Source: Mitsuokella multacida DSM 20544
Lineage (GTDB): Bacteria > Bacillota > Negativicutes > Selenomonadales > Selenomonadaceae
Assembly (NCBI RefSeq): GCF_000155955.1
Contig: NZ_GG697141.2
Coordinates: 310,001 to 374,000 of the forward strand
DNA length: 64,000 bases
Direction: 5' to 3'
Part shown: one piece after another, positions 1 through 64,000 of the stretch
Layout of the letters: the number at the start of each line of letters is the position of its first letter
Position numbering within the stretch: the first letter of the stretch is position 1
Made by a program: the position numbers and the translations under genes
The notes under the pieces: generated by a model
Databases searched by the model: none
Seen by the model: the letters and a program-made list of their open reading frames with translations, nothing else
What the model was told of the DNA's origin: nothing

Positions 1-443
1 AGCGCGTGAGCGGCGGCGAGGCCGCAGCCGACATCCGCGTCGAGGCCGCGAAGCTCCATGGCACGTCGTTTGGTGCAGAGATCATGCCGCGCCTCATCGA
101 CGAGATTCCGGTCATCGCCGTGGCGGCGCTTTTCGCCGAGGGCGACACGGTCATCACGGGTGCCGGCGAGCTGCGCGTCAAGGAGACGGACCGCCTGCAG
201 GCCATCACAGACGAATTCAACAAGCTCGCGCCGGGCTCTGTCGAGGCGAGCGAGGACGGTCTCGTCATCCACGGCGGCACGAAGGTGCAGTGTGCCAACT
301 GCTTCTCGTACGACGACCACCGCATGGCGATGTCGCTGGCCATCCTCGGCACGGCCGGCGAGGGCGTGGAGATTGAGCGCCCTGACTGTGTGAACATCTC
401 GTATCCGGCGTTCTACGGTACGCTCGCCCGCCTTCAGGCATGA
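1..443 (+). CDS. aroA: 3-phosphoshikimate 1-carboxyvinyltransferase (EPSP synthase), C-terminal part
   Basis: This is the 3' end of a gene that begins before the window; the frame is open from base 3. EPSP synthase joins shikimate-3-phosphate and phosphoenolpyruvate in the chorismate pathway. The visible third of the protein carries the family signatures KETDRLQA and SYDDHRMAMSLAI, which line the active site. It is followed 36 bases later by cmk, a common neighbour of aroA. The GTG at base 6 is internal and should not be taken as the start. Confidence 0.93.
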   Translation, partial: RVSGGEAAADIRVEAAKLHGTSFGAEIMPRLIDEIPVIAVAALFAEGDTVITGAGELRVKETDRLQAITDEFNKLAPGSVEASEDGLVIHGGTKVQCANCFSYDDHRMAMSLAILGTAGEGVEIERPDCVNISYPAFYGTLARLQA

Positions 444-479
444 GCTAGTACATATCAACTTGATTTGGGGGAATCTGTT

Positions 480-1136
480 TTGAAGAAACTCGTAGTAGCA
501 ATCGACGGGCCGGCCGGCGCCGGCAAGAGCACGGTGGCACAGCTGGCCGCCAAAGAGCTCGGCTATACGTACATCGACACGGGCGCCATGTACCGCGCCG
601 TCGCTTGGAAGGTCCTGCAGCAGGGCGGGGAAGTCACGGACGAGAAGATCCTCGCCGTCATCCCCGACATCGACGTGGACCTCTCGTACGAGAACGGCAA
701 GACGACCGTGCGCGTCGACGGGCAGGATGTGACGGGCGAGATCCGCACGCCAGAGGTCAGCCACATCGTCTCGCAGGTGGCGGCACTCGGCCCCGTGCGC
801 GAGAAGATGGTCGACCTGCAGCGCAAGATGGCAGAGCGCGGCGGCGTCCTCATGGACGGCCGCGATATCGCGACGAATGTGCTGCCGGGCGCCGACGTCA
901 AGATCTACCTGACGGCATCCATCGCGGAGCGCGCGAACCGCCGCTACAAGGAACTGCGCGAGAAGGGGCTCGCGGTGAACCTCGCCGACATCGAGCACGA
1001 CATCGCCGCGCGCGACAAGGCCGATATGGAGCGGGAGATCTCGCCGCTCGTCCAGGCAGAGGACGCGACGCTCCTAGACACGACGGGCATGACGATCCCC
1101 GAGGTCGTCGCGCGCATCATCGGAATGTGCAGGTGA
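480..1136 (+). CDS. cmk: Cytidylate kinase
   Basis: Phosphorylates CMP and dCMP in pyrimidine nucleotide recycling. About 218 residues, the usual bacterial length. The P-loop GPAGAGKS is near residues 10-17, followed by DTGAMYRA, MDGRDI and the lid motif RDKADMERE. I chose TTG at 480 because GGGGGAA lies 7-8 bases upstream and the family begins right at this point (MKKLVVAIDGPAG); the in-frame TTG at 465 overlaps that ribosome binding site. plsC starts five bases after the stop, so the two are co-transcribed. Confidence 0.95.
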   Translation: MKKLVVAIDGPAGAGKSTVAQLAAKELGYTYIDTGAMYRAVAWKVLQQGGEVTDEKILAVIPDIDVDLSYENGKTTVRVDGQDVTGEIRTPEVSHIVSQVAALGPVREKMVDLQRKMAERGGVLMDGRDIATNVLPGADVKIYLTASIAERANRRYKELREKGLAVNLADIEHDIAARDKADMEREISPLVQAEDATLLDTTGMTIPEVVARIIGMCR

Positions 1137-1140
1137 TACG

Positions 1141-1746
1141 ATGCTCTACACAATCCTTCGCATCATCTTTGCTATCTTCTTCCAGGTCCTGTTTCGCGCC
1201 AAGACGTACGGCAAGGAACATCTGCCCGCAGAAGGGCCGGTCATCCTCGCGGCCAACCACATGAGCAACTGGGACCCGCCGCTCCTCGCGACGTTCCTGC
1301 CGCGCCCCGTCTCGTACATGGCTAAGATCGAGCTCTTCGAGCATCCGATTTTCGGGGCGGCCATCCGCCGCTGCCACGCCTTCCCCGTGAAGCGCGGCGC
1401 GGCGGACCGCGGCGCCATCAAAGCGGCCATCAATGTGCTCAAGCAGGGCCGCGTGCTCGGCCTCTTCCCGGAGGGCACGCGCAGCAAGGACGGCAGGCTC
1501 CACAAGGCAGAGGCTGGCGTCGGCTTGCTCGCCGCGATGAGCGGCGCGCCCGTCGTGCCGGCCTGCATCGTCGGCACGGACCGCATCATGCAGCACGGCG
1601 GTTTCCTGCCGAAGCTCCGCATCATGTACGGCGAGCCGATGCACTTCACGGGCGACAAGCGCGACAAGGAGCAGCTGGCGGCCTTCTCGCAGGAAATCAT
1701 GGCACATATCGCGGCCATGCGGGAAGAAATTAAAAAAATTTCCTAA
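1141..1746 (+). CDS. plsC: 1-acyl-sn-glycerol-3-phosphate acyltransferase
   Basis: Adds the second acyl chain to lysophosphatidic acid in phospholipid synthesis, at the inner membrane. 201 residues. An N-terminal hydrophobic stretch (about residues 3-18) precedes the catalytic HX4D motif (NHMSNWDPP, H40 and D45); the substrate-binding FPEGTRSKDG follows near residue 110. It starts five bases after cmk, and cmk-plsC-ispH is a recurrent order in Clostridia and Negativicutes. The coding end is AT-rich and is followed by the promoter of ispH. Confidence 0.93.
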   Translation: MLYTILRIIFAIFFQVLFRAKTYGKEHLPAEGPVILAANHMSNWDPPLLATFLPRPVSYMAKIELFEHPIFGAAIRRCHAFPVKRGAADRGAIKAAINVLKQGRVLGLFPEGTRSKDGRLHKAEAGVGLLAAMSGAPVVPACIVGTDRIMQHGGFLPKLRIMYGEPMHFTGDKRDKEQLAAFSQEIMAHIAAMREEIKKIS

Positions 1747-1752
1747 AACCAT

Positions 1753-1781
1753 TTGCCTGACGCCTTGATGCATGATATACT
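1753..1781 (+). promoter_or_regulatory. Promoter for ispH-rpsA
   Basis: TTGCCT (1753-1758), a 17-base spacer and TATACT (1776-1781) form a good sigma-70-type promoter just after plsC. It allows ispH-rpsA to be expressed apart from the upstream genes. Seen in sequence; activity is inferred. Confidence 0.65.
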
Positions 1782-1847
1782 AGGCTATAGATTGTAAAAA
1801 AGCCTTTTGGGCGTCTTTGCAATAATATGATTTATGGTGGTAGATGT

Positions 1848-2675
1848 ATGGAAGTCATCTTAGCAGATTATCTTGGCTTTTGCTATGGCGTCAAGCGCGC
1901 CATCAAGATTGCCAGAGAGAATGCTTCTGCTGACGGGACTGCCTGTACGCTCGGCCCCATCATCCACAACCCGCAGATGGTTGACCGGCTGCGCCGCGAA
2001 GGCGTCGGTTCGGTAGACCGCCTCGAGGAGATGGAGAAGGGGACCGTCATCATCCGCTCGCACGGCGTGGGCCCCGCGGTCTACGACGAGGCGAAGGCGC
2101 GCGGCCTTGAGGTCGTGGACGCGACATGTCCGCACGTCAAGAAGGCGCAGCTCTCCGCCAAGGAGCTCGTGGATGAAGGGTACAGTGTGGTCATCATCGG
2201 AGAGAAGGAACATCCGGAGGTCAAGAGCATCTTTGAATGGTCTTCTGGAAAGGCACAGATCATCGAGACAGAGGATGAAGCAGAGGCCGTCGAGCCCTGC
2301 GGCAAACTCGGCATCGTGTGCCAGACGACGTTTTCCGGAGCGCGATTCCGTCAGATTGTCATGCGCCTTCTTGAGAAGTCGAGGGACATCAGGATCCTGC
2401 GAACCATCTGTACGGCGACAGATCAGCGACAGGCCGCTGCCATAGATCTTGCCAGCAAGGTTGACCTCATGTTGGTCATCGGCGGCAAGAACAGTGCCAA
2501 CACGACAAGGCTCGCACAGCTTTGTTCCGAGAAGTGCCTGACTTACCACATCGAGACTGCGGCAGAGCTGCAGGACGAGTGGTTTGACAAAATAAAAAAA
2601 ATTGGTATTACAGCTGGTGCTTCTACACCGGACTGGATTATCAAGGAGGTATATAAAAAGTGTCAGAACAGATGA
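1848..2675 (+). CDS. ispH: 4-hydroxy-3-methylbut-2-enyl diphosphate reductase
   Basis: Last enzyme of the MEP isoprenoid pathway: it reduces HMBPP to IPP and DMAPP with an iron-sulfur cluster. About 275 residues. The three cluster cysteines are in GFCYGVKRA (C12), DATCPHVKKAQ and RTICTATDQRQ; substrate-binding IIHNPQ, RSHGVG and KEHPEVKS are also present. ATG 1848 is chosen because GGTGG sits 7 bases upstream and the family starts here; the in-frame ATG at 1827 would add seven unsupported residues. The 3' end overlaps rpsA by 16 bases, so translation may be coupled. Confidence 0.95.
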   Translation: MEVILADYLGFCYGVKRAIKIARENASADGTACTLGPIIHNPQMVDRLRREGVGSVDRLEEMEKGTVIIRSHGVGPAVYDEAKARGLEVVDATCPHVKKAQLSAKELVDEGYSVVIIGEKEHPEVKSIFEWSSGKAQIIETEDEAEAVEPCGKLGIVCQTTFSGARFRQIVMRLLEKSRDIRILRTICTATDQRQAAAIDLASKVDLMLVIGGKNSANTTRLAQLCSEKCLTYHIETAAELQDEWFDKIKKIGITAGASTPDWIIKEVYKKCQNR

Positions 2676-3721
2676 ACATGGAAGAGTTATTAGCACAGGA
2701 GTCCCTGCCGGATATCCAGGAGCGCACCACTGTAAAAGGTAAGGTCATCCAGGTAAACCGCGACGAGGCTTATGTCGATATTGGATACAAGCAGGAGATC
2801 GCAATCCCGAAGCGCGAGCTGGCTTACCCGGCTCCGGAGTCCGCTGAAGATGTCGTCAAAGTCGGCGATGTCATCGACGTCTACGTTGTTTCCCTCGGCG
2901 GCGACAACGGCGGCATCCTCTCCAAGGTAAAAGCTGACCGCATGGTCGCTTGGACGGAGATGGAGAAGAAGAAGGAAGCTGGCGAGACGGTCCAGGCTCA
3001 CATCACGCAGGTTGTCAAGGGCGGCCTCGTTGCCTCCGTCGAGGGTCTGCGCGGCTTCATCCCGGCATCCCAGATGGAACTCCACTTCGTCAAGGATCTC
3101 TCCATCTATGTCGGCCAGACGGTCGAGGCTGAGATCATTGAGATCGATGTCCACAAGCAGCGCCTCGTTCTTTCCCGCCGTTCGCTCCTCGAAGCTGAGC
3201 GCGCTAAGAAGGAAGAGGAAGTCTTCTCCACGCTCGAAGCTGGCCAGACGGTTCGCGGCACGGTCAAGCGCCTCGTCGACTACGGTGCATTCATCGATAT
3301 CGGCGGCGTAGACGGCCTCGCACACATCTCGGACCTCGCTTGGCACCGCGTCAAGCATCCGTCGGATGTTCTCGAAGTTGGCCAGGAGCTCGACGTCTAT
3401 GTCAAGAGCGTTGACCCGGAGAACAAGCGTATCTCGCTGTCCGTCAAGGATACGATGCGTGATCCGTGGTATGATTCCGCTGAGAAGTACAGCGAAGGCC
3501 AGATCATCGAAGGCAAAGTCATCAAGCTGACGGACTTCGGTGCATTCATGGAAATCGAGCCGGGCTTCGATGGCCTGATCCCGATGGGCGAGCTCGCTGA
3601 CAAGCGCATCGAGCGCGCTGACGAAGCCGTACATGTCGGCGATATCGTCCGCGTCAAGATCCTTCGCATCGACACGAAGCGCAAACGCATCTCGCTGTCC
3701 ATCACGAAGGCTCGCGACTGA
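2660..3721 (+). CDS. rpsA: 30S ribosomal protein S1 homologue with four S1 domains
   Basis: RNA-binding protein that helps load mRNA on the ribosome. 353 residues, with four S1 repeats at about 20-95, 106-172, 193-262 and 278-349; the last two are the most canonical (YGAFIDIGGVDGLAH, FGAFMEIEPGFDGLIP). It is shorter than the six-domain proteobacterial S1, matching the Firmicutes type. GTG 2660 is chosen because AAGGAGG ends 10 bases before it; ATG 2672, which overlaps the ispH stop as ATGA, would be 22 bases away. A terminator follows at 3755. Codon use is strongly biased, as in highly expressed genes. Confidence 0.93.
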   Translation: MSEQMNMEELLAQESLPDIQERTTVKGKVIQVNRDEAYVDIGYKQEIAIPKRELAYPAPESAEDVVKVGDVIDVYVVSLGGDNGGILSKVKADRMVAWTEMEKKKEAGETVQAHITQVVKGGLVASVEGLRGFIPASQMELHFVKDLSIYVGQTVEAEIIEIDVHKQRLVLSRRSLLEAERAKKEEEVFSTLEAGQTVRGTVKRLVDYGAFIDIGGVDGLAHISDLAWHRVKHPSDVLEVGQELDVYVKSVDPENKRISLSVKDTMRDPWYDSAEKYSEGQIIEGKVIKLTDFGAFMEIEPGFDGLIPMGELADKRIERADEAVHVGDIVRVKILRIDTKRKRISLSITKARD

Positions 3722-3754
3722 GACCTGCGTCTAAAATAAGATAAGACATTCTGA

Positions 3755-3786
3755 GGAGTGATGATTTTATGCATCACTCCTTTGTT
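3755..3786 (+). terminator. Terminator after rpsA
   Basis: Perfect 9-bp stem GGAGTGATG/CATCACTCC with an 8-base loop, followed by a T-rich stretch. It ends the ispH-rpsA transcript. The in-frame ATG at 3758 lies inside this stem, so it is unlikely to be the start of the next gene. Confidence 0.8.
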
Positions 3787-3808
3787 TGTAGTGCAAGAGA
3801 GTAAGAAT

Positions 3809-5215
3809 ATGAGCAAATACTATCCAGGTATCATCCTGCGCGTCTATCCGGGCAGCTTGGCAGAAGAACTGGAGCTCGTGCCGGGCGACAAGATCCTTGA
3901 AATCAACGGGCAGGGACTCCGCGACATCATCGACCTGAGCTTTGCCATGGCCGACGAGGAGATCGACATGCTCGTCGAGCACGCCGACGGCGAGCAGGAG
4001 ATGATCTCGTTCGAGAAGGAGATCGATGAGGAGCTCGGCGTCGAGTTCGAGTCGGCCGTCTTCGATGGCATCCGCAACTGTGCGAATCACTGCTACTTCT
4101 GCTTCGTCGACATGATCGCGCCGAACATGCGCCAGAGCCTCTCCATCAAGGACGACGACTACCGCCTGTCCTTCCTCTACGGCAACTTCGTCACGATGAC
4201 GAACATGGGGCCGAACGACTTCCGGCGCATCAAGCAGTTCCACCTGTCGCCGCTCTTCGTCTCGGTGCAGTGCATGAATCCGGAACTGCGCGCACAGATG
4301 CTGCGCTGCCCCGGCGCGGCAAAGATCGCGGAGCAGCTCGACAACCTCGAGGCGGCCGGCGCCGATTACCACACACAGGTCGTGCTCTGCGCCGGTCTCA
4401 ACGACGGCGCGGAGCTCGAACGCACGATCCGCGAGGTCGTCGCGCGGCGGCCGCACGCCCTGTCGCTGGCCATCGTGCCCGTAGGCATCACGAAGTACCG
4501 CACGGACCCCTTCCCCTTGCACCAGTTCGATGCGGAGGGGGCCGCGCGCGTCATCGACGAGGTCGAAAAGTGGCAGAAGAAGATACAAGAGGAGGGGCGC
4601 ACCTTCATCTACCTCGGCGATGAGTTCTACTTCCTCGCCGGGCGCCCCGTGCCGCCGACTTCGTTCTACGATGGCTTCCCGCAGCTCGACAACGGCATTG
4701 GCCTCACGCGCAATTTCATCAACGACTGGGAGAAAGAGTCCGAAGCGCACGGGGAGACTGCGCCGTATGAGGCGCCCGTCTATCTCGACGTCGTCACGGG
4801 CACGGCCGTTGCGCCCGTCATGCAGGAGCTCGCAGAGAAGGCCGAGGCCGAGCAGCCGAACCTTCACGTGCGCATCGTGCCGGTCGAGAACAAGCACTTC
4901 GGCACGACGGTCAACGTCTCCGGCCTGCTGACGGCGCACGACATCATCGAGCAGCTCAAGGCGCTCTCGGGACCACGCTCGGGCATCCTCATACCGGAGC
5001 CCGCACTGCGCTCGGGCGAGGACATCTTCCTCGACGATGTGAGCCTCACGGCTATGCGCGAAGAATTCCCCGCGAGCCGCATCGAGCCCGTGCAGACGGG
5101 GGGCGACTACTACCGCGCCTTGCTGGACTGGCCGCACTACGCGAAGCGCCGCGCGGGTGAGACGTCCTACATGTGGCAGAGCAACGCGGGCTATACGAAG
5201 AACATCCAGTACTGA
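3809..5215 (+). CDS. DUF512 protein: PDZ domain plus radical-SAM-like Fe-S domain
   Basis: Belongs to the conserved DUF512 family, whose biochemical role is not established. The N-terminal 70 residues form a PDZ-like domain (IILRVYPGSLAEELELVPGD). A cysteine triplet in the CX3CX2C pattern of radical SAM enzymes follows (NCANHCYFCF, about C91, C95, C98), then the DUF512 C-terminal region. I start at ATG 3809 (MSKYYPG), giving 468 residues, because the longer reading frame begins inside the rpsA terminator. The upstream GAGAG is only a weak ribosome binding site. der follows 36 bases after the stop; this pairing recurs in Firmicutes and hints at a role near translation or the envelope. Confidence 0.85.
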   Translation: MSKYYPGIILRVYPGSLAEELELVPGDKILEINGQGLRDIIDLSFAMADEEIDMLVEHADGEQEMISFEKEIDEELGVEFESAVFDGIRNCANHCYFCFVDMIAPNMRQSLSIKDDDYRLSFLYGNFVTMTNMGPNDFRRIKQFHLSPLFVSVQCMNPELRAQMLRCPGAAKIAEQLDNLEAAGADYHTQVVLCAGLNDGAELERTIREVVARRPHALSLAIVPVGITKYRTDPFPLHQFDAEGAARVIDEVEKWQKKIQEEGRTFIYLGDEFYFLAGRPVPPTSFYDGFPQLDNGIGLTRNFINDWEKESEAHGETAPYEAPVYLDVVTGTAVAPVMQELAEKAEAEQPNLHVRIVPVENKHFGTTVNVSGLLTAHDIIEQLKALSGPRSGILIPEPALRSGEDIFLDDVSLTAMREEFPASRIEPVQTGGDYYRALLDWPHYAKRRAGETSYMWQSNAGYTKNIQY

Positions 5216-5251
5216 TTTTGACTTTGATTTTATATAGAAAGAGGGATGAAT

Positions 5252-6583
5252 ATGAGCAAACCAATCGTGGCGATTGTCGGCCGTCCGAATGTCGGCAAGT
5301 CCACGCTCTTCAATCAGATCGGCAAGAAGCGCGTCTCCATCGTCGACGACATGCCGGGCGTCACGCGCGACCGCATCTACCTCGACGCGGAGTGGCTCAA
5401 CCAGCACTTCACGATGATCGACACCGGCGGCATCGAGTTTGATGAGAGCAACCACATCCTCAAGTCGATGCGCCAGCAGGCACAGCTGGCCATGGACGAG
5501 GCAGACGTCATCCTGTTCCTCGTCGACGGCCGCTCCGGCCTGACGACGGCAGACGAGGAGGTCGCGCGCCTGCTGCGCAGCACGAAGAAGCCTGTGATCC
5601 TCGCGGTCAACAAGATCGACAGCCCGCAGCGCGCGATGGACGTCTACGAGTTCTACAACCTGGGCCTCGGCGACCCGATCCCCATCTCGGCTTCGAACGC
5701 CATGAACCTCGGCGACCTGCTCGATGCAATCGTCGCGGCCTTCCCGAAGAAGGAGGAAGAGGTCAAGGATGAGGATGAGATCAGCATCGCCGTCATCGGC
5801 CGCCCGAATGTCGGCAAGTCCTCCATCGTCAATGCAATCCTCGGCGAGGAGCGCGTCATCGTCAGCGATGTGCCGGGCACAACGCGCGATGCCATCGACA
5901 CGCACTTCACGAAGGACGGCACGAAGTTCACGCTGATCGACACGGCGGGCATGCGCCGCCGCGGCAAGATCGACGAGCCGGTCGAGCGCTACAGCGTCAT
6001 GCGCTCGCTGCGCGCCATCGACCGCGCCGACGTCGTGCTCATGATGATCAACGCCTTCGAGGGCATCACGGAGCAGGACAAGAAGATCGCAGGTTACGCC
6101 CACGAGTCGGGCAAGGGCGTTGTCATCGTCGTCAACAAGTGGGATATCTATCCGGACAAGGACGACAAGTCGACGCTGCGCTTTACTGACGAACTGCGCG
6201 ACAAGCTCGGCTTCCTGCAGTATGCGCCGGTGCTCTACACGTCGGCACTGACGGGTCAGCGCGTCGCGCGCGTGACGGACCTCGTGCGCTACGTGGCCGA
6301 GCAGCAGGCCATGCGCATCAAGACGAGCGTCCTCAACGAGCTCATCCGCGATGCCGTCTCAGTCAATCCGCCGCCGATGCACCGCGGCCGCCAGCTCAAG
6401 ATCCTCTTCATGACGCAGACGGACATCTGCCCGCCGAAGTTCATCATCTTCGTCAACGACCCGGAGCTCATGCACTTCTCGTACCTGCGCTTCATCGAGA
6501 ACCGCCTGCGCGAGCAGTTCGGCTTTGAGGGAACGCCGCTGCGCCTCATCGTGCGCGCGCGCAAAGAGGAGGAAGATTACTGA
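5252..6583 (+). CDS. der: Ribosome biogenesis GTPase Der (EngA)
   Basis: Double GTPase needed for 50S ribosome assembly. Two G domains, each with GRPNVGKS (about residues 9-16 and 184-191), DTGG or DTAG switch motifs and NKID/NKWD base-recognition motifs, are followed by the KH-like C-terminal domain. 443 residues, normal length. AAAGAGGG fits ATG 5252 (7 bases away) better than the in-frame ATG 5246, which it touches. The stop codon overlaps the plsY start (TGATG). Confidence 0.96.
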   Translation: MSKPIVAIVGRPNVGKSTLFNQIGKKRVSIVDDMPGVTRDRIYLDAEWLNQHFTMIDTGGIEFDESNHILKSMRQQAQLAMDEADVILFLVDGRSGLTTADEEVARLLRSTKKPVILAVNKIDSPQRAMDVYEFYNLGLGDPIPISASNAMNLGDLLDAIVAAFPKKEEEVKDEDEISIAVIGRPNVGKSSIVNAILGEERVIVSDVPGTTRDAIDTHFTKDGTKFTLIDTAGMRRRGKIDEPVERYSVMRSLRAIDRADVVLMMINAFEGITEQDKKIAGYAHESGKGVVIVVNKWDIYPDKDDKSTLRFTDELRDKLGFLQYAPVLYTSALTGQRVARVTDLVRYVAEQQAMRIKTSVLNELIRDAVSVNPPPMHRGRQLKILFMTQTDICPPKFIIFVNDPELMHFSYLRFIENRLREQFGFEGTPLRLIVRARKEEEDY

Positions 6584-7182
6584 TGGCATCGGTCCTCCTC
6601 GTCTGCCTCGCAAGCTACCTGCTGGGCTCCATCCCGAACGGCCTCGTCTTCGGCAAGCTGCTCTGGCACGTCGACCTGCGCGAATACGGCAGTCACAACA
6701 TCGGTGCGACGAATGCCTGGCGCACGCTCGGCAAGGGCCCGGGCTTCCTGATCTTTCTGCTTGACTTCCTCAAGGGCGCGCTGAGCGTCGGCCTGGCAGA
6801 GGTCTTCACCGCTTCGCCGCTCATCATGGTCATCGCGGGCATCCTGGCCATCGTCGGCCATTCGTGCTCGCTCTTCCTGCACTTCAAGGGCGGCAAGGGC
6901 GTGGCGACCGGCCTCGGCGTCATCGCGATGCTCATGCCAGTGCCGAGCCTCATCGTCTTCCTCGTCTGGCTCGTCATCGTCATGATCACGAAGTACGTCT
7001 CGCTCGGCTCGTGTATCGCGGCGGCACTCGTGCCCGTCCTCGCGTACGTCTGGGGCTATCCGACGCCTTACGTCATCTTCGGCGTACTCGCGGCGGCCTT
7101 TATCATCATCCGCCACAAGTCCAACATCGTCCGTCTCATGAACGGTACCGAGAACAAGATACACGCCGGCCACCGCGATTGA
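6583..7182 (+). CDS. plsY: Glycerol-3-phosphate acyltransferase PlsY
   Basis: Transfers the acyl group from acyl-phosphate to glycerol-3-phosphate, the first step of membrane phospholipid synthesis. 199 residues with several membrane segments and the three conserved PlsY motifs: GSIPNG, GSHNIGATNAWR and the glycine-rich HFKGGKGVATGLG. The start shares a base with the der stop, so translation is probably coupled. Together with plsC at 1141 it gives two successive acylation steps in this region. A terminator follows. Confidence 0.95.
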   Translation: MASVLLVCLASYLLGSIPNGLVFGKLLWHVDLREYGSHNIGATNAWRTLGKGPGFLIFLLDFLKGALSVGLAEVFTASPLIMVIAGILAIVGHSCSLFLHFKGGKGVATGLGVIAMLMPVPSLIVFLVWLVIVMITKYVSLGSCIAAALVPVLAYVWGYPTPYVIFGVLAAAFIIIRHKSNIVRLMNGTENKIHAGHRD

Positions 7183-7230
7183 GTGACAAAGTGTCATGTG
7201 TCCGTATCCGGTTTTACTACGAATGTTTGC

Positions 7231-7257
7231 AGCCTGCAGATGCAGGCTTGTTTTTTT
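7231..7257 (+). terminator. Terminator after plsY
   Basis: Stem AGCCTGC/GCAGGCT with loop AGAT, followed by TGTTTTTTT. It closes the DUF512-der-plsY transcript. Confidence 0.85.
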
Positions 7258-7339
7258 ACGCTTTTTGGGTATCGTGCTGTGAGAAAGTTAACATTTTGTG
7301 AAATCCATCCTTAGGATTTGGACAAAATCGGAAATTCCA

Positions 7340-7369
7340 TTGGCATTTGTGCACATCTTATGGTATACT
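7340..7369 (+). promoter_or_regulatory. Promoter for the ACT-hom-thrB operon
   Basis: TTGGCA (7340-7345), an 18-base spacer and TATACT (7364-7369), about 40 bases before the first start codon. A good sigma-70 match. Confidence 0.7.
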
Positions 7370-7410
7370 ATCCTTTGTCAAAAGAATAGTATCCATTGGA
7401 GGCGTAATAT

Positions 7411-7857
7411 ATGAACAACGATAAAAGCGGATTCTTCCTCGTCCGCGAGGAAATCCTTCCAGAGGCAATCAAGAAGACCATCCGCGTCAAGGAGATGCTC
7501 AAGCGCGGCGATGCGCGCACGATCAACGAGGCCGTTGAGAAGATGGAGCTCTCGCGCAGTGCCTATTACAAGTACAAGGACTATGTCTTCCCGTTCTACG
7601 AGGCAAGCCAGAACAAGATCGTCACGCTGACCTTGCTGCTTGAGCACAAGAAGGGCGTGCTCTCGAGCGTGCTCAACACGATCTCGGCCGATTCGGGCAG
7701 CGTCATGACAATCAACCAGGGCATCCCCCTGCAGGGCGTCGCGAATGCCACGGTCTCCATCGAGACGGCGAACCTCTCAGTCGACCTCGAGGCCCTGCTC
7801 GACAAGCTCCGCATGGTCGACGGCGTCAAGCGCCTCGAAGTTCTCGGTCAGTCCTAA
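7411..7857 (+). CDS. ACT domain protein, UPF0735/PheB family
   Basis: Small regulatory-type protein of 148 residues. The N-terminal half resembles a helix-turn-helix (DARTINEAVEKMELSRSAYY), and the C-terminal half (about 70-145) is an ACT domain of the kind that binds amino acids. The family is often annotated as PheB but has no catalytic role demonstrated from sequence. It is first in an operon with hom and thrB, 18 bases ahead of hom, which suggests it senses or tunes flux through the threonine branch; that is inference. GGAGGCG precedes the start. Confidence 0.85.
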   Translation: MNNDKSGFFLVREEILPEAIKKTIRVKEMLKRGDARTINEAVEKMELSRSAYYKYKDYVFPFYEASQNKIVTLTLLLEHKKGVLSSVLNTISADSGSVMTINQGIPLQGVANATVSIETANLSVDLEALLDKLRMVDGVKRLEVLGQS

Positions 7858-7875
7858 GGAAAGAAGGTGTGTCGG

Positions 7876-9177
7876 ATGGGAAAAAGTATAAAGATTGGTC
7901 TGCTCGGGTCCGGTACGGTCGGATCGGGCGTCATTCGGGTGCTCGAGATGAATCGGCCGCAGATTACGGAACGCGTCGGCACACCGATTGAAATCAAGAC
8001 GGTGCTCGTGCGCGATGTGAAGAAGCCGCGCCCACAGCTCGGTGATGTAAGGCTCACGGACAAGATTGAGGATATCCTCGATGACCCGGAGATCGATGTC
8101 GTCGTGGAGCTCATGGGCGGCATCCACCCGGCGCGCGAGTACATGCTGCGCGCGATGGAGGCCGGCAAGAGCGTCGTGACGGCCAACAAGGACGTCGTCG
8201 CGCAGTTCGGCAAGGACATGTTCGCGATGGCCGAGAAGAAGGACGTCGACTTCCGCTTCGAGGCGAGCGTCGGTGGCGGCATCCCAATCATCACGCCGCT
8301 CAAGCAGTGCCTGACGGCCAACCGCATCACGGAGATCCTCGGCATCGTCAACGGCACGACGAACTACATGCTGACAAAGATGACGGAGTGCGGCGCCGAC
8401 TACGACACCGTCCTCAAGGAAGCACAGGCCAAGGGCTATGCGGAGGCAAACCCGTCGGCGGACGTCGACGGCCTCGATGCGGCGCGCAAGGCAGCCATCC
8501 TCGCTTCGCTCGCCTTCAACACGCGCGTGCAGCTCGAAGACGTCTCGGTCGAAGGCATCACGAAGATCACGCCGGACGACATCGAGTACGCGAAGGACCT
8601 CGGCTATGTCATCAAGCTGCTGGCCGTTGGCAAGGATTCGGATGAGAACGGCGTCGACGTGCGCGTCCACCCGGTCTTCCTGCCGAAGACGCATCCGCTG
8701 GCCTCGGTCAACGGCGTCTTCAACGCCATCTTCGTGCGCGGCAACGCCATTGGCGAGGCGATGTTCTACGGGCAGGGTGCGGGCTCGCTGCCGACGGCCT
8801 CGGCCGTCGTCTCCGACATCATCGACGTCGCGCGCGACATCATCAACCGCACCTTCGGCCATGTGCGCTGCACCTGCTACGAGAAGAAGAAGCTCTGCCC
8901 GCTTGATGCGACCTCCTCTTCCTACTACGTGCGCCTGCTCGTCGACGACAAGCCCGGCGTCCTCGGTGCCATCGCGACGGCCTTCGGTGATGCCGGCGTC
9001 AGCCTCAAATCGGTCATCCAGACGCGCCGCAATGTCGTCGACCATGCGGAAATCGTCGCCATCACGCATCTCGTCGAGCACAAGCGCATCGAGAAGGCGC
9101 TGAAGGCACTGCGCAAGCTGCCAGTCGTCGATGAGGTCCGCAACGTCATCCGCGTCGAGAATGAGGAACGGGGGTAA
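7876..9177 (+). CDS. hom: Homoserine dehydrogenase
   Basis: NAD(P)-dependent reduction of aspartate semialdehyde to homoserine, the branch point to threonine and methionine. About 433 residues. The Rossmann motif GLLGSGTVGSG opens the protein, TANKDVVAQ carries a conserved lysine, and a C-terminal ACT domain (KPGVLGAIATAFGDAGVSLK) suggests feedback control by threonine. AAGAAGG lies 8 bases before ATG 7876, which is preferred to the in-frame GTG 7867. thrB starts five bases after the stop. Confidence 0.96.
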   Translation: MGKSIKIGLLGSGTVGSGVIRVLEMNRPQITERVGTPIEIKTVLVRDVKKPRPQLGDVRLTDKIEDILDDPEIDVVVELMGGIHPAREYMLRAMEAGKSVVTANKDVVAQFGKDMFAMAEKKDVDFRFEASVGGGIPIITPLKQCLTANRITEILGIVNGTTNYMLTKMTECGADYDTVLKEAQAKGYAEANPSADVDGLDAARKAAILASLAFNTRVQLEDVSVEGITKITPDDIEYAKDLGYVIKLLAVGKDSDENGVDVRVHPVFLPKTHPLASVNGVFNAIFVRGNAIGEAMFYGQGAGSLPTASAVVSDIIDVARDIINRTFGHVRCTCYEKKKLCPLDATSSSYYVRLLVDDKPGVLGAIATAFGDAGVSLKSVIQTRRNVVDHAEIVAITHLVEHKRIEKALKALRKLPVVDEVRNVIRVENEERG

Positions 9178-9181
9178 GAGC

Positions 9182-10108
9182 ATGACAGAGAAAAGCGTTC
9201 GCGTCCGCGTTCCCGGTACGAGTGCCAACTGCGGCCCAGGCTTCGACTGCCTCGGGCTCGCCTGCACGGTCTACAATGACCTCGAGCTGCGCCTGACACG
9301 CGAGCCGGGCCTGTCCATCACGATGACGGGCGAGGGGGCGACGAACATCCCGTGTGACAACCGCAATATCGTCTGGCGTTCGGCACAGTATCTCCTGGGC
9401 AAGGCCGGCAAGGACAAGGAGTACCGCGGCGCCGTCATCCACATGGAAAACCGCGTGCCTCTCTCGCGCGGCCTCGGCAGCTCGGCGACGGCCATCGTCG
9501 CCGGCCTGACGGCGGCAAATGCCCTGATCGGCACGCCGTTCAATCGCCGCGAGATCCTGCAGTTCGCGACGGATATCGAGGGCCATCCTGACAACGTGGC
9601 GCCGGCCATCTTCGGCGGCTTCACGGTCAATGCCGTCACGAACGGCCGCGTCGACTGTTTCAGCTTCCTGCCGCGCTTCCGCATGAAGTTCGTCGTCGCC
9701 GTGCCGAACTTCCCGCTCTCGACGCGCATGGCCCGCAAGGTCCTGCCGACGGAAGTGCCGATGAAGGACGCCATCTTCAACATCGGCCGCGCCTCGATGC
9801 TCGTCGCAGCCCTGACGCGCGGCAATGAGCGCTATCTGCGCCTCGGCCTCGACGATGCCCTGCATCAGCCGTACCGCGCGGAGCTCATTCCCGGCATGTA
9901 CGAAGTCTTCAAGGCCGCGCGCAGGGCGGGCGCCGCAGGGGCGACCCTGAGTGGTGCGGGCCCATGTCTCATCGCCTACGTGCTGGAGCGCCGCCATGCG
10001 GAAGAAGCCGTCGGCAAGGCCATGCTCGAGGCATTCCGCAAGCACGATGTCGAGGCGCGCATCCTGACGCTCGACCTCGACACGCACGGCGCGCAGATCC
10101 TGAAGTGA
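9182..10108 (+). CDS. thrB: Homoserine kinase
   Basis: Phosphorylates homoserine for threonine synthesis. GHMP kinase family, about 308 residues, with the ATP-binding motif PLSRGLGSSATA and the C-terminal motif GATLSGAGPCLIAY. ATG 9182 has a GGGGG ribosome binding site overlapping the end of hom. No threonine synthase is visible nearby, so thrC must lie elsewhere. The CCA/HD gene begins 10 bases downstream and may be co-transcribed. Confidence 0.96.
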   Translation: MTEKSVRVRVPGTSANCGPGFDCLGLACTVYNDLELRLTREPGLSITMTGEGATNIPCDNRNIVWRSAQYLLGKAGKDKEYRGAVIHMENRVPLSRGLGSSATAIVAGLTAANALIGTPFNRREILQFATDIEGHPDNVAPAIFGGFTVNAVTNGRVDCFSFLPRFRMKFVVAVPNFPLSTRMARKVLPTEVPMKDAIFNIGRASMLVAALTRGNERYLRLGLDDALHQPYRAELIPGMYEVFKAARRAGAAGATLSGAGPCLIAYVLERRHAEEAVGKAMLEAFRKHDVEARILTLDLDTHGAQILK

Positions 10109-10118
10109 GGGAACACCT

Positions 10119-11390
10119 ATGACGGAAGAGGCATTCGCCAAGGTCCTGCGCGCACACGGCGCGCGCGTCTTCATCGTCGGCGGCTGGGTGCGCGACGCGC
10201 TGCGCCACGTGCGGCCGCACGACAAGGACTACATGGTCTCCGGCATCGCGGAGGTGGACTTCCAGCAGCTCTTCCCGGATGCCCAGAAGGTCGGGCACGG
10301 CTTTCCCGTCTACCTCGTCTCCATCGACGGCTGCCTCTCCGAGGTCGCCTTTGCACGCAAGGAGCGGAAGGAGGGGCAGGGCTACCGCGGCTTTCGCGTC
10401 TCGTACGACCCGTCTGTGACGGTGGAGGAAGACCTCTACCGCCGCGATACGACGATGAACAGCATGGCGCTCGAGCTGCCCGCGAAGACCTTGATTGACC
10501 CGTATCACGGCGCGCGCGATGTCGAGAAAGGCATCATCCGTGCCGTCTCGCCGCACTTCATGGAAGACCCCGTGCGCGCGTTGCGCGCGGCACGCCAAGC
10601 GGCGGAGTTCGGCTTCTCCATCGCGGAGCAGACGAGCCGCTACATGCACGCCTGCCGCGAAGAGCTGCAGCATGAGCCGCAGGAGCGCATCATCGCCGAA
10701 TTGCGGCGCGCCCTGCAGGCAGAGCGGCCTTCCGTGTTCTTCCGCGCGCTCGAGCGCGCAGGCATCCTCTCGGTGACCTTCCCCGAGCTTTCGCTGCTCA
10801 TCGGCAAGACACAGCCGCCAGAATACCACCCCGAGGGCGATGCCTGGCAGCACACGCTCCTGGTCGTCGACGGCGCCGCCTCTAAGACGGCGAACGTCGC
10901 CGCGCGCTTCGCCGCGCTCGTCCACGACCTCGGCAAGGGCACGACGCCGAAGGCGATGGAACCGCATCACTACGGCCACGAACAGCGCGGGCTCGAGCAG
11001 CTCGCCGCATGGGACCGGCGCGTGACGCTGCCGAAAGACTGGCTGCGCGCCGGCCGCTTCCTCATCGAGCAGCACATGCGCGCGCCGCTCTTGGAGCGGC
11101 CCGGCAAGATTGCCGCGCTGCTGCTCGCCATCGACAAGCAGCGCTCCGTGCTCACGCTCGCGGACTTCAATGCCGTCATCGAGGCAGACCACCACAGCCT
11201 GCCCGACTACCTGCGGCATGGCGAGAGACTGCTCGCAGCCATGCACGGCATCAGCGGCAAAGATGCACCAAAAGAGCTCAGGGGCCGCGCCATCGGCCAG
11301 TGGCTTGCTGGACGCCAGACGGCCCGCCTCGTGCGCGAGCTCACCGCCCTGCGCGCTGCAAGCCGATTGGGGGACGCTGGTACCATATGA
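10119..11390 (+). CDS. cca: CCA tRNA nucleotidyltransferase-like protein with HD domain
   Basis: Class II nucleotidyltransferase, 423 residues. The head domain shows VGGWVRDAL, the metal-binding HDKDY and RRDTTMNSMAL; a C-terminal HD phosphohydrolase domain has VHDLGKGTTPKAM. This domain set is typical of enzymes that build or repair the CCA end of tRNA, and the HD part may act as a phosphatase or phosphodiesterase. Poly(A) polymerases share the head domain, so the CCA assignment is likely rather than certain. It is transcribed after thrB and closed by a strong terminator. Confidence 0.85.
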   Translation: MTEEAFAKVLRAHGARVFIVGGWVRDALRHVRPHDKDYMVSGIAEVDFQQLFPDAQKVGHGFPVYLVSIDGCLSEVAFARKERKEGQGYRGFRVSYDPSVTVEEDLYRRDTTMNSMALELPAKTLIDPYHGARDVEKGIIRAVSPHFMEDPVRALRAARQAAEFGFSIAEQTSRYMHACREELQHEPQERIIAELRRALQAERPSVFFRALERAGILSVTFPELSLLIGKTQPPEYHPEGDAWQHTLLVVDGAASKTANVAARFAALVHDLGKGTTPKAMEPHHYGHEQRGLEQLAAWDRRVTLPKDWLRAGRFLIEQHMRAPLLERPGKIAALLLAIDKQRSVLTLADFNAVIEADHHSLPDYLRHGERLLAAMHGISGKDAPKELRGRAIGQWLAGRQTARLVRELTALRAASRLGDAGTI

Positions 11391-11400
11391 AATCGACAAG

Positions 11401-11441
11401 AAAGAAATCTTCCTGTTCAAGGCAGGAAGATTTCTTTTTTT
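11401..11441 (+). terminator. Terminator after the cca-type gene
   Basis: Perfect 15-bp stem (AAAGAAATCTTCCTG at 11401-11415 with 11423-11437), loop TTCAAGG, and a T-run. It closes the ACT-hom-thrB-cca transcript. Confidence 0.88.
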
Positions 11442-11512
11442 CGCGAATAAATCATAAATAGATAAGCAACAACACTGAGCACAAAGCAAATTCTGCGCGA
11501 GGGGGAATCGAT

Positions 11513-12037
11513 ATGGCAATCATCATGCCCTATAAATCCACTGCACCGAAGATTGACAAGAGCGTCTTTTTGGCACCGACGGCCGTCGTTGCCGGCGATG
11601 TCACGATTGAAGAGGGTGTGAGCGTGTGGTTCGGCGCCGTCGTCCGCGGCGACTTCCAGCCCATCAAGATCGGCAAGAACACGAACATCCAGGAGAATGC
11701 GACCATCCATGTGATGCACGATCATCCGACGACGATCGGCGAGGGCGTCATCATCGGTCACAACGCCGTCATCCACAGCAAGAGCATCGGCGACCACACG
11801 CTCATCGGTATGGGCTCCATCATCATGGGCAACACGGTCATCGGCGAGAATGTCGTCATCGGTGCCGGCACGATGATCGAGCGGGACCGCAAGATCCCGT
11901 CGAACTCCCTGGTCTACGGGAATCCGGCGCAGATCGTCCGCGGTCTGCGCGATGACGAGATCGAGGCACTCCAGGAATCTTCGCTGCGCTACCGCAAGGT
12001 GGCAGAGCACTACAAGGAAGCAGCAGAGCGGCTCTGA
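11513..12037 (+). CDS. Gamma-carbonic anhydrase family protein
   Basis: Left-handed beta-helix protein of 174 residues built of hexapeptide repeats. It has the metal-site histidines of the gamma carbonic anhydrase/YrdA/PaaY group (HDHPTTIG, GHNAVIHSKS). Many members are zinc or iron proteins whose carbonic anhydrase activity is unproven, so substrate assignment is tentative. GAGGGGGAA precedes ATG 11513. ndk follows 49 bases later; a small hairpin (CAGCAGA/TCTGCTG) spans this gene's stop codon and lacks a T-run. Confidence 0.85.
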   Translation: MAIIMPYKSTAPKIDKSVFLAPTAVVAGDVTIEEGVSVWFGAVVRGDFQPIKIGKNTNIQENATIHVMHDHPTTIGEGVIIGHNAVIHSKSIGDHTLIGMGSIIMGNTVIGENVVIGAGTMIERDRKIPSNSLVYGNPAQIVRGLRDDEIEALQESSLRYRKVAEHYKEAAERL

Positions 12038-12086
12038 GCCTTCTGCTGTATTAAGGTATTATCAGGAATAAGGGGATCATCAAAAA

Positions 12087-12530
12087 ATGGAAAAGACACT
12101 TGTACTAATCAAACCAGATGCATTTGCAAGACACCATGCAGGCGATATCATCAAGCGGTATGAGAGTGAAGGCTTCCGCATCCTGGCCATGAAGCTGTTG
12201 AAGATGGACGAGCGGCTGGCATCCATCCACTATGCCGAGCACATCGGCCGCCCGTATTACCATGACCTCGTCGGCTTCATGACCTCCGGCCCGCTCATCG
12301 CAATGGTCCTCGAGGGTGAAGATGCGATTGCCCGCGTGCGCAAGATCAACGGCAAGACGAACCCGAAGGATGCCGAGGAGGGCACGATCCGCAAGCAGTT
12401 CGCCACCTCGGGCCGCCGCAACGCCGTGCACGCTTCCGACAGCCCGGAGAGCGCCGCACGCGAGATCGCGATCTTCTTCAATCAGACGGAGATCTACGAC
12501 GGCACGTATCATGTCGAAGCCGACGATTAA
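12087..12530 (+). CDS. ndk: Nucleoside diphosphate kinase
   Basis: Exchanges the gamma phosphate between nucleoside triphosphates and diphosphates. 147 residues. The start MEKTLVLIKPDA and the phosphorylated histidine motif RRNAVHASDSPESA are both present. Length is normal. AAGGGGA lies about 10 bases upstream of the ATG. The next gene starts 23 bases after the stop, so the two form a small operon. Confidence 0.97.
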   Translation: MEKTLVLIKPDAFARHHAGDIIKRYESEGFRILAMKLLKMDERLASIHYAEHIGRPYYHDLVGFMTSGPLIAMVLEGEDAIARVRKINGKTNPKDAEEGTIRKQFATSGRRNAVHASDSPESAAREIAIFFNQTEIYDGTYHVEADD

Positions 12531-12553
12531 GAGGATTGAGAGGGGGAGTTCTC

Positions 12554-13063
12554 ATGTCGATCACGACAAAGACGGGAGATCATGGTGAGACGAGCCTGCT
12601 GACGGGCGAGCGCGTCAAGAAGAGCGGCCTGCGTGTCGACACGTACGGCACGCTCGATGAGGTGGACTCGGCGCTCGGACTGGCCCGTGCCTTCTCCGAC
12701 AAGGACGATGTGGCCGAACGCATCCTGCAGCTGCAGCGCAAGATGCCCGCCCTCATGGCGGACTTCGCAAGCTGCGGCAAGGAGCCGCGCATCACGATGG
12801 AAGACGTGCACGAGCTCGAGGACTGGTGCGACGATGTGGAGTCGGACCTGCCGGAAGAGCACGCCTTCATCATCCCGGGCGGCTCGCAGAGCGGCGCGAT
12901 GCTGGACCTCGCGCGCACGACGGCACGCCGCGCGGAGCGCTGCGCCTGCCGCCTCGCAGAGACAGAGGATGTGGCCGCGAGTGACCTCGTCTACCTCAAC
13001 CGCCTCTCGGATTACTGCTACCTGCTCATGCGCCTCGAGGAGGACATCTACGAGGACGACTGA
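12554..13063 (+). CDS. Corrinoid adenosyltransferase, PduO type
   Basis: Transfers adenosyl from ATP to cob(I)alamin to make coenzyme B12. 169 residues. The PduO-type ATP site TKTGDHGETSLLTGERV is at the N-terminus, and RTTARRAERC and LNRLSDYCYLLMR are typical of the trimeric helical bundle. ATG 12554 follows AGGGGGAG; the longer frame from 12536 starts before that site. A cobalamin-binding radical SAM protein is encoded at 18.1 kb, consistent with B12 use by this organism. Confidence 0.92.
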   Translation: MSITTKTGDHGETSLLTGERVKKSGLRVDTYGTLDEVDSALGLARAFSDKDDVAERILQLQRKMPALMADFASCGKEPRITMEDVHELEDWCDDVESDLPEEHAFIIPGGSQSGAMLDLARTTARRAERCACRLAETEDVAASDLVYLNRLSDYCYLLMRLEEDIYEDD

Positions 13064-13106
13064 GCGGCTGAGCCGGCAGATCTATATCAGGCAGTCCATC
13101 ATCTGG

Positions 13107-13151
13107 AAGAAATCATGCCCTGCAGCTCGCAGGGCATGATTTCTTTTTTTT
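13107..13151 (+). terminator. Terminator after the adenosyltransferase gene
   Basis: Perfect 17-bp stem (13107-13123 with 13129-13145; core ATCATGCCCTGC), loop AGCTC, then a run of T. One of the strongest terminators in the window. Confidence 0.92.
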
Positions 13152-13228
13152 GTCAGGCAGGAAAATTCTGACTTCTAGCGAATATAAGAACACATAGATG
13201 AAAATACGAAGCACTAGGAGGGATTGCG

Positions 13229-15289
13229 ATGAAATCTTATAAGAGTTCCAACCTGCGCAATGTTGCCGTCATCGGCCATGGCAAGACGGGCAAGACGAGC
13301 CTGCTCGATGCCTGCCTCTTCAATGCGGGCGCGGTCAAGCGCCTCGGCAGCGTGGAAGAGCATACGAGTGTCCTCGACTGTGAGCCGGAGGAAGAGAGCC
13401 GCGGCATGACGATCAACCTGAAGCTCGCCGCTTGCGAATGGCGTGACTATAAGATCAATTTCATCGACACGCCGGGCTATCCGGACTTCGTCGGCGAGGT
13501 CAAGGATGCCCTGACGGCGGCCGACAGCGCCCTCATCGTGATCTCGGCGCCTTCGGGCATCGAAGTCGAGACGGAGAAGGCATGGCGTTATGCAGAGGAA
13601 GCCGAGCTGCCGCGCGCCTTCTTCATCAATAAGATGGACCGCGAGCACGCCGACTTCCGTCAGGTCGTCGAGGAGCTGCGCGTGCGCTTCGGTGATGGCG
13701 TCGTGCCCGTGCAGCTGCCGATTGGTCAGGAGGCGGCCTTCCAGGGCGTTGTCGACCTTCTGGCCCTGCACATGAAGATCGTCACGCATGATGAGGAGGA
13801 CCTCATCGCGGACATCCCGGAGTACATCAAGGGCGATGTCGAAGAGGCGCGCCAGAAGCTCATCGAATCCGTCGCTGAGTTCAACAACGAGCTGCTCGAG
13901 AAGTACATCGAGGGCACGGAGATCACGGAGGTCGAGGTGGCTGCAGCCCTCATCGAGGGCATCCAGGCGGGCAAGATTTTCCCGGTCTTCTGCGGTTCGG
14001 CCAAGCAGAACATCGGCGTCAAGAAGCTCATGAACGGCATGGTCGAGTACATGCCGACGCCGTATTTCCACGTCGCCATCGGCATGGACCCCAAGGACGG
14101 CGACCTCAAGGAGCGCCATACGGAGGATGCCTTCTCCGCACAGGTCTTTAAGACAATCGTCGACCCGTTTGTCGGCCGCATGAGCTACATGCGCATCTTC
14201 TCCGGCACGATGAAGGGCGATGCGACCTACATGCATCCGAACAAGGAGAACACGGAGCGCGTCGGCACAATCTTCTCGCTGCAGGGCAAGCGGCAGGAGC
14301 ACCTCGGCACGGCGGAGGCAGGCGACATCGTCGCGACGACGAAACTGCAGTCCGTCAAGACGGGTGATACGCTCTGCGATGCTGCAGACCCCATTGTCTA
14401 CGAGGAGATCGCCTATCCGGCGCCGATGCTCGCGATGGCGGCCTCGGCAAAGAAGAAGGGCGAGGAGGACAAGGTCTTTGGCGCGCTGGCCAAGCAGCAG
14501 GATGAGGACCCGACCATCCTCGTGGAGAAGAATCAGGAGACGCATGAGACCATCCTGCGCGGCATCGGCGAAGTCCACCTCGAAGTCCTGCGCGACAAGC
14601 TCCAGCGCAAGTTCGGCGTGGAGCTCGAGCTGCACGAGCCGCGCGTGGCGTACCGCGAGACCATCCGCAAGAGCGTCAAGGTGCAGGGCAAGCACAAGAA
14701 GCAAAGCGGCGGCCACGGCCAGTACGGCGACGTCTGGCTCGAGATCAGCCCGCAGGAGGCAGGCGCTGGCAATGCGTTCACCGAGACCATCTTCGGCGGC
14801 AGCGTGCCGCGCCAGTACATCCCGGCCGTCGAGAAGGGCACGGCTGAGACGCTCTCTGGCGGCGTGCTGGCGGGCTACCCCGTCGTCGACGTCAAGGTCA
14901 ACCTCTACGACGGCTCGTACCACACAGTCGACTCTTCAGAAGCCGCCTTCAAGACGGCGACGGCGCTCGCCATCCGCAAGGGCGTCATGGAGGCGAGCCC
15001 CATCCTGCTCGAGCCGATCGACGACATCCGCATCGTCGCGCCGGAGTACTACATGGGCGACGTCATGGGCCGTCTGAATGCCAAGCGCGCGCGCATCCTC
15101 GGCATCGAGGGCAAGGGCAAGGACATGAGCGAGATCCACGCGGAGGTCCCGGAGTCAGAGCTCTACCGCTTCGCGACAGAGCTGCGTTCCCTGACGCAGG
15201 GCCGCGGCAGCTACACGCTCGCCTTCGCCCGCTACGAGCCCGTGCCGGAAAAATCGGCCGAGGCCATCATCCAGGCGGCCAAGGGCTGA
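13229..15289 (+). CDS. Elongation factor G paralogue (EF-G2-like translational GTPase)
   Basis: 686 residues with the whole EF-G architecture: G domain (GHGKTGKTS near 17-25, RGMTI, DTPGYPDF, NKMD), domain II and the C-terminal domains III-V. The gene stands alone, not in a str operon with rpsL/rpsG/tufA, and its P-loop has GHGKTGKT rather than AHIDAGKTT. This fits the second EF-G group found in many Firmicutes, whose role (alternative translocation or recycling factor) is not certain. AGGAGGG precedes ATG 13229. A hairpin follows the stop. Confidence 0.85.
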   Translation: MKSYKSSNLRNVAVIGHGKTGKTSLLDACLFNAGAVKRLGSVEEHTSVLDCEPEEESRGMTINLKLAACEWRDYKINFIDTPGYPDFVGEVKDALTAADSALIVISAPSGIEVETEKAWRYAEEAELPRAFFINKMDREHADFRQVVEELRVRFGDGVVPVQLPIGQEAAFQGVVDLLALHMKIVTHDEEDLIADIPEYIKGDVEEARQKLIESVAEFNNELLEKYIEGTEITEVEVAAALIEGIQAGKIFPVFCGSAKQNIGVKKLMNGMVEYMPTPYFHVAIGMDPKDGDLKERHTEDAFSAQVFKTIVDPFVGRMSYMRIFSGTMKGDATYMHPNKENTERVGTIFSLQGKRQEHLGTAEAGDIVATTKLQSVKTGDTLCDAADPIVYEEIAYPAPMLAMAASAKKKGEEDKVFGALAKQQDEDPTILVEKNQETHETILRGIGEVHLEVLRDKLQRKFGVELELHEPRVAYRETIRKSVKVQGKHKKQSGGHGQYGDVWLEISPQEAGAGNAFTETIFGGSVPRQYIPAVEKGTAETLSGGVLAGYPVVDVKVNLYDGSYHTVDSSEAAFKTATALAIRKGVMEASPILLEPIDDIRIVAPEYYMGDVMGRLNAKRARILGIEGKGKDMSEIHAEVPESELYRFATELRSLTQGRGSYTLAFARYEPVPEKSAEAIIQAAKG

Positions 15290-15316
15290 ACTATTGAGAC
15301 AATGACAGAATGAGAT

Positions 15317-15360
15317 ATGCCCCTTTGACGTGTGACTCATGCCAAAGGGGCATTGTCAAG
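15317..15360 (+). terminator. Probable terminator after the EF-G paralogue
   Basis: Stem TGCCCCTTTG/CAAAGGGGCA (15318-15327 with 15343-15352) with a 15-base loop. The T-tract is poor (TTGTC), so termination may be partial. Confidence 0.6.
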
Positions 15361-15369
15361 CAAAAATAC

Positions 15370-15398
15370 TTGCATGGTCTCATCATTTGTGGTAGAAT
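15370..15398 (+). promoter_or_regulatory. Promoter for rpmB
   Basis: TTGCAT (15370-15375), a 17-base spacer and TAGAAT (15393-15398), about 55 bases before the rpmB start. Confidence 0.7.
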
Positions 15399-15453
15399 AC
15401 TTATATTGTGTTTGGGGGCCACTGTGTCCCTGAGTATGAAGGAGGTGTAACAC

Positions 15454-15645
15454 ATGGCAAATGTTTGCGAGTTTTGTGCAAAAGGCGAGCTGTCCGGCAA
15501 CAACGTCAGCCACTCCCACCTGAAGACGAAACGTTCCTGGAAGCCGAACATCCAGCGTGTCCGCGCTGTTGTTGACGGTGAGGTCAAACGTGTCAACGTC
15601 TGCACGCGCTGCCTGCGTTCTGGCAAGGTTCAGCGTGCCCTTTGA
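15454..15645 (+). CDS. rpmB: 50S ribosomal protein L28
   Basis: Ribosomal protein of 63 residues. It carries two CXXC pairs, CEFC near the start and CTRC near the end, the zinc-binding version of L28. The conserved KTKRSWKPNIQRV is clear. AAGGAGGTG lies 5 bases before the ATG. It is monocistronic with its own promoter and a strong terminator, and no rpmG is adjacent. Confidence 0.97.
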   Translation: MANVCEFCAKGELSGNNVSHSHLKTKRSWKPNIQRVRAVVDGEVKRVNVCTRCLRSGKVQRAL

Positions 15646-15674
15646 TTTGCGCATAATATCAAAGCTGATATATC

Positions 15675-15722
15675 ATAAATAGAGCAGATAAGAGAAATCT
15701 TATCTGCTCTATTTATTTGTGT
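15675..15722 (+). terminator. Terminator after rpmB
   Basis: 19-bp stem (15675-15693 with 15698-15716; core AGAGCAGATAAGA) closed by a GAAA tetraloop, then T-rich sequence. Confidence 0.9.
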
Positions 15723-15741
15723 TGCATTGGCAAAATGAGGC

Positions 15742-15811
15742 GTCAAAAATAGGGTACCTAACGCTCCGCGCAGCAGGCTGAAGCTTCGCTTATAGGTACC
15801 CTATTTTTGAC
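15742..15811. repeat. Variable-stem, conserved-loop hairpin, copy 1 of 4
   Basis: Arms 15742-15760 and 15793-15811 form a perfect 19-bp stem (GTCAAAAATAGGGTACCTA and its complement). The 32-base apical segment 15761-15792 starts ACGCTCCGCGCAG and ends CTTCGCTTA. Inside it CAG (15771-15773) can pair with CTG (15778-15780) around CAGG. The same loop recurs in three further copies with different stems. All four lie in one orientation between rpmB and the 3' end of pepF. Confidence 0.9.
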
Positions 15812-15840
15812 TGACGTTGGCAAGAAGCAAGCAACGGCAT

Positions 15841-15906
15841 CAAAAAGCAGGTGTCCAACGCTCCGCGCGGTAGGCCGAATCTGCGCTTATAGACACCTGC
15901 TTTTTG
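15841..15906. repeat. Variable-stem, conserved-loop hairpin, copy 2 of 4
   Basis: Arms CAAAAAGCAGGTGTC (15841-15855) and its complement (15892-15906) form a 15-bp perfect stem unrelated in sequence to copy 1. The apical segment is the most divergent: the inner pair CAG/CTG of the other copies is replaced by CGG/CCG (15868-15870, 15875-15877), a compensatory change that keeps the pairing. Flanks resemble the other copies (GGCAAGA before, GCTTACGAT after). Confidence 0.88.
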
Positions 15907-15935
15907 CTTACGATGAATAACGTGCAAGATAAGGC

Positions 15936-16003
15936 GCCAAAAGCCATTATCCAACGCTCCGCGCAGCGGGCTGAAGCTTCGCTTATGGATAATGGCTTTT
16001 GGC
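15936..16003. repeat. Variable-stem, conserved-loop hairpin, copy 3 of 4
   Basis: Arms GCCAAAAGCCATTATCC (15936-15952) and its complement (15987-16003) form a 17-bp perfect stem. The loop keeps AACGCTCCGCGCAG and GGCTGAAGCTTCGCTTAT. The base pair next to the loop is C-G here and T-A in copies 1 and 4, another paired change. Confidence 0.9.
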
Positions 16004-16051
16004 TTATGTTTTGCAATGTAAGACATTAAAATCAGTGAAACAAGGCGAGAC

Positions 16052-16119
16052 GCAAAAAGCTGGTATCTAACGCTCCGCGCAGCAGGCTGAAGCTGCGCTT
16101 ATAGATACCAGCTTTTGGC
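16052..16119. repeat. Variable-stem, conserved-loop hairpin, copy 4 of 4
   Basis: Arms 16052-16069 (GCAAAAAGCTGGTATCTA) and 16102-16119 pair over 18 positions with one mismatch. The 32-base loop equals copy 1 except AAGCTGC for AAGCTTC. It ends 12 bases from the pepF stop codon, so it could also terminate pepF transcripts arriving on the minus strand. Confidence 0.9.
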
Positions 16120-16130
16120 TTACGATATGA

Positions 16131-17927
16131 TCATTTTGTCAGTTGGTCAAGTTCATCGAGGCAGTCGGTGAATTTCTGGAAGGTGATCTGGAAGGGGGCG
16201 GGGGTGGTCATGTCGACGCCGGCGTGCTGGAGCAGGGGGATGGAGTAGTCGCTGCCGCCGCTGGCGAGGTAGGAGAGGTAGGCGTCCTGGGCTGGGGTTC
16301 CTTTTGTGCGCAGGTTGTGGGAGAGGGTCATGGCGGCGGCGTAGCCGGTTGCGTACTGGTAGACGTAGAAGGGGCGGTAGAAGTGGGGGATGCGGCTCCA
16401 CTCGGCGGCGAGCTCGGGGTCGAGGATGACGTTCTCGCCGTAATAGGTGCGGTTGAGCTGCATCCAGATGGATTCGAGCTTGTCGGCGGTCAGGACCTCG
16501 CCCTTCTCGACGGCGGCATGGGTCATGAGCTCGAATTCGGCGAAGAGCATCTGGCGGAAGACGGTGGTGCGGATCTGCTCGAGGTAGAGGTTGAGGTAGT
16601 AGAGCCGCTCCTCGCCTTTTGCGTGCTGGAGCATGTACTCGAGCAGCAGGTTCTCATTTGTCGTGGAGGCGACTTCGGCGCAGAAGATGGTGTACTCGGA
16701 GTTGACGAAGTCCTGCTTTTGGCTGCTGTACCAGCTGTGCATGGAGTGGCCCATCTCGTGGGCGAGGGTCGAGACGGACTCATAGGTATCGTTCCAGCTC
16801 ATGAGCACGAAGGGATGGACGCCGTAGACACCCCAGGAGTAAGCGCCGCTGCGCTTGCCCTGGTTCTCGCAGCGGTCGACCCAGCCGGATTCGAGTCCCT
16901 GGAAGAGGTCGTGCTCGTAGGTGCTGCCGAGCGGTGCGAGGGCTTCTTTGAGGATGCCTTTGGCCTGCTCGTAGCTGTAGGAAGTCTCGGGCTTCTTGAC
17001 GACGGGCACGTAGAGGTCGTACATGTGGACGGCGTCGAGTTTCAGCAGGCGCTTCTTGACCTCCATGTAGCGGTGCAGCGCAGGCAGGGCCGCGTGCGTC
17101 GCCTCAATCGCGCTGTCGTAGACGGCGAGCGGGATGTTGTTGGCGTCGAGGGCCGCCTCGCGCATGGTCGCATAGTGGCGCATGGAGGCGGTGAATTGGC
17201 TGCTCTTGACGGAAGCGCTGTAGAGCGAGGCAAAGGTGTTGCGGAACGAACGATACGTCGAAAACAGTTTCGTGAAGGCATCCTTGCGGACGTTCTGGTC
17301 CGCACTGCGCAGGAAGTTCATGTAGCGGCTCTCGGAGAGTGACGTGAGCTTGCCGTCTTCGCCAAGCGTGTCCGGGAACTTGAGGTCGGCGTTGACCATG
17401 ACGGTGTAGGTGTCACGCGGGGCGCTGCGCAGCTCGCCGGTGCGCGCGAGGAAGGCCTCCTGTTCCGGCGTCAGGATGTGCGCCTTCATGCGCAGGAGCT
17501 CCTGCAGGCGGAAGCGGTATTTCGCGAGGCCCGGCAGGGCGTCTGGAAGGCTCTTCAGTGTATCTTCCGGCAGTGCGAGCAGCTCCGGCTCGATGAAGGC
17601 CGTCGCCGCGCCGACCTTGTCAAGTAGCGGCATGACGCTCGCGGCATCTGCCTGATGCTCCTGATTGGCCGTGTCGGTGTCCGCCATCATGCGGGCCCAG
17701 GCGAAGACCGCAGAGAGCGCAATCTCCATCTCGTCCTGCTTGGTCAGGCAGTCGAGCAGTGCCTGCGGGGCGTGGAGCCGCCCCTTGAATGACTGGATGG
17801 CAGCGAGTTCAGCGGGGATGCCATCGCGGGCCTTCTGCCAGTCTTCTCGGGTGGCGTAGATATCGGAAAGCTGCCATTTCTCTGCAGCGGGGCAGTCCTT
17901 GCGTGCGGGAATCATCTTGTCTTTCAT
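16131..17927 (-). CDS. pepF: Oligoendopeptidase F (M3 metallopeptidase)
   Basis: Cytoplasmic zinc peptidase that trims short peptides. About 598 residues, the usual PepF length. The zinc motif HEMGHSMHSW and the downstream glutamate region (EVASTTNE) are present. I start at the ATG ending at 17927 (MKDKMIPARK) because AGAAAGG lies 9 bases before it. The ATG at 17936 touches that site, and the open frame beyond it runs through the divergent promoter region into the next gene. Transcribed alone, convergent with the repeat array. Confidence 0.93.
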   Translation of the reverse strand: MKDKMIPARKDCPAAEKWQLSDIYATREDWQKARDGIPAELAAIQSFKGRLHAPQALLDCLTKQDEMEIALSAVFAWARMMADTDTANQEHQADAASVMPLLDKVGAATAFIEPELLALPEDTLKSLPDALPGLAKYRFRLQELLRMKAHILTPEQEAFLARTGELRSAPRDTYTVMVNADLKFPDTLGEDGKLTSLSESRYMNFLRSADQNVRKDAFTKLFSTYRSFRNTFASLYSASVKSSQFTASMRHYATMREAALDANNIPLAVYDSAIEATHAALPALHRYMEVKKRLLKLDAVHMYDLYVPVVKKPETSYSYEQAKGILKEALAPLGSTYEHDLFQGLESGWVDRCENQGKRSGAYSWGVYGVHPFVLMSWNDTYESVSTLAHEMGHSMHSWYSSQKQDFVNSEYTIFCAEVASTTNENLLLEYMLQHAKGEERLYYLNLYLEQIRTTVFRQMLFAEFELMTHAAVEKGEVLTADKLESIWMQLNRTYYGENVILDPELAAEWSRIPHFYRPFYVYQYATGYAAAMTLSHNLRTKGTPAQDAYLSYLASGGSDYSIPLLQHAGVDMTTPAPFQITFQKFTDCLDELDQLTK

Positions 17928-18014
17928 CTTATTCATCCTTTCTATCGTTGCGATTCTGAGATTGCTGCTTTCATTATAGCATAAATCGCAGGGGCAGGAC
18001 TCCTGCGGATTTCT

Positions 18015-18043
18015 TTGCCGCAGGCTGCAAGGCATGCTACAAT
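18015..18043 (+). promoter_or_regulatory. Promoter for the B12/radical-SAM gene
   Basis: TTGCCG (18015-18020), a 17-base spacer and TACAAT (18038-18043). Transcription would start near 18050, so the in-frame ATG at 18034 cannot be the translation start. Confidence 0.65.
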
Positions 18044-18072
18044 GGAGGAAAAGAAGCGGAGGAGTGACTGTC

Positions 18073-19875
18073 GTGCAAGCAGCAGGGAAAGCAGAGAAAA
18101 GAGAAGGAAATGGGATGGAGCAGGGGGATATCCTCTGGCTCGCCGTCAACGCGAAGTACTCGCATACATCATTGGCCGTGCGCTATCTGCGTGAATGCGT
18201 GCCGGGCTCGTCTATCCTGGAGCTCACGATCAACCACCAGCTGCTCGCGGCGCTCGGCGAGATCTACGAGCGGCAGCCGCGAGTGCTCGGCATTTCGTGC
18301 TACATCTGGAACATCGAGATGGTCAAGGACATCCTGCGCCTCTTGCCAGCCGCATTGCCCGATACCATCATCGTCTGTGGCGGCCCGGAGGTCTCGTACG
18401 ACACGGCCGCCTTCCTCGAAGAATTCCCGATGGTTGACTTTGTCGTGCGTGGCGAGGGCGAGGAGGCCGTGCTAAGGCTCATCGAGCGGCTGCGTGCGGT
18501 CGGCTTTGCCAAGGCGCGGGCAGCTGAGGTCAGCCGCGCGGGCAGCCTGCCGGGCATTGCCATGCGGCGCGAGGACGGCAGCATCGACGAGAGCACGGCC
18601 GTGACGGTCGCGGATTTCTCAGAAGTGCCATTTGCCTACCGCGAAGAGGAGATGGAGCCTATCAAGGAGCGTATCCTCTACTATGAGACATCGCGCGGCT
18701 GTCCGTTCTCGTGCGCCTACTGCCTCTCGTGTGCGACGGCCGGCGTGCGCTTCCTGCCGCTCGCGCGCGTCTTCCGCGAGCTCGACTTCTTCGTGCGCCA
18801 TGACGTGCGCCAGGTCAAGTTCGTCGACCGGACCTTCAATGCTAAGAAATCGCATTTCCTGCCCATCCTGCAGTACCTCGTCGACCTGCCGGACAGCGTG
18901 CGCACGAATTTCCACTTCGAAGTCGCCATTGACTACCTCGATGAAGAGGTGCTCGCGACACTCGCGCGCCTGCCACGCGGCCGCGTGCAGCTTGAGATCG
19001 GCATCCAGTCGACGAATGAGAAGACACTGCAGGCCGTCTCGCGCATCAACCACTGGGAGCAGATTGCCTCGCATATCCGGCGCATCCTCTCATTCCACAA
19101 TATGCACCTGCACGTCGACCTCATCATCGGCCTGCCCGGCGAGGGCATGGCGTCGTTTGCGCAGTCGTTCAACGACGTCTATGCGCTGCAGGCCGACATG
19201 CTGCAGCTCGGCTTCCTCAAATTCCTCAAGGGCGCCTCGATGATGAATCTCGTGCAGCCGTACGGCTACTGCTACATGCCCATGGCACCGTACGAGGTCC
19301 TCGTGTCAGATGCCCTGACGTACAGCGAGATTCGCTGGTTCCACAGTTTCGAAGCCGTCTTCGAATATTACTACAACGCGGGCCGCTGCCGCCATACGGC
19401 CGCCTACCTGATTGCCTCGCAGGAAGCGGGCGATGCCTTCGCCTTCTGGAAGCGCTTTACCGACTGGTGGGAGGCGCATGGGTATCATAAGGTCGGCCAT
19501 GCGACCAAAGACCTCTACGGCCTGCTGCGCGACTTCGCAGAGGATGCCTACCAGATTGCGGCGGCGCTGCTTGACAATCTGCTGCGCTTCGACGCGCTGA
19601 TGGCCGATGGCGGCCGCATCCGGCCCGTCTATCTCGACTGGGACATGGAGAAGCATCAGCAGGAGACCGCTCCGTTCTGGCGCAGCGAGAGGCCGCGCGC
19701 CTACCTGCCCGGCTTCACCTTCACGAACTGGCGCGCCGTGCGCGGCTGCTACCACATTGAGTTCTTTGCCTACGATATGCGGCGGGTGCGCGAGGGCGTC
19801 GTCGAAGCGCGCGAGATGGCATTGCTCTTCGACTTTAGGGGCCCTGATGTGACATGCCAGGAAATCGTGCTATAA
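18073..19875 (+). CDS. B12-binding and radical SAM protein, DUF4080 type
   Basis: About 600 residues. An N-terminal cobalamin-binding-like region (LAVNAKYSHTSLAVRYLRE, then CGGPEVSYD) is followed by a radical SAM core with RGCPFSCAYCLSC (CX3CX2C) and a DUF4080-type C-terminal region. Substrate unknown. GTG 18073 has GGAGGAG 8 bases upstream; ATG 18115, with AAGGA 6 bases upstream, is an alternative and coincides with the start of the conserved region. The stop codon overlaps the -10 box of the next gene. The PduO-type adenosyltransferase at 12.6 kb shows that corrinoids are handled. Confidence 0.82.
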   Translation: MQAAGKAEKREGNGMEQGDILWLAVNAKYSHTSLAVRYLRECVPGSSILELTINHQLLAALGEIYERQPRVLGISCYIWNIEMVKDILRLLPAALPDTIIVCGGPEVSYDTAAFLEEFPMVDFVVRGEGEEAVLRLIERLRAVGFAKARAAEVSRAGSLPGIAMRREDGSIDESTAVTVADFSEVPFAYREEEMEPIKERILYYETSRGCPFSCAYCLSCATAGVRFLPLARVFRELDFFVRHDVRQVKFVDRTFNAKKSHFLPILQYLVDLPDSVRTNFHFEVAIDYLDEEVLATLARLPRGRVQLEIGIQSTNEKTLQAVSRINHWEQIASHIRRILSFHNMHLHVDLIIGLPGEGMASFAQSFNDVYALQADMLQLGFLKFLKGASMMNLVQPYGYCYMPMAPYEVLVSDALTYSEIRWFHSFEAVFEYYYNAGRCRHTAAYLIASQEAGDAFAFWKRFTDWWEAHGYHKVGHATKDLYGLLRDFAEDAYQIAAALLDNLLRFDALMADGGRIRPVYLDWDMEKHQQETAPFWRSERPRAYLPGFTFTNWRAVRGCYHIEFFAYDMRRVREGVVEAREMALLFDFRGPDVTCQEIVL

Positions 19876-19876
19876 T
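19849..19876 (+). promoter_or_regulatory. Promoter for the HAD hydrolase gene
   Basis: GTGACA (19849-19854), a 16-base spacer and TATAAT (19871-19876). The -10 box overlaps the stop codon of the upstream gene. Confidence 0.65.
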
Positions 19877-19930
19877 GATATCTGTTACGAATTACGAAAA
19901 AAATGCGCATAGAAATGAGGATGTGTCAAC

Positions 19931-20695
19931 ATGAAATTAGCTGCAACCGATTTTGATGGGACGTTTGCGCCGCATCGTCAGCCCGTCCCCGCATCGAACA
20001 TCGAAGCCGTCGCCAAATGGCAGGCAGCCGGCCATAAGTTCGGCATCTGCACGGGTAGGGGACTGAGCCTCATCGAGTTCGAGCTCAAGAAGTACCCCGC
20101 GCTCCATCCCGACTATCTCGTCTGCAATAACGGCGCCGTCGTCGTCAATAACAAGCGCGAGTTCCTCGCAAGCCTCTGCCTGCCCCAAGAGACGGTCAAG
20201 GGACTCCTGCGCATGTCTCTCGTGCGTCAGACTAAGAACCCCATGCGCCTCCTGACCGAGACCGACATGTACTTGCTCGACACGGGCTCGACCATCGAAT
20301 TCGGCCTGGTCATCCCGATGGAGACGCTGAGCTTCGCTGAAGCCGAGGCGATGGAGAAAGTCGTCCAGATCAGCATGCGCTGCGAGTCCGTAGAGGAGGC
20401 CGAAGCCGTGACCGCCGAAGTCACGAAAACCTATCCGGACCTCATCGGCAACATCAACCGCAATTACATCGACTTCAACCTCAAAGAAGCCAACAAGCGC
20501 GACGGCCTGCGCCGCCTGCTGAAAGTGACTGGCTGGCAGCCCGAGGAGACCCTCTTCATCGGCGACGACCAGAACGACCTGCCCGCCGTCAAATACTTCC
20601 ACGGCTACACCGTCGAGACCGCCGAACCCTTTATGAAAGAAGCCGCTACAAAAGTCTACCCAAGTGTAGGGGCCATGTTGTTGGCTCATCTTTGA
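19931..20695 (+). CDS. HAD superfamily hydrolase, Cof type
   Basis: Probable sugar-phosphate or nucleotide phosphatase of 254 residues. HAD motif I is TDFDGTFAP at the N-terminus, motif II is in GICTGRG, and the C-terminal motif IV is FIGDDQNDLPA. The large cap domain between them marks the Cof/Cof-like subgroup, members of which have broad specificity; the true substrate cannot be read from sequence. It has its own promoter and no terminator before the structured element at 20727. Confidence 0.88.
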   Translation: MKLAATDFDGTFAPHRQPVPASNIEAVAKWQAAGHKFGICTGRGLSLIEFELKKYPALHPDYLVCNNGAVVVNNKREFLASLCLPQETVKGLLRMSLVRQTKNPMRLLTETDMYLLDTGSTIEFGLVIPMETLSFAEAEAMEKVVQISMRCESVEEAEAVTAEVTKTYPDLIGNINRNYIDFNLKEANKRDGLRRLLKVTGWQPEETLFIGDDQNDLPAVKYFHGYTVETAEPFMKEAATKVYPSVGAMLLAHL

Positions 20696-20726
20696 TAGTT
20701 GATGGAATTCGAACAAACGTCAAGCA

Positions 20727-20901
20727 CAGGCACCCATCCCGCCTGCAAGCGCAGAGCGACCGTCCGCAGGGCTGGGGCCCAAGGGGCGCTATCTTGCAGC
20801 GAGGATGTAAGAACGCCGCAGTAGGCGGCGAACTGCCTTTGCTGACAGAAAAAAGACATGGGCCCCATTCAGCGGCGCGCTGAAGCCGGGATGGATGCCT
20901 G
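20727..20901 (+). ncRNA. Candidate structured RNA element (multi-helix, unassigned)
   Basis: About 175 bases in the gap between the HAD gene and fba fold into nested helices without conflict. The closing stem pairs 20727-20741 with 20887-20901 (14 of 15). Branches are CCTGC/GCAGG (20742-20746, 20766-20770), TGGGGCCCA/TGGGCCCCA (20773-20781, 20859-20867), CTTGCA/TGTAAG (20793-20798, 20806-20811), CGCCGC/GCGGCG (20814-20819, 20825-20830) and TTCAGCG/CGCTGAA (20868-20874, 20878-20884). A G-T pair and A-rich loops favour an RNA read from the + strand. I do not recognise the family. A miniature inverted-repeat element is the alternative. Confidence 0.5.
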
Positions 20902-20937
20902 CGCGCCTTCTAAGTCAGGATGTCTACCTATTTCCGT

Positions 20938-20971
20938 AAAGGTAATTTTGCAATAAAGGTAATTTTGCAAT
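20938..20971. repeat. 17-bp tandem duplication
   Basis: AAAGGTAATTTTGCAAT occurs twice back to back (20938-20954 and 20955-20971) just before the fba terminator. It probably arose by slippage; no function is evident. Confidence 0.9.
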
Positions 20972-21008
20972 AAAAAAAAGACTGTGCGAAACACAGTCTT
21001 TTTTATTT
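20972..21008. terminator. Bidirectional terminator between the HAD gene and fba
   Basis: Stem AAAAAAGACTGTG/CACAGTCTTTTTT (20974-20986 with 20992-21004), loop CGAAA. An A-run on the left and a T-run on the right make it usable from both strands, closing fba and the + strand transcript. Confidence 0.88.
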
Positions 21009-21029
21009 GCCGTTTGGTAAGTTCGAAGA

Positions 21030-22028
21030 TTACTTGTTGGCGTTGACGAGTTCCATAACGCCAGCAGCGCTGTTCTGGGAACCGAGAACTTCCTTGATCT
21101 TGTGCTCAACGAGCTCTTTGATGTACGTACGGCCATCAGCGCAATACTGACGCGGATCAAAGTGCTCCGGATGAGCGAAGAAGTGCTGGCGGATACCAGC
21201 CGTCATAGCGAGGCGCAGATCGGAGTCGATGTTGATCTTGCAGACTGCGGACTTAGCGGCCTTGCGGAGCTGGTCCTCAGGAATGCCGACAGCATCGTCG
21301 AGCTTGCCGCCGTTCTCGTTGATGATCTTGACGTACTTCGGGATAACCGAGGAAGCGCCATGGAGAACGATCGGGAACTCAGGGATCTTCTTCTCGATCT
21401 CTGCGAGGATGTCGAAACGGAGCTCAGGCGGTACGAGAACGCCGTCAGCATTGCGCGTGCACTGCTCCGGTTTGAACTTGAATGCGCCATGGCTCGTGCC
21501 GATTGCGATAGCGAGGGAGTCAACGCCCGTCTCACGAACGAATTCCTCAACCTCTTCCGGCTGCGTGTAAGCTGCCTCGTGAGCAGCAACCTTTACATCG
21601 TCCTCGATGCCAGCGAGCTTACCGAGCTCAGCCTCGACGACAACGCCATGCTCATGAGCATAAGCGACGACTTCCTGCGTGCGTTTGATGTTCTCTTTGA
21701 ACTCGTACTTCGAGCCATCGAACATGACGGACGTGAAACCGTCATCGATGCAGGCTTTGCAGGTCTCGAAATCCGGACCGTGATCGAGGTGCAGAGCGAT
21801 AGGAATATCGTTGACCTCGAGGGCTGCCTCGACGAGGTGACGGAGATACGGGCCCTTAGCGTACTTGCGTGCGCCAGCGGAAGCCTGGAGGATAACCGGG
21901 GAATTCAGCTCTGCAGCTGCTTCCGTGATACCCTGTACGATCTCCATGTTGTTGATGTTGAAAGCACCGATAGCGAAGCCGCCTTCGTAAGCTTTCTTGA
22001 ACATTTCTTTCGTTCCAACTAATGGCAT
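21030..22028 (-). CDS. fba: Class II fructose-bisphosphate aldolase
   Basis: Zinc-dependent aldolase of glycolysis and gluconeogenesis, 332 residues. Zinc and catalytic motifs are seen in order: LHLDHGPDFETC, VEAELGKLAGIEDD, GTSHGAFK and VLHGASSV. AGGGGG lies about 8 bases before the ATG. It is monocistronic, with an extended -10 promoter upstream and a bidirectional terminator downstream. Codon use is strongly biased, as expected for an abundant enzyme. Confidence 0.96.
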   Translation of the reverse strand: MPLVGTKEMFKKAYEGGFAIGAFNINNMEIVQGITEAAAELNSPVILQASAGARKYAKGPYLRHLVEAALEVNDIPIALHLDHGPDFETCKACIDDGFTSVMFDGSKYEFKENIKRTQEVVAYAHEHGVVVEAELGKLAGIEDDVKVAAHEAAYTQPEEVEEFVRETGVDSLAIAIGTSHGAFKFKPEQCTRNADGVLVPPELRFDILAEIEKKIPEFPIVLHGASSVIPKYVKIINENGGKLDDAVGIPEDQLRKAAKSAVCKINIDSDLRLAMTAGIRQHFFAHPEHFDPRQYCADGRTYIKELVEHKIKEVLGSQNSAAGVMELVNANK

Positions 22029-22076
22029 TTTTCATTACCCCCTAATGAAATCATGTTCACTATACGAACTGACTTC

Positions 22077-22085
22077 ATTATAGCA
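22077..22085 (-). promoter_or_regulatory. Extended -10 promoter of fba
   Basis: Read on the minus strand, TGC-TATAAT is an extended -10 element about 50 bases before the fba start. No convincing -35 box is present at the expected spacing, which is tolerated by extended -10 promoters. Confidence 0.6.
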
Positions 22086-22169
22086 TAGAACCAGCTCTGG
22101 GTGTATAGCCAAAAGTCATTTTTTGCGAAAATATCTTATTTTGCGAGTAAATAATAGCAATCATCTGCT

Positions 22170-23060
22170 TCATCGCTGGAAATCCGAGACAATCTGCGCC
22201 ATATCGGACGGCAGCGGCACCTGCACGTCGATCTCTGCGCCCGTCATGGGATGGCGGAAGTGGAGCCTTGCGGCGTGCAGGGCCTGCCGCTTGATGCGCG
22301 CGAGGTTGCCGCCGTAGAGGTCGTCGCCGAGCAGCGGGTGTCCGAGATGCGCGAGGTGGACGCGGATCTGGTGCGTGCGGCCCGTGTCGAGCACGAGGTG
22401 TATGAGCGATAGTTTGCCATCTGTCTGCACGGTGTCGTAATGTGTGCGGGCCGTTTGACCGTCGGGCGAGACCTTGCGCAGGATGATGCTCGGCAGGGCG
22501 CGGGCAATCGGTGCGTCGATGAGGCCTTCTGGCGGCGTGAGCTCGCCTTCAATCAAGGCGAGGTACTCGCGGTGGAAGAGCTTGCCCTCGCCATGGCGCG
22601 GCGTCAGCTTGTACTGGACTTGCGGGACCTTGGCAATCAGGACGAGGCCTGAGGTGTTGCGGTCGAGCCGGTGCACGGGGTGGTAGGCGTGGTGCTCACC
22701 ATGCGCTTTATACCAATATAATACAGCATTGCCGAGTGTGCCGTGCGCTTCTTTCGTCGTCGGGTGGACGAGCTGGCCTGCGGGTTTGTTGACGATCAGC
22801 AGGTAGTCGTCCTCATAGCGGATGTCGAGCGGCAGGTCCTCCGGCTCGATATCTGAAGGCCGCACGATGTCGAAGGTAATGATGTCGCCCGTCCTGACTT
22901 CGGTGCGGGCGGCATTGCAGAGGATGCCACCCACACGGAAGGTGCCGGAGTGCTTGATGCGCTTCCACTGGGTGGAGGAGATGCCTTCGTGCTGCGTCAG
23001 AAAAGCCTTGACGGGCATACTCGTCAAGGCTTCTGGGAGTTCGACGCGGATCTGCGTCAT
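22170..23060 (-). CDS. RluA-family 23S rRNA pseudouridine synthase
   Basis: Converts specific uridines in rRNA or tRNA to pseudouridine. 296 residues: an N-terminal S4-like RNA-binding region, then the catalytic motif HRLDRNTSGLVLIAK and the C-terminal motif TGRTHQIRVHLAHLGHP. The target site cannot be told (RluD versus RluA/C). The ATG at 23060 overlaps the uraA stop by four bases (ATGA), so the two genes are co-transcribed. The frame stays open far upstream, but that part is only a shadow of uraA. Confidence 0.9.
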   Translation of the reverse strand: MTQIRVELPEALTSMPVKAFLTQHEGISSTQWKRIKHSGTFRVGGILCNAARTEVRTGDIITFDIVRPSDIEPEDLPLDIRYEDDYLLIVNKPAGQLVHPTTKEAHGTLGNAVLYWYKAHGEHHAYHPVHRLDRNTSGLVLIAKVPQVQYKLTPRHGEGKLFHREYLALIEGELTPPEGLIDAPIARALPSIILRKVSPDGQTARTHYDTVQTDGKLSLIHLVLDTGRTHQIRVHLAHLGHPLLGDDLYGGNLARIKRQALHAARLHFRHPMTGAEIDVQVPLPSDMAQIVSDFQR

Positions 23061-24343
23061 TGATGCGTGTTGTCTTCTGCCTTCTGGCCGACGAGCGGCG
23101 TCTTGTCGCCGCGCACCATGGCGATGAGGCGGAAGGCGAGGGAGAGGATGATGGCGACGACTGTCGCGAGCGACATGCCCTTGAAGCTGACCGTGCCGAT
23201 TGTCAGGCTGGCCGTCGAGACGCCGATGCCCATGACGATGGACGTCAAGAGCAGGTTCATCGGGTTGTTGTAGTCGACTTTCGCCTCGACGAGGATGCGG
23301 ATGCCGGAAGCGGCGATGACGCCGAAGAGCAGCATGGAGACGCCGCCCATGACAGGCGTCGGGATGCTCTGGATCAGTGCGGCGAGCTTGCCGAGGCACG
23401 AGAGCAGGATGGCAAAGACGGCCGCGCCGCCGATGACCCAGGTCGAGAAGACTTTCGTGATGGCCAGCACGCCGATGTTCTCGCCGTACGTCGTGTTCGG
23501 CGTCGAGCCGAAGAAGCCTGAGATGATGGTCGAGAGGCCGTTGCCGAAGATGGAGCGGTCGAGACCGGGGTCCTTCGTGAGGTCGTGGCCGACGATGTTG
23601 CCCGTGACGATCAGGTGGCCGATGTGCTCGACGATGACGACGAGGGAGGCCGGCAGGATGATGAGGATGGCGCCGAGGTCGAACTTCGGCGTGTAGAAGG
23701 TCGGCAGGGCAAACCACGGTGCGCTTTCGACGAGCGACCAGTCGACGATGCCGCAGAGCGCGGCGATGATGTAGCCGCTGACGACGCCGATGAGGATCGG
23801 GATGATGGAGAGGAAGCCCTTGAAGGCGACGGAGGCGAAGATCGTGATGGCGAGCGTTGCGAGTGAGACGAATATCGCCGTGCTGTCCGTCTTGTCGCCC
23901 GTGAGGCCGGCCATGCCCGCGGCTGTCGGCATGAGCTCGAGGCCGATGACGGCGACGATGGCGCCCATCGAGGCCGGCGGGAAAATCACGTCAATCCAGC
24001 CCGTGCCCGCGGCACGCACGAGCAGGCCGACGAGGCAGAAGACGATGCCGACGCAGATGAAGCCGCCAAGCGCCGCCTCATAGCTGTACTGTGCGAGCAC
24101 GAGGAAGACCGGCGAGAGGAAGGCGAAGCTCGAACCGAGGTATGCCGGGATTTTGCCCTTGCAGAGTATGAGGTAGAGGATCGTGCCGATGCCGTTGAAC
24201 AAGAGGACCGTGGCGGGGTTGATCTTGAAGAGGATCGGCACGAGCACTGTAGAGCCGAACATCGCGAAGAGATGCTGCAGCGAGAGCGGGATGGTCTCGA
24301 GAAGCGGCAGCTTCTCTTCGACACCGATAGGACGTTTTTGCAA
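23057..24343 (-). CDS. uraA: Uracil permease (NCS2 family)
   Basis: Uracil/xanthine-type symporter with about 12-14 membrane segments, 428 residues. Characteristic regions: QHLFAMFGSTVLVP near the start, the segment around PASLVVIVEHIGH, and GVSMLLFGVIAASG. Uracil rather than xanthine is favoured by the UraA-like N-terminus, but substrate is inferred. The start is a TTG with AAAGGAG 9 bases upstream. It is followed without a gap by the pseudouridine synthase gene, an uncommon partner. Confidence 0.85.
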   Translation of the reverse strand: MQKRPIGVEEKLPLLETIPLSLQHLFAMFGSTVLVPILFKINPATVLLFNGIGTILYLILCKGKIPAYLGSSFAFLSPVFLVLAQYSYEAALGGFICVGIVFCLVGLLVRAAGTGWIDVIFPPASMGAIVAVIGLELMPTAAGMAGLTGDKTDSTAIFVSLATLAITIFASVAFKGFLSIIPILIGVVSGYIIAALCGIVDWSLVESAPWFALPTFYTPKFDLGAILIILPASLVVIVEHIGHLIVTGNIVGHDLTKDPGLDRSIFGNGLSTIISGFFGSTPNTTYGENIGVLAITKVFSTWVIGGAAVFAILLSCLGKLAALIQSIPTPVMGGVSMLLFGVIAASGIRILVEAKVDYNNPMNLLLTSIVMGIGVSTASLTIGTVSFKGMSLATVVAIILSLAFRLIAMVRGDKTPLVGQKAEDNTHQ

Positions 24344-24404
24344 GATAAGACACTCCTTTCAATCTGATAGCTGTTCTTGCCCTCATCCAATTTATCATAG
24401 GATG

Positions 24405-24416
24405 GGACAGCTGTCC
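24405..24416. promoter_or_regulatory. 12-bp palindrome upstream of uraA
   Basis: GGACAGCTGTCC is a perfect palindrome about 60 bases before the uraA start, followed on the minus strand by TATGAT. It may be an operator for uraA. No PyrR-binding loop is seen in the leader. The rest of 24344-24560 shows nothing recognisable. Confidence 0.4.
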
Positions 24417-24559
24417 ACTTTTCTTGTTTTGCTTTGAAAACACGGAAAATCTTATCATTCAGGCGAAGATACTTCCTGCTTTTGAGGGATATTGTAACGC
24501 GATGCGTTTCGCTTGTGTTTTCCTCGAAAACATTTTTACATAAAAATAGCGAAAGATGG

Positions 24560-24588
24560 TAGACAGGCCGCTAAAATTCTTGTATAAT
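24560..24588 (+). promoter_or_regulatory. Promoter for lysC
   Basis: TAGACA (24560-24565), a 17-base spacer and TATAAT (24583-24588). The leader to the lysC start is only about 80 bases. Confidence 0.72.
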
Positions 24589-24674
24589 ATGTCTCGATTA
24601 AACACTTTAACAAACAAAACACCCGCGTTGTCCGTTTGTGGCGGATGCGCCGGTATCTGTTTAGGGGGAGAAAC

Positions 24675-25907
24675 ATGGCGCTTATTGTAAAGAAATTCGG
24701 TGGCAGCTCGGTCGCTACCACAGAAAAAATCATGAACGTAGCGAAGAGAGTCCTCAGTGAGAAGCAGCCGGGCGATCAGATCGTCATGGTCGTATCCGCG
24801 ATGGGCGACACGACGGATGACCTCATTACTCTGGCCAATGGCATCACGAAGGACCCGTACCAGTACGCGCGCGAGATGGACATGCTGCTGACGACGGGCG
24901 AGCAGGTCTCCATCGCACTGCTCGCGATGGCCTTCAAGTCGCTCGGCCAGCCGGCCATTTCCCTGACGGGGCCGATGGCGGGCATGCGCACGGACTCCGT
25001 GCACACGAAGGGCCGCATCAAGGACATCCAGCCGAAGCGCGTCCATGAAGAGCTCGATAAGGGCAATATCGTCGTCGTCGCTGGTTTCCAGGGCGCTGAC
25101 GAGATTGGCGACCTCGTGACGCTCGGACGCGGCGGCTCAGATACGTCGGCCGTCGCACTGGCTGGCGCACTCAAGGCGGACAGCTGCGAGATCTACACGG
25201 ATGTCGACGGCGTCTACTCCGCTGACCCGCGCATCGTCAAGAACGCGCGCAAGATGAAGGAGATCACGTATTACGAGATGCTCGAGATGGCGCGCCTTGG
25301 CGCTGGCGTCATGCAGCCGCGCTCCGTCGAGATGGGCAAGTACTTCAATATTCCGATTCACGTTCGTTCGACGTTCACGAACAAACCGGGCACGATCATT
25401 AGGGAGGATTATACGATGGAAGATAAGGATTTTGTGATCCGCGGTGTCGCACACGATGAGAAGGTAGCTAAGATTGCTGTCCTGGGCATCCCGAACACGC
25501 CGGGCATTGCCCATGAGATTTTCTCGGCACTCGCTGAGGCCAACATCGATGTCGACATGATCGTGCAGAGCATCCGCAACATCGAGAAGAATGTCACGGA
25601 TATGGTCTTCACGGTCGCGACGGATGACCTCGCGCAGGCCAAGAAGGTCGTCGACAAGGTCGCAGACAAGCTCAATGCGATTGCCGTCCTCATCGAAGAG
25701 GATGTCGCAAAGGTCTCGATTGTCGGCGCTGGCATGCTCGGCAACCCGGGCATCGCGGCGCGCATGTTCGGCGCTCTGTCGAAGGCCCAGATCAACATCG
25801 ACATCATCAGCACGTCGGAGATCAGCATTTCCTGCCTCGTCAAGGGCTCGCAGCTCAAGGAAGCAGTCAATGCCATCCACGACGAATTCTTCCCGGCTAA
25901 GGCATAA
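24675..25907 (+). CDS. lysC: Aspartate kinase
   Basis: Phosphorylates aspartate at the entry of the lysine, threonine and methionine pathways. 410 residues: kinase domain with VKKFGGSSVA at the start and TLGRGGSDTSAVALA, then two C-terminal ACT domains (NTPGIAHEIFSALAEANIDV and the MLGNPGIAARMFGAL region) that usually mediate feedback inhibition. AGGGGGAG precedes ATG 24675; the open frame from 24636 has no such site. It works upstream of hom-thrB at 7.9 kb. The leader is too short for a lysine riboswitch. Confidence 0.96.
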   Translation: MALIVKKFGGSSVATTEKIMNVAKRVLSEKQPGDQIVMVVSAMGDTTDDLITLANGITKDPYQYAREMDMLLTTGEQVSIALLAMAFKSLGQPAISLTGPMAGMRTDSVHTKGRIKDIQPKRVHEELDKGNIVVVAGFQGADEIGDLVTLGRGGSDTSAVALAGALKADSCEIYTDVDGVYSADPRIVKNARKMKEITYYEMLEMARLGAGVMQPRSVEMGKYFNIPIHVRSTFTNKPGTIIREDYTMEDKDFVIRGVAHDEKVAKIAVLGIPNTPGIAHEIFSALAEANIDVDMIVQSIRNIEKNVTDMVFTVATDDLAQAKKVVDKVADKLNAIAVLIEEDVAKVSIVGAGMLGNPGIAARMFGALSKAQINIDIISTSEISISCLVKGSQLKEAVNAIHDEFFPAKA

Positions 25908-25914
25908 GCAAGAA

Positions 25915-25946
25915 GGAGCCGCCCCTTTCTTCGGGGTGGCTTTTCT
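25915..25946 (+). terminator. Terminator after lysC
   Basis: Stem AGCCGCCCC/GGGGTGGCT (25917-25925 with 25933-25941, one G-T pair), then TTTCTTGTT. Confidence 0.8.
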
Positions 25947-26008
25947 TGTTGGTGCGACTCTATTGTAGGGAAATGTTGAAAAATATTGTATACGTTCAGT
26001 ATTTCCTC

Positions 26009-26037
26009 TAGACATGCGAAAGAAAAACGTTTATGAT
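26009..26037 (+). promoter_or_regulatory. Promoter for the aminotransferase gene
   Basis: TAGACA (26009-26014), a 17-base spacer and TATGAT (26032-26037). The in-frame ATG at 26014 lies inside this promoter, which supports the later start at 26083. Confidence 0.68.
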
Positions 26038-26082
26038 ATACCCATCAAAAGGATATTGGTTTGTATGGAAGGGAGTTATTCT

Positions 26083-27327
26083 ATGACGACGAGTATGGCA
26101 GCATCTCATGCTGCAAGCAAGAGACTGAAGGATGCGATTTTTGGTGCGAGTGCAGCCTGCCGTGAGGCAGCTGAGAAATACGGTGCCGATAAAGTCACGA
26201 ATGCGACGATGGGCGTCATGATGGACGAGAACGGCAAATTCGCAAGCATCCCGACGATGGAGCGCGTCTTCCGCTCCCTGTCCATTGAAGATTACGCACG
26301 CTATGCACCAATCCCGGGCCTGCCGGACTACCTCGATGCGGTCATCGACCTGACGTTTGCTGACCAGAAGCCGGAGGGTTACTTCGGTGCCATCGCGACG
26401 GCAGGCGGCACGGGCGCCATCCACCACGCCGTGGCCAACTACGCAGAGCACGGCGACGATGTCCTGACGGCCGACTGGTTCTGGGGAACCTACAACGTTA
26501 TCTGCAACGAATGCGGTTCGCATCTGACGAACTACAAGCTCTTCGATGAGAACAACAACTTCAATATCCAGGACTTCACCGAAAAGGTTGATGCAATCAT
26601 GGCAAAGCAGGACAGCCTGCTGACCATCATCAACACGCCGGCACACAATCCGACGGGCTTCAGCCTGACGGAGGAGGACTGGGACAATGTCCTCGACCTC
26701 GCGAAGAAGTACGCTGCCAAGGGCAAGAAGATGAGCATCCTCGTCGATATCGCCTACATCGACTTCGCTGGCGAGAAGAATGAGACGCGCCGCTTCATGA
26801 AGAAGTTCGGCAATCTGCCGAGTAACATCCTCGTCATGTTCGCCTTCTCGATGTCGAAGGGCTACACGGCCTATGGCCAGCGCACGGGCGCACTCGTCGC
26901 CGTCTCCTCGAGCCAGGAAGTCATCACGGAGTTCAAGGAAGTCAATAAGTACACGAGCCGCGCGACGTGGTCGAACATCAACCGCGGTGCGATGACGTTG
27001 CTTACGCGCATCCAGCAGGACAAGAGCACGCTCGCACAGTTCGAGAAAGAGCGCGATGACTACTACAAGATGATCCAGCAGCGCGGCAACCTCTTCATGG
27101 AAGAGGCAAAGGCATGCGGCCTCGGCGCCCTGCCGTACAAGGGCGGCTTCTTCCTCGCCGTGCCGGCCAAGGACCCGCAGGCTGTCTGCGACAAGCTGCA
27201 CGACGACCTGATCTTCGCCGTGCCGCTGAAGCTCGGCGTTCGCATCGCTGCCTGCTCGGTCTCGGCCGAGAAGATGAAGGGCATTGCCCCGAAGGTCCTC
27301 AAGGCGCTGCAGGCTGTAGAAGGCTGA
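26083..27327 (+). CDS. Pyridoxal-phosphate aminotransferase, class I/II
   Basis: 414-residue fold-type I aminotransferase. The cofactor lysine lies in FSMSKGYTAYGQRTG, with NTPAHNPTG (substrate-site asparagine) and DIAYIDF before it. It resembles the aspartate/aromatic aminotransferase group; the exact amino acid cannot be decided from sequence. Its position after lysC suggests an aspartate-family or transamination role, but each has its own promoter and terminator. AAGGGAG lies 7 bases before ATG 26083. Confidence 0.85.
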   Translation: MTTSMAASHAASKRLKDAIFGASAACREAAEKYGADKVTNATMGVMMDENGKFASIPTMERVFRSLSIEDYARYAPIPGLPDYLDAVIDLTFADQKPEGYFGAIATAGGTGAIHHAVANYAEHGDDVLTADWFWGTYNVICNECGSHLTNYKLFDENNNFNIQDFTEKVDAIMAKQDSLLTIINTPAHNPTGFSLTEEDWDNVLDLAKKYAAKGKKMSILVDIAYIDFAGEKNETRRFMKKFGNLPSNILVMFAFSMSKGYTAYGQRTGALVAVSSSQEVITEFKEVNKYTSRATWSNINRGAMTLLTRIQQDKSTLAQFEKERDDYYKMIQQRGNLFMEEAKACGLGALPYKGGFFLAVPAKDPQAVCDKLHDDLIFAVPLKLGVRIAACSVSAEKMKGIAPKVLKALQAVEG

Positions 27328-27358
27328 TATACCGCCGCTCAATGCCTGAAAACAGCAA

Positions 27359-27400
27359 GGCCCGGCATCCGTTTCCCATGACGGATGCCGGGCCCTTTTT
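27359..27400 (+). terminator. Terminator after the aminotransferase gene
   Basis: Perfect 14-bp stem GGCCCGGCATCCGT with 27381-27394, loop TTCCCATG, then CTTTTT. Confidence 0.9.
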
Positions 27401-27422
27401 CGTCGTGCGTCAAAAGTTTTTA

Positions 27423-27474
27423 TTGATGTGTACCGTGATTGATGTTATAGTTTAATTGTTAAGGTTTGTTAACA
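27423..27474 (+). promoter_or_regulatory. Promoter and possible Pho-like repeats for DUF47-pit
   Basis: TTGATG (27423-27428), a 17-base spacer and TATAGT (27446-27451). Just downstream TGTTAA occurs twice (27457-27462 and 27467-27472), ten bases apart and in direct order. This recalls the direct repeats bound by PhoP/PhoB-type regulators, but the period is ten rather than eleven. The regulatory reading is an inference. Confidence 0.5.
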
Positions 27475-27532
27475 CTGCACTACAATGCAATAGGTTCGTT
27501 TTCGTTCATGATCTAGGAGGACGCAGAAGAAG

Positions 27533-28159
27533 ATGTTTAAGTTCAAGCAGAAGGACAGCGAGTTCTTTGACTTGTTCGTGGAAAGCGCCCAGTATTTCTA
27601 CCAGGGTGCGCTCATGATGGACGAAGTCATGCTGGATTACAGCAAGGCCGCTGACAAGGTGAAAGAAGTTGTTGACCTCGAGCACGCAGCCGATGCCGTA
27701 AACGATAAGATCATCGATAAGCTGAATCTGACTTTCATCACGCCGATTGACCGCGAGGATATCTACGCACTGGCCAATGGCCTCGACGATGGCGTGGACA
27801 ATCTGCAGGGGACGCTGCAGCGCATCGTGATGTACCGCACGGGCAAGGCGATGAGCGGCGCAGTCACACTGACGAAGCTGCTCATCGAGAGCACAGAGGA
27901 AATCATCCGCGCGTTCTCCCTCTTGAAGAACATCCGCAAGAATCAGGCGCAGATCCTTGAGGCGACGCACAAGATCGGCCGCCTCGAGAGTGAGGGCGAC
28001 CGCGTCTACCGCCATGAGGTCGCCTACCTCTTCGACAAAGAAAAAGATCCGATCGAGCTCATCAAGTGGAAGGACATCCTCGAGAATCTCGAGAATACGC
28101 TCGACCACTGCGAGAAGATCGCGGATATGCTCCGGGGAGTGGTAATGAAGTATGCCTGA
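27533..28159 (+). CDS. DUF47 (PhoU-like) phosphate transport accessory protein
   Basis: All-helical cytoplasmic protein of 208 residues in the DUF47/PhoU-like family, which usually sits beside Pit transporters and modulates phosphate uptake. Typical features are the acidic helix DLEHAADAVNDKIIDKL and the repeat-like ESEGDRVYRHEV with a probable metal-binding pattern. It overlaps pit by eight bases, so the proteins are made together. AGGAGG lies upstream of the ATG. Confidence 0.9.
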   Translation: MFKFKQKDSEFFDLFVESAQYFYQGALMMDEVMLDYSKAADKVKEVVDLEHAADAVNDKIIDKLNLTFITPIDREDIYALANGLDDGVDNLQGTLQRIVMYRTGKAMSGAVTLTKLLIESTEEIIRAFSLLKNIRKNQAQILEATHKIGRLESEGDRVYRHEVAYLFDKEKDPIELIKWKDILENLENTLDHCEKIADMLRGVVMKYA

Positions 28160-29150
28160 ACTCCAGCTTTTGATCTTTACAGTCATCGGGCTCGCACTGC
28201 TGTTTGACTTCATCAATGGCTTCCACGATACGGCGAATGCCATTGCGACATCGGTCTCCACGCGCGCCCTGCATCCGAGCCACGCCATCATCATGGCGGC
28301 ATTCCTCAACTTCCTCGGCGCGATGTACAGTACAGGCGTCGCGAAGACCATCGGTGCGGACATCGTCAAGTCGGCCCAGCACGTCGATGAGCACGTCATC
28401 ATCGCGGCCTTGATGGGCGCCGTCATCTGGAACCTCATCACCTGGTGGTTCGCCGTGCCGTCGAGTTCCTCACATGCACTCGTCGGCGGCGTCATCGGTG
28501 CCGTGCTCGTCTCCGTCGGCTCGGACGGTCTGAATTTCTACGGCATCGGCAAGATCGTGCTCTCGCTGATCGCCTCGCCAATCATCGCCATCGTGACGGG
28601 CTGCCTCGTCATGACGCTGCTCTTCCGCATCTTCGGGCGGTTCAGTCCGTCGGCCATCAACGGCAAGTTCAAGAAGATGCAGATCCTCTCGGCTGCGATG
28701 ATGGCCTTCTCGCACGGCTCGAACGATGCGCAGAAGTCGATGGGTATCATCACGTTGGCGCTGCTCTCGGGCGGCTACATCGATGTCTTCGAGGTCCCGA
28801 CGTACGTCAAGGTCCTCGCGGCGACGGCGATGGCCTGCGGCACGGCCGTCGGCGGCTGGCGCATCATCAAGACAATCGGCGGCAAGATCTTCAAGCTTGA
28901 GCCGATCTCTGGCTTCGCAGCTGATCTCAACTCGTCCATCGTCATCTTCTCGGCGACGCTCCTGCACCTGCCGGTCTCGACGACGCATGTCGTCTCGGGT
29001 TCCATCATGGGTGTCGGCACGGCCAAGCGCGTCAATGCCGTCCGCTGGGGCGTTGCCCAGCAGATGGTCACGGCTTGGGTCCTGACGATCCCGTGCACGG
29101 CCGTGATGGGCGCAGTTGCCTACCAGTTCGTACTCTGGATCTTCAGGTAA
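28152..29150 (+). CDS. pit: Inorganic phosphate transporter, Pit family
   Basis: Low-affinity phosphate (metal-phosphate) symporter, 332 residues with about ten membrane segments. Signature repeats are seen in both halves: FDFINGFHDTANAIATSVST in the first and SHGSNDAQKSMG in the second, plus SSSHALVGG and STTHVVSGS. It is translationally coupled to the DUF47 gene. No high-affinity pst genes are present in the window. Confidence 0.95.
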   Translation: MPELQLLIFTVIGLALLFDFINGFHDTANAIATSVSTRALHPSHAIIMAAFLNFLGAMYSTGVAKTIGADIVKSAQHVDEHVIIAALMGAVIWNLITWWFAVPSSSSHALVGGVIGAVLVSVGSDGLNFYGIGKIVLSLIASPIIAIVTGCLVMTLLFRIFGRFSPSAINGKFKKMQILSAAMMAFSHGSNDAQKSMGIITLALLSGGYIDVFEVPTYVKVLAATAMACGTAVGGWRIIKTIGGKIFKLEPISGFAADLNSSIVIFSATLLHLPVSTTHVVSGSIMGVGTAKRVNAVRWGVAQQMVTAWVLTIPCTAVMGAVAYQFVLWIFR

Positions 29151-29183
29151 AGGCGCGCAGGGACTGCAATCCTGCCAAATGAA

Positions 29184-29214
29184 CTGACATTTGGACCGGA
29201 ACATGTGCTACAAT
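29184..29214 (+). promoter_or_regulatory. Promoter for the nucleoside kinase gene, embedded in a terminator
   Basis: CTGACA/TGACAT around 29184-29190 and TGC-TACAAT (extended -10, 29206-29214). The -10 box is in the loop of the pit terminator, so the end of one unit and the start of the next share bases. Confidence 0.55.
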
Positions 29215-29240
29215 AGTAGTAACACATGTTCCGGTTTTTT
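29195..29240 (+). terminator. Terminator after pit
   Basis: Perfect 13-bp stem ACCGGAACATGTG with 29223-29235, a 15-base loop, then TTTTTT. The loop contains the likely -10 box of the following gene. Confidence 0.85.
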
Positions 29241-29271
29241 GCATCTGACGTCAAGAGAAGGGGGTAATCCT

Positions 29272-30939
29272 ATGTTCGTCACGATACGAAAGGAAAGGAA
29301 TGTCCTGCCGCAGGTCCTGCCTCGCGACCTCGCGGCGGATTATCAGCAGGAGTACGCGAGCCGCATCGTCGCCGTCAAGCTCGACAACACCTTGCACGAC
29401 CTGCAGACGCCGGTCGGCAAGTCGCGCTCCATCGAGTTCGTTGAGCTCGAGAGTGAAGAAGGCTGGATCATCTATCGCCGTTCGGTGGAATTCCTGCTCG
29501 TCATGGCCGTGCACGAGCTCTATCCGGAGGCCGAGGTCGCGGCCATGTTCCGCGCTAACAACGGCCTCTACTGTGAGATCAGCGTGCCGGGCAAGAAGCT
29601 GACGGAGGCGATGGCCCAAGCCATCGAGGCGGAGATGCGCCGCATCGTCGAGGAAGACCGGCCCATCGTCAAGGAGGTGCTCGAACGAGAAGCGGCCGTC
29701 AAGCTCTTCAAGGAGACGAAGCAGGTCGAGAAGGCCAACCTCATCGCCTCGCTTAAGCTGCCGAAGGTCAGCATCTACCGCTGCGGCGACTACTACGACT
29801 ACCTCTACGGCGCGATGATCGGCTCGACCGGTCACCTTGGCAAATTCGCGCTCGACATCTTCGAGTCGGGTGTCCTGCTGCGCACGCCGGACCTCAAGAG
29901 CAAGGGGGAAGTGCCGCCTTCCGTGCCGCAGCCGAAGCTCTCGGAGGTGCTGACCGAGGCGAAGAACTGGGCCAACATCCTGCGCTGCCGTTATGTCACG
30001 GATCTCAACCGCGCCATCCGCTCGGGCCGCATCAGCGAGGTCATCCGCGTCTCGGAGGCCCTGCAGGAGAAGCACATCGCTGAGATTGCCGACTACATCG
30101 CCAAGCACCGCCAGAAGCTGCGCCTGATCCTCATCGCGGGCCCTTCTTCGTCGGGCAAGACTTCCTTTGCGCAGCGCCTGCGTGTCCAGCTGCAGGTCAT
30201 GGGCCTGCGCCCGTTCTCCATCTCACTCGATAATTACTTCGTCAACCGCGAGGACACGCCGAAGACGCCGGCGGGGGCGTACGACTACGAATGCTTGGAG
30301 GCGCTTGATGTCGACCTCTTCAACAAGGATATGTTCGCCCTGCTCAAGGGCGAGAGCGTCGTGCTGCCGCGTTACAACTTCAAGACGGGCGAGCGCGAGT
30401 GGGAGGGTCAAACGCCGCTGACACTTGAGAAGAGCCAGCCCATCATCGTCGAGGGCATCCACGGCCTCAACGAGAAGCTCACGGCAGCCATCCCGCGCGA
30501 GTACAAGTTCAAGATCTACGTCAGCGCGCTGACCCAGCTCAACATTGATGCGCACAACCGCATCCCGACGACCGATGCGCGCCTGATCCGCCGCCTCGTG
30601 CGCGACTATCAGTTCCGCGGTGCGAGCGCGCTGAAGACGCTCAAACAGTGGCCGGATGTGCGCCAAGGGGAGGAGAAGTACATCTTCCCGTATCAGGAAG
30701 AAGCCGATGTCATGTTCAACTCAGCGATGATCTACGAGCTATCGGCCTTGCGCCGCTATGCCGTGCCGATGCTCGAGGCCGTGACGCCGGATGTACCGGA
30801 GTACACGAAGGCACGGCGCCTGCTCGACTTCTGCCAGTACTTCCTCGACCTGCCCGACGAGGAGGATGTGCCGAACAACTCCATCCTGCGCGAGTTCATC
30901 GGCAAGTCGGTGTTCTTCAAGGGCGAAGACCAGGTATGA
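29272..30939 (+). CDS. Nucleoside (uridine) kinase with threonyl-tRNA-synthetase-like N-terminal region
   Basis: 555 residues. The N-terminal half (to about 280) resembles the TGS/SAD (editing-type) part of threonyl-tRNA synthetase-like proteins seen in a group of Firmicutes uridine-kinase homologues. The C-terminal half is a P-loop kinase with AGPSSSGKTSFAQRL, SLDNYFVNRED and VEGIHGLNEKL. The likely activity is phosphorylation of uridine or a related nucleoside; why the editing-like module is fused is unknown. AGAAGGGGG precedes ATG 29272; the frame beyond it runs through the terminator. Confidence 0.82.
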   Translation: MFVTIRKERNVLPQVLPRDLAADYQQEYASRIVAVKLDNTLHDLQTPVGKSRSIEFVELESEEGWIIYRRSVEFLLVMAVHELYPEAEVAAMFRANNGLYCEISVPGKKLTEAMAQAIEAEMRRIVEEDRPIVKEVLEREAAVKLFKETKQVEKANLIASLKLPKVSIYRCGDYYDYLYGAMIGSTGHLGKFALDIFESGVLLRTPDLKSKGEVPPSVPQPKLSEVLTEAKNWANILRCRYVTDLNRAIRSGRISEVIRVSEALQEKHIAEIADYIAKHRQKLRLILIAGPSSSGKTSFAQRLRVQLQVMGLRPFSISLDNYFVNREDTPKTPAGAYDYECLEALDVDLFNKDMFALLKGESVVLPRYNFKTGEREWEGQTPLTLEKSQPIIVEGIHGLNEKLTAAIPREYKFKIYVSALTQLNIDAHNRIPTTDARLIRRLVRDYQFRGASALKTLKQWPDVRQGEEKYIFPYQEEADVMFNSAMIYELSALRRYAVPMLEAVTPDVPEYTKARRLLDFCQYFLDLPDEEDVPNNSILREFIGKSVFFKGEDQV

Positions 30940-30976
30940 AAAAAGAGCTGTCACATTGCTGTGGCAGCTCTTTTTG
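30940..30976. terminator. Bidirectional terminator between kinase and symporter genes
   Basis: 16-bp stem AAAAAGAGCTGTCACA with 30960-30975 (one G-T pair), loop TTGC. A and T runs on the two sides serve both convergent genes. Confidence 0.88.
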
Positions 30977-30985
30977 TGCGCGGGA

Positions 30986-32407
<1,422 letters not shown>

Positions 32408-32486
32408 AGATGATACCTCATTTCTTTGATTCTTTGGGAACCGTGTTCTTTAAATCAATCACAATCTATGACAGAAATACATATTT

Positions 32487-32515
32487 ATTATAAAGAAATC
32501 TTCTAAGGAGGTCAA
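32487..32515 (-). promoter_or_regulatory. Promoter for the AGCS symporter gene
   Basis: Read on the minus strand: TTGACC (32515-32510), a 17-base spacer and TATAAT (32492-32487). The rest of the gap to 32705 holds no feature I can name; a weak TTGCCG-18-CATGAT at 32582-32611 could serve the next + strand gene. Confidence 0.72.
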
Positions 32516-32705
32516 GAAAGAACGCGATGGAATGCGAAAAAAGAGGCGAAGTGTAACAGATGTCACGGCGAGAAGCGTGCATTGCCGATAGAATAACAGG
32601 CAGGACATGATACGAACTGCCATTACAAACCCTTAACGAAATCTTTACTGAAGTTAACAAGCGCCGTGCCTGCCATGGCGTCGCTGCGATACAGGAGGTC
32701 TTTTC

Positions 32706-33305
32706 ATGAGTATGTTTTTAGCGCCAATCCACTTCATGGTGTACGGTAAGAACCAGCTGCAGGAGCAGCTCATTGCGCGCATTGCCGAGCGGGCGGCTGC
32801 GGAGGGCTGGGCCACTGCCGAGGCACTCGATGCCTACTGCAGCCATGAGGACCGGCCGCTCGATGCGATCATCGACGTCTCGAATATCCACGGCTGGCTC
32901 TCGAACAGCATCGCCGATGTCGAGCATCGCCTCGCGGCGCTCGTCACGGGGCTCCTGTTCGGCCATCCGGAGCGCCTCTCTGTGCTCGAGGAAGTGGCGT
33001 ATGAAGAAGGCAAGAAGCAGGCTGCACCGGCCGATGCCGAGGCAGGCGAGCTCTTCCAGTATCTGACGACGCACCTCGTCGACGGCATGCCGTGCGATGG
33101 CGTCAACATGATGCGTGACCAGACGGCCGAGACGTTCCGCTGGGACAAGACGGCAGATGTGCACAGCCACTACTGGACGGAAGTCGAGGGCAGTCCGGCT
33201 GTCTATCAGGCCCTGCGCGGCAAGTTCATCGAAGGCCTGCTCTCCTCGACGGACTATGCGATTAGCACAGATGACGGCACAAGCTTTATTCTGCAGAAAA
33301 ATTGA
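32706..33305 (+). CDS. Uncharacterised protein, 199 residues
   Basis: I do not recognise a named family. The protein begins MSMFLAPIHFMVYGKNQLQEQ, is soluble and acidic, has no signal peptide or membrane segment, and ends in DDGTSFILQKN. Conserved-looking features are HxxxWS-like IHGWLSNSIADVEHRL and HSHYWTEVEGSPAVY, with several histidines and a single pair of cysteines. It has an AGGAGG ribosome binding site, its own strong terminator and normal codon use, so it is a real single gene. The histidines could bind metal; that is speculation. Confidence 0.75.
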   Translation: MSMFLAPIHFMVYGKNQLQEQLIARIAERAAAEGWATAEALDAYCSHEDRPLDAIIDVSNIHGWLSNSIADVEHRLAALVTGLLFGHPERLSVLEEVAYEEGKKQAAPADAEAGELFQYLTTHLVDGMPCDGVNMMRDQTAETFRWDKTADVHSHYWTEVEGSPAVYQALRGKFIEGLLSSTDYAISTDDGTSFILQKN

Positions 33306-33347
33306 AACAATGTACCGCAGCATACGCTGCGGTACATTGTTTTTTAA
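33305..33347 (+). terminator. Terminator after the 199-residue protein gene
   Basis: Perfect 17-bp stem (33305-33321 with 33326-33342; core ATGTACCGCAGC), loop ATAC, then TTTTT. Confidence 0.92.
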
Positions 33348-33396
33348 TGCGCGAAAATAGAAAAAATTTTCAAGAAAACTTCTTTTTTAGCTCGTA

Positions 33397-33425
33397 TTGA
33401 CGTGGAATCGGTATCGTGCTATGGT
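33397..33425 (+). promoter_or_regulatory. Promoter for the 26-codon gene
   Basis: TTGACG (33397-33402), a 17-base spacer and TATGGT (33420-33425). This is one of the better promoter matches in the window and sits about 50 bases before the short gene. Confidence 0.72.
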
Positions 33426-33477
33426 AATTACATCATCAAATCACAGATGAAATCGTGAAAAGACAGGGGGTTTTTCC

Positions 33478-33558
33478 ATGAAGAAGATTGTGAAGCACGT
33501 CTTCAAGTCCTATGCAAATGTAGAGGCTCTGGGCAAAGTCATCAGCTGGAATGCATGA
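33478..33558 (+). CDS. Small protein of 26 residues, unknown
   Basis: The frame starts ATG AAG AAG ATT and ends TGG AAT GCA TGA. The peptide begins MKKIVKHVF and ends KVISWNA; it is basic, with hydrophobic residues spaced as in an amphipathic helix. AGGGGG lies 8 bases before the ATG. A consensus-like promoter is upstream (33397) and a hairpin with T-run downstream (33604), so it forms a transcription unit of about 200 bases with no other gene. No family is recognised. Confidence 0.62.
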   Translation: MKKIVKHVFKSYANVEALGKVISWNA

Positions 33559-33603
33559 TCTTGCCAGATGAGGCTCGTATAAAGGAATAGCACGAAATGA
33601 GAC

Positions 33604-33632
33604 GGAGAACGCGGTGTTCTTCGCCTTTTTTG
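33604..33632 (+). terminator. Terminator of the small-protein unit
   Basis: Seven-bp stem GGAGAAC/GTTCTTC (one G-T pair), loop GCGGT, followed by GCC and six T. Confidence 0.65.
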
Positions 33633-33674
33633 TATATAGAAGGAATGAAACGGCGAGAATTTTCACTGTAGCTA

Positions 33675-33703
33675 TTGGTTTTTTCAAGAAGCCTTGCTAT
33701 AAT
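33675..33703 (+). promoter_or_regulatory. Promoter for the ACT-PFL operon
   Basis: TTGGTT (33675-33680), a 17-base spacer and TGC-TATAAT (33698-33703, extended -10). Confidence 0.7.
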
Positions 33704-33786
33704 GGAGAAAATAGTTTGTGTGGGGACATTGTTCCACCTGATGCAAACGGTGTTATACATCTGGTCAATGAAGGAGAAATGTGTAA

Positions 33787-34056
33787 ATGAAACTGGTAGT
33801 AACTGTTGTTGGTAAAGACCGTGTCGGCATCATCGCGATGGTCAGCCAGATCCTCGCCGAGAATAATGTCAACATCCTCAATATCAATCAGAACATCATG
33901 GATGGCTTCTTCAACATGGTCATGATCGCGGAGATCAGCGCGAGCAAGATCAACCTCGTAGACCTGCAGAAGACGCTCAAGGAGAAGGGCAAGGAGATCA
34001 ATGTCGACATCAAGGCACAGCATGAAGACATCTTCAATGTCATGCATAACGTCTGA
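33787..34056 (+). CDS. ACT domain protein, UPF0237 family
   Basis: 89 residues that are almost entirely one ACT domain (VVGKDRVGIIAMVSQILAENN, then the DIFNVMHNV tail). UPF0237 proteins are regularly encoded next to UPF0210/PFL proteins, as here, and are thought to regulate them by binding a small molecule. The ligand is unknown. AAGGAG precedes the ATG. Confidence 0.92.
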   Translation: MKLVVTVVGKDRVGIIAMVSQILAENNVNILNINQNIMDGFFNMVMIAEISASKINLVDLQKTLKEKGKEINVDIKAQHEDIFNVMHNV

Positions 34057-34078
34057 ACGGACGGCAAGGATACCGGAC

Positions 34079-34114
34079 TGACTTTTGATGACTTTGATGA
34101 TTTTGATGACTTTT
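34079..34114. repeat. Short imperfect tandem repeat ahead of the PFL gene
   Basis: Units of nine to ten bases of the form (A)CTTTTGATG are repeated about three and a half times between the UPF0237 stop and the PFL ribosome binding site. Slippage here could change spacing, but the ribosome binding site itself is outside. Confidence 0.75.
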
Positions 34115-34131
34115 AGGAGGAAAAGAGCTCT

Positions 34132-35493
34132 GTGATAACGATAGATGATATTTTAGAAACAAACCGCATGATTACGGAAAATAAGCTCGATGTCCGTACC
34201 ATCACGATGGGCATCTCGCTGCGCGACTGCGCACATCCGAACATCGACAAGTTCTGCCAGAATGTGTACGACAAGATCACGAAGTCGGCGGAATTCCTCG
34301 TCAAGACGGGTGAGGACATCGAGACAGAATACGGCATCCCCATCATCCACAAGCGCGTCTCCGTTACGCCAATCGCCATCGCAGCCGATGCCTGCAAGAC
34401 GGACTCGTACGTGCCGGTCGCTGAGGCGATGGACCGTGCGGCCAAGGAAGTCGGCATCAACTTCATCGGCGGCTTCTCGGCCCTCGTCGAGAAGGGCTTC
34501 ACGCATGGCGACCGCGTGCTCATCAACTCGATCCCGCAGGCACTCGCGACGACGGACCTCGTCTGCTCTTCGGTGAACCTCGGCTCGACGAAGACGGGCA
34601 TCAACATGGACTGCGTGCGCGAGATGGGCGAAGTCGTCAAGCGCACGGCAGAGCTCACGCGCGACCAGCAGGCGCTCGGCTGCGCGAAGCTCGTCATCTT
34701 CTGCAACGCGCCGGGCGACAACCCCTTCATGGCAGGTGCGTTCCACGGCGTCAGCGAGGCGGATAAGGTCGTCAGCGTCGGCGTATCGGGCCCAGGCGTC
34801 GTCAAGCATGCGCTCGAAGACCTCAAGGGCGCGGACTTCACGGAAATCGCGGAGACGATCAAGCGCACGGCCTTCAAGATCACGCGTGTCGGCCAGCTCG
34901 TCGCGCGCGAGGCGTCGAAGCGCCTCGGCGTGCCGTTCGGCATCATCGACCTCTCGCTGGCCCCGACGCCAGCTGTCGGCGACAGCGTCGCGCGCATCAT
35001 CGAGGAGATGGGCATCGAGAGCTGTGGTGCACCGGGCACGACGGCGGCGCTCGCCCTGCTCAACGATGCCGTCAAGAAGGGCGGCCTCATGGCTTCTTCG
35101 CATGTCGGCGGCCTCTCGGGCGCTTTCATCCCGGTCAGCGAGGATGAGGGCATGATCCACGCGGTTGCTGAAGGCAGTCTCTCCATCGAGAAGCTCGAGG
35201 CGATGACCTGCGTCTGCTCGGTCGGCCTCGACATGATCGCCATCGAGGGCGACACGTCGGCTGCGACAATCTCGGGCATCATCGCAGATGAAGCGGCCAT
35301 CGGCATGATCAACAACAAGACGACGGCCGTCCGCGTCATCCCGGTCCCGGGCAAGAAAGTCGGCGACACGGTCGAGTTCGGCGGCCTGCTTGGCTACTGC
35401 CCGATCGTGCCCGTGCGCAACCAGTACAGCTCCGAGGCGTTCATCGCGCGCGGCGGTCGCATCCCTGCACCAATCCGCAGCCTGACGAACTGA
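34132..35493 (+). CDS. PFL-like protein, UPF0210/DUF711 family
   Basis: 453 residues of the DUF711 family, which has a pyruvate-formate-lyase-like fold but no proven reaction. Recognisable regions are [18 protein letters not shown] at the N-terminus and [22 protein letters not shown] start is used, with AGGAGG 11 bases upstream. It is the second gene of the UPF0237-UPF0210 pair. No glycyl-radical activating enzyme is present next to it, so it is unlikely to be a radical enzyme. Confidence 0.9.
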
Positions 35494-35528
35494 TGGCGTT
35501 CATGGCTGCGAGGACTGTAATGGTGGAT

Positions 35529-35572
35529 GACAGGCACCTGTCACTTGCCAGACGTCTGGAATCTGCTATAAT
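35529..35572 (+). promoter_or_regulatory. Promoter and small palindrome for nth
   Basis: TTGCCA (35545-35550), 16 bases, TGC-TATAAT (35567-35572). GACAGG-CA-CCTGTC (35529-35542) lies directly upstream and may be an operator. Confidence 0.6.
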
Positions 35573-35596
35573 GGAATAAAATCGTGAAACTCAGGA

Positions 35597-35630
35597 AAGG
35601 GCTCAATTCATGGATTGGGCCCTTCCTTTT
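35597..35630 (+). terminator. Leader hairpin between nth promoter and gene
   Basis: Stem AAGGGCTCAAT/ATTGGGCCCTT (35597-35607 with 35614-35624, one G-T pair), loop TCATGG, followed by CCTTTTG. It lies downstream of the nth promoter, so it may attenuate nth as well as end the PFL transcript. Confidence 0.6.
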
Positions 35631-35660
35631 GCCATTTTTGCAGAACAGGAAGTGGATTTT

Positions 35661-36329
35661 ATGCGTGTAACGAAAAAGATACGAGATGAGCAGCTGGCCA
35701 TCCTCGAGGAGACGTACCGCGGGGCGAAGCCGGAGCTCATCTTCCGCAACCCGTTTGAACTCCTGATCGCCGTCATCCTCTCGGCGCAGTGTACCGACAA
35801 GCGCGTCAACGTCACGACGAAGCGCCTCTTTGCCAAGGTCAAGTCGCCAGAGGACATCGTGGCGATGGGACTCCCCACACTCGAGAACGAGATCCGCGAT
35901 TGCGGACTCTTCCGCAATAAGGCGAAGAACATCCTCGCGGCCTGCCAGATGCTCTGCACGGAATTCGGCGGCGAGGTGCCGGACGATTTCGAGGCGCTCC
36001 AGAGGCTGCCGGGCGTCGGGCGCAAGACGGCCAATGTCGTCATGAGCGTGGCCTTTCACCATCCGGCTATCGCGGTCGACACGCACGTCTTCCGCATCGC
36101 CAACCGGCTGCAGCTCGCGACAGGCTCCACGCCGCTGGCCGTGGAGCAGGGGCTCATGAAGAACATCCCGAAGGAGAAGTGGTCGGATGCGCACCACTGG
36201 CTCATCTGGCACGGCCGCAAGATCTGCAAGGCGAGAAAACCCGCCTGCGACATCTGCCCGCTCGCGCCCGTGTGCCCGAGTGCAGAGCCGCTTGCAGGGC
36301 AGGAATCGAGTAAAGGAGCAGAGAAATGA
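35661..36329 (+). CDS. nth: Endonuclease III
   Basis: DNA glycosylase/AP lyase for oxidised pyrimidines in base excision repair. 222 residues. The helix-hairpin-helix LPGVGRKTANVV with its catalytic lysine, the aspartate in AVDTHVFR, and a C-terminal 4Fe-4S loop in the pattern CX6CX2CX5C (CKARKPACDICPLAPVC) are all present. AGGAAG lies 8 bases before ATG 35661; the longer frame starts in the leader hairpin. The acetyltransferase gene overlaps its stop by four bases. Confidence 0.95.
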   Translation: MRVTKKIRDEQLAILEETYRGAKPELIFRNPFELLIAVILSAQCTDKRVNVTTKRLFAKVKSPEDIVAMGLPTLENEIRDCGLFRNKAKNILAACQMLCTEFGGEVPDDFEALQRLPGVGRKTANVVMSVAFHHPAIAVDTHVFRIANRLQLATGSTPLAVEQGLMKNIPKEKWSDAHHWLIWHGRKICKARKPACDICPLAPVCPSAEPLAGQESSKGAEK

Positions 36330-36781
36330 TGCAGTACAGGAAGGCAACATTTGCCGATATTGAAGCGATATACCATCTCGTGAACGATTATGCGACGGAC
36401 GGCGTCATGCTCGCGCGCTCGCGCAACACGCTCTATGAGACCCTGCGCGACATGATTGTCGCGGTCGATGAAGAGGGCAGAGTGGCTGGCGTCGGCGGCC
36501 TGCACATCATCTGGGACCGCCTGGCGGAGATCCGCACGATGGCGGTCTCGCCAGAGCTGACGCGCCAGGGCATCGGCGCGGAGATTGTCCGCCGCCTCAT
36601 CGAGGAAGGCGATGCGCTCGGCGTCGAGAAGTACTTCACGCTGACCTACAAGCCGGGCTTCTTCCAGAAACTCGGCTTCCAGACCATCACGAAGGAAGAG
36701 CTGCCGCATAAGGTCTGGAAGGAATGCATCGACTGCCCGAAATTCCCGAACTGCGATGAGATTGCGATGGTCCGCGTCTGA
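36326..36781 (+). CDS. GNAT acetyltransferase, N-acetylglutamate synthase-like (short ArgA type)
   Basis: 151-residue GNAT fold with the acetyl-CoA loop PELTRQGIGAEIVRRL. The C-terminal CIDCPKFPNCDEIAM with three cysteines, and LPHKVWKEC before it, are typical of the short ArgA-like enzymes that acetylate glutamate for arginine synthesis. The start overlaps the nth stop (ATGA). The ArgA role is likely but not provable here, as no other arg gene is nearby. Confidence 0.78.
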   Translation: MMQYRKATFADIEAIYHLVNDYATDGVMLARSRNTLYETLRDMIVAVDEEGRVAGVGGLHIIWDRLAEIRTMAVSPELTRQGIGAEIVRRLIEEGDALGVEKYFTLTYKPGFFQKLGFQTITKEELPHKVWKECIDCPKFPNCDEIAMVRV

Positions 36782-36855
36782 TTGACAAGGAAACAGGGTT
36801 GTGTGCTGGGATTTGTCTTTGTTGTACAATTTTTGACGATTCCAGCGATGATGTG

Positions 36856-36884
36856 TTGACATTCTGTAACAAATCTGTTATGGT
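36856..36884 (+). promoter_or_regulatory. Promoter for aroF-tyrA
   Basis: TTGACA (36856-36861), a 17-base spacer and TATGGT (36879-36884), upstream of the T-box leader. Confidence 0.75.
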
Positions 36885-36904
36885 AATATACATCAAGTAA
36901 AATG

Positions 36905-37146
36905 CGAGGAATGAGAGAAGTAATCCCTGAGACTTCCTTGAAGAGAGCGCTGGGCTGGTGTGACAGCGCAGGGAGAGGGGACGAAATACACTCAGGAGCA
37001 GCAGGCTGAAGAGAGTAGGCCCCGCCGGAATGCCACCGTTATCAGAGGCTAGGATATGTCAGTATCCGAAGTGAGAGGCTTGCGTCAGCAAGCAGGGTGG
37101 TACCACGGGTATATCGGCTCGTCCCTGTAGAGGGGCGGGCTTTTTC
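36905..37146 (+). promoter_or_regulatory. T-box leader, tyrosine specifier
   Basis: tRNA-sensing leader. Stem I closes with CCTGAG (36926-36931) and CTCAGG (36991-36996) and has the distal GGCTGGTG loop. The specifier loop reads GAAA-TAC-A, with TAC at 36987-36989, a tyrosine codon. The T-box sequence AGGGTGGTACCACGGG is at 37094-37109. The terminator pairs GCTCGTCCCT (37117-37126) with 37131-37140 and ends in TTTTT. Uncharged tRNA-Tyr should favour the antiterminator and switch on aroF-tyrA. The specifier reading is mine; the T-box itself is unmistakable. Confidence 0.93.
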
Positions 37147-37179
37147 TATTCTTCGGGGGATTGTCAGGAGGAATTCATT

Positions 37180-38193
37180 ATGATCATTGTCATGAAACCA
37201 GATGCTACGAAAGAGAATATCCAGAAAGTAGAAGAGCGCCTGCAGCAGGTCGGCCTCAAGGCCCATCTGTCGACGGGCGAGGACTGCACGATCATCGGCG
37301 TCATCGGCGACCGCAAGAAGATCGCCAACCTCGAGGTCAGCATGCTCGAGGGCGTCGAGAAGACCGTGCGCATCACGGAGAAATACAAGCTCGTCAGCCG
37401 CCACTTCCATCCGGAGGACACGATTGTCGATGTCGACGGCGTCAAGATCGGCGGTAAGGAAGTCGTCGTCATGGCAGGCCCGTGCTCGGTCGAGAGCATC
37501 GAGCAGCTGCGCGAGGCCGCCAAGGCGGTCAAGGCGGGCGGCGCGAAATTCCTGCGCGGCGGCGCGTTCAAGCCGCGCACGAGCCCGTACGACTTCCAGG
37601 GCCTGGCTGAAGAGGGCCTCAAGATGCTGCGCGAGGTAGCCGATGAAGAAGGCCTCAAGGTCGTCACGGAAATCGTCGACAAGGACGACATCGAGCTCGT
37701 CGGCAAGTACGCCGACATCTACCAGGTCGGCGCGCGCAACATGCAGAACTTCCAGCTCCTCAAGGCGCTCGGCAAGGCTAAGAAGCCGGTCATGCTCAAG
37801 CGCGGCCTCGCGGCGACCATCAGCGAATGGCTCAATGCGGCGGAGTACATCATGGCGGGCGGCAACGAGCAGGTCATCTTCTGTGAGCGCGGTATCCGCA
37901 CGTACGAGACGTTCACGCGCAATACGCTCGACCTCAGCGCCGTTGCAGCCATCAAGGAGCTCTCGCATCTGCCGATCATCGTCGACCCGAGTCATGGCAC
38001 GGGCCGCTGGGAGATGGTGCGCCCGATGGCGCGCGCCGCTGTCGCTGCTGGCTGCGACGGCTTGATCATCGAGGTACACCCGCATCCGGAGGTCGCACTC
38101 TCTGACGGCGACCAGAGCCTCACACCGAAGAACTTCAATGCTCTGATGGGCGAGCTCGGCAAGATCTGTGATGTCATGGGGCGCACGTTATGA
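37180..38193 (+). CDS. aroF: 3-deoxy-7-phosphoheptulonate synthase (DAHP synthase, type I-beta)
   Basis: First enzyme of the shikimate pathway, 337 residues. The N-terminal 90 residues form the ferredoxin-like regulatory domain of the I-beta group. The barrel follows with [30 protein letters not shown] and [19 protein letters not shown] precedes the ATG. It lies under the tyrosine T-box and overlaps tyrA by four bases, so tyrosine supply controls both the entry and a terminal step. aroA is encoded at the start of the window. Confidence 0.96.
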
Positions 38194-39080
38194 GCTGCCT
38201 CAAACTTGCCATCATCGGCGTTGGACTCATCGGCGGCTCGCTCGGGCTCTGCCTCAAGGACAAGCTCGGCGAGGACATCTACATCACGGGACTCTGCCGC
38301 CATCAGGCCTCGATGGACCGGGCCGTCGAGCTCGGGGCTGTCGACTACGCTTCTGCCGACGTCGAGGCGGTCGTCCGCGATGCCGACATCGTCTTCCTGA
38401 GCCCGCCCGTGCTGCAGATTGTGCCGATGGTGGAGAAAATCCTGCCGTACCTCAAGAAGGGCTGCATCCTGACGGATGCGGGCAGCACAAAAGGCTACAT
38501 CTGGCAACATTTGCAGAAGATCCTGCCGCCGGACATCTACTACATCGCCGGCCATCCGATGACGGGCCGCGAGAAGAGCGGCGTCGATGCCGCGATGAAG
38601 GACCTCTTCGTCGGTAAAGCGTACGTCATCGTCGAGGACACGGGCGCACCGCCGGAGGCCCACGAGAAGCTCATGAGCGTGCTCAAATACACGGGCGCGA
38701 ACTTCACGACGCTTGACATCGCCAAGCACGACCGCTGCGCGTCTGTCATCAGCCATGTACCGCATGTCACGGCCGCCGCGCTCGTCACGCTGCTCGACCG
38801 TTCGGGTGACGACCGCGAGTCCTGCATCAAGCTCATCGGCGGCGGCTTCCGCGACACGACGCGCATCGCCTCGTCGAATGCCGATATGTGGGCCGACATC
38901 TGCATGACGAACGGCGAGGCCATCGCGAGCGATCTGCGGCAGCTGCAGACCATCCTCGGCGAGGTCATCACAGCCGTCGAGCATCACGACCGCCAGACCG
39001 TCCACGATTACTTTGCGGCGTCCAAGGAACTGCGCGACCATCTCCTGCAAGATGCCAGCAAGAAGTTCGACCCTAACTGA
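38190..39080 (+). CDS. tyrA: Prephenate dehydrogenase
   Basis: Oxidative decarboxylation of prephenate to 4-hydroxyphenylpyruvate for tyrosine. 296 residues. The NAD-binding motif GVGLIGGSLGLCL is at the N-terminus, DAGSTKG and GHPMTGREKSG follow, and the histidine of ISHVPHVTAAAL is the catalytic type. The start overlaps the aroF stop (ATGA). There is no fused chorismate mutase or ACT domain. Regulation is through the upstream T-box. Confidence 0.95.
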   Translation: MSCLKLAIIGVGLIGGSLGLCLKDKLGEDIYITGLCRHQASMDRAVELGAVDYASADVEAVVRDADIVFLSPPVLQIVPMVEKILPYLKKGCILTDAGSTKGYIWQHLQKILPPDIYYIAGHPMTGREKSGVDAAMKDLFVGKAYVIVEDTGAPPEAHEKLMSVLKYTGANFTTLDIAKHDRCASVISHVPHVTAAALVTLLDRSGDDRESCIKLIGGGFRDTTRIASSNADMWADICMTNGEAIASDLRQLQTILGEVITAVEHHDRQTVHDYFAASKELRDHLLQDASKKFDPN

Positions 39081-39090
39081 GTATGTCCAA

Positions 39091-39139
39091 CACCCGTGCA
39101 CTGGGATATCCATATCCTGGCGCATGGGTGTTTCTTTTG
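39091..39139 (+). terminator. Terminator after tyrA
   Basis: 10-bp stem ACACCCGTGC with 39123-39132 (one G-T pair), an inner GGATAT/ATATCC hairpin, then TTTCTTTT. Confidence 0.78.
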
Positions 39140-39148
39140 CTAAAATTT

Positions 39149-39157
39149 GCTATAATA
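39149..39157 (+). promoter_or_regulatory. Extended -10 promoter
   Basis: TGC-TATAAT, about 39 bases before the UPF0158 gene; the -35 region is T-rich and not consensus. Confidence 0.6.
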
Positions 39158-39195
39158 GGAGCAAGAGATTGCGTAAGACGAAAGGTGACCTAAAC

Positions 39196-39612
39196 ATGAA
39201 AGTCGATTTAAAGGATTTAGCGGCGGCTTTTGCCCAGTCGGATGTGCGCCAGGGCTATGTGGACATCCGGGCGGGCAAGGTCGTCATGATGGCGGACGAC
39301 ATGGCCGAGGAAGAGGCCATGCACCACGCCTTCGCGATGGAAGAGGATTGGGAGCACTACATCCCCATCCCGAACATCATGGACGAGGATGAGACGGCGA
39401 TGATGCATGCGTTCGCGGAATCGCGCCCGCGCGAGGATGTCAAAGAGCGCCTGCGCGAGGCACTGCAAGGCGCAGGTGCCGTGACGCGCTTCCATCATCA
39501 GGTCCGCCATCTGCTGCTCAAGCCAGCTTGGGATGCCTTCAAGCAGGACTACCTGCTGCAGGCCGCGCGCGACTGGTGTGAGGAGAATGCTGTCGAATAC
39601 CGGGAACCGTAA
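39196..39612 (+). CDS. UPF0158 family protein
   Basis: 138 residues beginning MKVDLKDLAAAFAQ. The family has no known function; the sequence is acidic in the first half (EDWEHYIPIPNIMDEDE) and basic at the end (HHQVRHLLLKPAWDAFKQDYL), a layout typical of UPF0158. No signal peptide or membrane segment. AAAGGTGA lies upstream of ATG 39196; the longer frame runs back through the tyrA terminator. Confidence 0.8.
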   Translation: MKVDLKDLAAAFAQSDVRQGYVDIRAGKVVMMADDMAEEEAMHHAFAMEEDWEHYIPIPNIMDEDETAMMHAFAESRPREDVKERLREALQGAGAVTRFHHQVRHLLLKPAWDAFKQDYLLQAARDWCEENAVEYREP

Positions 39613-39675
39613 TAGCGCTTGCCGGTGTTGAGATAGATTGTAAGAACTGTTGTATCTGAATAGGAGGTCTTTTCT

Positions 39676-40071
39676 ATGTCTTTGATCAAAGGATTGCATC
39701 ACGCTGCACTTAAGTGCAGCTGCCAGGCGGAATTCCAGGAAGCCATCCACTTCTACAAGGAAGTCCTCGGCCTGCCCGTGAAGCGCAGCTGGGGTGAAGG
39801 TGAGGAAGCTGGCATCATGTTCGATACCGGCGCCGGCCTCATCGAAATCTTTGCCAAGGGCGGCGAGAACCACAGCGAAGGCTCCGTGCGCCACTTCGCT
39901 CTGGCCACCGACGACACGGACGCCTGTGTCAAGGCCATCCGCGAGGCAGGTTACAAGATCACCGTCGAGCCAACGTCTATGACCATCCCCGCAGAGACCC
40001 CGTTCCCCGTTCGCATCGCCTTCGCCGTGGGCCCCTGCGGCGAGACCATCGAGCTCTTCAAGGAATGCTGA
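39676..40071 (+). CDS. VOC family protein (glyoxalase/bleomycin resistance fold)
   Basis: 131 residues with the two beta-alpha-beta modules of the vicinal oxygen chelate fold. Likely metal ligands are the histidine in LHHAALKC, the glutamate in LIEIFAKGG, the histidine in VRHFALAT and the glutamate in GETIELFKEC. These match lactoylglutathione lyase-like or epimerase-like members, but the reaction is undetermined. AGGAGG precedes the ATG. Its last codons overlap the next gene. Confidence 0.85.
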   Translation: MSLIKGLHHAALKCSCQAEFQEAIHFYKEVLGLPVKRSWGEGEEAGIMFDTGAGLIEIFAKGGENHSEGSVRHFALATDDTDACVKAIREAGYKITVEPTSMTIPAETPFPVRIAFAVGPCGETIELFKEC

Positions 40072-40646
40072 ATGCAGGGAAGGTGGTAGGCGGTGTGCTG
40101 GTATTGCTGGCCGTCTGCCTGCCTCTTGGAAGCACATCGTCATCTGCTGCGGCACAGCCACGGGACGCCGTGAGACCCCCTATCTCTGTCGTGACAGATG
40201 GAGGCGACAACGGCCTGAGCTCGGCAGTCCGCGCTCAGGCGGCCCTGAAGGCTCGTATTGCCCTCAAATATCGTGAGATGGCGGTCATCAGTGATGATCA
40301 GTACAGGATCACGCAGACCGCCATCCGCGACAACCACGCGCATCAGACACCGCTCCATACGAGTGAGATGCTTTTTAGCAAATGTATGCATGACGGGCGC
40401 TACAGCGAGGCCAGTATCATCGCCTCTCTGGCGGTGCTCGACAGCAATACGCCCGTTGAGCGCGCGCATTTCACGCTCCTGCAGGCAGAAGCGTGCCTTT
40501 TGCGCCAGGATGATTTGCACGCCATCTGGCCGCTCCTCCAGCAGGCTAGCAATGACCTCGCCTCTGCTGCGGGTACGCATGACGATTCTTGGCAGCAGGC
40601 AAAGGCGATGCTCGATGAGATGCAGGATGCCCTGCTGACGAACTGA
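40065..40646 (+). CDS. Secreted protein of unknown function
   Basis: 193 residues. A signal peptide is evident (KVVGGVLVLLAVCLPLG then SSSAAAQP with a plausible AXA cleavage site). The mature part is soluble, alanine- and glutamine-rich, helical, and has single cysteines at FSKCMHDG and AEACLLRQ; I see no known domain. The ATG at 40065 overlaps the VOC gene by seven bases; GTG codons at 40083 and 40095 are possible later starts. The close coupling to the VOC gene may be positional only. Confidence 0.68.
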   Translation: MLNAGKVVGGVLVLLAVCLPLGSTSSSAAAQPRDAVRPPISVVTDGGDNGLSSAVRAQAALKARIALKYREMAVISDDQYRITQTAIRDNHAHQTPLHTSEMLFSKCMHDGRYSEASIIASLAVLDSNTPVERAHFTLLQAEACLLRQDDLHAIWPLLQQASNDLASAAGTHDDSWQQAKAMLDEMQDALLTN

Positions 40647-40669
40647 ATACTAGGAGATTTCCGCATGGT

Positions 40670-40698
40670 GTCGGCTGGCTGACGTCATGCGGATTTTT
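40670..40698 (+). terminator. Terminator after the secreted protein gene
   Basis: Stem TCCGCATG/CATGCGGA (40670-40677 with 40686-40693), then TTTTT. Confidence 0.7.
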
Positions 40699-40704
40699 GT
40701 CAGG

Positions 40705-40728
40705 ATATTTATCTGATGAGATAAATAT
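40705..40728. promoter_or_regulatory. AT-rich inverted repeat upstream of the urea operon
   Basis: ATATTTATC and GATAAATAT flank TGATGA. It may be a distal regulator site for the urt promoter 100 bases downstream or part of the previous gene's 3' end. Confidence 0.35.
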
Positions 40729-40797
40729 GGGTGAATAGTGAGATGCTGCTGAGAAAAATCGTTTTTTATGCTGATATCGTGCAAAGATAAACATTTT

Positions 40798-40821
40798 GTC
40801 TATTGTATACATACAATAGAC
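40798..40821. promoter_or_regulatory. Palindromic operator upstream of the urt-ure promoter
   Basis: Perfect 11-bp arms GTCTATTGTAT and ATACAATAGAC separated by AC. It ends two bases before the -35 box, a position suited to an activator. The inner TTGTAT/ATACAA resembles GntR-type sites. No regulator gene is adjacent. Confidence 0.65.
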
Positions 40822-40823
40822 TG

Positions 40824-40852
40824 TTGACAAAACATACAGGTAGCCTTACAAT
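40824..40852 (+). promoter_or_regulatory. Promoter of the urt-ure operon
   Basis: TTGACA (40824-40829), a 17-base spacer and TACAAT (40847-40852). It is the only strong promoter I can find for the following 10-kb operon. Confidence 0.78.
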
Positions 40853-40874
40853 AGGACCATATCCAGTTGAGCAA

Positions 40875-40928
40875 CGGGGCTCATGATTCAGTGTATTGGC
40901 ACGGATCATGAGCCCCGCTTCGTTTTAC
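40875..40928 (+). terminator. Leader hairpin of the urt-ure operon (possible attenuator)
   Basis: Perfect 13-bp stem CGGGGCTCATGAT with 40905-40917, a 17-base loop, then CTTCGTTTTA. It stands between the promoter and urtA, so read-through could be regulated. The T-tract is imperfect and no alternative antiterminator is obvious. Confidence 0.55.
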
Positions 40929-40972
40929 TGGGTGCAGATTTTCTCGAGAAAATGCCGCCGTTGGAATTATAG

Positions 40973-42235
40973 ATGAGTTCAACAAGAAAGCGAAGTGTGG
41001 ATATGAGAATGTGGAAAAAACTGCTGGGAATTTCTCTCCTGGCTTCAAGTCTGCTAGTCACGGGCTGTGGCGGAGACAGTGCCATGAGCGGCAATACGAG
41101 CAACGCTTCGGGCGATACGGTAAAAGTCGGACTGCTTCATTCCCTGAGCGGTACGATGGCGATCAGTGAGACGTCTGTACGCGATGCCGAGAAACTCGCT
41201 ATCCAAGAAATCAATGATCAGGGCGGCGTCTTGGGCAAGAAAATCGAGATTGTCGAGGAAGACGGTGCCTCGGATCCGCAGATCTTCTCGGAAAAAGCCA
41301 AGAAACTCCTGATGAATGATAAAGTTGCGACCATCTTTGGATGCTGGACGAGTGCTTCGCGCAAGGCAGTGAAACCAGTCGTGGAGGGCTCGAACGGTCT
41401 TCTGTGGTACCCGACCCAGTACGAAGGCATGGAGCAGTCGAAAAACATCATGTACATGGGTGCTGCTCCGAATCAGCAGATTGTACCGGCTATCGAGTAC
41501 TTGCTGAAGAACGGCAGGAAGAAGATGTTCCTCGTCGGCAGCGACTATGTATTCCCTCAGACAGCGAACCGCATCATCAAGGCGCAGCTCGCCGCAGAGG
41601 GTGGTGAGGTTGTCGGCGAAGAGTACACTCCGATGGGATATACGGATTACGCGACGATTATCAGCAAAATCAAGGCCGCCAACCCCGATGTCATCGTCAA
41701 TACGTTGAACGGTGACTCCAACGTGGCGTTCTTCAAGCAGCTGAAAGATGCCGGCGTAACAGCAGAAGCATGCCCGGTCATGTCGTTCTCGATTGCCGAA
41801 GAAGAAATCAAGGGCATCGGTGCCGAGAACATCGCTGGCGACCTCGTCTCGTGGGACTATTACCAGACGACCAAGACGCCGGCCAACGAGAAGTTCGTCG
41901 CGGCCTATAAGAAAGCATACGGCGAAGACCGTGTCACGGATGATCCGATTGAAGCCGCTTACGACGCCGTCTACCTCTGGAAGGCCGCTGTAGAGAAAGC
42001 AGGCAGCTTCGATGTTGACAAGGTCCGTGCGGCAGCCGGTGGCATCAGCTTCGATGCGCCGGAAGGCACGGTCAAGATTGACGGTGACAACCAGCATCTG
42101 TATAAATACGTGCGTATCGGCAAGGTCAATAGCAACGGCCTCATCGATGAAGTCTTTGCGACGGACCCCATCAAGCCAGATCCATTCCTCAAGACGTATG
42201 ACTGGGCCAAAGGCCTGAGTGCAGAAGCGCAGTAA
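40973..42235 (+). CDS. urtA: Urea ABC transporter, substrate-binding lipoprotein
   Basis: Periplasm-facing receptor that captures urea for import. About 410-420 residues. A signal peptide ends in the lipobox LLVTGC, followed by a Ser/Asn/Gly-rich linker and the Leu/Ile/Val-binding-protein-like fold ([41 protein letters not shown], all typical of UrtA). The start is uncertain: ATG 40973 has weak TTGGA, while ATG 41003 or 41009 (MWKKLLG) would also give a full signal peptide. First gene of the urt-ure operon. Confidence 0.93.
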
Positions 42236-42320
42236 AAGCGTTTGACGTAGAGGAAGTGCAGGAGATGCGAGGCAATAGCAGCGCATATCCTGCACTTATT
42301 TATGAAAAAGAGAGGCATTT

Positions 42321-43211
42321 ATGGATATTCTTACCATCTTATTCAATGGCCTGAGCCTTTCGTCCATCCTGCTGCTGGCAGCACTGGGATTGGCCATCAC
42401 GTTCGGCCTCATGGGCATCATCAATATGGCGCACGGGGAATTCATCATGGTCGGTGCCTATACGACGTATGTCGTGCAGGGACTCCTGATGCCTGTCCTC
42501 GGCGATGGCTATTTCTTCGTTTCCATCGTGCTCGCCTTCCTAGTGGCAGCTGTCTTCGGCATGATACTGGAAGTCGTCGTCATACGGCGCCTGTACGGGC
42601 GTCCGACGGACAGCCTGCTCGCGACATGGGGCGTCAGCCTCATCCTGCAGCAGCTCGCGCGCAGCATCTTCGGCGCACCGAATGTCAATGTCGTAGCGCC
42701 GGCATTCCTCGGTGGCAGCATCTCCCTCTTGGGCGTCTCGATGTCCTACAAACGACTCTTCATCTTAGCACTGGTGCTGGCCTGCCTCGTCGGCGTCTGG
42801 GCCTTCCTGTACCATACGGACTTTGGCCGCAAGATGCGGGCCTGCATCCAGAACCGTGACATGGCACAGTGCCTAGGCATTCGCTCGAAGCGTATCGATT
42901 GCCTGACGTTTGCGCTCGGCAGCGGTCTGGCGGGCATCGCGGGCTGCGCCTTGACGCTGCTCGGCTCCATCGGCCCGACGCTCGGGCAGAACTATATCGT
43001 CGATACCTTTATGGTCGTCGTGCTCGGCGGTGTGGGCAAGCTGATTGGCTGCATCTCGGGGGCCCTGATCATCGGCGTGGCAGGGACTGTCTTCGAATTC
43101 GGCAGCACAGCATCCATTGCAAAAGCTGCAGTGCTGTTTCTCGTCATCCTGTTCCTGCAGAAAAAGCCACAGGGGCTTTTCGCTCTGCGCAGTCGTTCTC
43201 TTGATGATTGA
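42321..43211 (+). CDS. urtB: Urea ABC transporter, permease UrtB
   Basis: Membrane subunit of the LivH type, 296 residues with about eight membrane segments. The conserved ITFGLMGIINMAHGEFIMVG near residue 30 marks this subfamily, and the EAA-like cytoplasmic loop is in IRSKRIDCLTFALGSGLAG. It pairs with UrtC. The substrate assignment rests on the urtA sequence and on ureABC in the same operon. Confidence 0.93.
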   Translation: MDILTILFNGLSLSSILLLAALGLAITFGLMGIINMAHGEFIMVGAYTTYVVQGLLMPVLGDGYFFVSIVLAFLVAAVFGMILEVVVIRRLYGRPTDSLLATWGVSLILQQLARSIFGAPNVNVVAPAFLGGSISLLGVSMSYKRLFILALVLACLVGVWAFLYHTDFGRKMRACIQNRDMAQCLGIRSKRIDCLTFALGSGLAGIAGCALTLLGSIGPTLGQNYIVDTFMVVVLGGVGKLIGCISGALIIGVAGTVFEFGSTASIAKAAVLFLVILFLQKKPQGLFALRSRSLDD

Positions 43212-43229
43212 GAAAGGAGGCCTTGTACT

Positions 43230-44336
43230 TTGGGTATCAAATATTGGTTCCGGGACAAGAAGAATCTTGTCTTCATTCTCTTGGTCTTGGCGCTGCTCAC
43301 GATGCCATTCGTGCTGACACTCTTCCGCCTGACCCTGCTCGGCAAATTCCTCTGCTATGCAATCGTGGCGCTCGGTATCGACCTCATCTGGGGCTATACG
43401 GGCATCCTGAGCCTCGGCCACGGTGTATTCTTCGGGTTAGGCGCGTATGCGATGGCGATGCATCTGAAGCTCGTGGCCAGTGGCAGTTCGCTGCCGGAAT
43501 TCATGGTAACGGGCGGCTTGACGCAGCTGCCAGCATTCTGGAAGCCGTTTGCATCTGCGCCGTTTGCCTTCTTGGCAATCATCGCTCTGCCGCTGCTACT
43601 GGCTCTCATTGTGGGATTCTCTACCTTCAAGAACCGCATCAAGGGCGTTTACTTTTCCATCTTGTCGCAGGCACTTGCTTGGGCTTTCGTGACCATCTTT
43701 GTCGGCATGCAGGCGTATACGGGCGGCAGTAATGGCATCACGGGCTTCACAACATTGCTGGGCATCCAGCTCCAGAATCCGATGAACCTCGTTTCCTTCT
43801 ATTATGTTGCCGTCGCTCTGCTTGTCGTGACGTACGTATTCTGCACCTGGCTCATGAGCCGTGGCATTGGCAAGATCCTCATCGCCATCCGCGATGGTGA
43901 GAACCGCACGTATTTCACGGGCTATGATTCGAGCCGCTATAAGACGTTTGTCTACTGCATCTCAGCCATCATCACGGGCATTGCCGGTGCGATGTACGTG
44001 CTCTTTGCGGGCATGATCTCGCCGAAAGAACTTGATATCGCCTTTTCGGTCGAGATGGTCATCTGGGTGGCCGTCGGCGGCCGCGGGACGCTCATCGGTG
44101 CTGTCATCGGTGCTCTGCTCGTCAATGCGATGAAGACGGGTATCAGTGAGACAGCTCCTGACATGTGGCTGTACTTCATCGGCCTGCTCTTCGTCCTCGT
44201 CGTGCTCTTCATGCCGAAGGGCCTTGTCGGAGTCTGTTCCGCTCTGTACGCTAAGGCACGGCCTTATCTGCCGGCCATGCCGGCATTCTTCGGTGGCAGA
44301 CGCCGTACCTGCAAGAGAAAGGAGATGGCATCATGA
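43230..44336 (+). CDS. urtC: Urea ABC transporter, permease UrtC
   Basis: LivM-type membrane subunit, 368 residues. Signatures are GYTGILSLGHGVFFGLGAYA and VGGRGTLIGAVIGALLVN, with a basic C-terminal tail (RRRTCKRKEMAS). The start is TTG 43230, supported by AAAGGAGG nine bases upstream. It overlaps urtD by four bases. Confidence 0.93.
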   Translation: MGIKYWFRDKKNLVFILLVLALLTMPFVLTLFRLTLLGKFLCYAIVALGIDLIWGYTGILSLGHGVFFGLGAYAMAMHLKLVASGSSLPEFMVTGGLTQLPAFWKPFASAPFAFLAIIALPLLLALIVGFSTFKNRIKGVYFSILSQALAWAFVTIFVGMQAYTGGSNGITGFTTLLGIQLQNPMNLVSFYYVAVALLVVTYVFCTWLMSRGIGKILIAIRDGENRTYFTGYDSSRYKTFVYCISAIITGIAGAMYVLFAGMISPKELDIAFSVEMVIWVAVGGRGTLIGAVIGALLVNAMKTGISETAPDMWLYFIGLLFVLVVLFMPKGLVGVCSALYAKARPYLPAMPAFFGGRRRTCKRKEMAS

Positions 44337-45121
44337 TACGTCATTCTGGCAACAAAGAGAGCGCCACAGATGCGCTCTTGAGCCTCAAGCACATATCCGT
44401 TGAATTCGACGGCTTCAAGGCCGTCAACGATGTGACGACTTCTATCGCGCCGCATGAAATTCACTTCTTCATCGGTCCGAACGGAGCAGGCAAGACGACA
44501 TTGCTCGACGTCATCTGCGGCAAGACGAAACCATCTGCTGGCGAAGTCGATTATGCGGACATCGGCAACATACTGAAGTTGAAGGAATTCGAGATTGTCA
44601 AGAAAGGCATCTGCCGAAAATTCCAGGTGCCATCGACTTTTGTCAATCTCAGTGTCTACGACAATATGCGCATTGCGCTGAATCACGACAAGAGCGTGTT
44701 CGGCTCGCTGTTCATGCGCAAGCGCTATCTTGATACGCGGAAGATCTACGAGGTGCTGAACCTCGTCGGTCTCGACAAGAAGAGCAAGGAGCGCGCAAAA
44801 TCTCTGTCACACGGTGAGAAGCAGTGGCTCGAGATTGCGATGCTGCTCGTCGAGGAACCGAAGCTCCTGCTGCTCGACGAGCCGGTCGCTGGCATGGGAC
44901 AGGCAGAAACGGAGAAGACAGCACGTATTCTCGAGGAAATCAAGGACCGCTGTGCTGTGGCCGTCGTCGAACACGATATGAACTTCGTCAAGAGCATCGC
45001 GGACGATGTGACGGTCATGCATGAAGGGGCCATCTTGACGGAGGGGACGGCGAATGAAGTCATGCAGAACAAGAAGGTCCAGGAGGTCTACCTTGGACGA
45101 GGGGAGGAGCAGCATGCTTGA
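44333..45121 (+). CDS. urtD: Urea ABC transporter, ATPase UrtD
   Basis: LivG-type ATPase, 262 residues. Walker A GPNGAGKTT, signature LSHGEKQWLEIAM (a variant of LSGGQ seen in UrtD) and Walker B LLLLDEPVAGM are present, with the switch histidine in VVEHDMNF. Translationally coupled to urtC (ATGA) and overlapping urtE by eight bases. Confidence 0.94.
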   Translation: MIRHSGNKESATDALLSLKHISVEFDGFKAVNDVTTSIAPHEIHFFIGPNGAGKTTLLDVICGKTKPSAGEVDYADIGNILKLKEFEIVKKGICRKFQVPSTFVNLSVYDNMRIALNHDKSVFGSLFMRKRYLDTRKIYEVLNLVGLDKKSKERAKSLSHGEKQWLEIAMLLVEEPKLLLLDEPVAGMGQAETEKTARILEEIKDRCAVAVVEHDMNFVKSIADDVTVMHEGAILTEGTANEVMQNKKVQEVYLGRGEEQHA

Positions 45122-45809
45122 GATCAAAGGGCTTACAGCATATTACGGAGAAAGTGAGATACTCCACGACATCAATCTTTCAGTGCCGGATGGCAAGATC
45201 ATCGCGCTCGTCGGCCGCAATGGCGTCGGCAAGACGACGACGCTCAAGAGCATCATGGGCCTTGTCAAGACGCCAGCTGGCAGCATTGAGCTTTCTGGTG
45301 AAGAGCTCTTGAAGAAGCCGCCGTATGAACGGGCGCGCTGTGGCATCGGCTATGTGCCGCAAGGACGCGATATCTTCCCACAGATGACGGTGGCCGAGAA
45401 TTTGCGGCTGGGTCTTGAAGTCTGCGGCGGGAAGAAGCAGGACCCGTCAGAGCTCTTCCACCTTTTCCCGATTGTCGAGAAATTCCTGCCGCGCAAGGGT
45501 GGCGACCTGTCCGGTGGTCAGCAGCAGCAACTGGCCATTGCCCGCGCGCTCATTGCTCATCCGAAACTTCTTCTGCTCGATGAGCCGACGGAAGGCATCC
45601 AGCCGTCTGTCATCCAGGAAATCGGCGCCGCTATCCGCACCATCAATAAAGAGACAGGCCTTTCCATCCTGCTCGTCGAGCAGTATCTGGATTTTGCACT
45701 GGAGCTGGCTGATGAATGCTACGTGATGGACAAGGGGCAGATCGTCCTGCACGTAGCGGCAGGAGAAGCGAAGAAAGAAGAGATCCAGCAGCATATGCTG
45801 GCATCCTGA
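45114..45809 (+). CDS. urtE: Urea ABC transporter, ATPase UrtE
   Basis: LivF-type ATPase of about 231 residues: Walker A GRNGVGKTT, signature LSGGQQQQLAIARAL and Walker B LLLLDEPTEGIQPS. ATG 45114 is preceded by GGGGAGGAG; the frame extending back to 45054 is a shadow of urtD. ureA begins 43 bases after the stop, so the importer and urease are in one transcript. Confidence 0.94.
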   Translation: MLEIKGLTAYYGESEILHDINLSVPDGKIIALVGRNGVGKTTTLKSIMGLVKTPAGSIELSGEELLKKPPYERARCGIGYVPQGRDIFPQMTVAENLRLGLEVCGGKKQDPSELFHLFPIVEKFLPRKGGDLSGGQQQQLAIARALIAHPKLLLLDEPTEGIQPSVIQEIGAAIRTINKETGLSILLVEQYLDFALELADECYVMDKGQIVLHVAAGEAKKEEIQQHMLAS

Positions 45810-45852
45810 AGCATGGATATATGATAACAGATAGGAAGGAGACGATGACACG

Positions 45853-46155
45853 ATGCGATTGACGCCGCAGGATATGGAGAAACTCATGCTGCATTATGCG
45901 GGCAAGCTGGCAGAAGAGTGCAGGGCGAGAGGCCTAAAGCTCAATCATCCGGAAGCAGTGGCTTATCTGAGCATGGAGCTCATGGAGATGGCCCGCGACG
46001 GCCATACCGTCACAGATATCATGGCAAGAGGACGGGAAATCCTCACGCGTGAAGATGTCATGGAGGGCGTACCAGAGATGATTCCCTCCGTACAGATTGA
46101 GGCGACGTTCCCCGATGGAACGAAGCTCGTGACCGTACATGAGCCAATCCAATGA
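45853..46155 (+). CDS. ureA: Urease gamma subunit
   Basis: Small structural subunit of urease, 100 residues, starting [17 protein letters not shown] and containing [20 protein letters not shown] and [18 protein letters not shown]. Separate gamma, beta and alpha genes are the usual bacterial layout, unlike the fused ureAB of Helicobacter. GGAAGGAG lies upstream. Confidence 0.97.
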
Positions 46156-46189
46156 GCCAAAACAATGAATGGAGAAAGAAGGTCAGTGC

Positions 46190-46600
46190 ATGATACCAGG
46201 TGAATTCTTCTTGAAGGAAGGGGACATCGTACTCAATGTCGGGCGGACGGTCCGGAAACTTGTCGTCACGAATCTCGGCGACCGTCCCGTTCAGGTCGGC
46301 GCACATTATCACTTCTTTGAGGTGAACCGTTGCTTGAGCTTTGCGCGCGGGGAGGCATTCGGCATGCGCCTCGATATCCCGTCCGGCACATCCGTGCGCT
46401 TTGAGCCGGGCGAGCAGAAGACTGTTGCGCTCGTCTCGCTGCGCGGTAGGAATCGCTGCTTCGGCTTCAATGGCCTGACAATGGGGCCGGCTGGTGACTT
46501 TGAGCGCGAGGAAGCCTTGCGCCATGCGAAAGAACGCGGCTTTGCCGGAGCAGCCGATGTGGAGACGGAGAATCGAAAAAAGAAGGAGGGCGATGTCTGA
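46190..46600 (+). CDS. ureB: Urease beta subunit
   Basis: 136 residues, starting [16 protein letters not shown], the usual N-terminus of this subunit. [16 protein letters not shown] and [13 protein letters not shown] are conserved. ATG 46190 is favoured by GAAGG eight bases upstream and by family alignment; the ATG at 46169 would add seven residues. The C-terminus has a basic extension ([10 protein letters not shown]). The stop overlaps the ureC start by one base. Confidence 0.96.
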
Positions 46601-48321
46601 TGAGTTACACGATCAGCCGGGAAAAGTACGCGGCGATGTATGGCCCGACGACAGGCGACAAGGTGCGACTGGCGGATACTGACCTCGTGCTCGAGATCGA
46701 GAAGGATTATACGAGCTACGGCGATGAAGCAAAGTTTGGTGGAGGCAAGACGCTGCGTGACGGCATGGGACAGGCCTCGGAGATCACGAGCGTTGGTGGT
46801 GCACTGGACCTCGTCCTGACGAATGCCATCGTCATGGACCCTGTGCAGGGGATTGTCAAGGCGGATATCGGCATCAAGGACGGCCGCATTGTCGGCCTTG
46901 GCAAGGCGGGCAATCCCGATATCATGGAAGGCGTGACGCCGGGACTGACAGTCGGTGCATCGACGGAAGCACTGGCCGCTGAGGGACTCATCGTGACGCC
47001 AGGCGGACTCGATACCCACATCCATTTCATCAGTCCGCAGCAGATCGAGACGGCGCTTTACAGCGGCATCACGACGATGATCGGTGGCGGCACGGGGCCA
47101 GCTGACGGCACGAATGCTACGACCTGCACGCCAGGGCCTTGGAATCTCCGAGAGATGTTGCGGGCAGCTGATGCGTATCCGATGAACCTCGGCTTTCTCG
47201 GCAAGGGCAACTGCTCAAGTCTGCCACCGCTTGCTGAGCAGATTGAGGCAGGCGCGATGGGCCTCAAGATCCACGAGGACTGGGGCGCGACGCCAGCCGT
47301 CATCGATGCCTGCCTGCGCGTATCGGATGCCTATGATGTCCAGACGGCCATCCATACGGACACGCTCAATGAGGCAGGCTGTGTCGAGGACACGCTCGAT
47401 GCCATCGGCGGTCGGACCATCCACACGTATCACACGGAGGGGGCCGGCGGCGGCCATGCTCCGGACATCATACGGGCGGCAGGCTTTGAGAACATCCTGC
47501 CATCGTCGACAAATCCGACGATGCCTTTTACCAAGAACACACTCGATGAACATCTTGATATGCTCATGGTATGCCATCACCTCGACAGCCGCATCCCCGA
47601 GGACGTGGCCTTTGCCGATTCGCGCATCCGTCCTGAGACGATTGCCGCGGAAGACGTCCTGCATGACATGGGCATCTTCTCGATGATGAGCTCCGATTCG
47701 CAGGCCATGGGCCGCGTCGGTGAAGTCATCGTGCGCACGTGGCAGACGGCGGATAAGATGAAGAAGGAGCGCGGCCGCCTTTCGGAGGAATTGGGCGAGA
47801 ACGATAATTTCCGCATCCTCCGCTATCTTTCGAAATATACCATCAACCCGGCCATCACGCACGGCCTCTCGGCAGAAGTCGGCTCCATTGAAAAGGGCAA
47901 GCTGGCCGATCTCGTGCTTTGGAATCCTGCTTTCTTCGGCGTGCGCCCAGAGCTCATCATCAAGGGTGGCTTCATCATCGCTTCGAAGATGGGGGACCCG
48001 AATGCCTCCATCCCGACGCCAGAGCCCGTCTTTTACCGCCCAATGTTCGGTGCGGCAGCTGGTGCGCGTCATGATACCTGCATCACCTTTGTATCAAAGG
48101 CGGCTTATGACGCCAATATCAAGGAAAGACTGGGCCTCATGAAGCAGGTACGTCCTGTCTCGCATTGCCGTGACATCACGAAGAAGGACATGCATTTCAA
48201 CGACAAGACGCCATCCATCACCGTCAATCCAGAGACATATGAAGTCCGCGTCGATGGCGCGAAGATCACGAGCAAGCCAGCAGAGCAGCTGCCACTGGCT
48301 CAGCTCTATCATCTGTTCTGA
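46600..48321 (+). CDS. ureC: Urease alpha (catalytic) subunit
   Basis: Nickel hydrolase converting urea to ammonia and carbamate. 573 residues, full length. Nickel ligands lie in [26 protein letters not shown] and [11 protein letters not shown]. The carbamylated lysine is in [12 protein letters not shown], and the mobile flap [20 protein letters not shown] contains the catalytic histidine. AGAAGGAGGG precedes the ATG. All active-site residues appear intact. Confidence 0.98.
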
Positions 48322-48358
48322 TTGCATTGCGAAAGTTAAAAGTAAAAGGAGAGATAGT

Positions 48359-48898
48359 ATGATTCTCACGCATGTATGTGGTACGCTGTCCGATGCGGCG
48401 TATGCTGGGAAAGCAGTCGATCCATTGCAGCTCGACTATGCGGATGCGCAGAAGCATCTGTTGCGCCGGACGACGCGCGGCGGGCGTGACATCGCCCTGC
48501 GTCTCTCACCAGAAGCGCAATTGCGCGGCCTGCACGATGGCGATGTCCTGCTCGAGGACGGGGACACGGTCGTAGCAGTCGAGATCCTGCCAGTGCTGTC
48601 GCTTTTGGCAAGGCCGGAGGGGAACGCAGCAATTGCCCGTTTCTGTTATGAAGTCGGCAACCGGCATGCACCGCTCTATGAAGTGGAAGGTCCCGCATCT
48701 GGCTGCCTGTATTTTGCTGTCTTATATGATGCAGCCATGGAAGACCTCTTCCATAAACTTCAGGTGCCCTATGAGAAAAAGGAGATCAAGCTCGAGGAAC
48801 GATGCCGCCTGAAGCTCTTGTCCGGCACGCATCATCATGCCTCTTCGCATCGCAATGGTGGTGCCGCTTCTGCGAAGGGGGAGGGAAATCATGCCTGA
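48359..48898 (+). CDS. ureE: Urease accessory protein UreE (nickel chaperone)
   Basis: Delivers nickel to the urease assembly complex. 179 residues: UreE N-terminal domain (MILTHVCGTL), the metal-binding C-terminal domain with GNRHAPLYEVEG, and a histidine-bearing tail (SGTHHHASSHRN). The tail has five histidines, fewer than in the Klebsiella protein. ATG 48359 has AAAGGAGAG upstream; the longer frame to 48170 is a shadow of ureC. It overlaps ureF by eight bases. Confidence 0.93.
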   Translation: MILTHVCGTLSDAAYAGKAVDPLQLDYADAQKHLLRRTTRGGRDIALRLSPEAQLRGLHDGDVLLEDGDTVVAVEILPVLSLLARPEGNAAIARFCYEVGNRHAPLYEVEGPASGCLYFAVLYDAAMEDLFHKLQVPYEKKEIKLEERCRLKLLSGTHHHASSHRNGGAASAKGEGNHA

Positions 48899-49601
48899 GT
48901 CCCGCGCGCTCGCAGAGGAAGAAGCGCTCTTCCTACTGCTCGAACTCAATGATGCACTGTTCCCCATCGGGGCATATGCACACTCGTATGGGCTCGAGAC
49001 GTATGTGCAGCAAGGGCTCGTGCACGATGCAGCAACAGCAGGAAAATGGCTGCAGGCGTATTTCTCGGGCAGCTTCCTCTACGGAGAACTGTTGTCAGCT
49101 CGCCTGGCCTATGAAGCTTTCCCTAAACCGGATGGTATTGAAAGGCTGCAGACTCTTGAGGAAGAAGTCTGCGCGGCGCGCGTGCCGCGCGAACCGCGCG
49201 AGGCTCTGCAGAAGCTAGGACGGCGCCTTGCCAAGAATGCCATGAAGATTGGTCTGCCGTTTGACTCGCGCTTTGGCGATTATGTGAAGGCTGCTGAGCA
49301 GTCGTCCTCCCATCCCGTCTGCTATGGCGCGCTCGCGGCAGTATTGGGCCTGCCAGAGCGCGCGGCTCTGCAGCACTATCTCTACGCACAGCTCTCAGCC
49401 CTGACGAATACCTGTGTCAAACTCATCCCGCTGTCACAGACGGATGGCGCGCGCCTTGTGGCATCGTTTCGCAAACGTTATAGTACGTATATTGACATGG
49501 CCCTGGCGGCCGATGCGGATGACCTCTGCCTTTCCTCACCGGGCCTTGACATCCGAGCCATGCAGCATGAAGTCCTCTATTCCCGACTCTATATGTCCTG
49601 A
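48891..49601 (+). CDS. ureF: Urease accessory protein UreF
   Basis: Helical scaffold of the UreD-F-G nickel insertion complex. 236 residues with the conserved start region [21 protein letters not shown] and the C-terminal [22 protein letters not shown] 48891 is preceded by GGGGGAGGG, so the frame from 48837 is too long. The gene overlaps ureE and lies 50 bases before ureG. Confidence 0.94.
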
Positions 49602-49651
49602 ATCCTACTAGAGTATTAAGATATGAGCAAGCAAGAGAAAGAAGGTTCCCT

Positions 49652-50299
49652 ATGTCCTATGTGAAAATCGGCGTGGCCGGTCCGGTCGGCTCCGGTAAGA
49701 CTGCTCTCATTGAGGCACTGACCCGCGCGCTCTGCCCGCATTACAGCATCTGTGTCGTGACAAATGATATCTACACGAAAGAGGATGCTGAATTCCTCGT
49801 TAAGCACTCGGCGATGCCGAAGGAACGCATCCTTGGAGTCGAAACGGGTGGATGCCCGCATACGGCCATCCGGGAAGATGCGTCCATGAACCTTGAAGCG
49901 GTAGAAGAGCTAACCGAACGCTTTCCTGATACACAGATTGTCTTTATCGAGAGCGGCGGCGACAACCTCTCAGCGACCTTCAGCCCGGAACTGGCCGATG
50001 CCACAATCTTTGTCATCGATGTATCGGAAGGCGACAAGATTCCGCGCAAGGGCGGCCCTGGCATCACGCGTTCCGACCTGCTCGTCATCAACAAGAAGGA
50101 TTTAGCCCCCTATGTCGGTGCTGACCTCAGCATCATGGAGCGCGACTCTAAGAAGATGCGCGGATCGCGGCCATTTCTGTTCACGAATCTGATGAAGAAA
50201 GAGGGCGTGCCTGAGATCATTGCCTGGATTCGCCACAATGTCCTGCTGGAAGACGCTCATGGTGTTCATGAGGTTCATGATGGGAATGGTGAAGGATGA
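49652..50299 (+). CDS. ureG: Urease accessory GTPase UreG
   Basis: GTPase that drives nickel insertion, 215 residues. P-loop [15 protein letters not shown], the nickel site region [14 protein letters not shown] (cysteine and histidine of CPH), [17 protein letters not shown] and [13 protein letters not shown] are all present. There is no N-terminal histidine stretch. It overlaps ureD by four bases. Confidence 0.97.
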
Positions 50300-51087
50300 T
50301 GCAAGCAAATCCCTTTGGGCGGACGTCGGAGCTGTCCTTGGTGCTTGCGCCGGGCAAGATGCGTCATCTGTCCTTCACTGCTCCTTTTAAAGTCCTGCAT
50401 CCTTTTCATCAAGATGGATTCCTGCAGATCATGGTCGTCAAGGTATCGGCTGGCCTTATGGCAGGCGATAGGCAGTCCATTGCAATCACCTTGGAGCCTG
50501 GCGCGAAAGCCGAGTTCCTATCGCAGTCTTACGAGAAAATCCATCAGATGGCGGAGGGTGAGGCCATCCGTGAGGGTGTGGTCACGGTGGGCCGTGATGC
50601 CACGCTGTTCTATGCGCCGCTGCCGGTCCTGCCTTTTGCCGATTCGGCTTTTCGCAGTGCGTTCACCATCGAACTGGCCGATGAGACGAGTCGTTTGTTC
50701 TATTCCGATATCCTGGCCTGTGGCCGTGCTGCCCGCGGCGAGCGATTCGCCTATCGACTCTACCGTTCCCGTGTGCGCATCAAATCGGGCGGCAATCTCA
50801 TCTATGCCGACAATTTCCGCTTTGCTCCGCAGGAAGACGATGTGGACTGTGAGGGCTTCACCCAATACGAAGGCTATACTCACCTTGGCAATTATCTCCT
50901 CTGCCATTTCCCGGTGAGCGAAGAGGCGTTACGCGATTATCTGCATGCAACGGTTGCAGAACACGATTGCCAAGCTGGCTTGACCTGTTTCGGGGAGGGG
51001 AATCTTTGCGTAAAGATATTGGCAAACGGCAGCGAGCTTCTGCTCACCGTGCAAGAGGCGCTCAAGGACTTCCTGCGTCATCTGTGA
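50296..51087 (+). CDS. ureD: Urease accessory protein UreD (UreH)
   Basis: 263 residues. UreD binds apo-urease and forms the nickel tunnel with UreF. The family region [27 protein letters not shown] and [15 protein letters not shown] are recognisable. In this operon ureD comes last, as in some Firmicutes (ureABCEFGD), instead of first as in Klebsiella. A very strong terminator follows. No nickel permease gene is found in the window. Confidence 0.93.
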
Positions 51088-51142
51088 TGAATCGAAACAA
51101 GAAAATACGGCATCTTCTTCATGGCTCCTCAATTCCTCATGG

Positions 51143-51194
51143 AAAACGGAGCGCAAGATTCGTGCATCGGCGCGAATCTTGCGCTCCGTTTTTG
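51143..51194 (+). terminator. Terminator of the urt-ure operon
   Basis: Perfect 20-bp stem (51143-51162 with 51173-51192; core CGGAGCGCAAGATTCG), a ten-base loop and a T-run. Confidence 0.95.
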
Positions 51195-51200
51195 CATAGT

Positions 51201-51277
51201 TCTTGTATGTTCATACAAGATTGGCATGAACATACTGAGATAAAGTATTAGACGTATGAACTGAAGCAAAGTAGAAT
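51201..51277 (+). promoter_or_regulatory. Operator and promoter of the hydroxyacid dehydrogenase cluster
   Basis: A palindrome with 9-bp arms (TCTTGTATG, TT, CATACAAGA; 51201-51220) is followed by ATGAACATAC (51226-51235), the reverse of GTATGTTCAT inside the palindrome, and by GTATGAAC (51254-51261). TAGACG (51249-51254), a 17-base spacer and TAGAAT (51272-51277) form the most likely promoter. Several sites for one regulator are implied. Confidence 0.6.
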
Positions 51278-51336
51278 ACAAGATATCCGAGTGATCTGAG
51301 TAGTGATCTGTATAAGGAAATTGAGGAGAGTGCCAT

Positions 51337-52254
51337 ATGATACCCAATGTATATCTTCACGATCATATCTGTGATTCGGCTGTGGCGCGGCTGCGCCGCC
51401 ATGTCAATCTCGTCGACAATTTTGACCATCCGGAAGAGCTCGATGCCATCATCGTGCGACAGCAGTACTGTCCGCGCGAAGTCATCAGCCGGGCAAAGCG
51501 CTGCCGGCTCATCCAGATGCACGGCGTGGGGCTGGACCGCATCGATGTTGAGGCGGCGAAGGAGTACGGGATCTCGGTCAAGCGCACGAAGGGCGGCAAT
51601 GCGCAGTCGGTCGCTGAACTGGCCATCGGCTTCATGCTCGCGATGGCGCGCAAGATGAAGTTCCTCGACCGCGGCCTGCAGGCGGGAAAATTCCAGACGT
51701 TTGGGCTGCCTGAGACGGTCGGCCTTGAGCTCTCGGGCAAGAAACTCGGCCTGGTCGGCGGCGGTCAGATTGCCCAACTCGTCGCGGATATCGCACGGGC
51801 GGCATTCCACTGCAAGCTCTTCGTCTATGACCCGTTCCTCTCGGCAGAAGCCTGCAAGAAGCTGGGTTTCCAGAAGGTCGAGACGGTCGAGGCGCTGGTC
51901 GCCGCGGTGGACTTTGTCAGCATCCACGTTCCTCTGACGGAGAGCACGAAGCACATGTTCAATGCGGCAGTCTTTGCCAAGGCCAATCCAGACTTGATCC
52001 TCGTCAACACATCCCGCGGTGGTGTCGTCGATGAAGAGGCGCTCTATCAGGCGCTGACCACGGGGCAGATCCTTGCGGCGGGCATGGATGTGTTCGAGCA
52101 GCAGCCGCCGCGCCCAGATCATCCACTATTGTCGCTGGACAATTTTATTGGTACACTGCATGTAGGCGGCAGCACGCGGGAGGCGTTGGAGCGCAATGGC
52201 AACACCGTTGTCGACAATGTCTTCGCGGCACTGCATATCAAGGAAGAAGAGTAA
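51337..52254 (+). CDS. D-2-hydroxyacid dehydrogenase (phosphoglycerate dehydrogenase-like)
   Basis: 305-residue NAD-dependent enzyme of the D-isomer 2-hydroxyacid dehydrogenase family. The nucleotide motif LGLVGGGQIAQ, the substrate arginine in NTSRGGVVDE, the glutamate region near VFEQQPP and the catalytic histidine in GTLHVGGST are visible. It has no C-terminal ACT domain, so a role in serine synthesis is less likely than reduction or oxidation of some other hydroxyacid. GAGGAGAG precedes the ATG. First gene of a five-gene cluster of unknown pathway. Confidence 0.85.
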   Translation: MIPNVYLHDHICDSAVARLRRHVNLVDNFDHPEELDAIIVRQQYCPREVISRAKRCRLIQMHGVGLDRIDVEAAKEYGISVKRTKGGNAQSVAELAIGFMLAMARKMKFLDRGLQAGKFQTFGLPETVGLELSGKKLGLVGGGQIAQLVADIARAAFHCKLFVYDPFLSAEACKKLGFQKVETVEALVAAVDFVSIHVPLTESTKHMFNAAVFAKANPDLILVNTSRGGVVDEEALYQALTTGQILAAGMDVFEQQPPRPDHPLLSLDNFIGTLHVGGSTREALERNGNTVVDNVFAALHIKEEE

Positions 52255-52280
52255 CGGAACATTTACACGGAGAAGACGGT

Positions 52281-53159
52281 ATGGATATCAAGGTATTGCG
52301 GAATTTCCTGAAGATTGCAGAGTATGAGAACATCACCAGGGCAGCGGCTGAGCTCCACATAGCGCAGCCACATCTGACGCGGCAACTCCATGCATTAGAG
52401 CAGGAGCTCGGCGTGACACTTTTCGTCCGCGAGAAAAAGCGGCTGCACATCACGGATGAAGGGCGGTTCCTGCGCCAACAGGCTCTGCACATCGCGGATT
52501 TGGCGGATAAGACGGCCACCCAGCTGCTCGATATGAAGTCGGGGCTTTCGGGGACGTTGTACCTCGGTGCCATCGAGACGGTCGGCATGATCTACCTGCC
52601 CACCTGGATTGAGGGATTCCGGGCACAGTATCCCGACGTGAAATACAATATGTGGTCGGGTAACTCCACCGATGTCATGGAGCGGCTCGCGAAACATCTC
52701 GTCGATATCGCGCTGATCCGCGAGCCATACGACGCCAATCTCTACGAAGCCATCCATCTGCTGGATGAGCAATGGATGGTGCTCATGCATCCCTCACATC
52801 GACTGGCTGTCCAGGCAAAGCACTTCGTTACCTGGGAAGAGCTCAGCCAGGAAGAGCTCATGGTGCCGACACAGCGCATCGAGGAGATCTCCGGCTGGTT
52901 TGCAGAAAAGGAACTTCCATGCCGCATTACCTGCGCCTTCTCGCCGCTGGCCAATGCCGTAGCCATGGTCGAGCACAATCTCGGTGTCGCCATCCTGCCG
53001 GACTCAGCCTGCCATGCATTGCATGGCCGCAATCTCAAAGCAATCCCCATCGAAGACAGTCCCACATCCGGCGTCGCCGTTCTCTGGCATCGCCAGACGG
53101 AATTGACGGGCGTGACCGAACGCTTCATTGCGTATCTTCGCGAGAGAATGCATTCATGA
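52281..53159 (+). CDS. LysR-family transcriptional regulator
   Basis: 292 residues. N-terminal winged helix-turn-helix (FLKIAEYENITRAAAELHIA, then QPHLTRQLHALEQELG) and the periplasmic-binding-like effector domain. It lies inside the cluster in the same direction, 26 bases after the dehydrogenase, not divergent as is usual for LysR genes. It probably regulates the cluster, but the upstream palindrome is more GntR-like than a LysR T-N11-A site. Confidence 0.93.
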   Translation: MDIKVLRNFLKIAEYENITRAAAELHIAQPHLTRQLHALEQELGVTLFVREKKRLHITDEGRFLRQQALHIADLADKTATQLLDMKSGLSGTLYLGAIETVGMIYLPTWIEGFRAQYPDVKYNMWSGNSTDVMERLAKHLVDIALIREPYDANLYEAIHLLDEQWMVLMHPSHRLAVQAKHFVTWEELSQEELMVPTQRIEEISGWFAEKELPCRITCAFSPLANAVAMVEHNLGVAILPDSACHALHGRNLKAIPIEDSPTSGVAVLWHRQTELTGVTERFIAYLRERMHS

Positions 53160-53191
53160 TTTGAGAAAAGAGAGCAGAACGGGAAGGAACG

Positions 53192-54097
53192 ATGTTGCTC
53201 ATGGATACGAAAAATTGTTTGGATGTGTCGAAAGAATGGCTGGCGGGTGCCATCGACATGCATGTGCATGCGGCACCAGACTGTGCCTCACGGAAGTATA
53301 CCGATGCAGAACTGGCACGTCAATACCATCAGGCTGGTATGGGCGGCTTTGTGAGCAAGTGTCATCACGTGGATACGAGCGGCCGGGCGGCTGTCATAAG
53401 AGAGCTCATGCCGCCGCAGGAAGCTGGGATCGTTTACGGCAGTGTGGTGCTCAATCACAGCGTCGGTGGATTGAATCCGTCTGCGGTGATGACCTGCGGC
53501 CGGATGGGCGGGAAGGTGGTCTGGTTCCCAACCGTTGATGCGACTAATGATGCCATCTACAAGAGGAAGCATCGGAATCCTGCGCTCGGGCAGTACAATG
53601 AACAGCCTTCTGACCAGAAAAAAATCACGATCCTTGCAGAGGATGGCAGCTTGCGGCCGGAGGTCTATCCGGTGCTGGAGGCCATCCGACAGCAGGACCT
53701 TGTCCTAGCGACAGGTCATCTTGCCCCGCAGGAAAGCCTGGTCCTGATCAGCGAGGCGGCTGCCATGGGCATCCAGAAATTGCTGGTGACGCATGTCTCG
53801 CTGCCTATCACGAAAGCGGATGCCGGATTGCAGCAGGATTTCCTTGACGCTGGAGCATGGCTCGAGCACTGCTTCTATACGCCGTATTATCAGCTCGCCT
53901 CCTGGGACGAGATTCTTGCGAGTATTCATCTGGCAGGATCGGAGCACATCATTCTCTCGACGGATTTCGGCCAATGCCAGAGTCCTGACCCCGCTGAAGG
54001 ACTGCGGCAATTTGCACAGGAACTCCATCGGCGCGGCATCTCTGGTCAGGAAATCCGTCAGATGATGGTTGAGAATCCAAGGGGGCTGCTTGCATGA
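53192..54097 (+). CDS. DUF6282 family protein, amidohydrolase-like
   Basis: About 300 residues resembling the metal-dependent hydrolase (TIM barrel) group classed as DUF6282. IDMHVHAAPDC near the N-terminus supplies the HXH metal site; KCHHVDTSGRA, ATGHLAPQESL, LVTHVSLPI and STDFGQCQSPDP provide further conserved histidines and an aspartate. The substrate is unknown; cyclic amides or lactones are typical for the superfamily. Start is ATG 53192 or 53201; spacing to GGGAAGG does not decide. It overlaps the transporter gene by four bases. Confidence 0.72.
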   Translation: MLLMDTKNCLDVSKEWLAGAIDMHVHAAPDCASRKYTDAELARQYHQAGMGGFVSKCHHVDTSGRAAVIRELMPPQEAGIVYGSVVLNHSVGGLNPSAVMTCGRMGGKVVWFPTVDATNDAIYKRKHRNPALGQYNEQPSDQKKITILAEDGSLRPEVYPVLEAIRQQDLVLATGHLAPQESLVLISEAAAMGIQKLLVTHVSLPITKADAGLQQDFLDAGAWLEHCFYTPYYQLASWDEILASIHLAGSEHIILSTDFGQCQSPDPAEGLRQFAQELHRRGISGQEIRQMMVENPRGLLA

Positions 54098-55044
54098 TGC
54101 GTATGATACAGATGAAACCACTGCTCTACATGCTGGCAGCAGCATGCCTGTTCAGTTTCACAGAAATCACTCTAAAAATCCTGAATGGGTCGCTGAACTG
54201 CCTGGATGTGAACTTCAGCCGCTATATCCTGTCCGGCATCATCCTGTTGCCGCTGGCGCTCCTCGACTTGCGCAAGCGGCAGGTACGCTTGAACCGGACG
54301 CATTTCCTCTGGTTCCAGCTGCTCGGCTTCATCGGCATTGCCTTGGTGGGCCCCGCCTATCAGCTGGCCTCATGGCTGCTGCAGGCAAATGTCACGAGCA
54401 TCCTGTTCTCCCTGAATCCCATGTTCATCGCAATCATGGCCATGGTGGTCTTAGGTGAGCCGCTTTCACATCATCAGTGGGCAGCTTTGCTCTTTGACAT
54501 CGGCGCGGTATTTGTACTGGTGAATCCGATGCAGATGACGATGGACCCCATCGGCTTGCTGCTGCTGTTCTTCACTATTTTCTGTTACAGCTTTTACGCT
54601 GTCATCGGCAAGAAGATGATCGACGAACTGGGCAGCGCCATGGCGACGGCGGGGAGTTTCCTGGCCGGCGGAGTGCAGCTCTTTTTGCTGGCTTGCTGCA
54701 CGCATATTCCCTTCGTCGCAGAATGGCTTGTGCAGGTCGGGCTGTCTGACTTTGCCGAAGTCAGTCTTTTTGGCGGCTATACCGTCGAGAATATCGGCTG
54801 GGTCCTGCTGCTGGTCTTCGGCGTCACGCTGGGCGGCTATATTTTCTGGTTCAAGGCCATGGAAACCGGATCGACCTTCATCGGCAGTCTGACGTATTTC
54901 ATCAAGCCGGCCCTGAGCCCGTTCATGGCCCTGATTTTCCTCAATGAAGCGATTACCGGCCGCATTCTGCTCGGTGTATTCCTGCTGCTCATAGGCGCAG
55001 CAGTGAGCCTGAACAAGGACAAGCCTCAGCCGGCTCTGGATTGA
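54094..55044 (+). CDS. EamA-family (DMT superfamily) transporter
   Basis: 316 residues with ten predicted membrane segments in two EamA repeats (about 10-140 and 155-300). Conserved QLASWLLQANVTSILFSLNP and the second-repeat region GSLTYFIKPALSPFMA fit drug/metabolite exporters. It is translationally coupled to the hydrolase gene. It probably exports or imports a metabolite of the cluster; direction and substrate are unknown. Confidence 0.88.
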   Translation: MMRMIQMKPLLYMLAAACLFSFTEITLKILNGSLNCLDVNFSRYILSGIILLPLALLDLRKRQVRLNRTHFLWFQLLGFIGIALVGPAYQLASWLLQANVTSILFSLNPMFIAIMAMVVLGEPLSHHQWAALLFDIGAVFVLVNPMQMTMDPIGLLLLFFTIFCYSFYAVIGKKMIDELGSAMATAGSFLAGGVQLFLLACCTHIPFVAEWLVQVGLSDFAEVSLFGGYTVENIGWVLLLVFGVTLGGYIFWFKAMETGSTFIGSLTYFIKPALSPFMALIFLNEAITGRILLGVFLLLIGAAVSLNKDKPQPALD

Positions 55045-55072
55045 TGTTATCTTGGAACGAAGGAGAGAAATC

Positions 55073-55876
55073 ATGATTCGTATTGCCTGCGCGCAGCTGC
55101 ACTTGACAAAAGACATGGAGGAGAATTATCATAAGGCTCTACTGTACCTGCATAAAGCAAAGCTGGCAGGTGCTCAATTGGTCTGCTTTCCAGAAGGTCA
55201 GCTTAGCGAATACACTCCTCAATATGCGGGACTTCCTAAGGAAAATATCGCTATTGCACTGGACCATCCCTATATCAAGGGATTTTGCCATGCCTGTCGG
55301 AACGAAGGTATCATCGGGGTGTTTTCGCTAACGCTGACTTGGGACGCGCAGATCTATTCTACGATGATGGTAATCGATGAAACGGGTTGCATCAAAGCAA
55401 TTGCCAGGAAGAATCACATCGTACGAGCACCGCATTTTTACGAACAAGATTATTTCACACCGGGAGATGATGGTTTTATCGTCGTGCCGACATCTGCTGG
55501 GAACATCGGCCTCATTGTTTGCTTTGATCGACATTATCCCGAAAGCTTTCGGACACTGGCGCTCAAGGGGGCGGACGTGGCTATCACTGCTGTTGCCAAT
55601 GAAACGACAGAGCCGCTAGAGATATTCCAATGGGAACTCCGCATCCCCGCATTCCAAAACAGTTTCTACACGGTCATGGTCAATCGCACCGGCCGCGAGG
55701 GTGTCATGGATTTTTGTGGTCAGAGCCTGGTTGCTGCACCGGATGGGACTTTGACAGCTTTAGCAGGCGTGGAAGAAGAACTCCTCCTAGCCAATATGGA
55801 TTATGAAAAATCCAAGATTCTGCGCAATGAGAAACAATATCTTTCCCTGCGGAGGCGTGACATGTTCGAACTATGA
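55073..55876 (+). CDS. Carbon-nitrogen hydrolase (nitrilase superfamily)
   Basis: 267-residue amidase of the nitrilase superfamily, resembling N-carbamoyl-amino-acid or carbamoylputrescine hydrolases. The triad is visible: glutamate in CFPEGQLSEY, lysine in ARKNHIV and cysteine in LIVCFDRHYPES. It should release ammonia from an amide. AAGGAGAG lies before ATG 55073. Base composition is visibly more AT-rich than its neighbours, which may mean later acquisition. Last gene of the cluster that begins at 51337. Confidence 0.85.
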   Translation: MIRIACAQLHLTKDMEENYHKALLYLHKAKLAGAQLVCFPEGQLSEYTPQYAGLPKENIAIALDHPYIKGFCHACRNEGIIGVFSLTLTWDAQIYSTMMVIDETGCIKAIARKNHIVRAPHFYEQDYFTPGDDGFIVVPTSAGNIGLIVCFDRHYPESFRTLALKGADVAITAVANETTEPLEIFQWELRIPAFQNSFYTVMVNRTGREGVMDFCGQSLVAAPDGTLTALAGVEEELLLANMDYEKSKILRNEKQYLSLRRRDMFEL

Positions 55877-55900
55877 TGGCAATGACGCGAGATGAGATGA

Positions 55901-56791
55901 TTGGATTGGAGCAAGAGCATGCATGATATCTGGAACCCCTGGCATGGCTGCGTGCGTGTCAGCCCCGGCTGTGCCAATTGCTATATGTACTTCCTTGACC
56001 GGCAACGTGGGCAGGACGGTCGTCATATCTATCGCACGAGCAGTTTTGATTATCCGCTGCAGCGTGACCAGGCCGGACGGTATCGTGTACAATCTGGTGA
56101 GCTCATTCGCGTCTGCATGACCTCGGACTTTTTTCTGGCGGAGGCGGATGAATGGCGTGAAGAAGCTTGGAACATCATGTACCAGCGGCCTGATGTCATC
56201 TTTTTCCTGCTGACGAAGCGGCCGGAGCGCATCCGTGCGCATCTGCCATCTGACTGGGGTGAGGGCTGGGAGAATGTCTGGCTCAATGTCACTTGCGAGA
56301 ATCAGGCGATGGCCGATAGGCGCATGCCTGTTTTACTGGATGTTCCCGCCAAACATAAGGGCGTCATGTGTGCGCCGCTGATCGGTCCAGTATCCCTAAT
56401 GCCTTATCTGCAGAATGGCGCGATTGAGCAGGTCATCTGCGGCGGTGAGAATTACGACGGTGCACGGCCCTGCCATTACGAATGGGTCAAGACATTGCAC
56501 GATGAATGCCTTGTGCACAAGACGGCGTTCTCATTCATCGAGACGGGAACGCACTTCGTCAAGGATGGACGCTCGTATTTCATCCGGAGCAAGCAGTGCC
56601 AAGCGGAGCAGGCCTATCGTTCTGGTCTCAGTTTCGGCCATCTGCCGCGCTTCAACCTGAAGACGCCGATCGGCTTTCCCTTGCAACCATCGGACTGCTA
56701 TCAGCCTGTATACGACGGCCCCCACTGCAAGCAATGCGGAAGCCGGCGCATCTGCAATGGCTGCAGCCATTGCGGGAAATGCCGTAGGTAG
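55901..56791 (+). CDS. DUF5131 family protein with cysteine-rich C-terminus
   Basis: 296 residues. The N-terminus (DWSKSMHDIWNPWHGCVRVSPGCANCY, shown in parts as WNPWHGC and PGCANCY) is the DUF5131/phage Gp37-Gp68 signature, likely a metal-binding cysteine cluster as in radical-SAM-like proteins. LLTKRPERI and GGENYDGARPCHYEWV are also typical. The C-terminal 30 residues add six cysteines in CKQCGSRRICNGCSHCGKC, possibly a second metal site. TTG 55901 is chosen because it includes the conserved tryptophan; ATG 55919 is the alternative. Function unknown. Confidence 0.8.
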   Translation: MDWSKSMHDIWNPWHGCVRVSPGCANCYMYFLDRQRGQDGRHIYRTSSFDYPLQRDQAGRYRVQSGELIRVCMTSDFFLAEADEWREEAWNIMYQRPDVIFFLLTKRPERIRAHLPSDWGEGWENVWLNVTCENQAMADRRMPVLLDVPAKHKGVMCAPLIGPVSLMPYLQNGAIEQVICGGENYDGARPCHYEWVKTLHDECLVHKTAFSFIETGTHFVKDGRSYFIRSKQCQAEQAYRSGLSFGHLPRFNLKTPIGFPLQPSDCYQPVYDGPHCKQCGSRRICNGCSHCGKCRR

Positions 56792-56797
56792 ACCTGT

Positions 56798-56825
56798 TTG
56801 CAAGTGGATGAAGATAGCGTATAAT
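56798..56825 (+). promoter_or_regulatory. Promoter for the C_GCAxxG_C_C gene
   Basis: TTGCAA (56798-56803), a 16-base spacer and TATAAT (56820-56825). Confidence 0.68.
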
Positions 56826-56853
56826 GAAGGGAAATACATTCAAAAGGAAATAG

Positions 56854-57258
56854 GTGAGCATCATCATGGAAATGAAGAATCGCGATAATCGAGCAGAACG
56901 GGCTGTGGCGTATAAACACAAGGACTGCAACTGCGCGCAGGCGGTACTGCTGGCCTTTGCGGAAGAGCTCGGCAAATCCGAAGAAGAGCTCCGGGCACTT
57001 GGCTCGGGGTTCGGCATGGGCATGGGCTGCACGGAGGCGACGTGCGGCGCGCTCTGTGGCGCTGGCATGGTCATGGGGCTCATGGGCAAGAGCGGCAAGC
57101 CGACGGCGGCCATCATGCGCGATATCCTGCATGAGTTCGAGGAAAAAGCCGGTGCCACCATCTGCAAGGATCTCAAAGGCATTGAGACGGGCAAGATGCT
57201 CTGCTCCTGCGACGACTGCGTGCGTCACGCCGTGCGCGCTGTGGAGCAGCGCCTCTGA
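56854..57258 (+). CDS. C_GCAxxG_C_C family protein (probable redox protein)
   Basis: About 130 residues with the cysteine pattern that names the family: KDCNCAQAV, GCTEATCGALCGAG and MLCSCDDCVRHAV. The cysteines probably bind a metal or undergo redox change; the biochemical role is not established. GTG 56854 (AAAGGA five bases upstream) and ATG 56866 (AGGTGA eight bases upstream) are both plausible starts. The ACT gene follows 29 bases later, perhaps in the same transcript. Confidence 0.85.
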   Translation: MSIIMEMKNRDNRAERAVAYKHKDCNCAQAVLLAFAEELGKSEEELRALGSGFGMGMGCTEATCGALCGAGMVMGLMGKSGKPTAAIMRDILHEFEEKAGATICKDLKGIETGKMLCSCDDCVRHAVRAVEQRL

Positions 57259-57287
57259 TACACTTTGATACGTTAAGGAGAATACGG

Positions 57288-57653
57288 ATGAACCTGAAAA
57301 AGATTGATTTCCCGCTGACGGTATGCAAGCTGGATGCGATGGATAAAGTGGATACCAAGTCAGACTTCTTTTTCTTCGCCAAGACGGACGAAGAACTCTC
57401 ACTGGTCTGCAAGACCGAGGACACGCCATCTCAGACGACGGCGCGCGAAGATGGCTGGCGGGCCTTCCGCATCGAGGGCACGCTGGATTTCTCGCTCATC
57501 GGCATCCTGTCCAAACTTTCTACGATCCTCGCCGAAAACAAGATCGGGATTTTTGCTGTCTCTACCTATAACACGGACTACATCCTGATCAAGGAAGAGA
57601 ACTTCGCAAAAGCGATAGCTATCCTGCAGGAAAACGGCTATACTGTCAAATGA
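57288..57653 (+). CDS. ACT domain-containing protein, 121 residues
   Basis: Two-part regulatory-type protein. The second half (TLDFSLIGILSKLSTILAEN onward, with STYNTDYILIKEENF) is a clear ACT domain of the type seen in proteins related to the CASTOR/aspartate kinase regulatory domain. The first half has a strand-rich FFFFAKTDEELSLVC. No catalytic motif. It likely binds an amino acid; the partner is not known. AAGGAG precedes the ATG. Confidence 0.85.
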   Translation: MNLKKIDFPLTVCKLDAMDKVDTKSDFFFFAKTDEELSLVCKTEDTPSQTTAREDGWRAFRIEGTLDFSLIGILSKLSTILAENKIGIFAVSTYNTDYILIKEENFAKAIAILQENGYTVK

Positions 57654-57689
57654 ATGAACAGTTGACTCATATTTGGGCACTGAGATAAG

Positions 57690-57740
57690 AACGACTCTCG
57701 TTCAATGTTCTTTAAAGACATTGTGCGAGAGTCGTTTTTG
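57690..57740 (+). terminator. Terminator after the ACT gene
   Basis: Stem AACGACTCTCG with 57726-57736 and an inner CAATGT/ACATTG helix, followed by TTTTTG. It may also affect the convergent araC-type gene. Confidence 0.85.
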
Positions 57741-57776
57741 CTGACGGTATATGTATCGCTCATAGCGGGGAAGATG

Positions 57777-58673
57777 TTATTTGGTGCGATGGGCTGCCCG
57801 AAAGCGTTGCGGTGCTAAGCCTGTTGTCCGATGAAAGATCTTGGTGAAGTAACTGATGTCATGGAAGCCTGTCGCAATGGCAATCTCGCTGGAAGTCATA
57901 TCGGTGGAAAGGAGCAGTGATGATGCCTGCTGGATGCGGTAATTTTGCAGATAGTTCATCGGTGAAGTTCCGACCGTCTTCTTGAAACTGCGCAGTAGGA
58001 CGCTCTCACTGCAGGCAGCCAGACGCATCAGCGTCTGGTTCGAGATTGTCTCCATGTAATGCTGCTCGATGTACTGCAGGAGTAGTTTCATCCGCTCAAG
58101 CAGGCTGACATCGCGAGAAATTGTGGGCGGGGATGAAGGAAGATTCTGGCACAGGATGTGCAGTGCCTTGGAGAGCGCATAGCGTGCTTCGATTGTATAA
58201 GCTTCGGTCTCTTGCGTGATGGCATCCCAGGCATGCATCATCAGATGGGCAATTGTCGCATGCCAAGGTTCGTTACCTTCCATGAGCAGGAAAGGCAGAT
58301 TCTGTCTGCCGTAAAAGGGAAGAACCAACTTCTGCCAGTAGCACGACTGCGGGGAGCCTGCAATCAGGTCGGGATGGACGACGAGCGAGCGCAGGATGCT
58401 CGGCTTGCGAAGGGAATGTGAGACAGAGTGGAGGAGGCCTGCATTTATCAGGATACCTGCTCCCTGCCGCAGTGTGATTGGCTCTGTGCCGACATGGAGA
58501 TGGATGGTCCCGTTGAACGCCAGGATGTATTCAAATTCATCGTGCCAATGGATGGGAACGTCTGTACAGGCCATATCATCTTCATAGCATGCCACGGGAA
58601 ATAGAACACTGCCGTGCCGCGTGATTTCTTTTTGATTCTTGTCAGTGTGCAGGGTGCAGTGCAAGTTGACCAT
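57777..58673 (-). CDS. AraC-family transcriptional regulator
   Basis: 298 residues. An N-terminal cupin-like sensor domain (HWHDEFEYILAFNGTIHLHVG, in parts WHDEFEY and HLHVG) is joined to a C-terminal double helix-turn-helix (SSEIAIATGFHDISYFTKIF, then HRTTGLAPQRFR). AAAGGAG lies seven bases before the ATG. It is divergent from the MFS gene at 58792 and very probably regulates it; the ligand may be the transported sugar or metabolite. Confidence 0.93.
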   Translation of the reverse strand: MVNLHCTLHTDKNQKEITRHGSVLFPVACYEDDMACTDVPIHWHDEFEYILAFNGTIHLHVGTEPITLRQGAGILINAGLLHSVSHSLRKPSILRSLVVHPDLIAGSPQSCYWQKLVLPFYGRQNLPFLLMEGNEPWHATIAHLMMHAWDAITQETEAYTIEARYALSKALHILCQNLPSSPPTISRDVSLLERMKLLLQYIEQHYMETISNQTLMRLAACSESVLLRSFKKTVGTSPMNYLQNYRIQQASSLLLSTDMTSSEIAIATGFHDISYFTKIFHRTTGLAPQRFRAAHRTK

Positions 58674-58732
58674 ATTACGTCTCCTTTTATCTCAGATTGA
58701 CGGTATCATCATATAAAATGCCTGTATTTATC

Positions 58733-58761
58733 TATGAATTCATATTTAAAGACGATATAAT
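58733..58761 (+). promoter_or_regulatory. MFS gene promoter with palindrome at the -35 position
   Basis: TATAAT (58756-58761) has no -35 box; instead the perfect palindrome TATGAATTCATA (58733-58744) covers that position. This fits control by the divergent AraC-type protein. Confidence 0.6.
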
Positions 58762-58791
58762 CATATCATCAAGTGAGGAGGAAGACAATAC

Positions 58792-59952
58792 ATGGTACAT
58801 TTGCTCTTAGCAATCATCTACATTGCTTTTATCAGTCTGGGCTTGCCGGACTCACTGCTCGGGGCGGCCTGGCCGGTCATGCACGAAGACTTGGGGGCGC
58901 CGCTGTCTTATGCGGGCATCATCTCGATGATCATTGCCTTCGGGACGGTTGTCTCGAGCCTGCAGAGTGACAGGCTGACGCTCTGGCTCAGCACGGGGAA
59001 GGTGACGGCCATCAGCGTCGCCATGACGGCCACGGCTTTGTTCGGCTTCTCAGCATCGAGCGAGTTCTGGATGCTCTGCCTCTGGGCCATTCCCTACGGC
59101 CTCGGTGCCGGTGGTGTGGATGCCGCCCTGAATAATTATGTGGCGCTTCACTGCAGGAGCTGGCATATGAGCTGGCTGCACTGCATGTGGGGCGTCGGTG
59201 CGGCGACAGGGCCGTACATCATGGGCATGGCGCTCGAGATGGGGAAGGGATGGCCGGCGGGCTACCATATCATCGCGGTGATGCAGGTCGTCCTGACCAT
59301 CATCCTGTTCGCCAGCCTGCCGCTCTGGAAGGAGCGAAAGGATGAGGTGCAGGCAGATCCTGGACACAAGCGCAAGCCGCTCTCACTGCGCGAGATTTTC
59401 CGGATACCGGGTGCGCGTGAGATACTGGTCGCCTTTTTCTGCTACAGTGCCGTCGAGCAGACCTGCGGGCTCTGGGCGAGCAGCTTTCTGAATCTCAGCA
59501 AGGGCATCTCGGCAGAACAGGCGGCGAGCTTTGGCGCGATGTTCTTCATCGGCATTACGGTGGGCCGCGCTATCAATGGCTTCCTTGCGATGCGCATGCA
59601 CGACGAGAGCATGATTCGGATGGGGCAGGTACTGATCTTGTTCGGTATCGTGACGGTGATGCTCCCCGCAGGTGATGCAGTCGCGCTGGCCGGCCTGATC
59701 CTGATTGGTCTGGGTTGCGCGCCGATTTATCCCTGCATCATACACTCAACTCCAACTCATTTTGGCAAGGACAAGTCACAGGCCATCATCGGCGTCCAGA
59801 TGGCCGCTGCTTATATCGGCACGATGCTCATGCCGCCGCTTTTCGGCATTTTGGCCAACCATCTGTCGATATCGCTGCTGCCAATCTACTTGCTCGTGCT
59901 CTTAGCCATCATGGCGTTCATGCACGAGCGCCTCATCCAGAAGACCCGTTGA
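58792..59952 (+). CDS. MFS transporter
   Basis: 386 residues with twelve membrane segments. Signatures: GLPDSLLGAAWPVMHEDLG near the start and GLGAGGVDAALNNYVA, resembling the fucose-permease-like branch (FHS/YfkF type) of the major facilitator superfamily. Substrate unknown; sugar-like compounds are common for this branch. The divergent AraC gene and the HisJ-like phosphatase 29 bases downstream form its context. Confidence 0.88.
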   Translation: MVHLLLAIIYIAFISLGLPDSLLGAAWPVMHEDLGAPLSYAGIISMIIAFGTVVSSLQSDRLTLWLSTGKVTAISVAMTATALFGFSASSEFWMLCLWAIPYGLGAGGVDAALNNYVALHCRSWHMSWLHCMWGVGAATGPYIMGMALEMGKGWPAGYHIIAVMQVVLTIILFASLPLWKERKDEVQADPGHKRKPLSLREIFRIPGAREILVAFFCYSAVEQTCGLWASSFLNLSKGISAEQAASFGAMFFIGITVGRAINGFLAMRMHDESMIRMGQVLILFGIVTVMLPAGDAVALAGLILIGLGCAPIYPCIIHSTPTHFGKDKSQAIIGVQMAAAYIGTMLMPPLFGILANHLSISLLPIYLLVLLAIMAFMHERLIQKTR

Positions 59953-59981
59953 GCGAAGCCAAGAGAAAGGGGATATAAGAC

Positions 59982-60854
59982 ATGTATGCAGATTACCATT
60001 TACACAGTGAATTCTCTGATGATTCTAAGGAGCTGATGGAGCGCCAGGTTGAAAAGGCCATCAAACTGGGACTCGATGAGATGTGCTTCACCGATCATGT
60101 GGACTACGGCATCAAACGTGACTGGGATGACCCGCGCGGCATCGAGTGGCGGCAGGGCGACGGCATCTCTTCAGGAGATGCGGCGCGCGAGCCGCTCGCC
60201 AACGTCGATTATCCTCGCTACTTTGCTAAGATAGCACGCATACGGGCTGCCTATGGCGATGCGATCAAGATCCGCTCGGGGCTGGAGTTCGGCATCCAGT
60301 CCATCACGGTGGACGATTATGAGCGACTCTTTGCCAAGTATCAGGATGAGCTGGATTTTGTGCTGTTCTCGATGCACCAGGTCGACAATAAAGAATTCTG
60401 GACACAGGATTTCCAGCGCGGGCGGAGCCAGAAAGAGTACAATGAAGCGTACTACGAGGAAATCCTCAAGACGATGAAGGCCTTCAAGCATTACTCCGTC
60501 CTGGCGCATCTCGACCTCCTGGTCCGCTATGATAAGGCAGGCCGCTATCCCTTTGACAAGGTGAGAGACCTCGTGGCCGAGATTCTCAAGCAGGCTATCG
60601 CAGATGGCAAGGGCATCGAGGTCAATACCTCATCCTGGCACTATGGCTTGTCTGACACACAGCCGAGCCGTGAAATCCTGCATCTCTACAAAGACCTTGG
60701 CGGACGTATCATCACAGTTGGCTCTGATGCCCATCAGACTTCCTATCTGGCCGACCACATCAAGGACGCCTATGCGATTCTTCGCGATGAGATTGGCTTT
60801 ACAGAAATCGCGACATTTGAGCATATGCAGCCTATTTTCCACAAGCTCAGATGA
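59982..60854 (+). CDS. PHP-domain phosphatase, HisJ (histidinol-phosphatase)-like
   Basis: 290 residues of the PHP metallophosphoesterase family. The metal-binding motifs are YADYHLHSEFSDD, CFTDHVDYG, the glutamate in GLEFGIQ, LAHLDLL and GSDAHQTSYL. It resembles HisJ histidinol-phosphatases, but no his gene is nearby, and coupling to the MFS gene might mean a different phosphate ester. AAAGGGGAT precedes the ATG. Confidence 0.82.
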   Translation: MYADYHLHSEFSDDSKELMERQVEKAIKLGLDEMCFTDHVDYGIKRDWDDPRGIEWRQGDGISSGDAAREPLANVDYPRYFAKIARIRAAYGDAIKIRSGLEFGIQSITVDDYERLFAKYQDELDFVLFSMHQVDNKEFWTQDFQRGRSQKEYNEAYYEEILKTMKAFKHYSVLAHLDLLVRYDKAGRYPFDKVRDLVAEILKQAIADGKGIEVNTSSWHYGLSDTQPSREILHLYKDLGGRIITVGSDAHQTSYLADHIKDAYAILRDEIGFTEIATFEHMQPIFHKLR

Positions 60855-60863
60855 TTTTGTGGA

Positions 60864-60893
60864 TTGACAGCAGCTGCCTCCATCTGTTATACT
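60864..60893 (+). promoter_or_regulatory. Promoter for the Mn riboswitch and terC
   Basis: TTGACA (60864-60869), an 18-base spacer and TATACT (60888-60893), immediately upstream of the riboswitch. Confidence 0.78.
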
Positions 60894-60904
60894 GATGCTA
60901 CAAA

Positions 60905-61052
60905 CGAATAGCGAAGGGGAGTAACCTCTTTGGCCTGCCGTCAACAAGCATGCCGCGCGAGCGGCTGGTGGCAGCGTTACACACATTGATGTAATAGGTG
61001 AGACTTTCGCATGATACCCGGATTCCCGGATACCATGCGGAAGTCTCTTTTT
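60905..61052 (+). promoter_or_regulatory. yybP-ykoY manganese riboswitch with terminator
   Basis: The aptamer shows the conserved GAAGGGGAGTAAC and TTGGCC (60913-60935), CCGTCAACA, the GCTGGTGGCAGCG helix and the closing GGTGAGAC. A terminator follows: 14-bp stem 61000-61013 with 61034-61047 (one G-T pair), then TTTTTG. In this family Mn2+ binding usually prevents termination and turns on export genes. The downstream gene is a TerC-type protein, a standard partner. The family call is from recognition of the consensus. Confidence 0.9.
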
Positions 61053-61083
61053 GTTTGACTACCTGAAGAAAGGAATCAATCAC

Positions 61084-61767
61084 ATGGAAATCTTATCGAT
61101 GCAATTCCTCATGGCCCTCGGCACGATTGTCCTGATGGACCTGCTGCTCGGCGGCGACAATGCCGTCGTCATCGCGATGGCGGCGAACAAGCTGCCGGAG
61201 AACCTGCGCAAGAAAGCCATCCTCATCGGCACGGCCGGTGCCGTCATCATCCGCCTCGTCATGACGCTCGTGGCCGTCTGGCTGCTGACCATCCCGTACC
61301 TGCAGGCAATCGGCGGTCTGATTCTCTTGCCGATTGCCGTGAAGCTGCTCGTGCCGGAGAAGAAGGATGAGCACGTTGAATCATCGGACAGTCTCATGGG
61401 CGCGGTCAAGACCATCATCATCGCGGATGCCGCGATGGGCGTCGACAACGTCCTGGCCATTGCGGGCGCGTCGCACGGCAGCTTCCTGCTCGTCGTCTTC
61501 GGCTTCCTCATCAGCATCCCAATCATCGTGGGCGGCAGCACGCTCATTGGCAAGATCATGGATCGCTTCCCCATCGTGCTCTACGCCGGCGCCGGCCTCC
61601 TCGGGTGGACGGCGGGCTCCATGATCGCCCACGACAAGATCCTCGGCACGATGCTCACGAGCACCGTCGGCGACTGGGCAGCCATCGCCATCCAGGTCAT
61701 CCTCGCCGCAGGCGTCATCCTCATTGGCTTTGCCATGAGCCACCGCGCCAAGAGCCAGACGGCCTGA
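61084..61767 (+). CDS. TerC/YjbE-family membrane protein, probable Mn2+ exporter
   Basis: 227 residues with seven membrane segments. Acidic membrane motifs LLGGDNAVVIAMAAN and IADAAMGVDNVLAIAGA are typical of the TerC/YkoY group, members of which export manganese and metallate secreted enzymes. Expression is placed under the Mn riboswitch immediately upstream, which supports that role. AAAGGA lies about ten bases before ATG 61084; the TTG at 61051 lies in the riboswitch terminator. Confidence 0.9.
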   Translation: MEILSMQFLMALGTIVLMDLLLGGDNAVVIAMAANKLPENLRKKAILIGTAGAVIIRLVMTLVAVWLLTIPYLQAIGGLILLPIAVKLLVPEKKDEHVESSDSLMGAVKTIIIADAAMGVDNVLAIAGASHGSFLLVVFGFLISIPIIVGGSTLIGKIMDRFPIVLYAGAGLLGWTAGSMIAHDKILGTMLTSTVGDWAAIAIQVILAAGVILIGFAMSHRAKSQTA

Positions 61768-61775
61768 TCCTAGAG

Positions 61776-61817
61776 AAAAACCTGCCCTCACCTTGATGGT
61801 GAGAGCAGGTTTTTTTA
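61776..61817 (+). terminator. Terminator after terC
   Basis: Stem of about 16 bp (AAAAACCTGCCCTCACC with 61798-61815, one mismatch), loop TTGAT, then seven T. The convergent gene's stop lies at its edge. Confidence 0.85.
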
Positions 61818-63194
61818 CGGCCAGGCGATGCCGTCGCCGTAGAAATCACTGGGATGATCTGCAGTCTGGACGGTCATGAGGACAGGCATCTCGACTTGGG
61901 CGGCAATCCACTTCTGCAAGCGGTCGGCTTCTTCTGGGCGGAGCGGCTCTTTGACGATGACCTCGACCATGAAGCGCTTGTGATCCACTTTTTTCTCCGT
62001 TTTTGGCTGATCCTTTTGGGGCGTTACGGATGTCAATGTGCCGCCCTGGATGGAGAGGACCTCGGGGAAGAGAAGAGGGCCCTGCTGTGTGAGGAGCTCG
62101 ATGGTCTGCTGGTCTGCGCTCGCGCGCTTGTAGGCTGGGTAATACTGCGCGGAGAGGTTCTTGTAGGAGACTTCCTTTTCGGAAGCGCTCTGCTTCTCAA
62201 GCCGTGCATTGATGAGATTCTGGACTTGCTCGCGGTCGAGTTCGCGCTGCCCCTGTATGACGACGAGTTCGAGGTCTTGGAGCCTGTTGCGCGCGTGCAG
62301 TTCGTCCTGCAGGGTGGCAATCTCTTTCTCGGTCAGCAGCGTGCCCACGAGATCGACGGTGAGGACGTGGCCCTTTACGGTGTAGGAGACAACACTCGTC
62401 GTCTGGAAGTCCATATCCTCGCTGATGAAGCTCTTGACCTGCATGTCGCGCAGATTCTCCTCGACCATCTGATAGGCGAGATAGATGCTCGGCGCCGTGA
62501 TTAAGATGCCGAGAGCCGCCAGGATGAGGCGCTGCCGCTGGAATTGTGAGGCCTCGACATCACCATGCGATGGGACGCCGAGGAGTTTGAAGACGAGGAA
62601 GGCCGCGAGTGCGATGAAGAAGGCGTTGATGAAAAAGAGGTACATCGCGCCGAGGAAGAAGGGGTAATGGCCGGATGCCAGCCCGTATCCTGCTGTGCAG
62701 AGTGGCGGCATCAGAGCGGTGGCGATGGCCACGCCGGGGATGACATTGCTCTTCTCCTGACGCGTATTGCCAACGGCCCCCGCAATGCCGCCGCACAGGG
62801 CGACGATGACATCCCAGATGGTGGGAGAGGTGCGTGCCAGAAGCTCGTCCGTCGAGTAGGCCAGCGGCGAGATGGCGAAGTAGAGGGAGGCCGTCAGGAT
62901 GGCGAAGCCCACCTGGAAGGCTAGCTTGATCATGGACTGCCGGATGAAGTGCACATCGTATGTGGCCATGCCGTACCCGATGGCCACGATCCCGCCCATG
63001 AGCGGGGAAATCAGCATGGCGCCGATGATGACGGCGACGCTGTTCATGTTCAGGCCGACACAGGCAATCATGATGGCCATGACGAGGACGATGAGATTCG
63101 TCCCCGATACCGTCGCATCCGCAAGGATGCGCTGGTTGATTTCTTGGATGGAGGCGGCGCCTCCCTTTAGATTGAATAGATCACGCCACATCAT
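61815..63194 (-). CDS. DUF389 family membrane protein
   Basis: 459 residues. The N-terminal 230 residues hold about six membrane segments (MNSVAVIIGAMLISPLMGGI, GNTRQEKSNVIPGVAIATAL), the DUF389 domain. The long C-terminal half is soluble and contains repeated elements that resemble OmpA/BON-like stress modules (VKGHVLTVDLVGTLL). Function unknown; homologues are sometimes next to transporters. The BCCT gene ends 30 bases upstream, so the two may share a transcript. GGTGA precedes the ATG. Confidence 0.82.
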   Translation of the reverse strand: MMWRDLFNLKGGAASIQEINQRILADATVSGTNLIVLVMAIMIACVGLNMNSVAVIIGAMLISPLMGGIVAIGYGMATYDVHFIRQSMIKLAFQVGFAILTASLYFAISPLAYSTDELLARTSPTIWDVIVALCGGIAGAVGNTRQEKSNVIPGVAIATALMPPLCTAGYGLASGHYPFFLGAMYLFFINAFFIALAAFLVFKLLGVPSHGDVEASQFQRQRLILAALGILITAPSIYLAYQMVEENLRDMQVKSFISEDMDFQTTSVVSYTVKGHVLTVDLVGTLLTEKEIATLQDELHARNRLQDLELVVIQGQRELDREQVQNLINARLEKQSASEKEVSYKNLSAQYYPAYKRASADQQTIELLTQQGPLLFPEVLSIQGGTLTSVTPQKDQPKTEKKVDHKRFMVEVIVKEPLRPEEADRLQKWIAAQVEMPVLMTVQTADHPSDFYGDGIAWP

Positions 63195-63224
63195 TTCATC
63201 TCACATCACCTTTCACCGGAGACG

Positions 63225-64000
63225 TCACGTCTCATCGTTCTTCTTGTCGAATAGGTACAGATTGTGCTTGCTGTTGGCAATCATGCGGATATAGCGCTCG
63301 TACTGGCGCAGGACATCAGTCAGCAGTTCCTCGCGGCGCATGTACTTGAGGCTATAGCCGCGCCTGCCGTCAGCAAAGTAGCAGACCGGCTCGAAGTCAT
63401 CTACTGTATTCATCTTTGGGAGGAGGTCGGAGGAGACGACCATCTTGGAGATGGCGTGTTCCTTGCAGCCAACACCGTAAAGGAAGTCGCGGAGACGGCC
63501 GCTCTCGACGATGAGTTCGCAGTACGAGAGTCCGTTTTCTTCACCGCTGCGAATCTGCACGGCAATCCCGTTCTTTGCGAACTCCGCCTGCAATTCCTCA
63601 AAGGCGGGGGCAGCGACATCGCGCAGGAAGGCGCGTACATCCTCGAGCGTTCCTGCGGAGACAACTTTTTTCAGACGTGCCTGCCAGTGCTTTCCGTCCC
63701 AGTAGGCCGTGCTCTTGGAGAGGTTCCGGCTGAAATACGAGTCATCTACCCAGAGGCCGCGCAGCAGGCAGAAGGCCATGACGACCATGATGAGGGAAAA
63801 CGGCAGTGCCATGATGACCGTCATGGTCTGCAATGCTTCAAGCCCGCCAGAGTAGAGCAGGCCGATGGCCAGCACGGCGAGCATGCTTCCCCAGAGGATG
63901 CTCTGCCATCTCGGGAAAGTGCTCTTACCCTGCGAGGCGATGGAGTTGATGACGAATATGCCAGAATCGGCCGATGTGATGAAGAAGATTGCGATGACCA
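63225..64000 (-). CDS. BCCT family (betaine/carnitine/choline) transporter, C-terminal part
   Basis: The gene enters from the right edge; its 5' end is outside the window. In frame upstream of the ATG at 63884 the sequence continues FFITSADSGIFVINSI and PRWQSILWG, the conserved late membrane segment of BCCT proteins. After the last membrane segment comes a soluble C-terminal domain of about 170 residues, longer than in the glycine betaine carrier BetP, which may act as a regulatory tail. The substrate is a quaternary amine by family. Confidence 0.88.
   Translation of the reverse strand, partial: VIAIFFITSADSGIFVINSIASQGKSTFPRWQSILWGSMLAVLAIGLLYSGGLEALQTMTVIMALPFSLIMVVMAFCLLRGLWVDDSYFSRNLSKSTAYWDGKHWQARLKKVVSAGTLEDVRAFLRDVAAPAFEELQAEFAKNGIAVQIRSGEENGLSYCELIVESGRLRDFLYGVGCKEHAISKMVVSSDLLPKMNTVDDFEPVCYFADGRRGYSLKYMRREELLTDVLRQYERYIRMIANSKHNLYLFDKKNDET

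Follow-up and report, generated by a model that had tools for sequence, protein, structure and literature searches.

Why would four hairpins with nearly the same tip, each on a different stem, stand in a row between two bacterial genes? The question is raised by a stretch of 64,000 nucleotides from Mitsuokella multacida DSM 20544 (hereafter the window, whose coordinates are used unless a locus is named), a member of the Selenomonadaceae with a genome of 2.58 Mb. The hairpins are direct repeats spanning positions 15742-16119, with start-to-start distances of 97, 96, and 116 nucleotides; they share, with few changes, the 34-nt apex AACGCTCCGCGCAGCAGGCTGAAGCTTCGCTTAT, and their stems differ (Table 1). 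The answer that we favour, with a probability of about 0.5, is that they are four tandem, internally deleted short members of a dispersed, non-autonomous mobile repeat of the Selenomonadaceae, recognised by its shape as a folded single strand.

Table 1. Coordinates of the array and its surroundings in the window, and of the bounded units found at a Selenomonas ruminantium WCT3 locus.
Feature	Position	Strand	Description
rpmB-like ORF (presumed)	15454..15645	+	63 aa; upstream of the array
Terminator-like hairpin after rpmB	15675..15716	+	19 bp, T-rich tail; separate, not a family member
Short copy c1	15742..15811	-	19-bp stem; arms 15742-15760/15793-15811, 19/19 paired; structured 34-nt apex 15760-15793
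GCGNAGC motif, 3' strand of internal loop, c1	15763..15769	-	equivalents in c2-c4: 15860-15866, 15956-15962, 16072-16078
GCGNAGC motif, 5' strand of internal loop, c1	15783..15789	-	equivalents in c2-c4: 15880-15886 (GCGCAGA), 15976-15982, 16092-16098
Short copy c2	15841..15906	-	15-bp stem; arms 15841-15855/15892-15906, 15/15 paired; apex 15857-15890
Short copy c3	15936..16003	-	18-bp stem; arms 15936-15953/15986-16003, 18/18 paired; apex 15953-15986
Short copy c4	16052..16119	-	arms 16052-16069/16102-16119, 17/18 paired; apex 16069-16102
pepF-like ORF (presumed)	16131..18149	-	convergent to the rpmB-like ORF, with the array between the two; start approximate
CAGTTTGTAGG-bounded units, locus L120	4570-5124, 9090-9656, 14176-14732, 15914-16462		

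A preliminary description of the window had proposed four hairpins with a conserved apical sequence and covarying stems, and this is borne out by the pairing of the arms and by folding against dinucleotide shuffles. The z-scores range from -4.9 to -6.0 for the plus strand folded as RNA and from -5.1 to -6.9 for the minus strand folded as DNA, and in each of these eight folds none of 200 shuffles folds as well. For c2, a longer pairing of the arms was also detected (83% complementary). The replacement of the inner CAG/CTG by CGG/CCG in this copy, which turns an A-T pair of the apical mini-stem into G-C, is equally real. The change reported for the closing pair, from T-A to C-G, holds in part: copies 1 and 4 have T-A at this position and copy 3 has C-G, whereas copy 2 has an unpaired C.A mismatch. 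Similarly, the four copies do share one orientation within the array, but elsewhere in the host copies lie on both strands.

The two flanking ORFs converge on the array. The first we take, following the preliminary description, to be rpmB-like, and the second, which carries an M3-type HEMGH motif, is presumably pepF-like. Such a position would suit terminators acting in both directions, or insulators, whose loop has been decorated and which have multiplied where genes converge, and so would the A-tract/T-tract outer parts found in all four array stems and the TTTTTT that follows a defective copy in Mitsuokella jalaludinii (L053). Yet rpmB already has its own terminator-like hairpin, which is also present in M. 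jalaludinii; the other six host copies in the covariance model described below are without such outer tracts; copies occur in all four gene arrangements; and a conserved apex is unnecessary for termination. Termination thus makes a very unlikely account of the family, and it is speculative that the A/T-tract stems also act as a bidirectional terminator between the convergent genes of the window. The terminator scan that was run, which covers loops of 3-8 nucleotides, matched the rpmB hairpin and one 8-pair part of c3; because of this limit, the 34-nt apex is beyond its reach.

The array does lie between rpmB and pepF, as first described, but the element is not specific to this locus; the array is one place at which a dispersed repeat stands in tandem. 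The covariance search that had been proposed yields further copies in the host and in relatives: a model built from ten host short copies gave 11 matches in the host and 8 in M. jalaludinii DSM 13811 (G001), some of them defective, and none in the third species of the genus Mitsuokella. Outside the genus, one match each was obtained from S. ruminantium WCT3 (G149) and from G005 (uncultured Mitsuokella), among 189 genomes of the family and under stricter filters. In a scan of species genomes comprising 25 loci, stems with 14-18 of 18 pairs were found at two M. jalaludinii loci, one in S. ruminantium WCT3 and one in an uncultured Mitsuokella; 9/18 pairs were found in another uncultured Mitsuokella, and 2-7/18 at the other 20 loci. 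The rpmB-pepF array itself is orthologous in M. jalaludinii, where it has three copies instead of four (c4 is without counterpart) and stems with compensating changes. At one other site (g1 in the host, Mj_g in M. jalaludinii), the 34-nt apex is identical in both species and several stem pairs differ on both sides. Of the 18 outer pairs compared in ten short copies of the host, 16 have changed on both sides, and the outer helix shows no one-sided change. An alignment of 16 short copies, which omits the degenerate host copy L058 and the defective M. jalaludinii copies L053 and L055, has three pairs with one such change each.

Several short copies adjoin a longer repeat. This long form is a single nested hairpin of ~200 nt, in which a variable outer stem and a first internal loop are followed by further variable stems and conserved internal loops up to an apex, GTTCAAGCGNAGCGCGTT, likely a local hairpin. 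The short form (~75 nt) consists of the outer stem and the first internal loop, with the upper part replaced by a 3-bp CAG-CCTG-CTG cap. When the consensus of the short loop was compared with the two corresponding strands of 30 Mitsuokella long copies, 11/14 and 11/13 positions were identical, which was reached in none of 100,000 shuffles. Comparison of the sequences thus identifies the array as four tandem short, internally deleted members of a dispersed Selenomonadaceae repeat family: the units first described are real, but each is what remains of a nested hairpin that is much larger when complete.

The apex motif of the long form does not occur in the 64-kb window. It is found in the host 15 times at up to 1 mismatch and 17 times at 2, and in M. 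jalaludinii 15 and 16 times, respectively; a reversed pattern used as control gives 2 (host) and 3 (M. jalaludinii) matches at 2 mismatches and none at 1. Across the order, in a sample of one genome per species, 40 of 181 genomes hold the motif at up to 1 mismatch, with 602 matches; all 40 belong to one family, and they represent 11 of 30 genera. At least five copies are present in 26 of these genomes (up to 61), two in four genomes, and one in ten, where the single matches may be due to chance. The reversed pattern gives a single match in four genomes, none of them among the 26 rich in copies. Two genomes of genus g6, G026 and G035, are free of the motif. The nested architecture is disturbed in several individual copies. 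At position 16042 (+) of an S. ruminantium WCT3 locus (L120), the apex of one copy points the opposite way to its outer loops, as though the inner stem arms had recombined and flipped it. At three loci of genus g6 (L180, L219, and L258) the nested hairpin is interrupted by another repeat, containing CGTCCCAAGAACACGAGCG, and at two loci of G005 (L209 and L211) by one containing CTTCGGCTCTTGGGACG; both interruptions resemble a further repeat lodged inside the hairpin repeat.

The shared fold is visible in the alignments of both forms. The 16 short copies, read on the minus strand, have 25 pairs with 97.8% of cells paired and 17 pairs changed on both sides, whereas controls with slid arms give 35-45% and 8-10 pairs. 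For the long form, of which 26 of the 32 Mitsuokella copies were aligned, there are 53 pairs with 94.9% of cells paired and 42 changed on both sides, against 38-50% and 15-25 pairs in the slid controls. Covariation extends into the apex of the short copies, where pair 6-30 is C-G in ten copies and T-A in six with no exception, pair 10-26 is G-C in 15 and A-T in one, and pair 15-22 is A-T in 14 and G-C in two. Between pairs 6-30 and 10-26, two facing 5'-GC-GNA-GC-3' strands of the minus strand enclose a symmetric 3x3 internal loop. In this loop the opposed bases are G.A and A.G in 26/26 long copies each, and the middle N.N occurs in nine combinations among the same 26. In a loop of this kind the G.A pairs are presumably sheared. 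It had been argued at first that selection acts on structure in the stems and on sequence in the loop. The stems do covary, but structure is conserved too in the apical part, which holds pairs that covary and a GNA/GNA internal loop whose two N positions are free.

The same heptamer, d(GCGNAGC) with N any base, is described as an ultrastable DNA mini-hairpin in the portion of PMC4686876 that treats it, and two local mini-hairpins were considered as the main model for the apex. They were rejected: at the 5' motif, 7/16 short copies would have T-G or C-A as the local pair, and at the 3' motif 7/16 would have A-C or G-T, whereas the cross-strand pair has no exceptions. Covariation thus favours pairing across the internal loop.

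Could such palindromes be kept by replication alone, without any selection on structure? Template switching, by which one arm is corrected from the other, would explain why the outer helix of the host copies has no one-sided change (even though three pairs have one each among the 16 copies), and why a given site has different stems in different species. This would, however, also remove the G.A, N.N, and A.G mismatches of the internal loop, where G.A and A.G are conserved throughout the 26 long copies, and palindrome correction is therefore unlikely to be the main cause. Within the loop, isolated pairs covary as well, and the apex is conserved across loci where the stems are not. Furthermore, in the outer stem of the genus-g6 type, bulged bases are mostly on one arm, with 41 on the 5' arm and 7 on the 3' arm in the 47 copies that pass the motif and score filters. 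Neutral upkeep of this sort is accordingly held to be improbable.

Which strand folds can be read from the imperfect pairs, since G-T and A-C would be expected to be equally frequent if only DNA complementarity mattered. On the strand carrying GTTCAAGCGNAGCGCGTT, which is the minus strand in the window, G-T exceeds A-C by 168:10 in 55 of 69 copies, mostly of genus g6, where the pairs had been selected with an RNA-energy consensus computed on that very alignment. Three columns hold 113 of the 168 G-T cells; an invariant apical pair, itself doubtful, accounts for 55 of these, and two other columns for 58. Without these three columns the ratio is 55:10, with G-T in 19 columns and A-C in eight. 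The 26 Mitsuokella long copies give 59:21, of which 15 of the 59 fall in one column; leaving this column out, 44:21 remains (p 0.006), with 27 G-T columns against 13 A-C columns. A looser count gives 62:24 in 37 copies, after seven of 44 central-motif matches without stems were left out. The outer stems alone give 20:9 (p 0.06), and the short copies, read on the minus strand, 5:1. As the copies are related, these cells are not independent of one another. The excess of G-T indicates that the folding strand is probably the minus strand in the window; the asymmetry is compatible with single-stranded DNA and with RNA alike.

A structured non-coding RNA is for this reason a possible, if rather unlikely, reading. 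The minus strand would be transcribed, and the hairpin RNA would bind a protein or be itself a small RNA, the copies being dispersed RNA genes or RNA-bearing insertions. Conserved internal loops joined by variable stems are typical of structured RNA, pairs of the G-U type are favoured on one strand, and one long copy folds strongly as RNA (z -8.1), though also as DNA (z -7.3). On the other hand, G-T or A-C is found in just 6/316 cells of the outer stems of 18 short copies, which is low for an RNA helix; there are up to 61 copies per genome; and the lack of a consistent orientation to genes among 69 copies is at odds with an mRNA leader or tail. No Rfam family speaks for an RNA either: as the first account supposed, no match to a known family was obtained, since nothing in Rfam 15 rises above the gathering threshold for the array, nor for long copies in 17 loci. 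A permissive search gives sub-gathering matches to microRNA families, with 23 of 54 bits for an S. ruminantium short copy and 30 of 90 for a long copy (L151). Elsewhere in the window, Rfam detects a T-box leader at 36898-37129 (+) with 123 bits, and 5_ureB_sRNA with 86 bits at 46753-47053 (-), on the strand facing the beginning of a 573-aa ORF (46600-48321, +). This ORF resembles, we assume, a urease alpha subunit, and the sRNA match may thus merely reflect urease coding sequence. The proposal that the hairpins are a functional RNA or a single-stranded-DNA site remains supported as the likely kind of thing, and of the two the folded DNA strand of a mobile repeat is the reading we pursue here.

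In the genome, the copies act like a non-autonomous mobile repeat: they are dispersed, have no consistent gene orientation, are missing from empty sites in related species, and form tandem and inverted clusters. Relative to the genes on their left and right, the 69 copies are arranged ++ in 26 cases, -- in 17, -+ in 14, and +- in 12, which leaves no cis-regulatory arrangement; as the simple ORF rule drops ORFs over the hairpin, this count cannot itself show that copies are intergenic. In three single-contig genomes, inspected for a replication-strand bias, the copies are on mixed strands. Of 13 relatives compared at the L149 site, nine have a spacer of 7-34 nt with neither arm of the stem, another (G032) has 85 nt and may retain a remnant, and three carry a copy, full or deleted, whose stems differ. 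Among five relatives at the L193 site, one is empty (8-nt spacer), one is filled, and three have unrelated sequence of 75-86 nt with other hairpins. These comparisons cover one genome of each species, and no insertion was seen within a species. The possibility that stems are copied from the target or from a palindrome already there was rejected for these two sites, where the stems are part of what is inserted. At a third site, in Mitsuokella, a relative has a 21-bp stem, with one T-G pair, that encloses an 8-nt loop; this is read as an internal deletion, with an empty palindrome as the alternative there.

As for the ends, inverted sequences resembling CTATGATAAATGTTACGG flank 12 of 61 copies on both sides (L166, L167, L170, L171, L173, L182, L183, L185, L190, L192, L199, and L222) and a further seven on one side, at up to 5 edits and without a chance control. 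In S. ruminantium WCT3, four units of ~560 bp have inverted repeats resembling CAGTTTGTAGG at their ends, next to most of which TA is found; three contain two inverted nested hairpins and one contains a long and a short copy (Table 1). The two kinds of ends are unrelated to each other. In the Mitsuokella copies no common end was seen by eye, and no consistent target-site duplication was found, nor is one evident at a filled site compared with its empty relatives. Copies also occur as tandem and inverted pairs. One block made of a short and a long copy is inverted between the host (L115, 7996-8475) and M. jalaludinii (L119, 4540-4846).

What might move these copies? A RAYT transposase as general partner was rejected. 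At E<=1e-10, a threshold that could miss a very diverged Y1 relative, Y1_Tnp (PF01797) matches in 61/181 genomes, but there is no match in several that are rich in copies: G027 (57 copies), G149 (45), G037 (40), G158 (32), and G033 (23). A RAYT-type system is therefore not the general explanation. Plasmid and phage collections did not reveal a carrier: the array gave just matches at E 0.4 (one plasmid and two phages), a genus-g6 long copy had no match in either collection, nor did an S. ruminantium long copy in the plasmids, and viral contigs matching two motif patterns had no complementary flanks by eye.

The dispersed mobile repeat, then, would work as follows. From conservation and covariation, the selected unit is most likely the folded minus strand, and the feature recognised would be the GNA/GNA internal loop together with the AT and TT that lie unpaired beside it, set between stems of free sequence. 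A putative trans-acting protein would bind the hairpin as folded single-stranded DNA, then move or multiply the copies. That stems keep their shape while their letters are free suggests that something in the cell recognises the shape. More tentatively, we propose a shape-reading mobility system for folded single-stranded DNA, in which a putative protein, neither a Y1 transposase nor an integron integrase, would read the GNA/GNA loop within arbitrary stems and would have spread hundreds of nested-hairpin copies across the Selenomonadaceae, with minimal 75-nt versions multiplying in tandem in Mitsuokella. Dispersed bacterial repeats are usually recognised by sequence; in this family the stem letters are largely free, and what persists from locus to locus, and from one species or genus to another, is the internal loop and the overall shape. 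Should a protein indeed read the shape, the natural minimal copies (stem, loop, and cap) define its substrate, and the family offers a test bed both for shape-based recognition of single strands and for the multiplication of repeats without a known transposase.

How does this compare with known systems? In the open-licence literature no description of such a hairpin repeat family was found, and it is apparently undescribed so far. REP/BIME elements are dispersed palindromes in many copies and both orientations, with tandem or inverted clusters and a mismatched hairpin, and their stems are conserved in sequence. The present family shares all but this last trait with REP/BIME and RAYT systems; it differs in that its stems vary from copy to copy, the conserved element is an internal loop, and Y1_Tnp was not found in several copy-rich genomes. 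With MITEs it shares dispersal, non-autonomy, and empty sites, and some copies are inside units with inverted ends; it differs in that the two kinds of ends are unrelated, no common end was seen in the Mitsuokella copies, the conserved part is central rather than terminal, and the stems covary. Compared by description only, OTH-22-1 is also similar, as a hairpin suggested to act as single-stranded DNA with RYYYAAC at one end (PMC8632094); the main text of that article names the Selenomonadales once, for a gltD motif, and has neither Mitsuokella nor Selenomonas. The mini-hairpins of PMC4686876, as far as they are covered there, have in common with the family the heptamer with its free N and a stable single-stranded DNA fold, but here covariation pairs two such strands across an internal loop.

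The nearest functional analogy would be the integron attC site, which, in the sections of PMC2727003 devoted to it, is recognised as a folded single strand of 57-142 nt with little sequence conservation and extrahelical bases on one arm. By that outline the likeness includes the folded strand, the extrahelical bases on one arm, an unpaired spacer, and a variable terminal structure. Could the hairpins be attC-like recombination sites outright, folded from the bottom strand? Their fold is strand-asymmetric, the bulges of the genus-g6 outer stem are mostly one-sided, and RYYYAACGYT stands at the inner end of the stem in 16/16 short copies. Against this, the matching GTTRRRY box is missing in all 16; among the long copies GTTRRRY is found in 4/26 and RYYYAAC on the other side in 0/26; the stem continues outside the box; and no cassette genes lie between the four array copies. 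We regard it as most unlikely, the family differing from attC as outlined in that source by the missing paired R boxes and cassettes, by an internal loop conserved in sequence, and by lengths of ~75 and ~200 nt. The family probably belongs with the dispersed palindromic, probably mobile repeats, and what is new is that shape, not stem sequence, is conserved.
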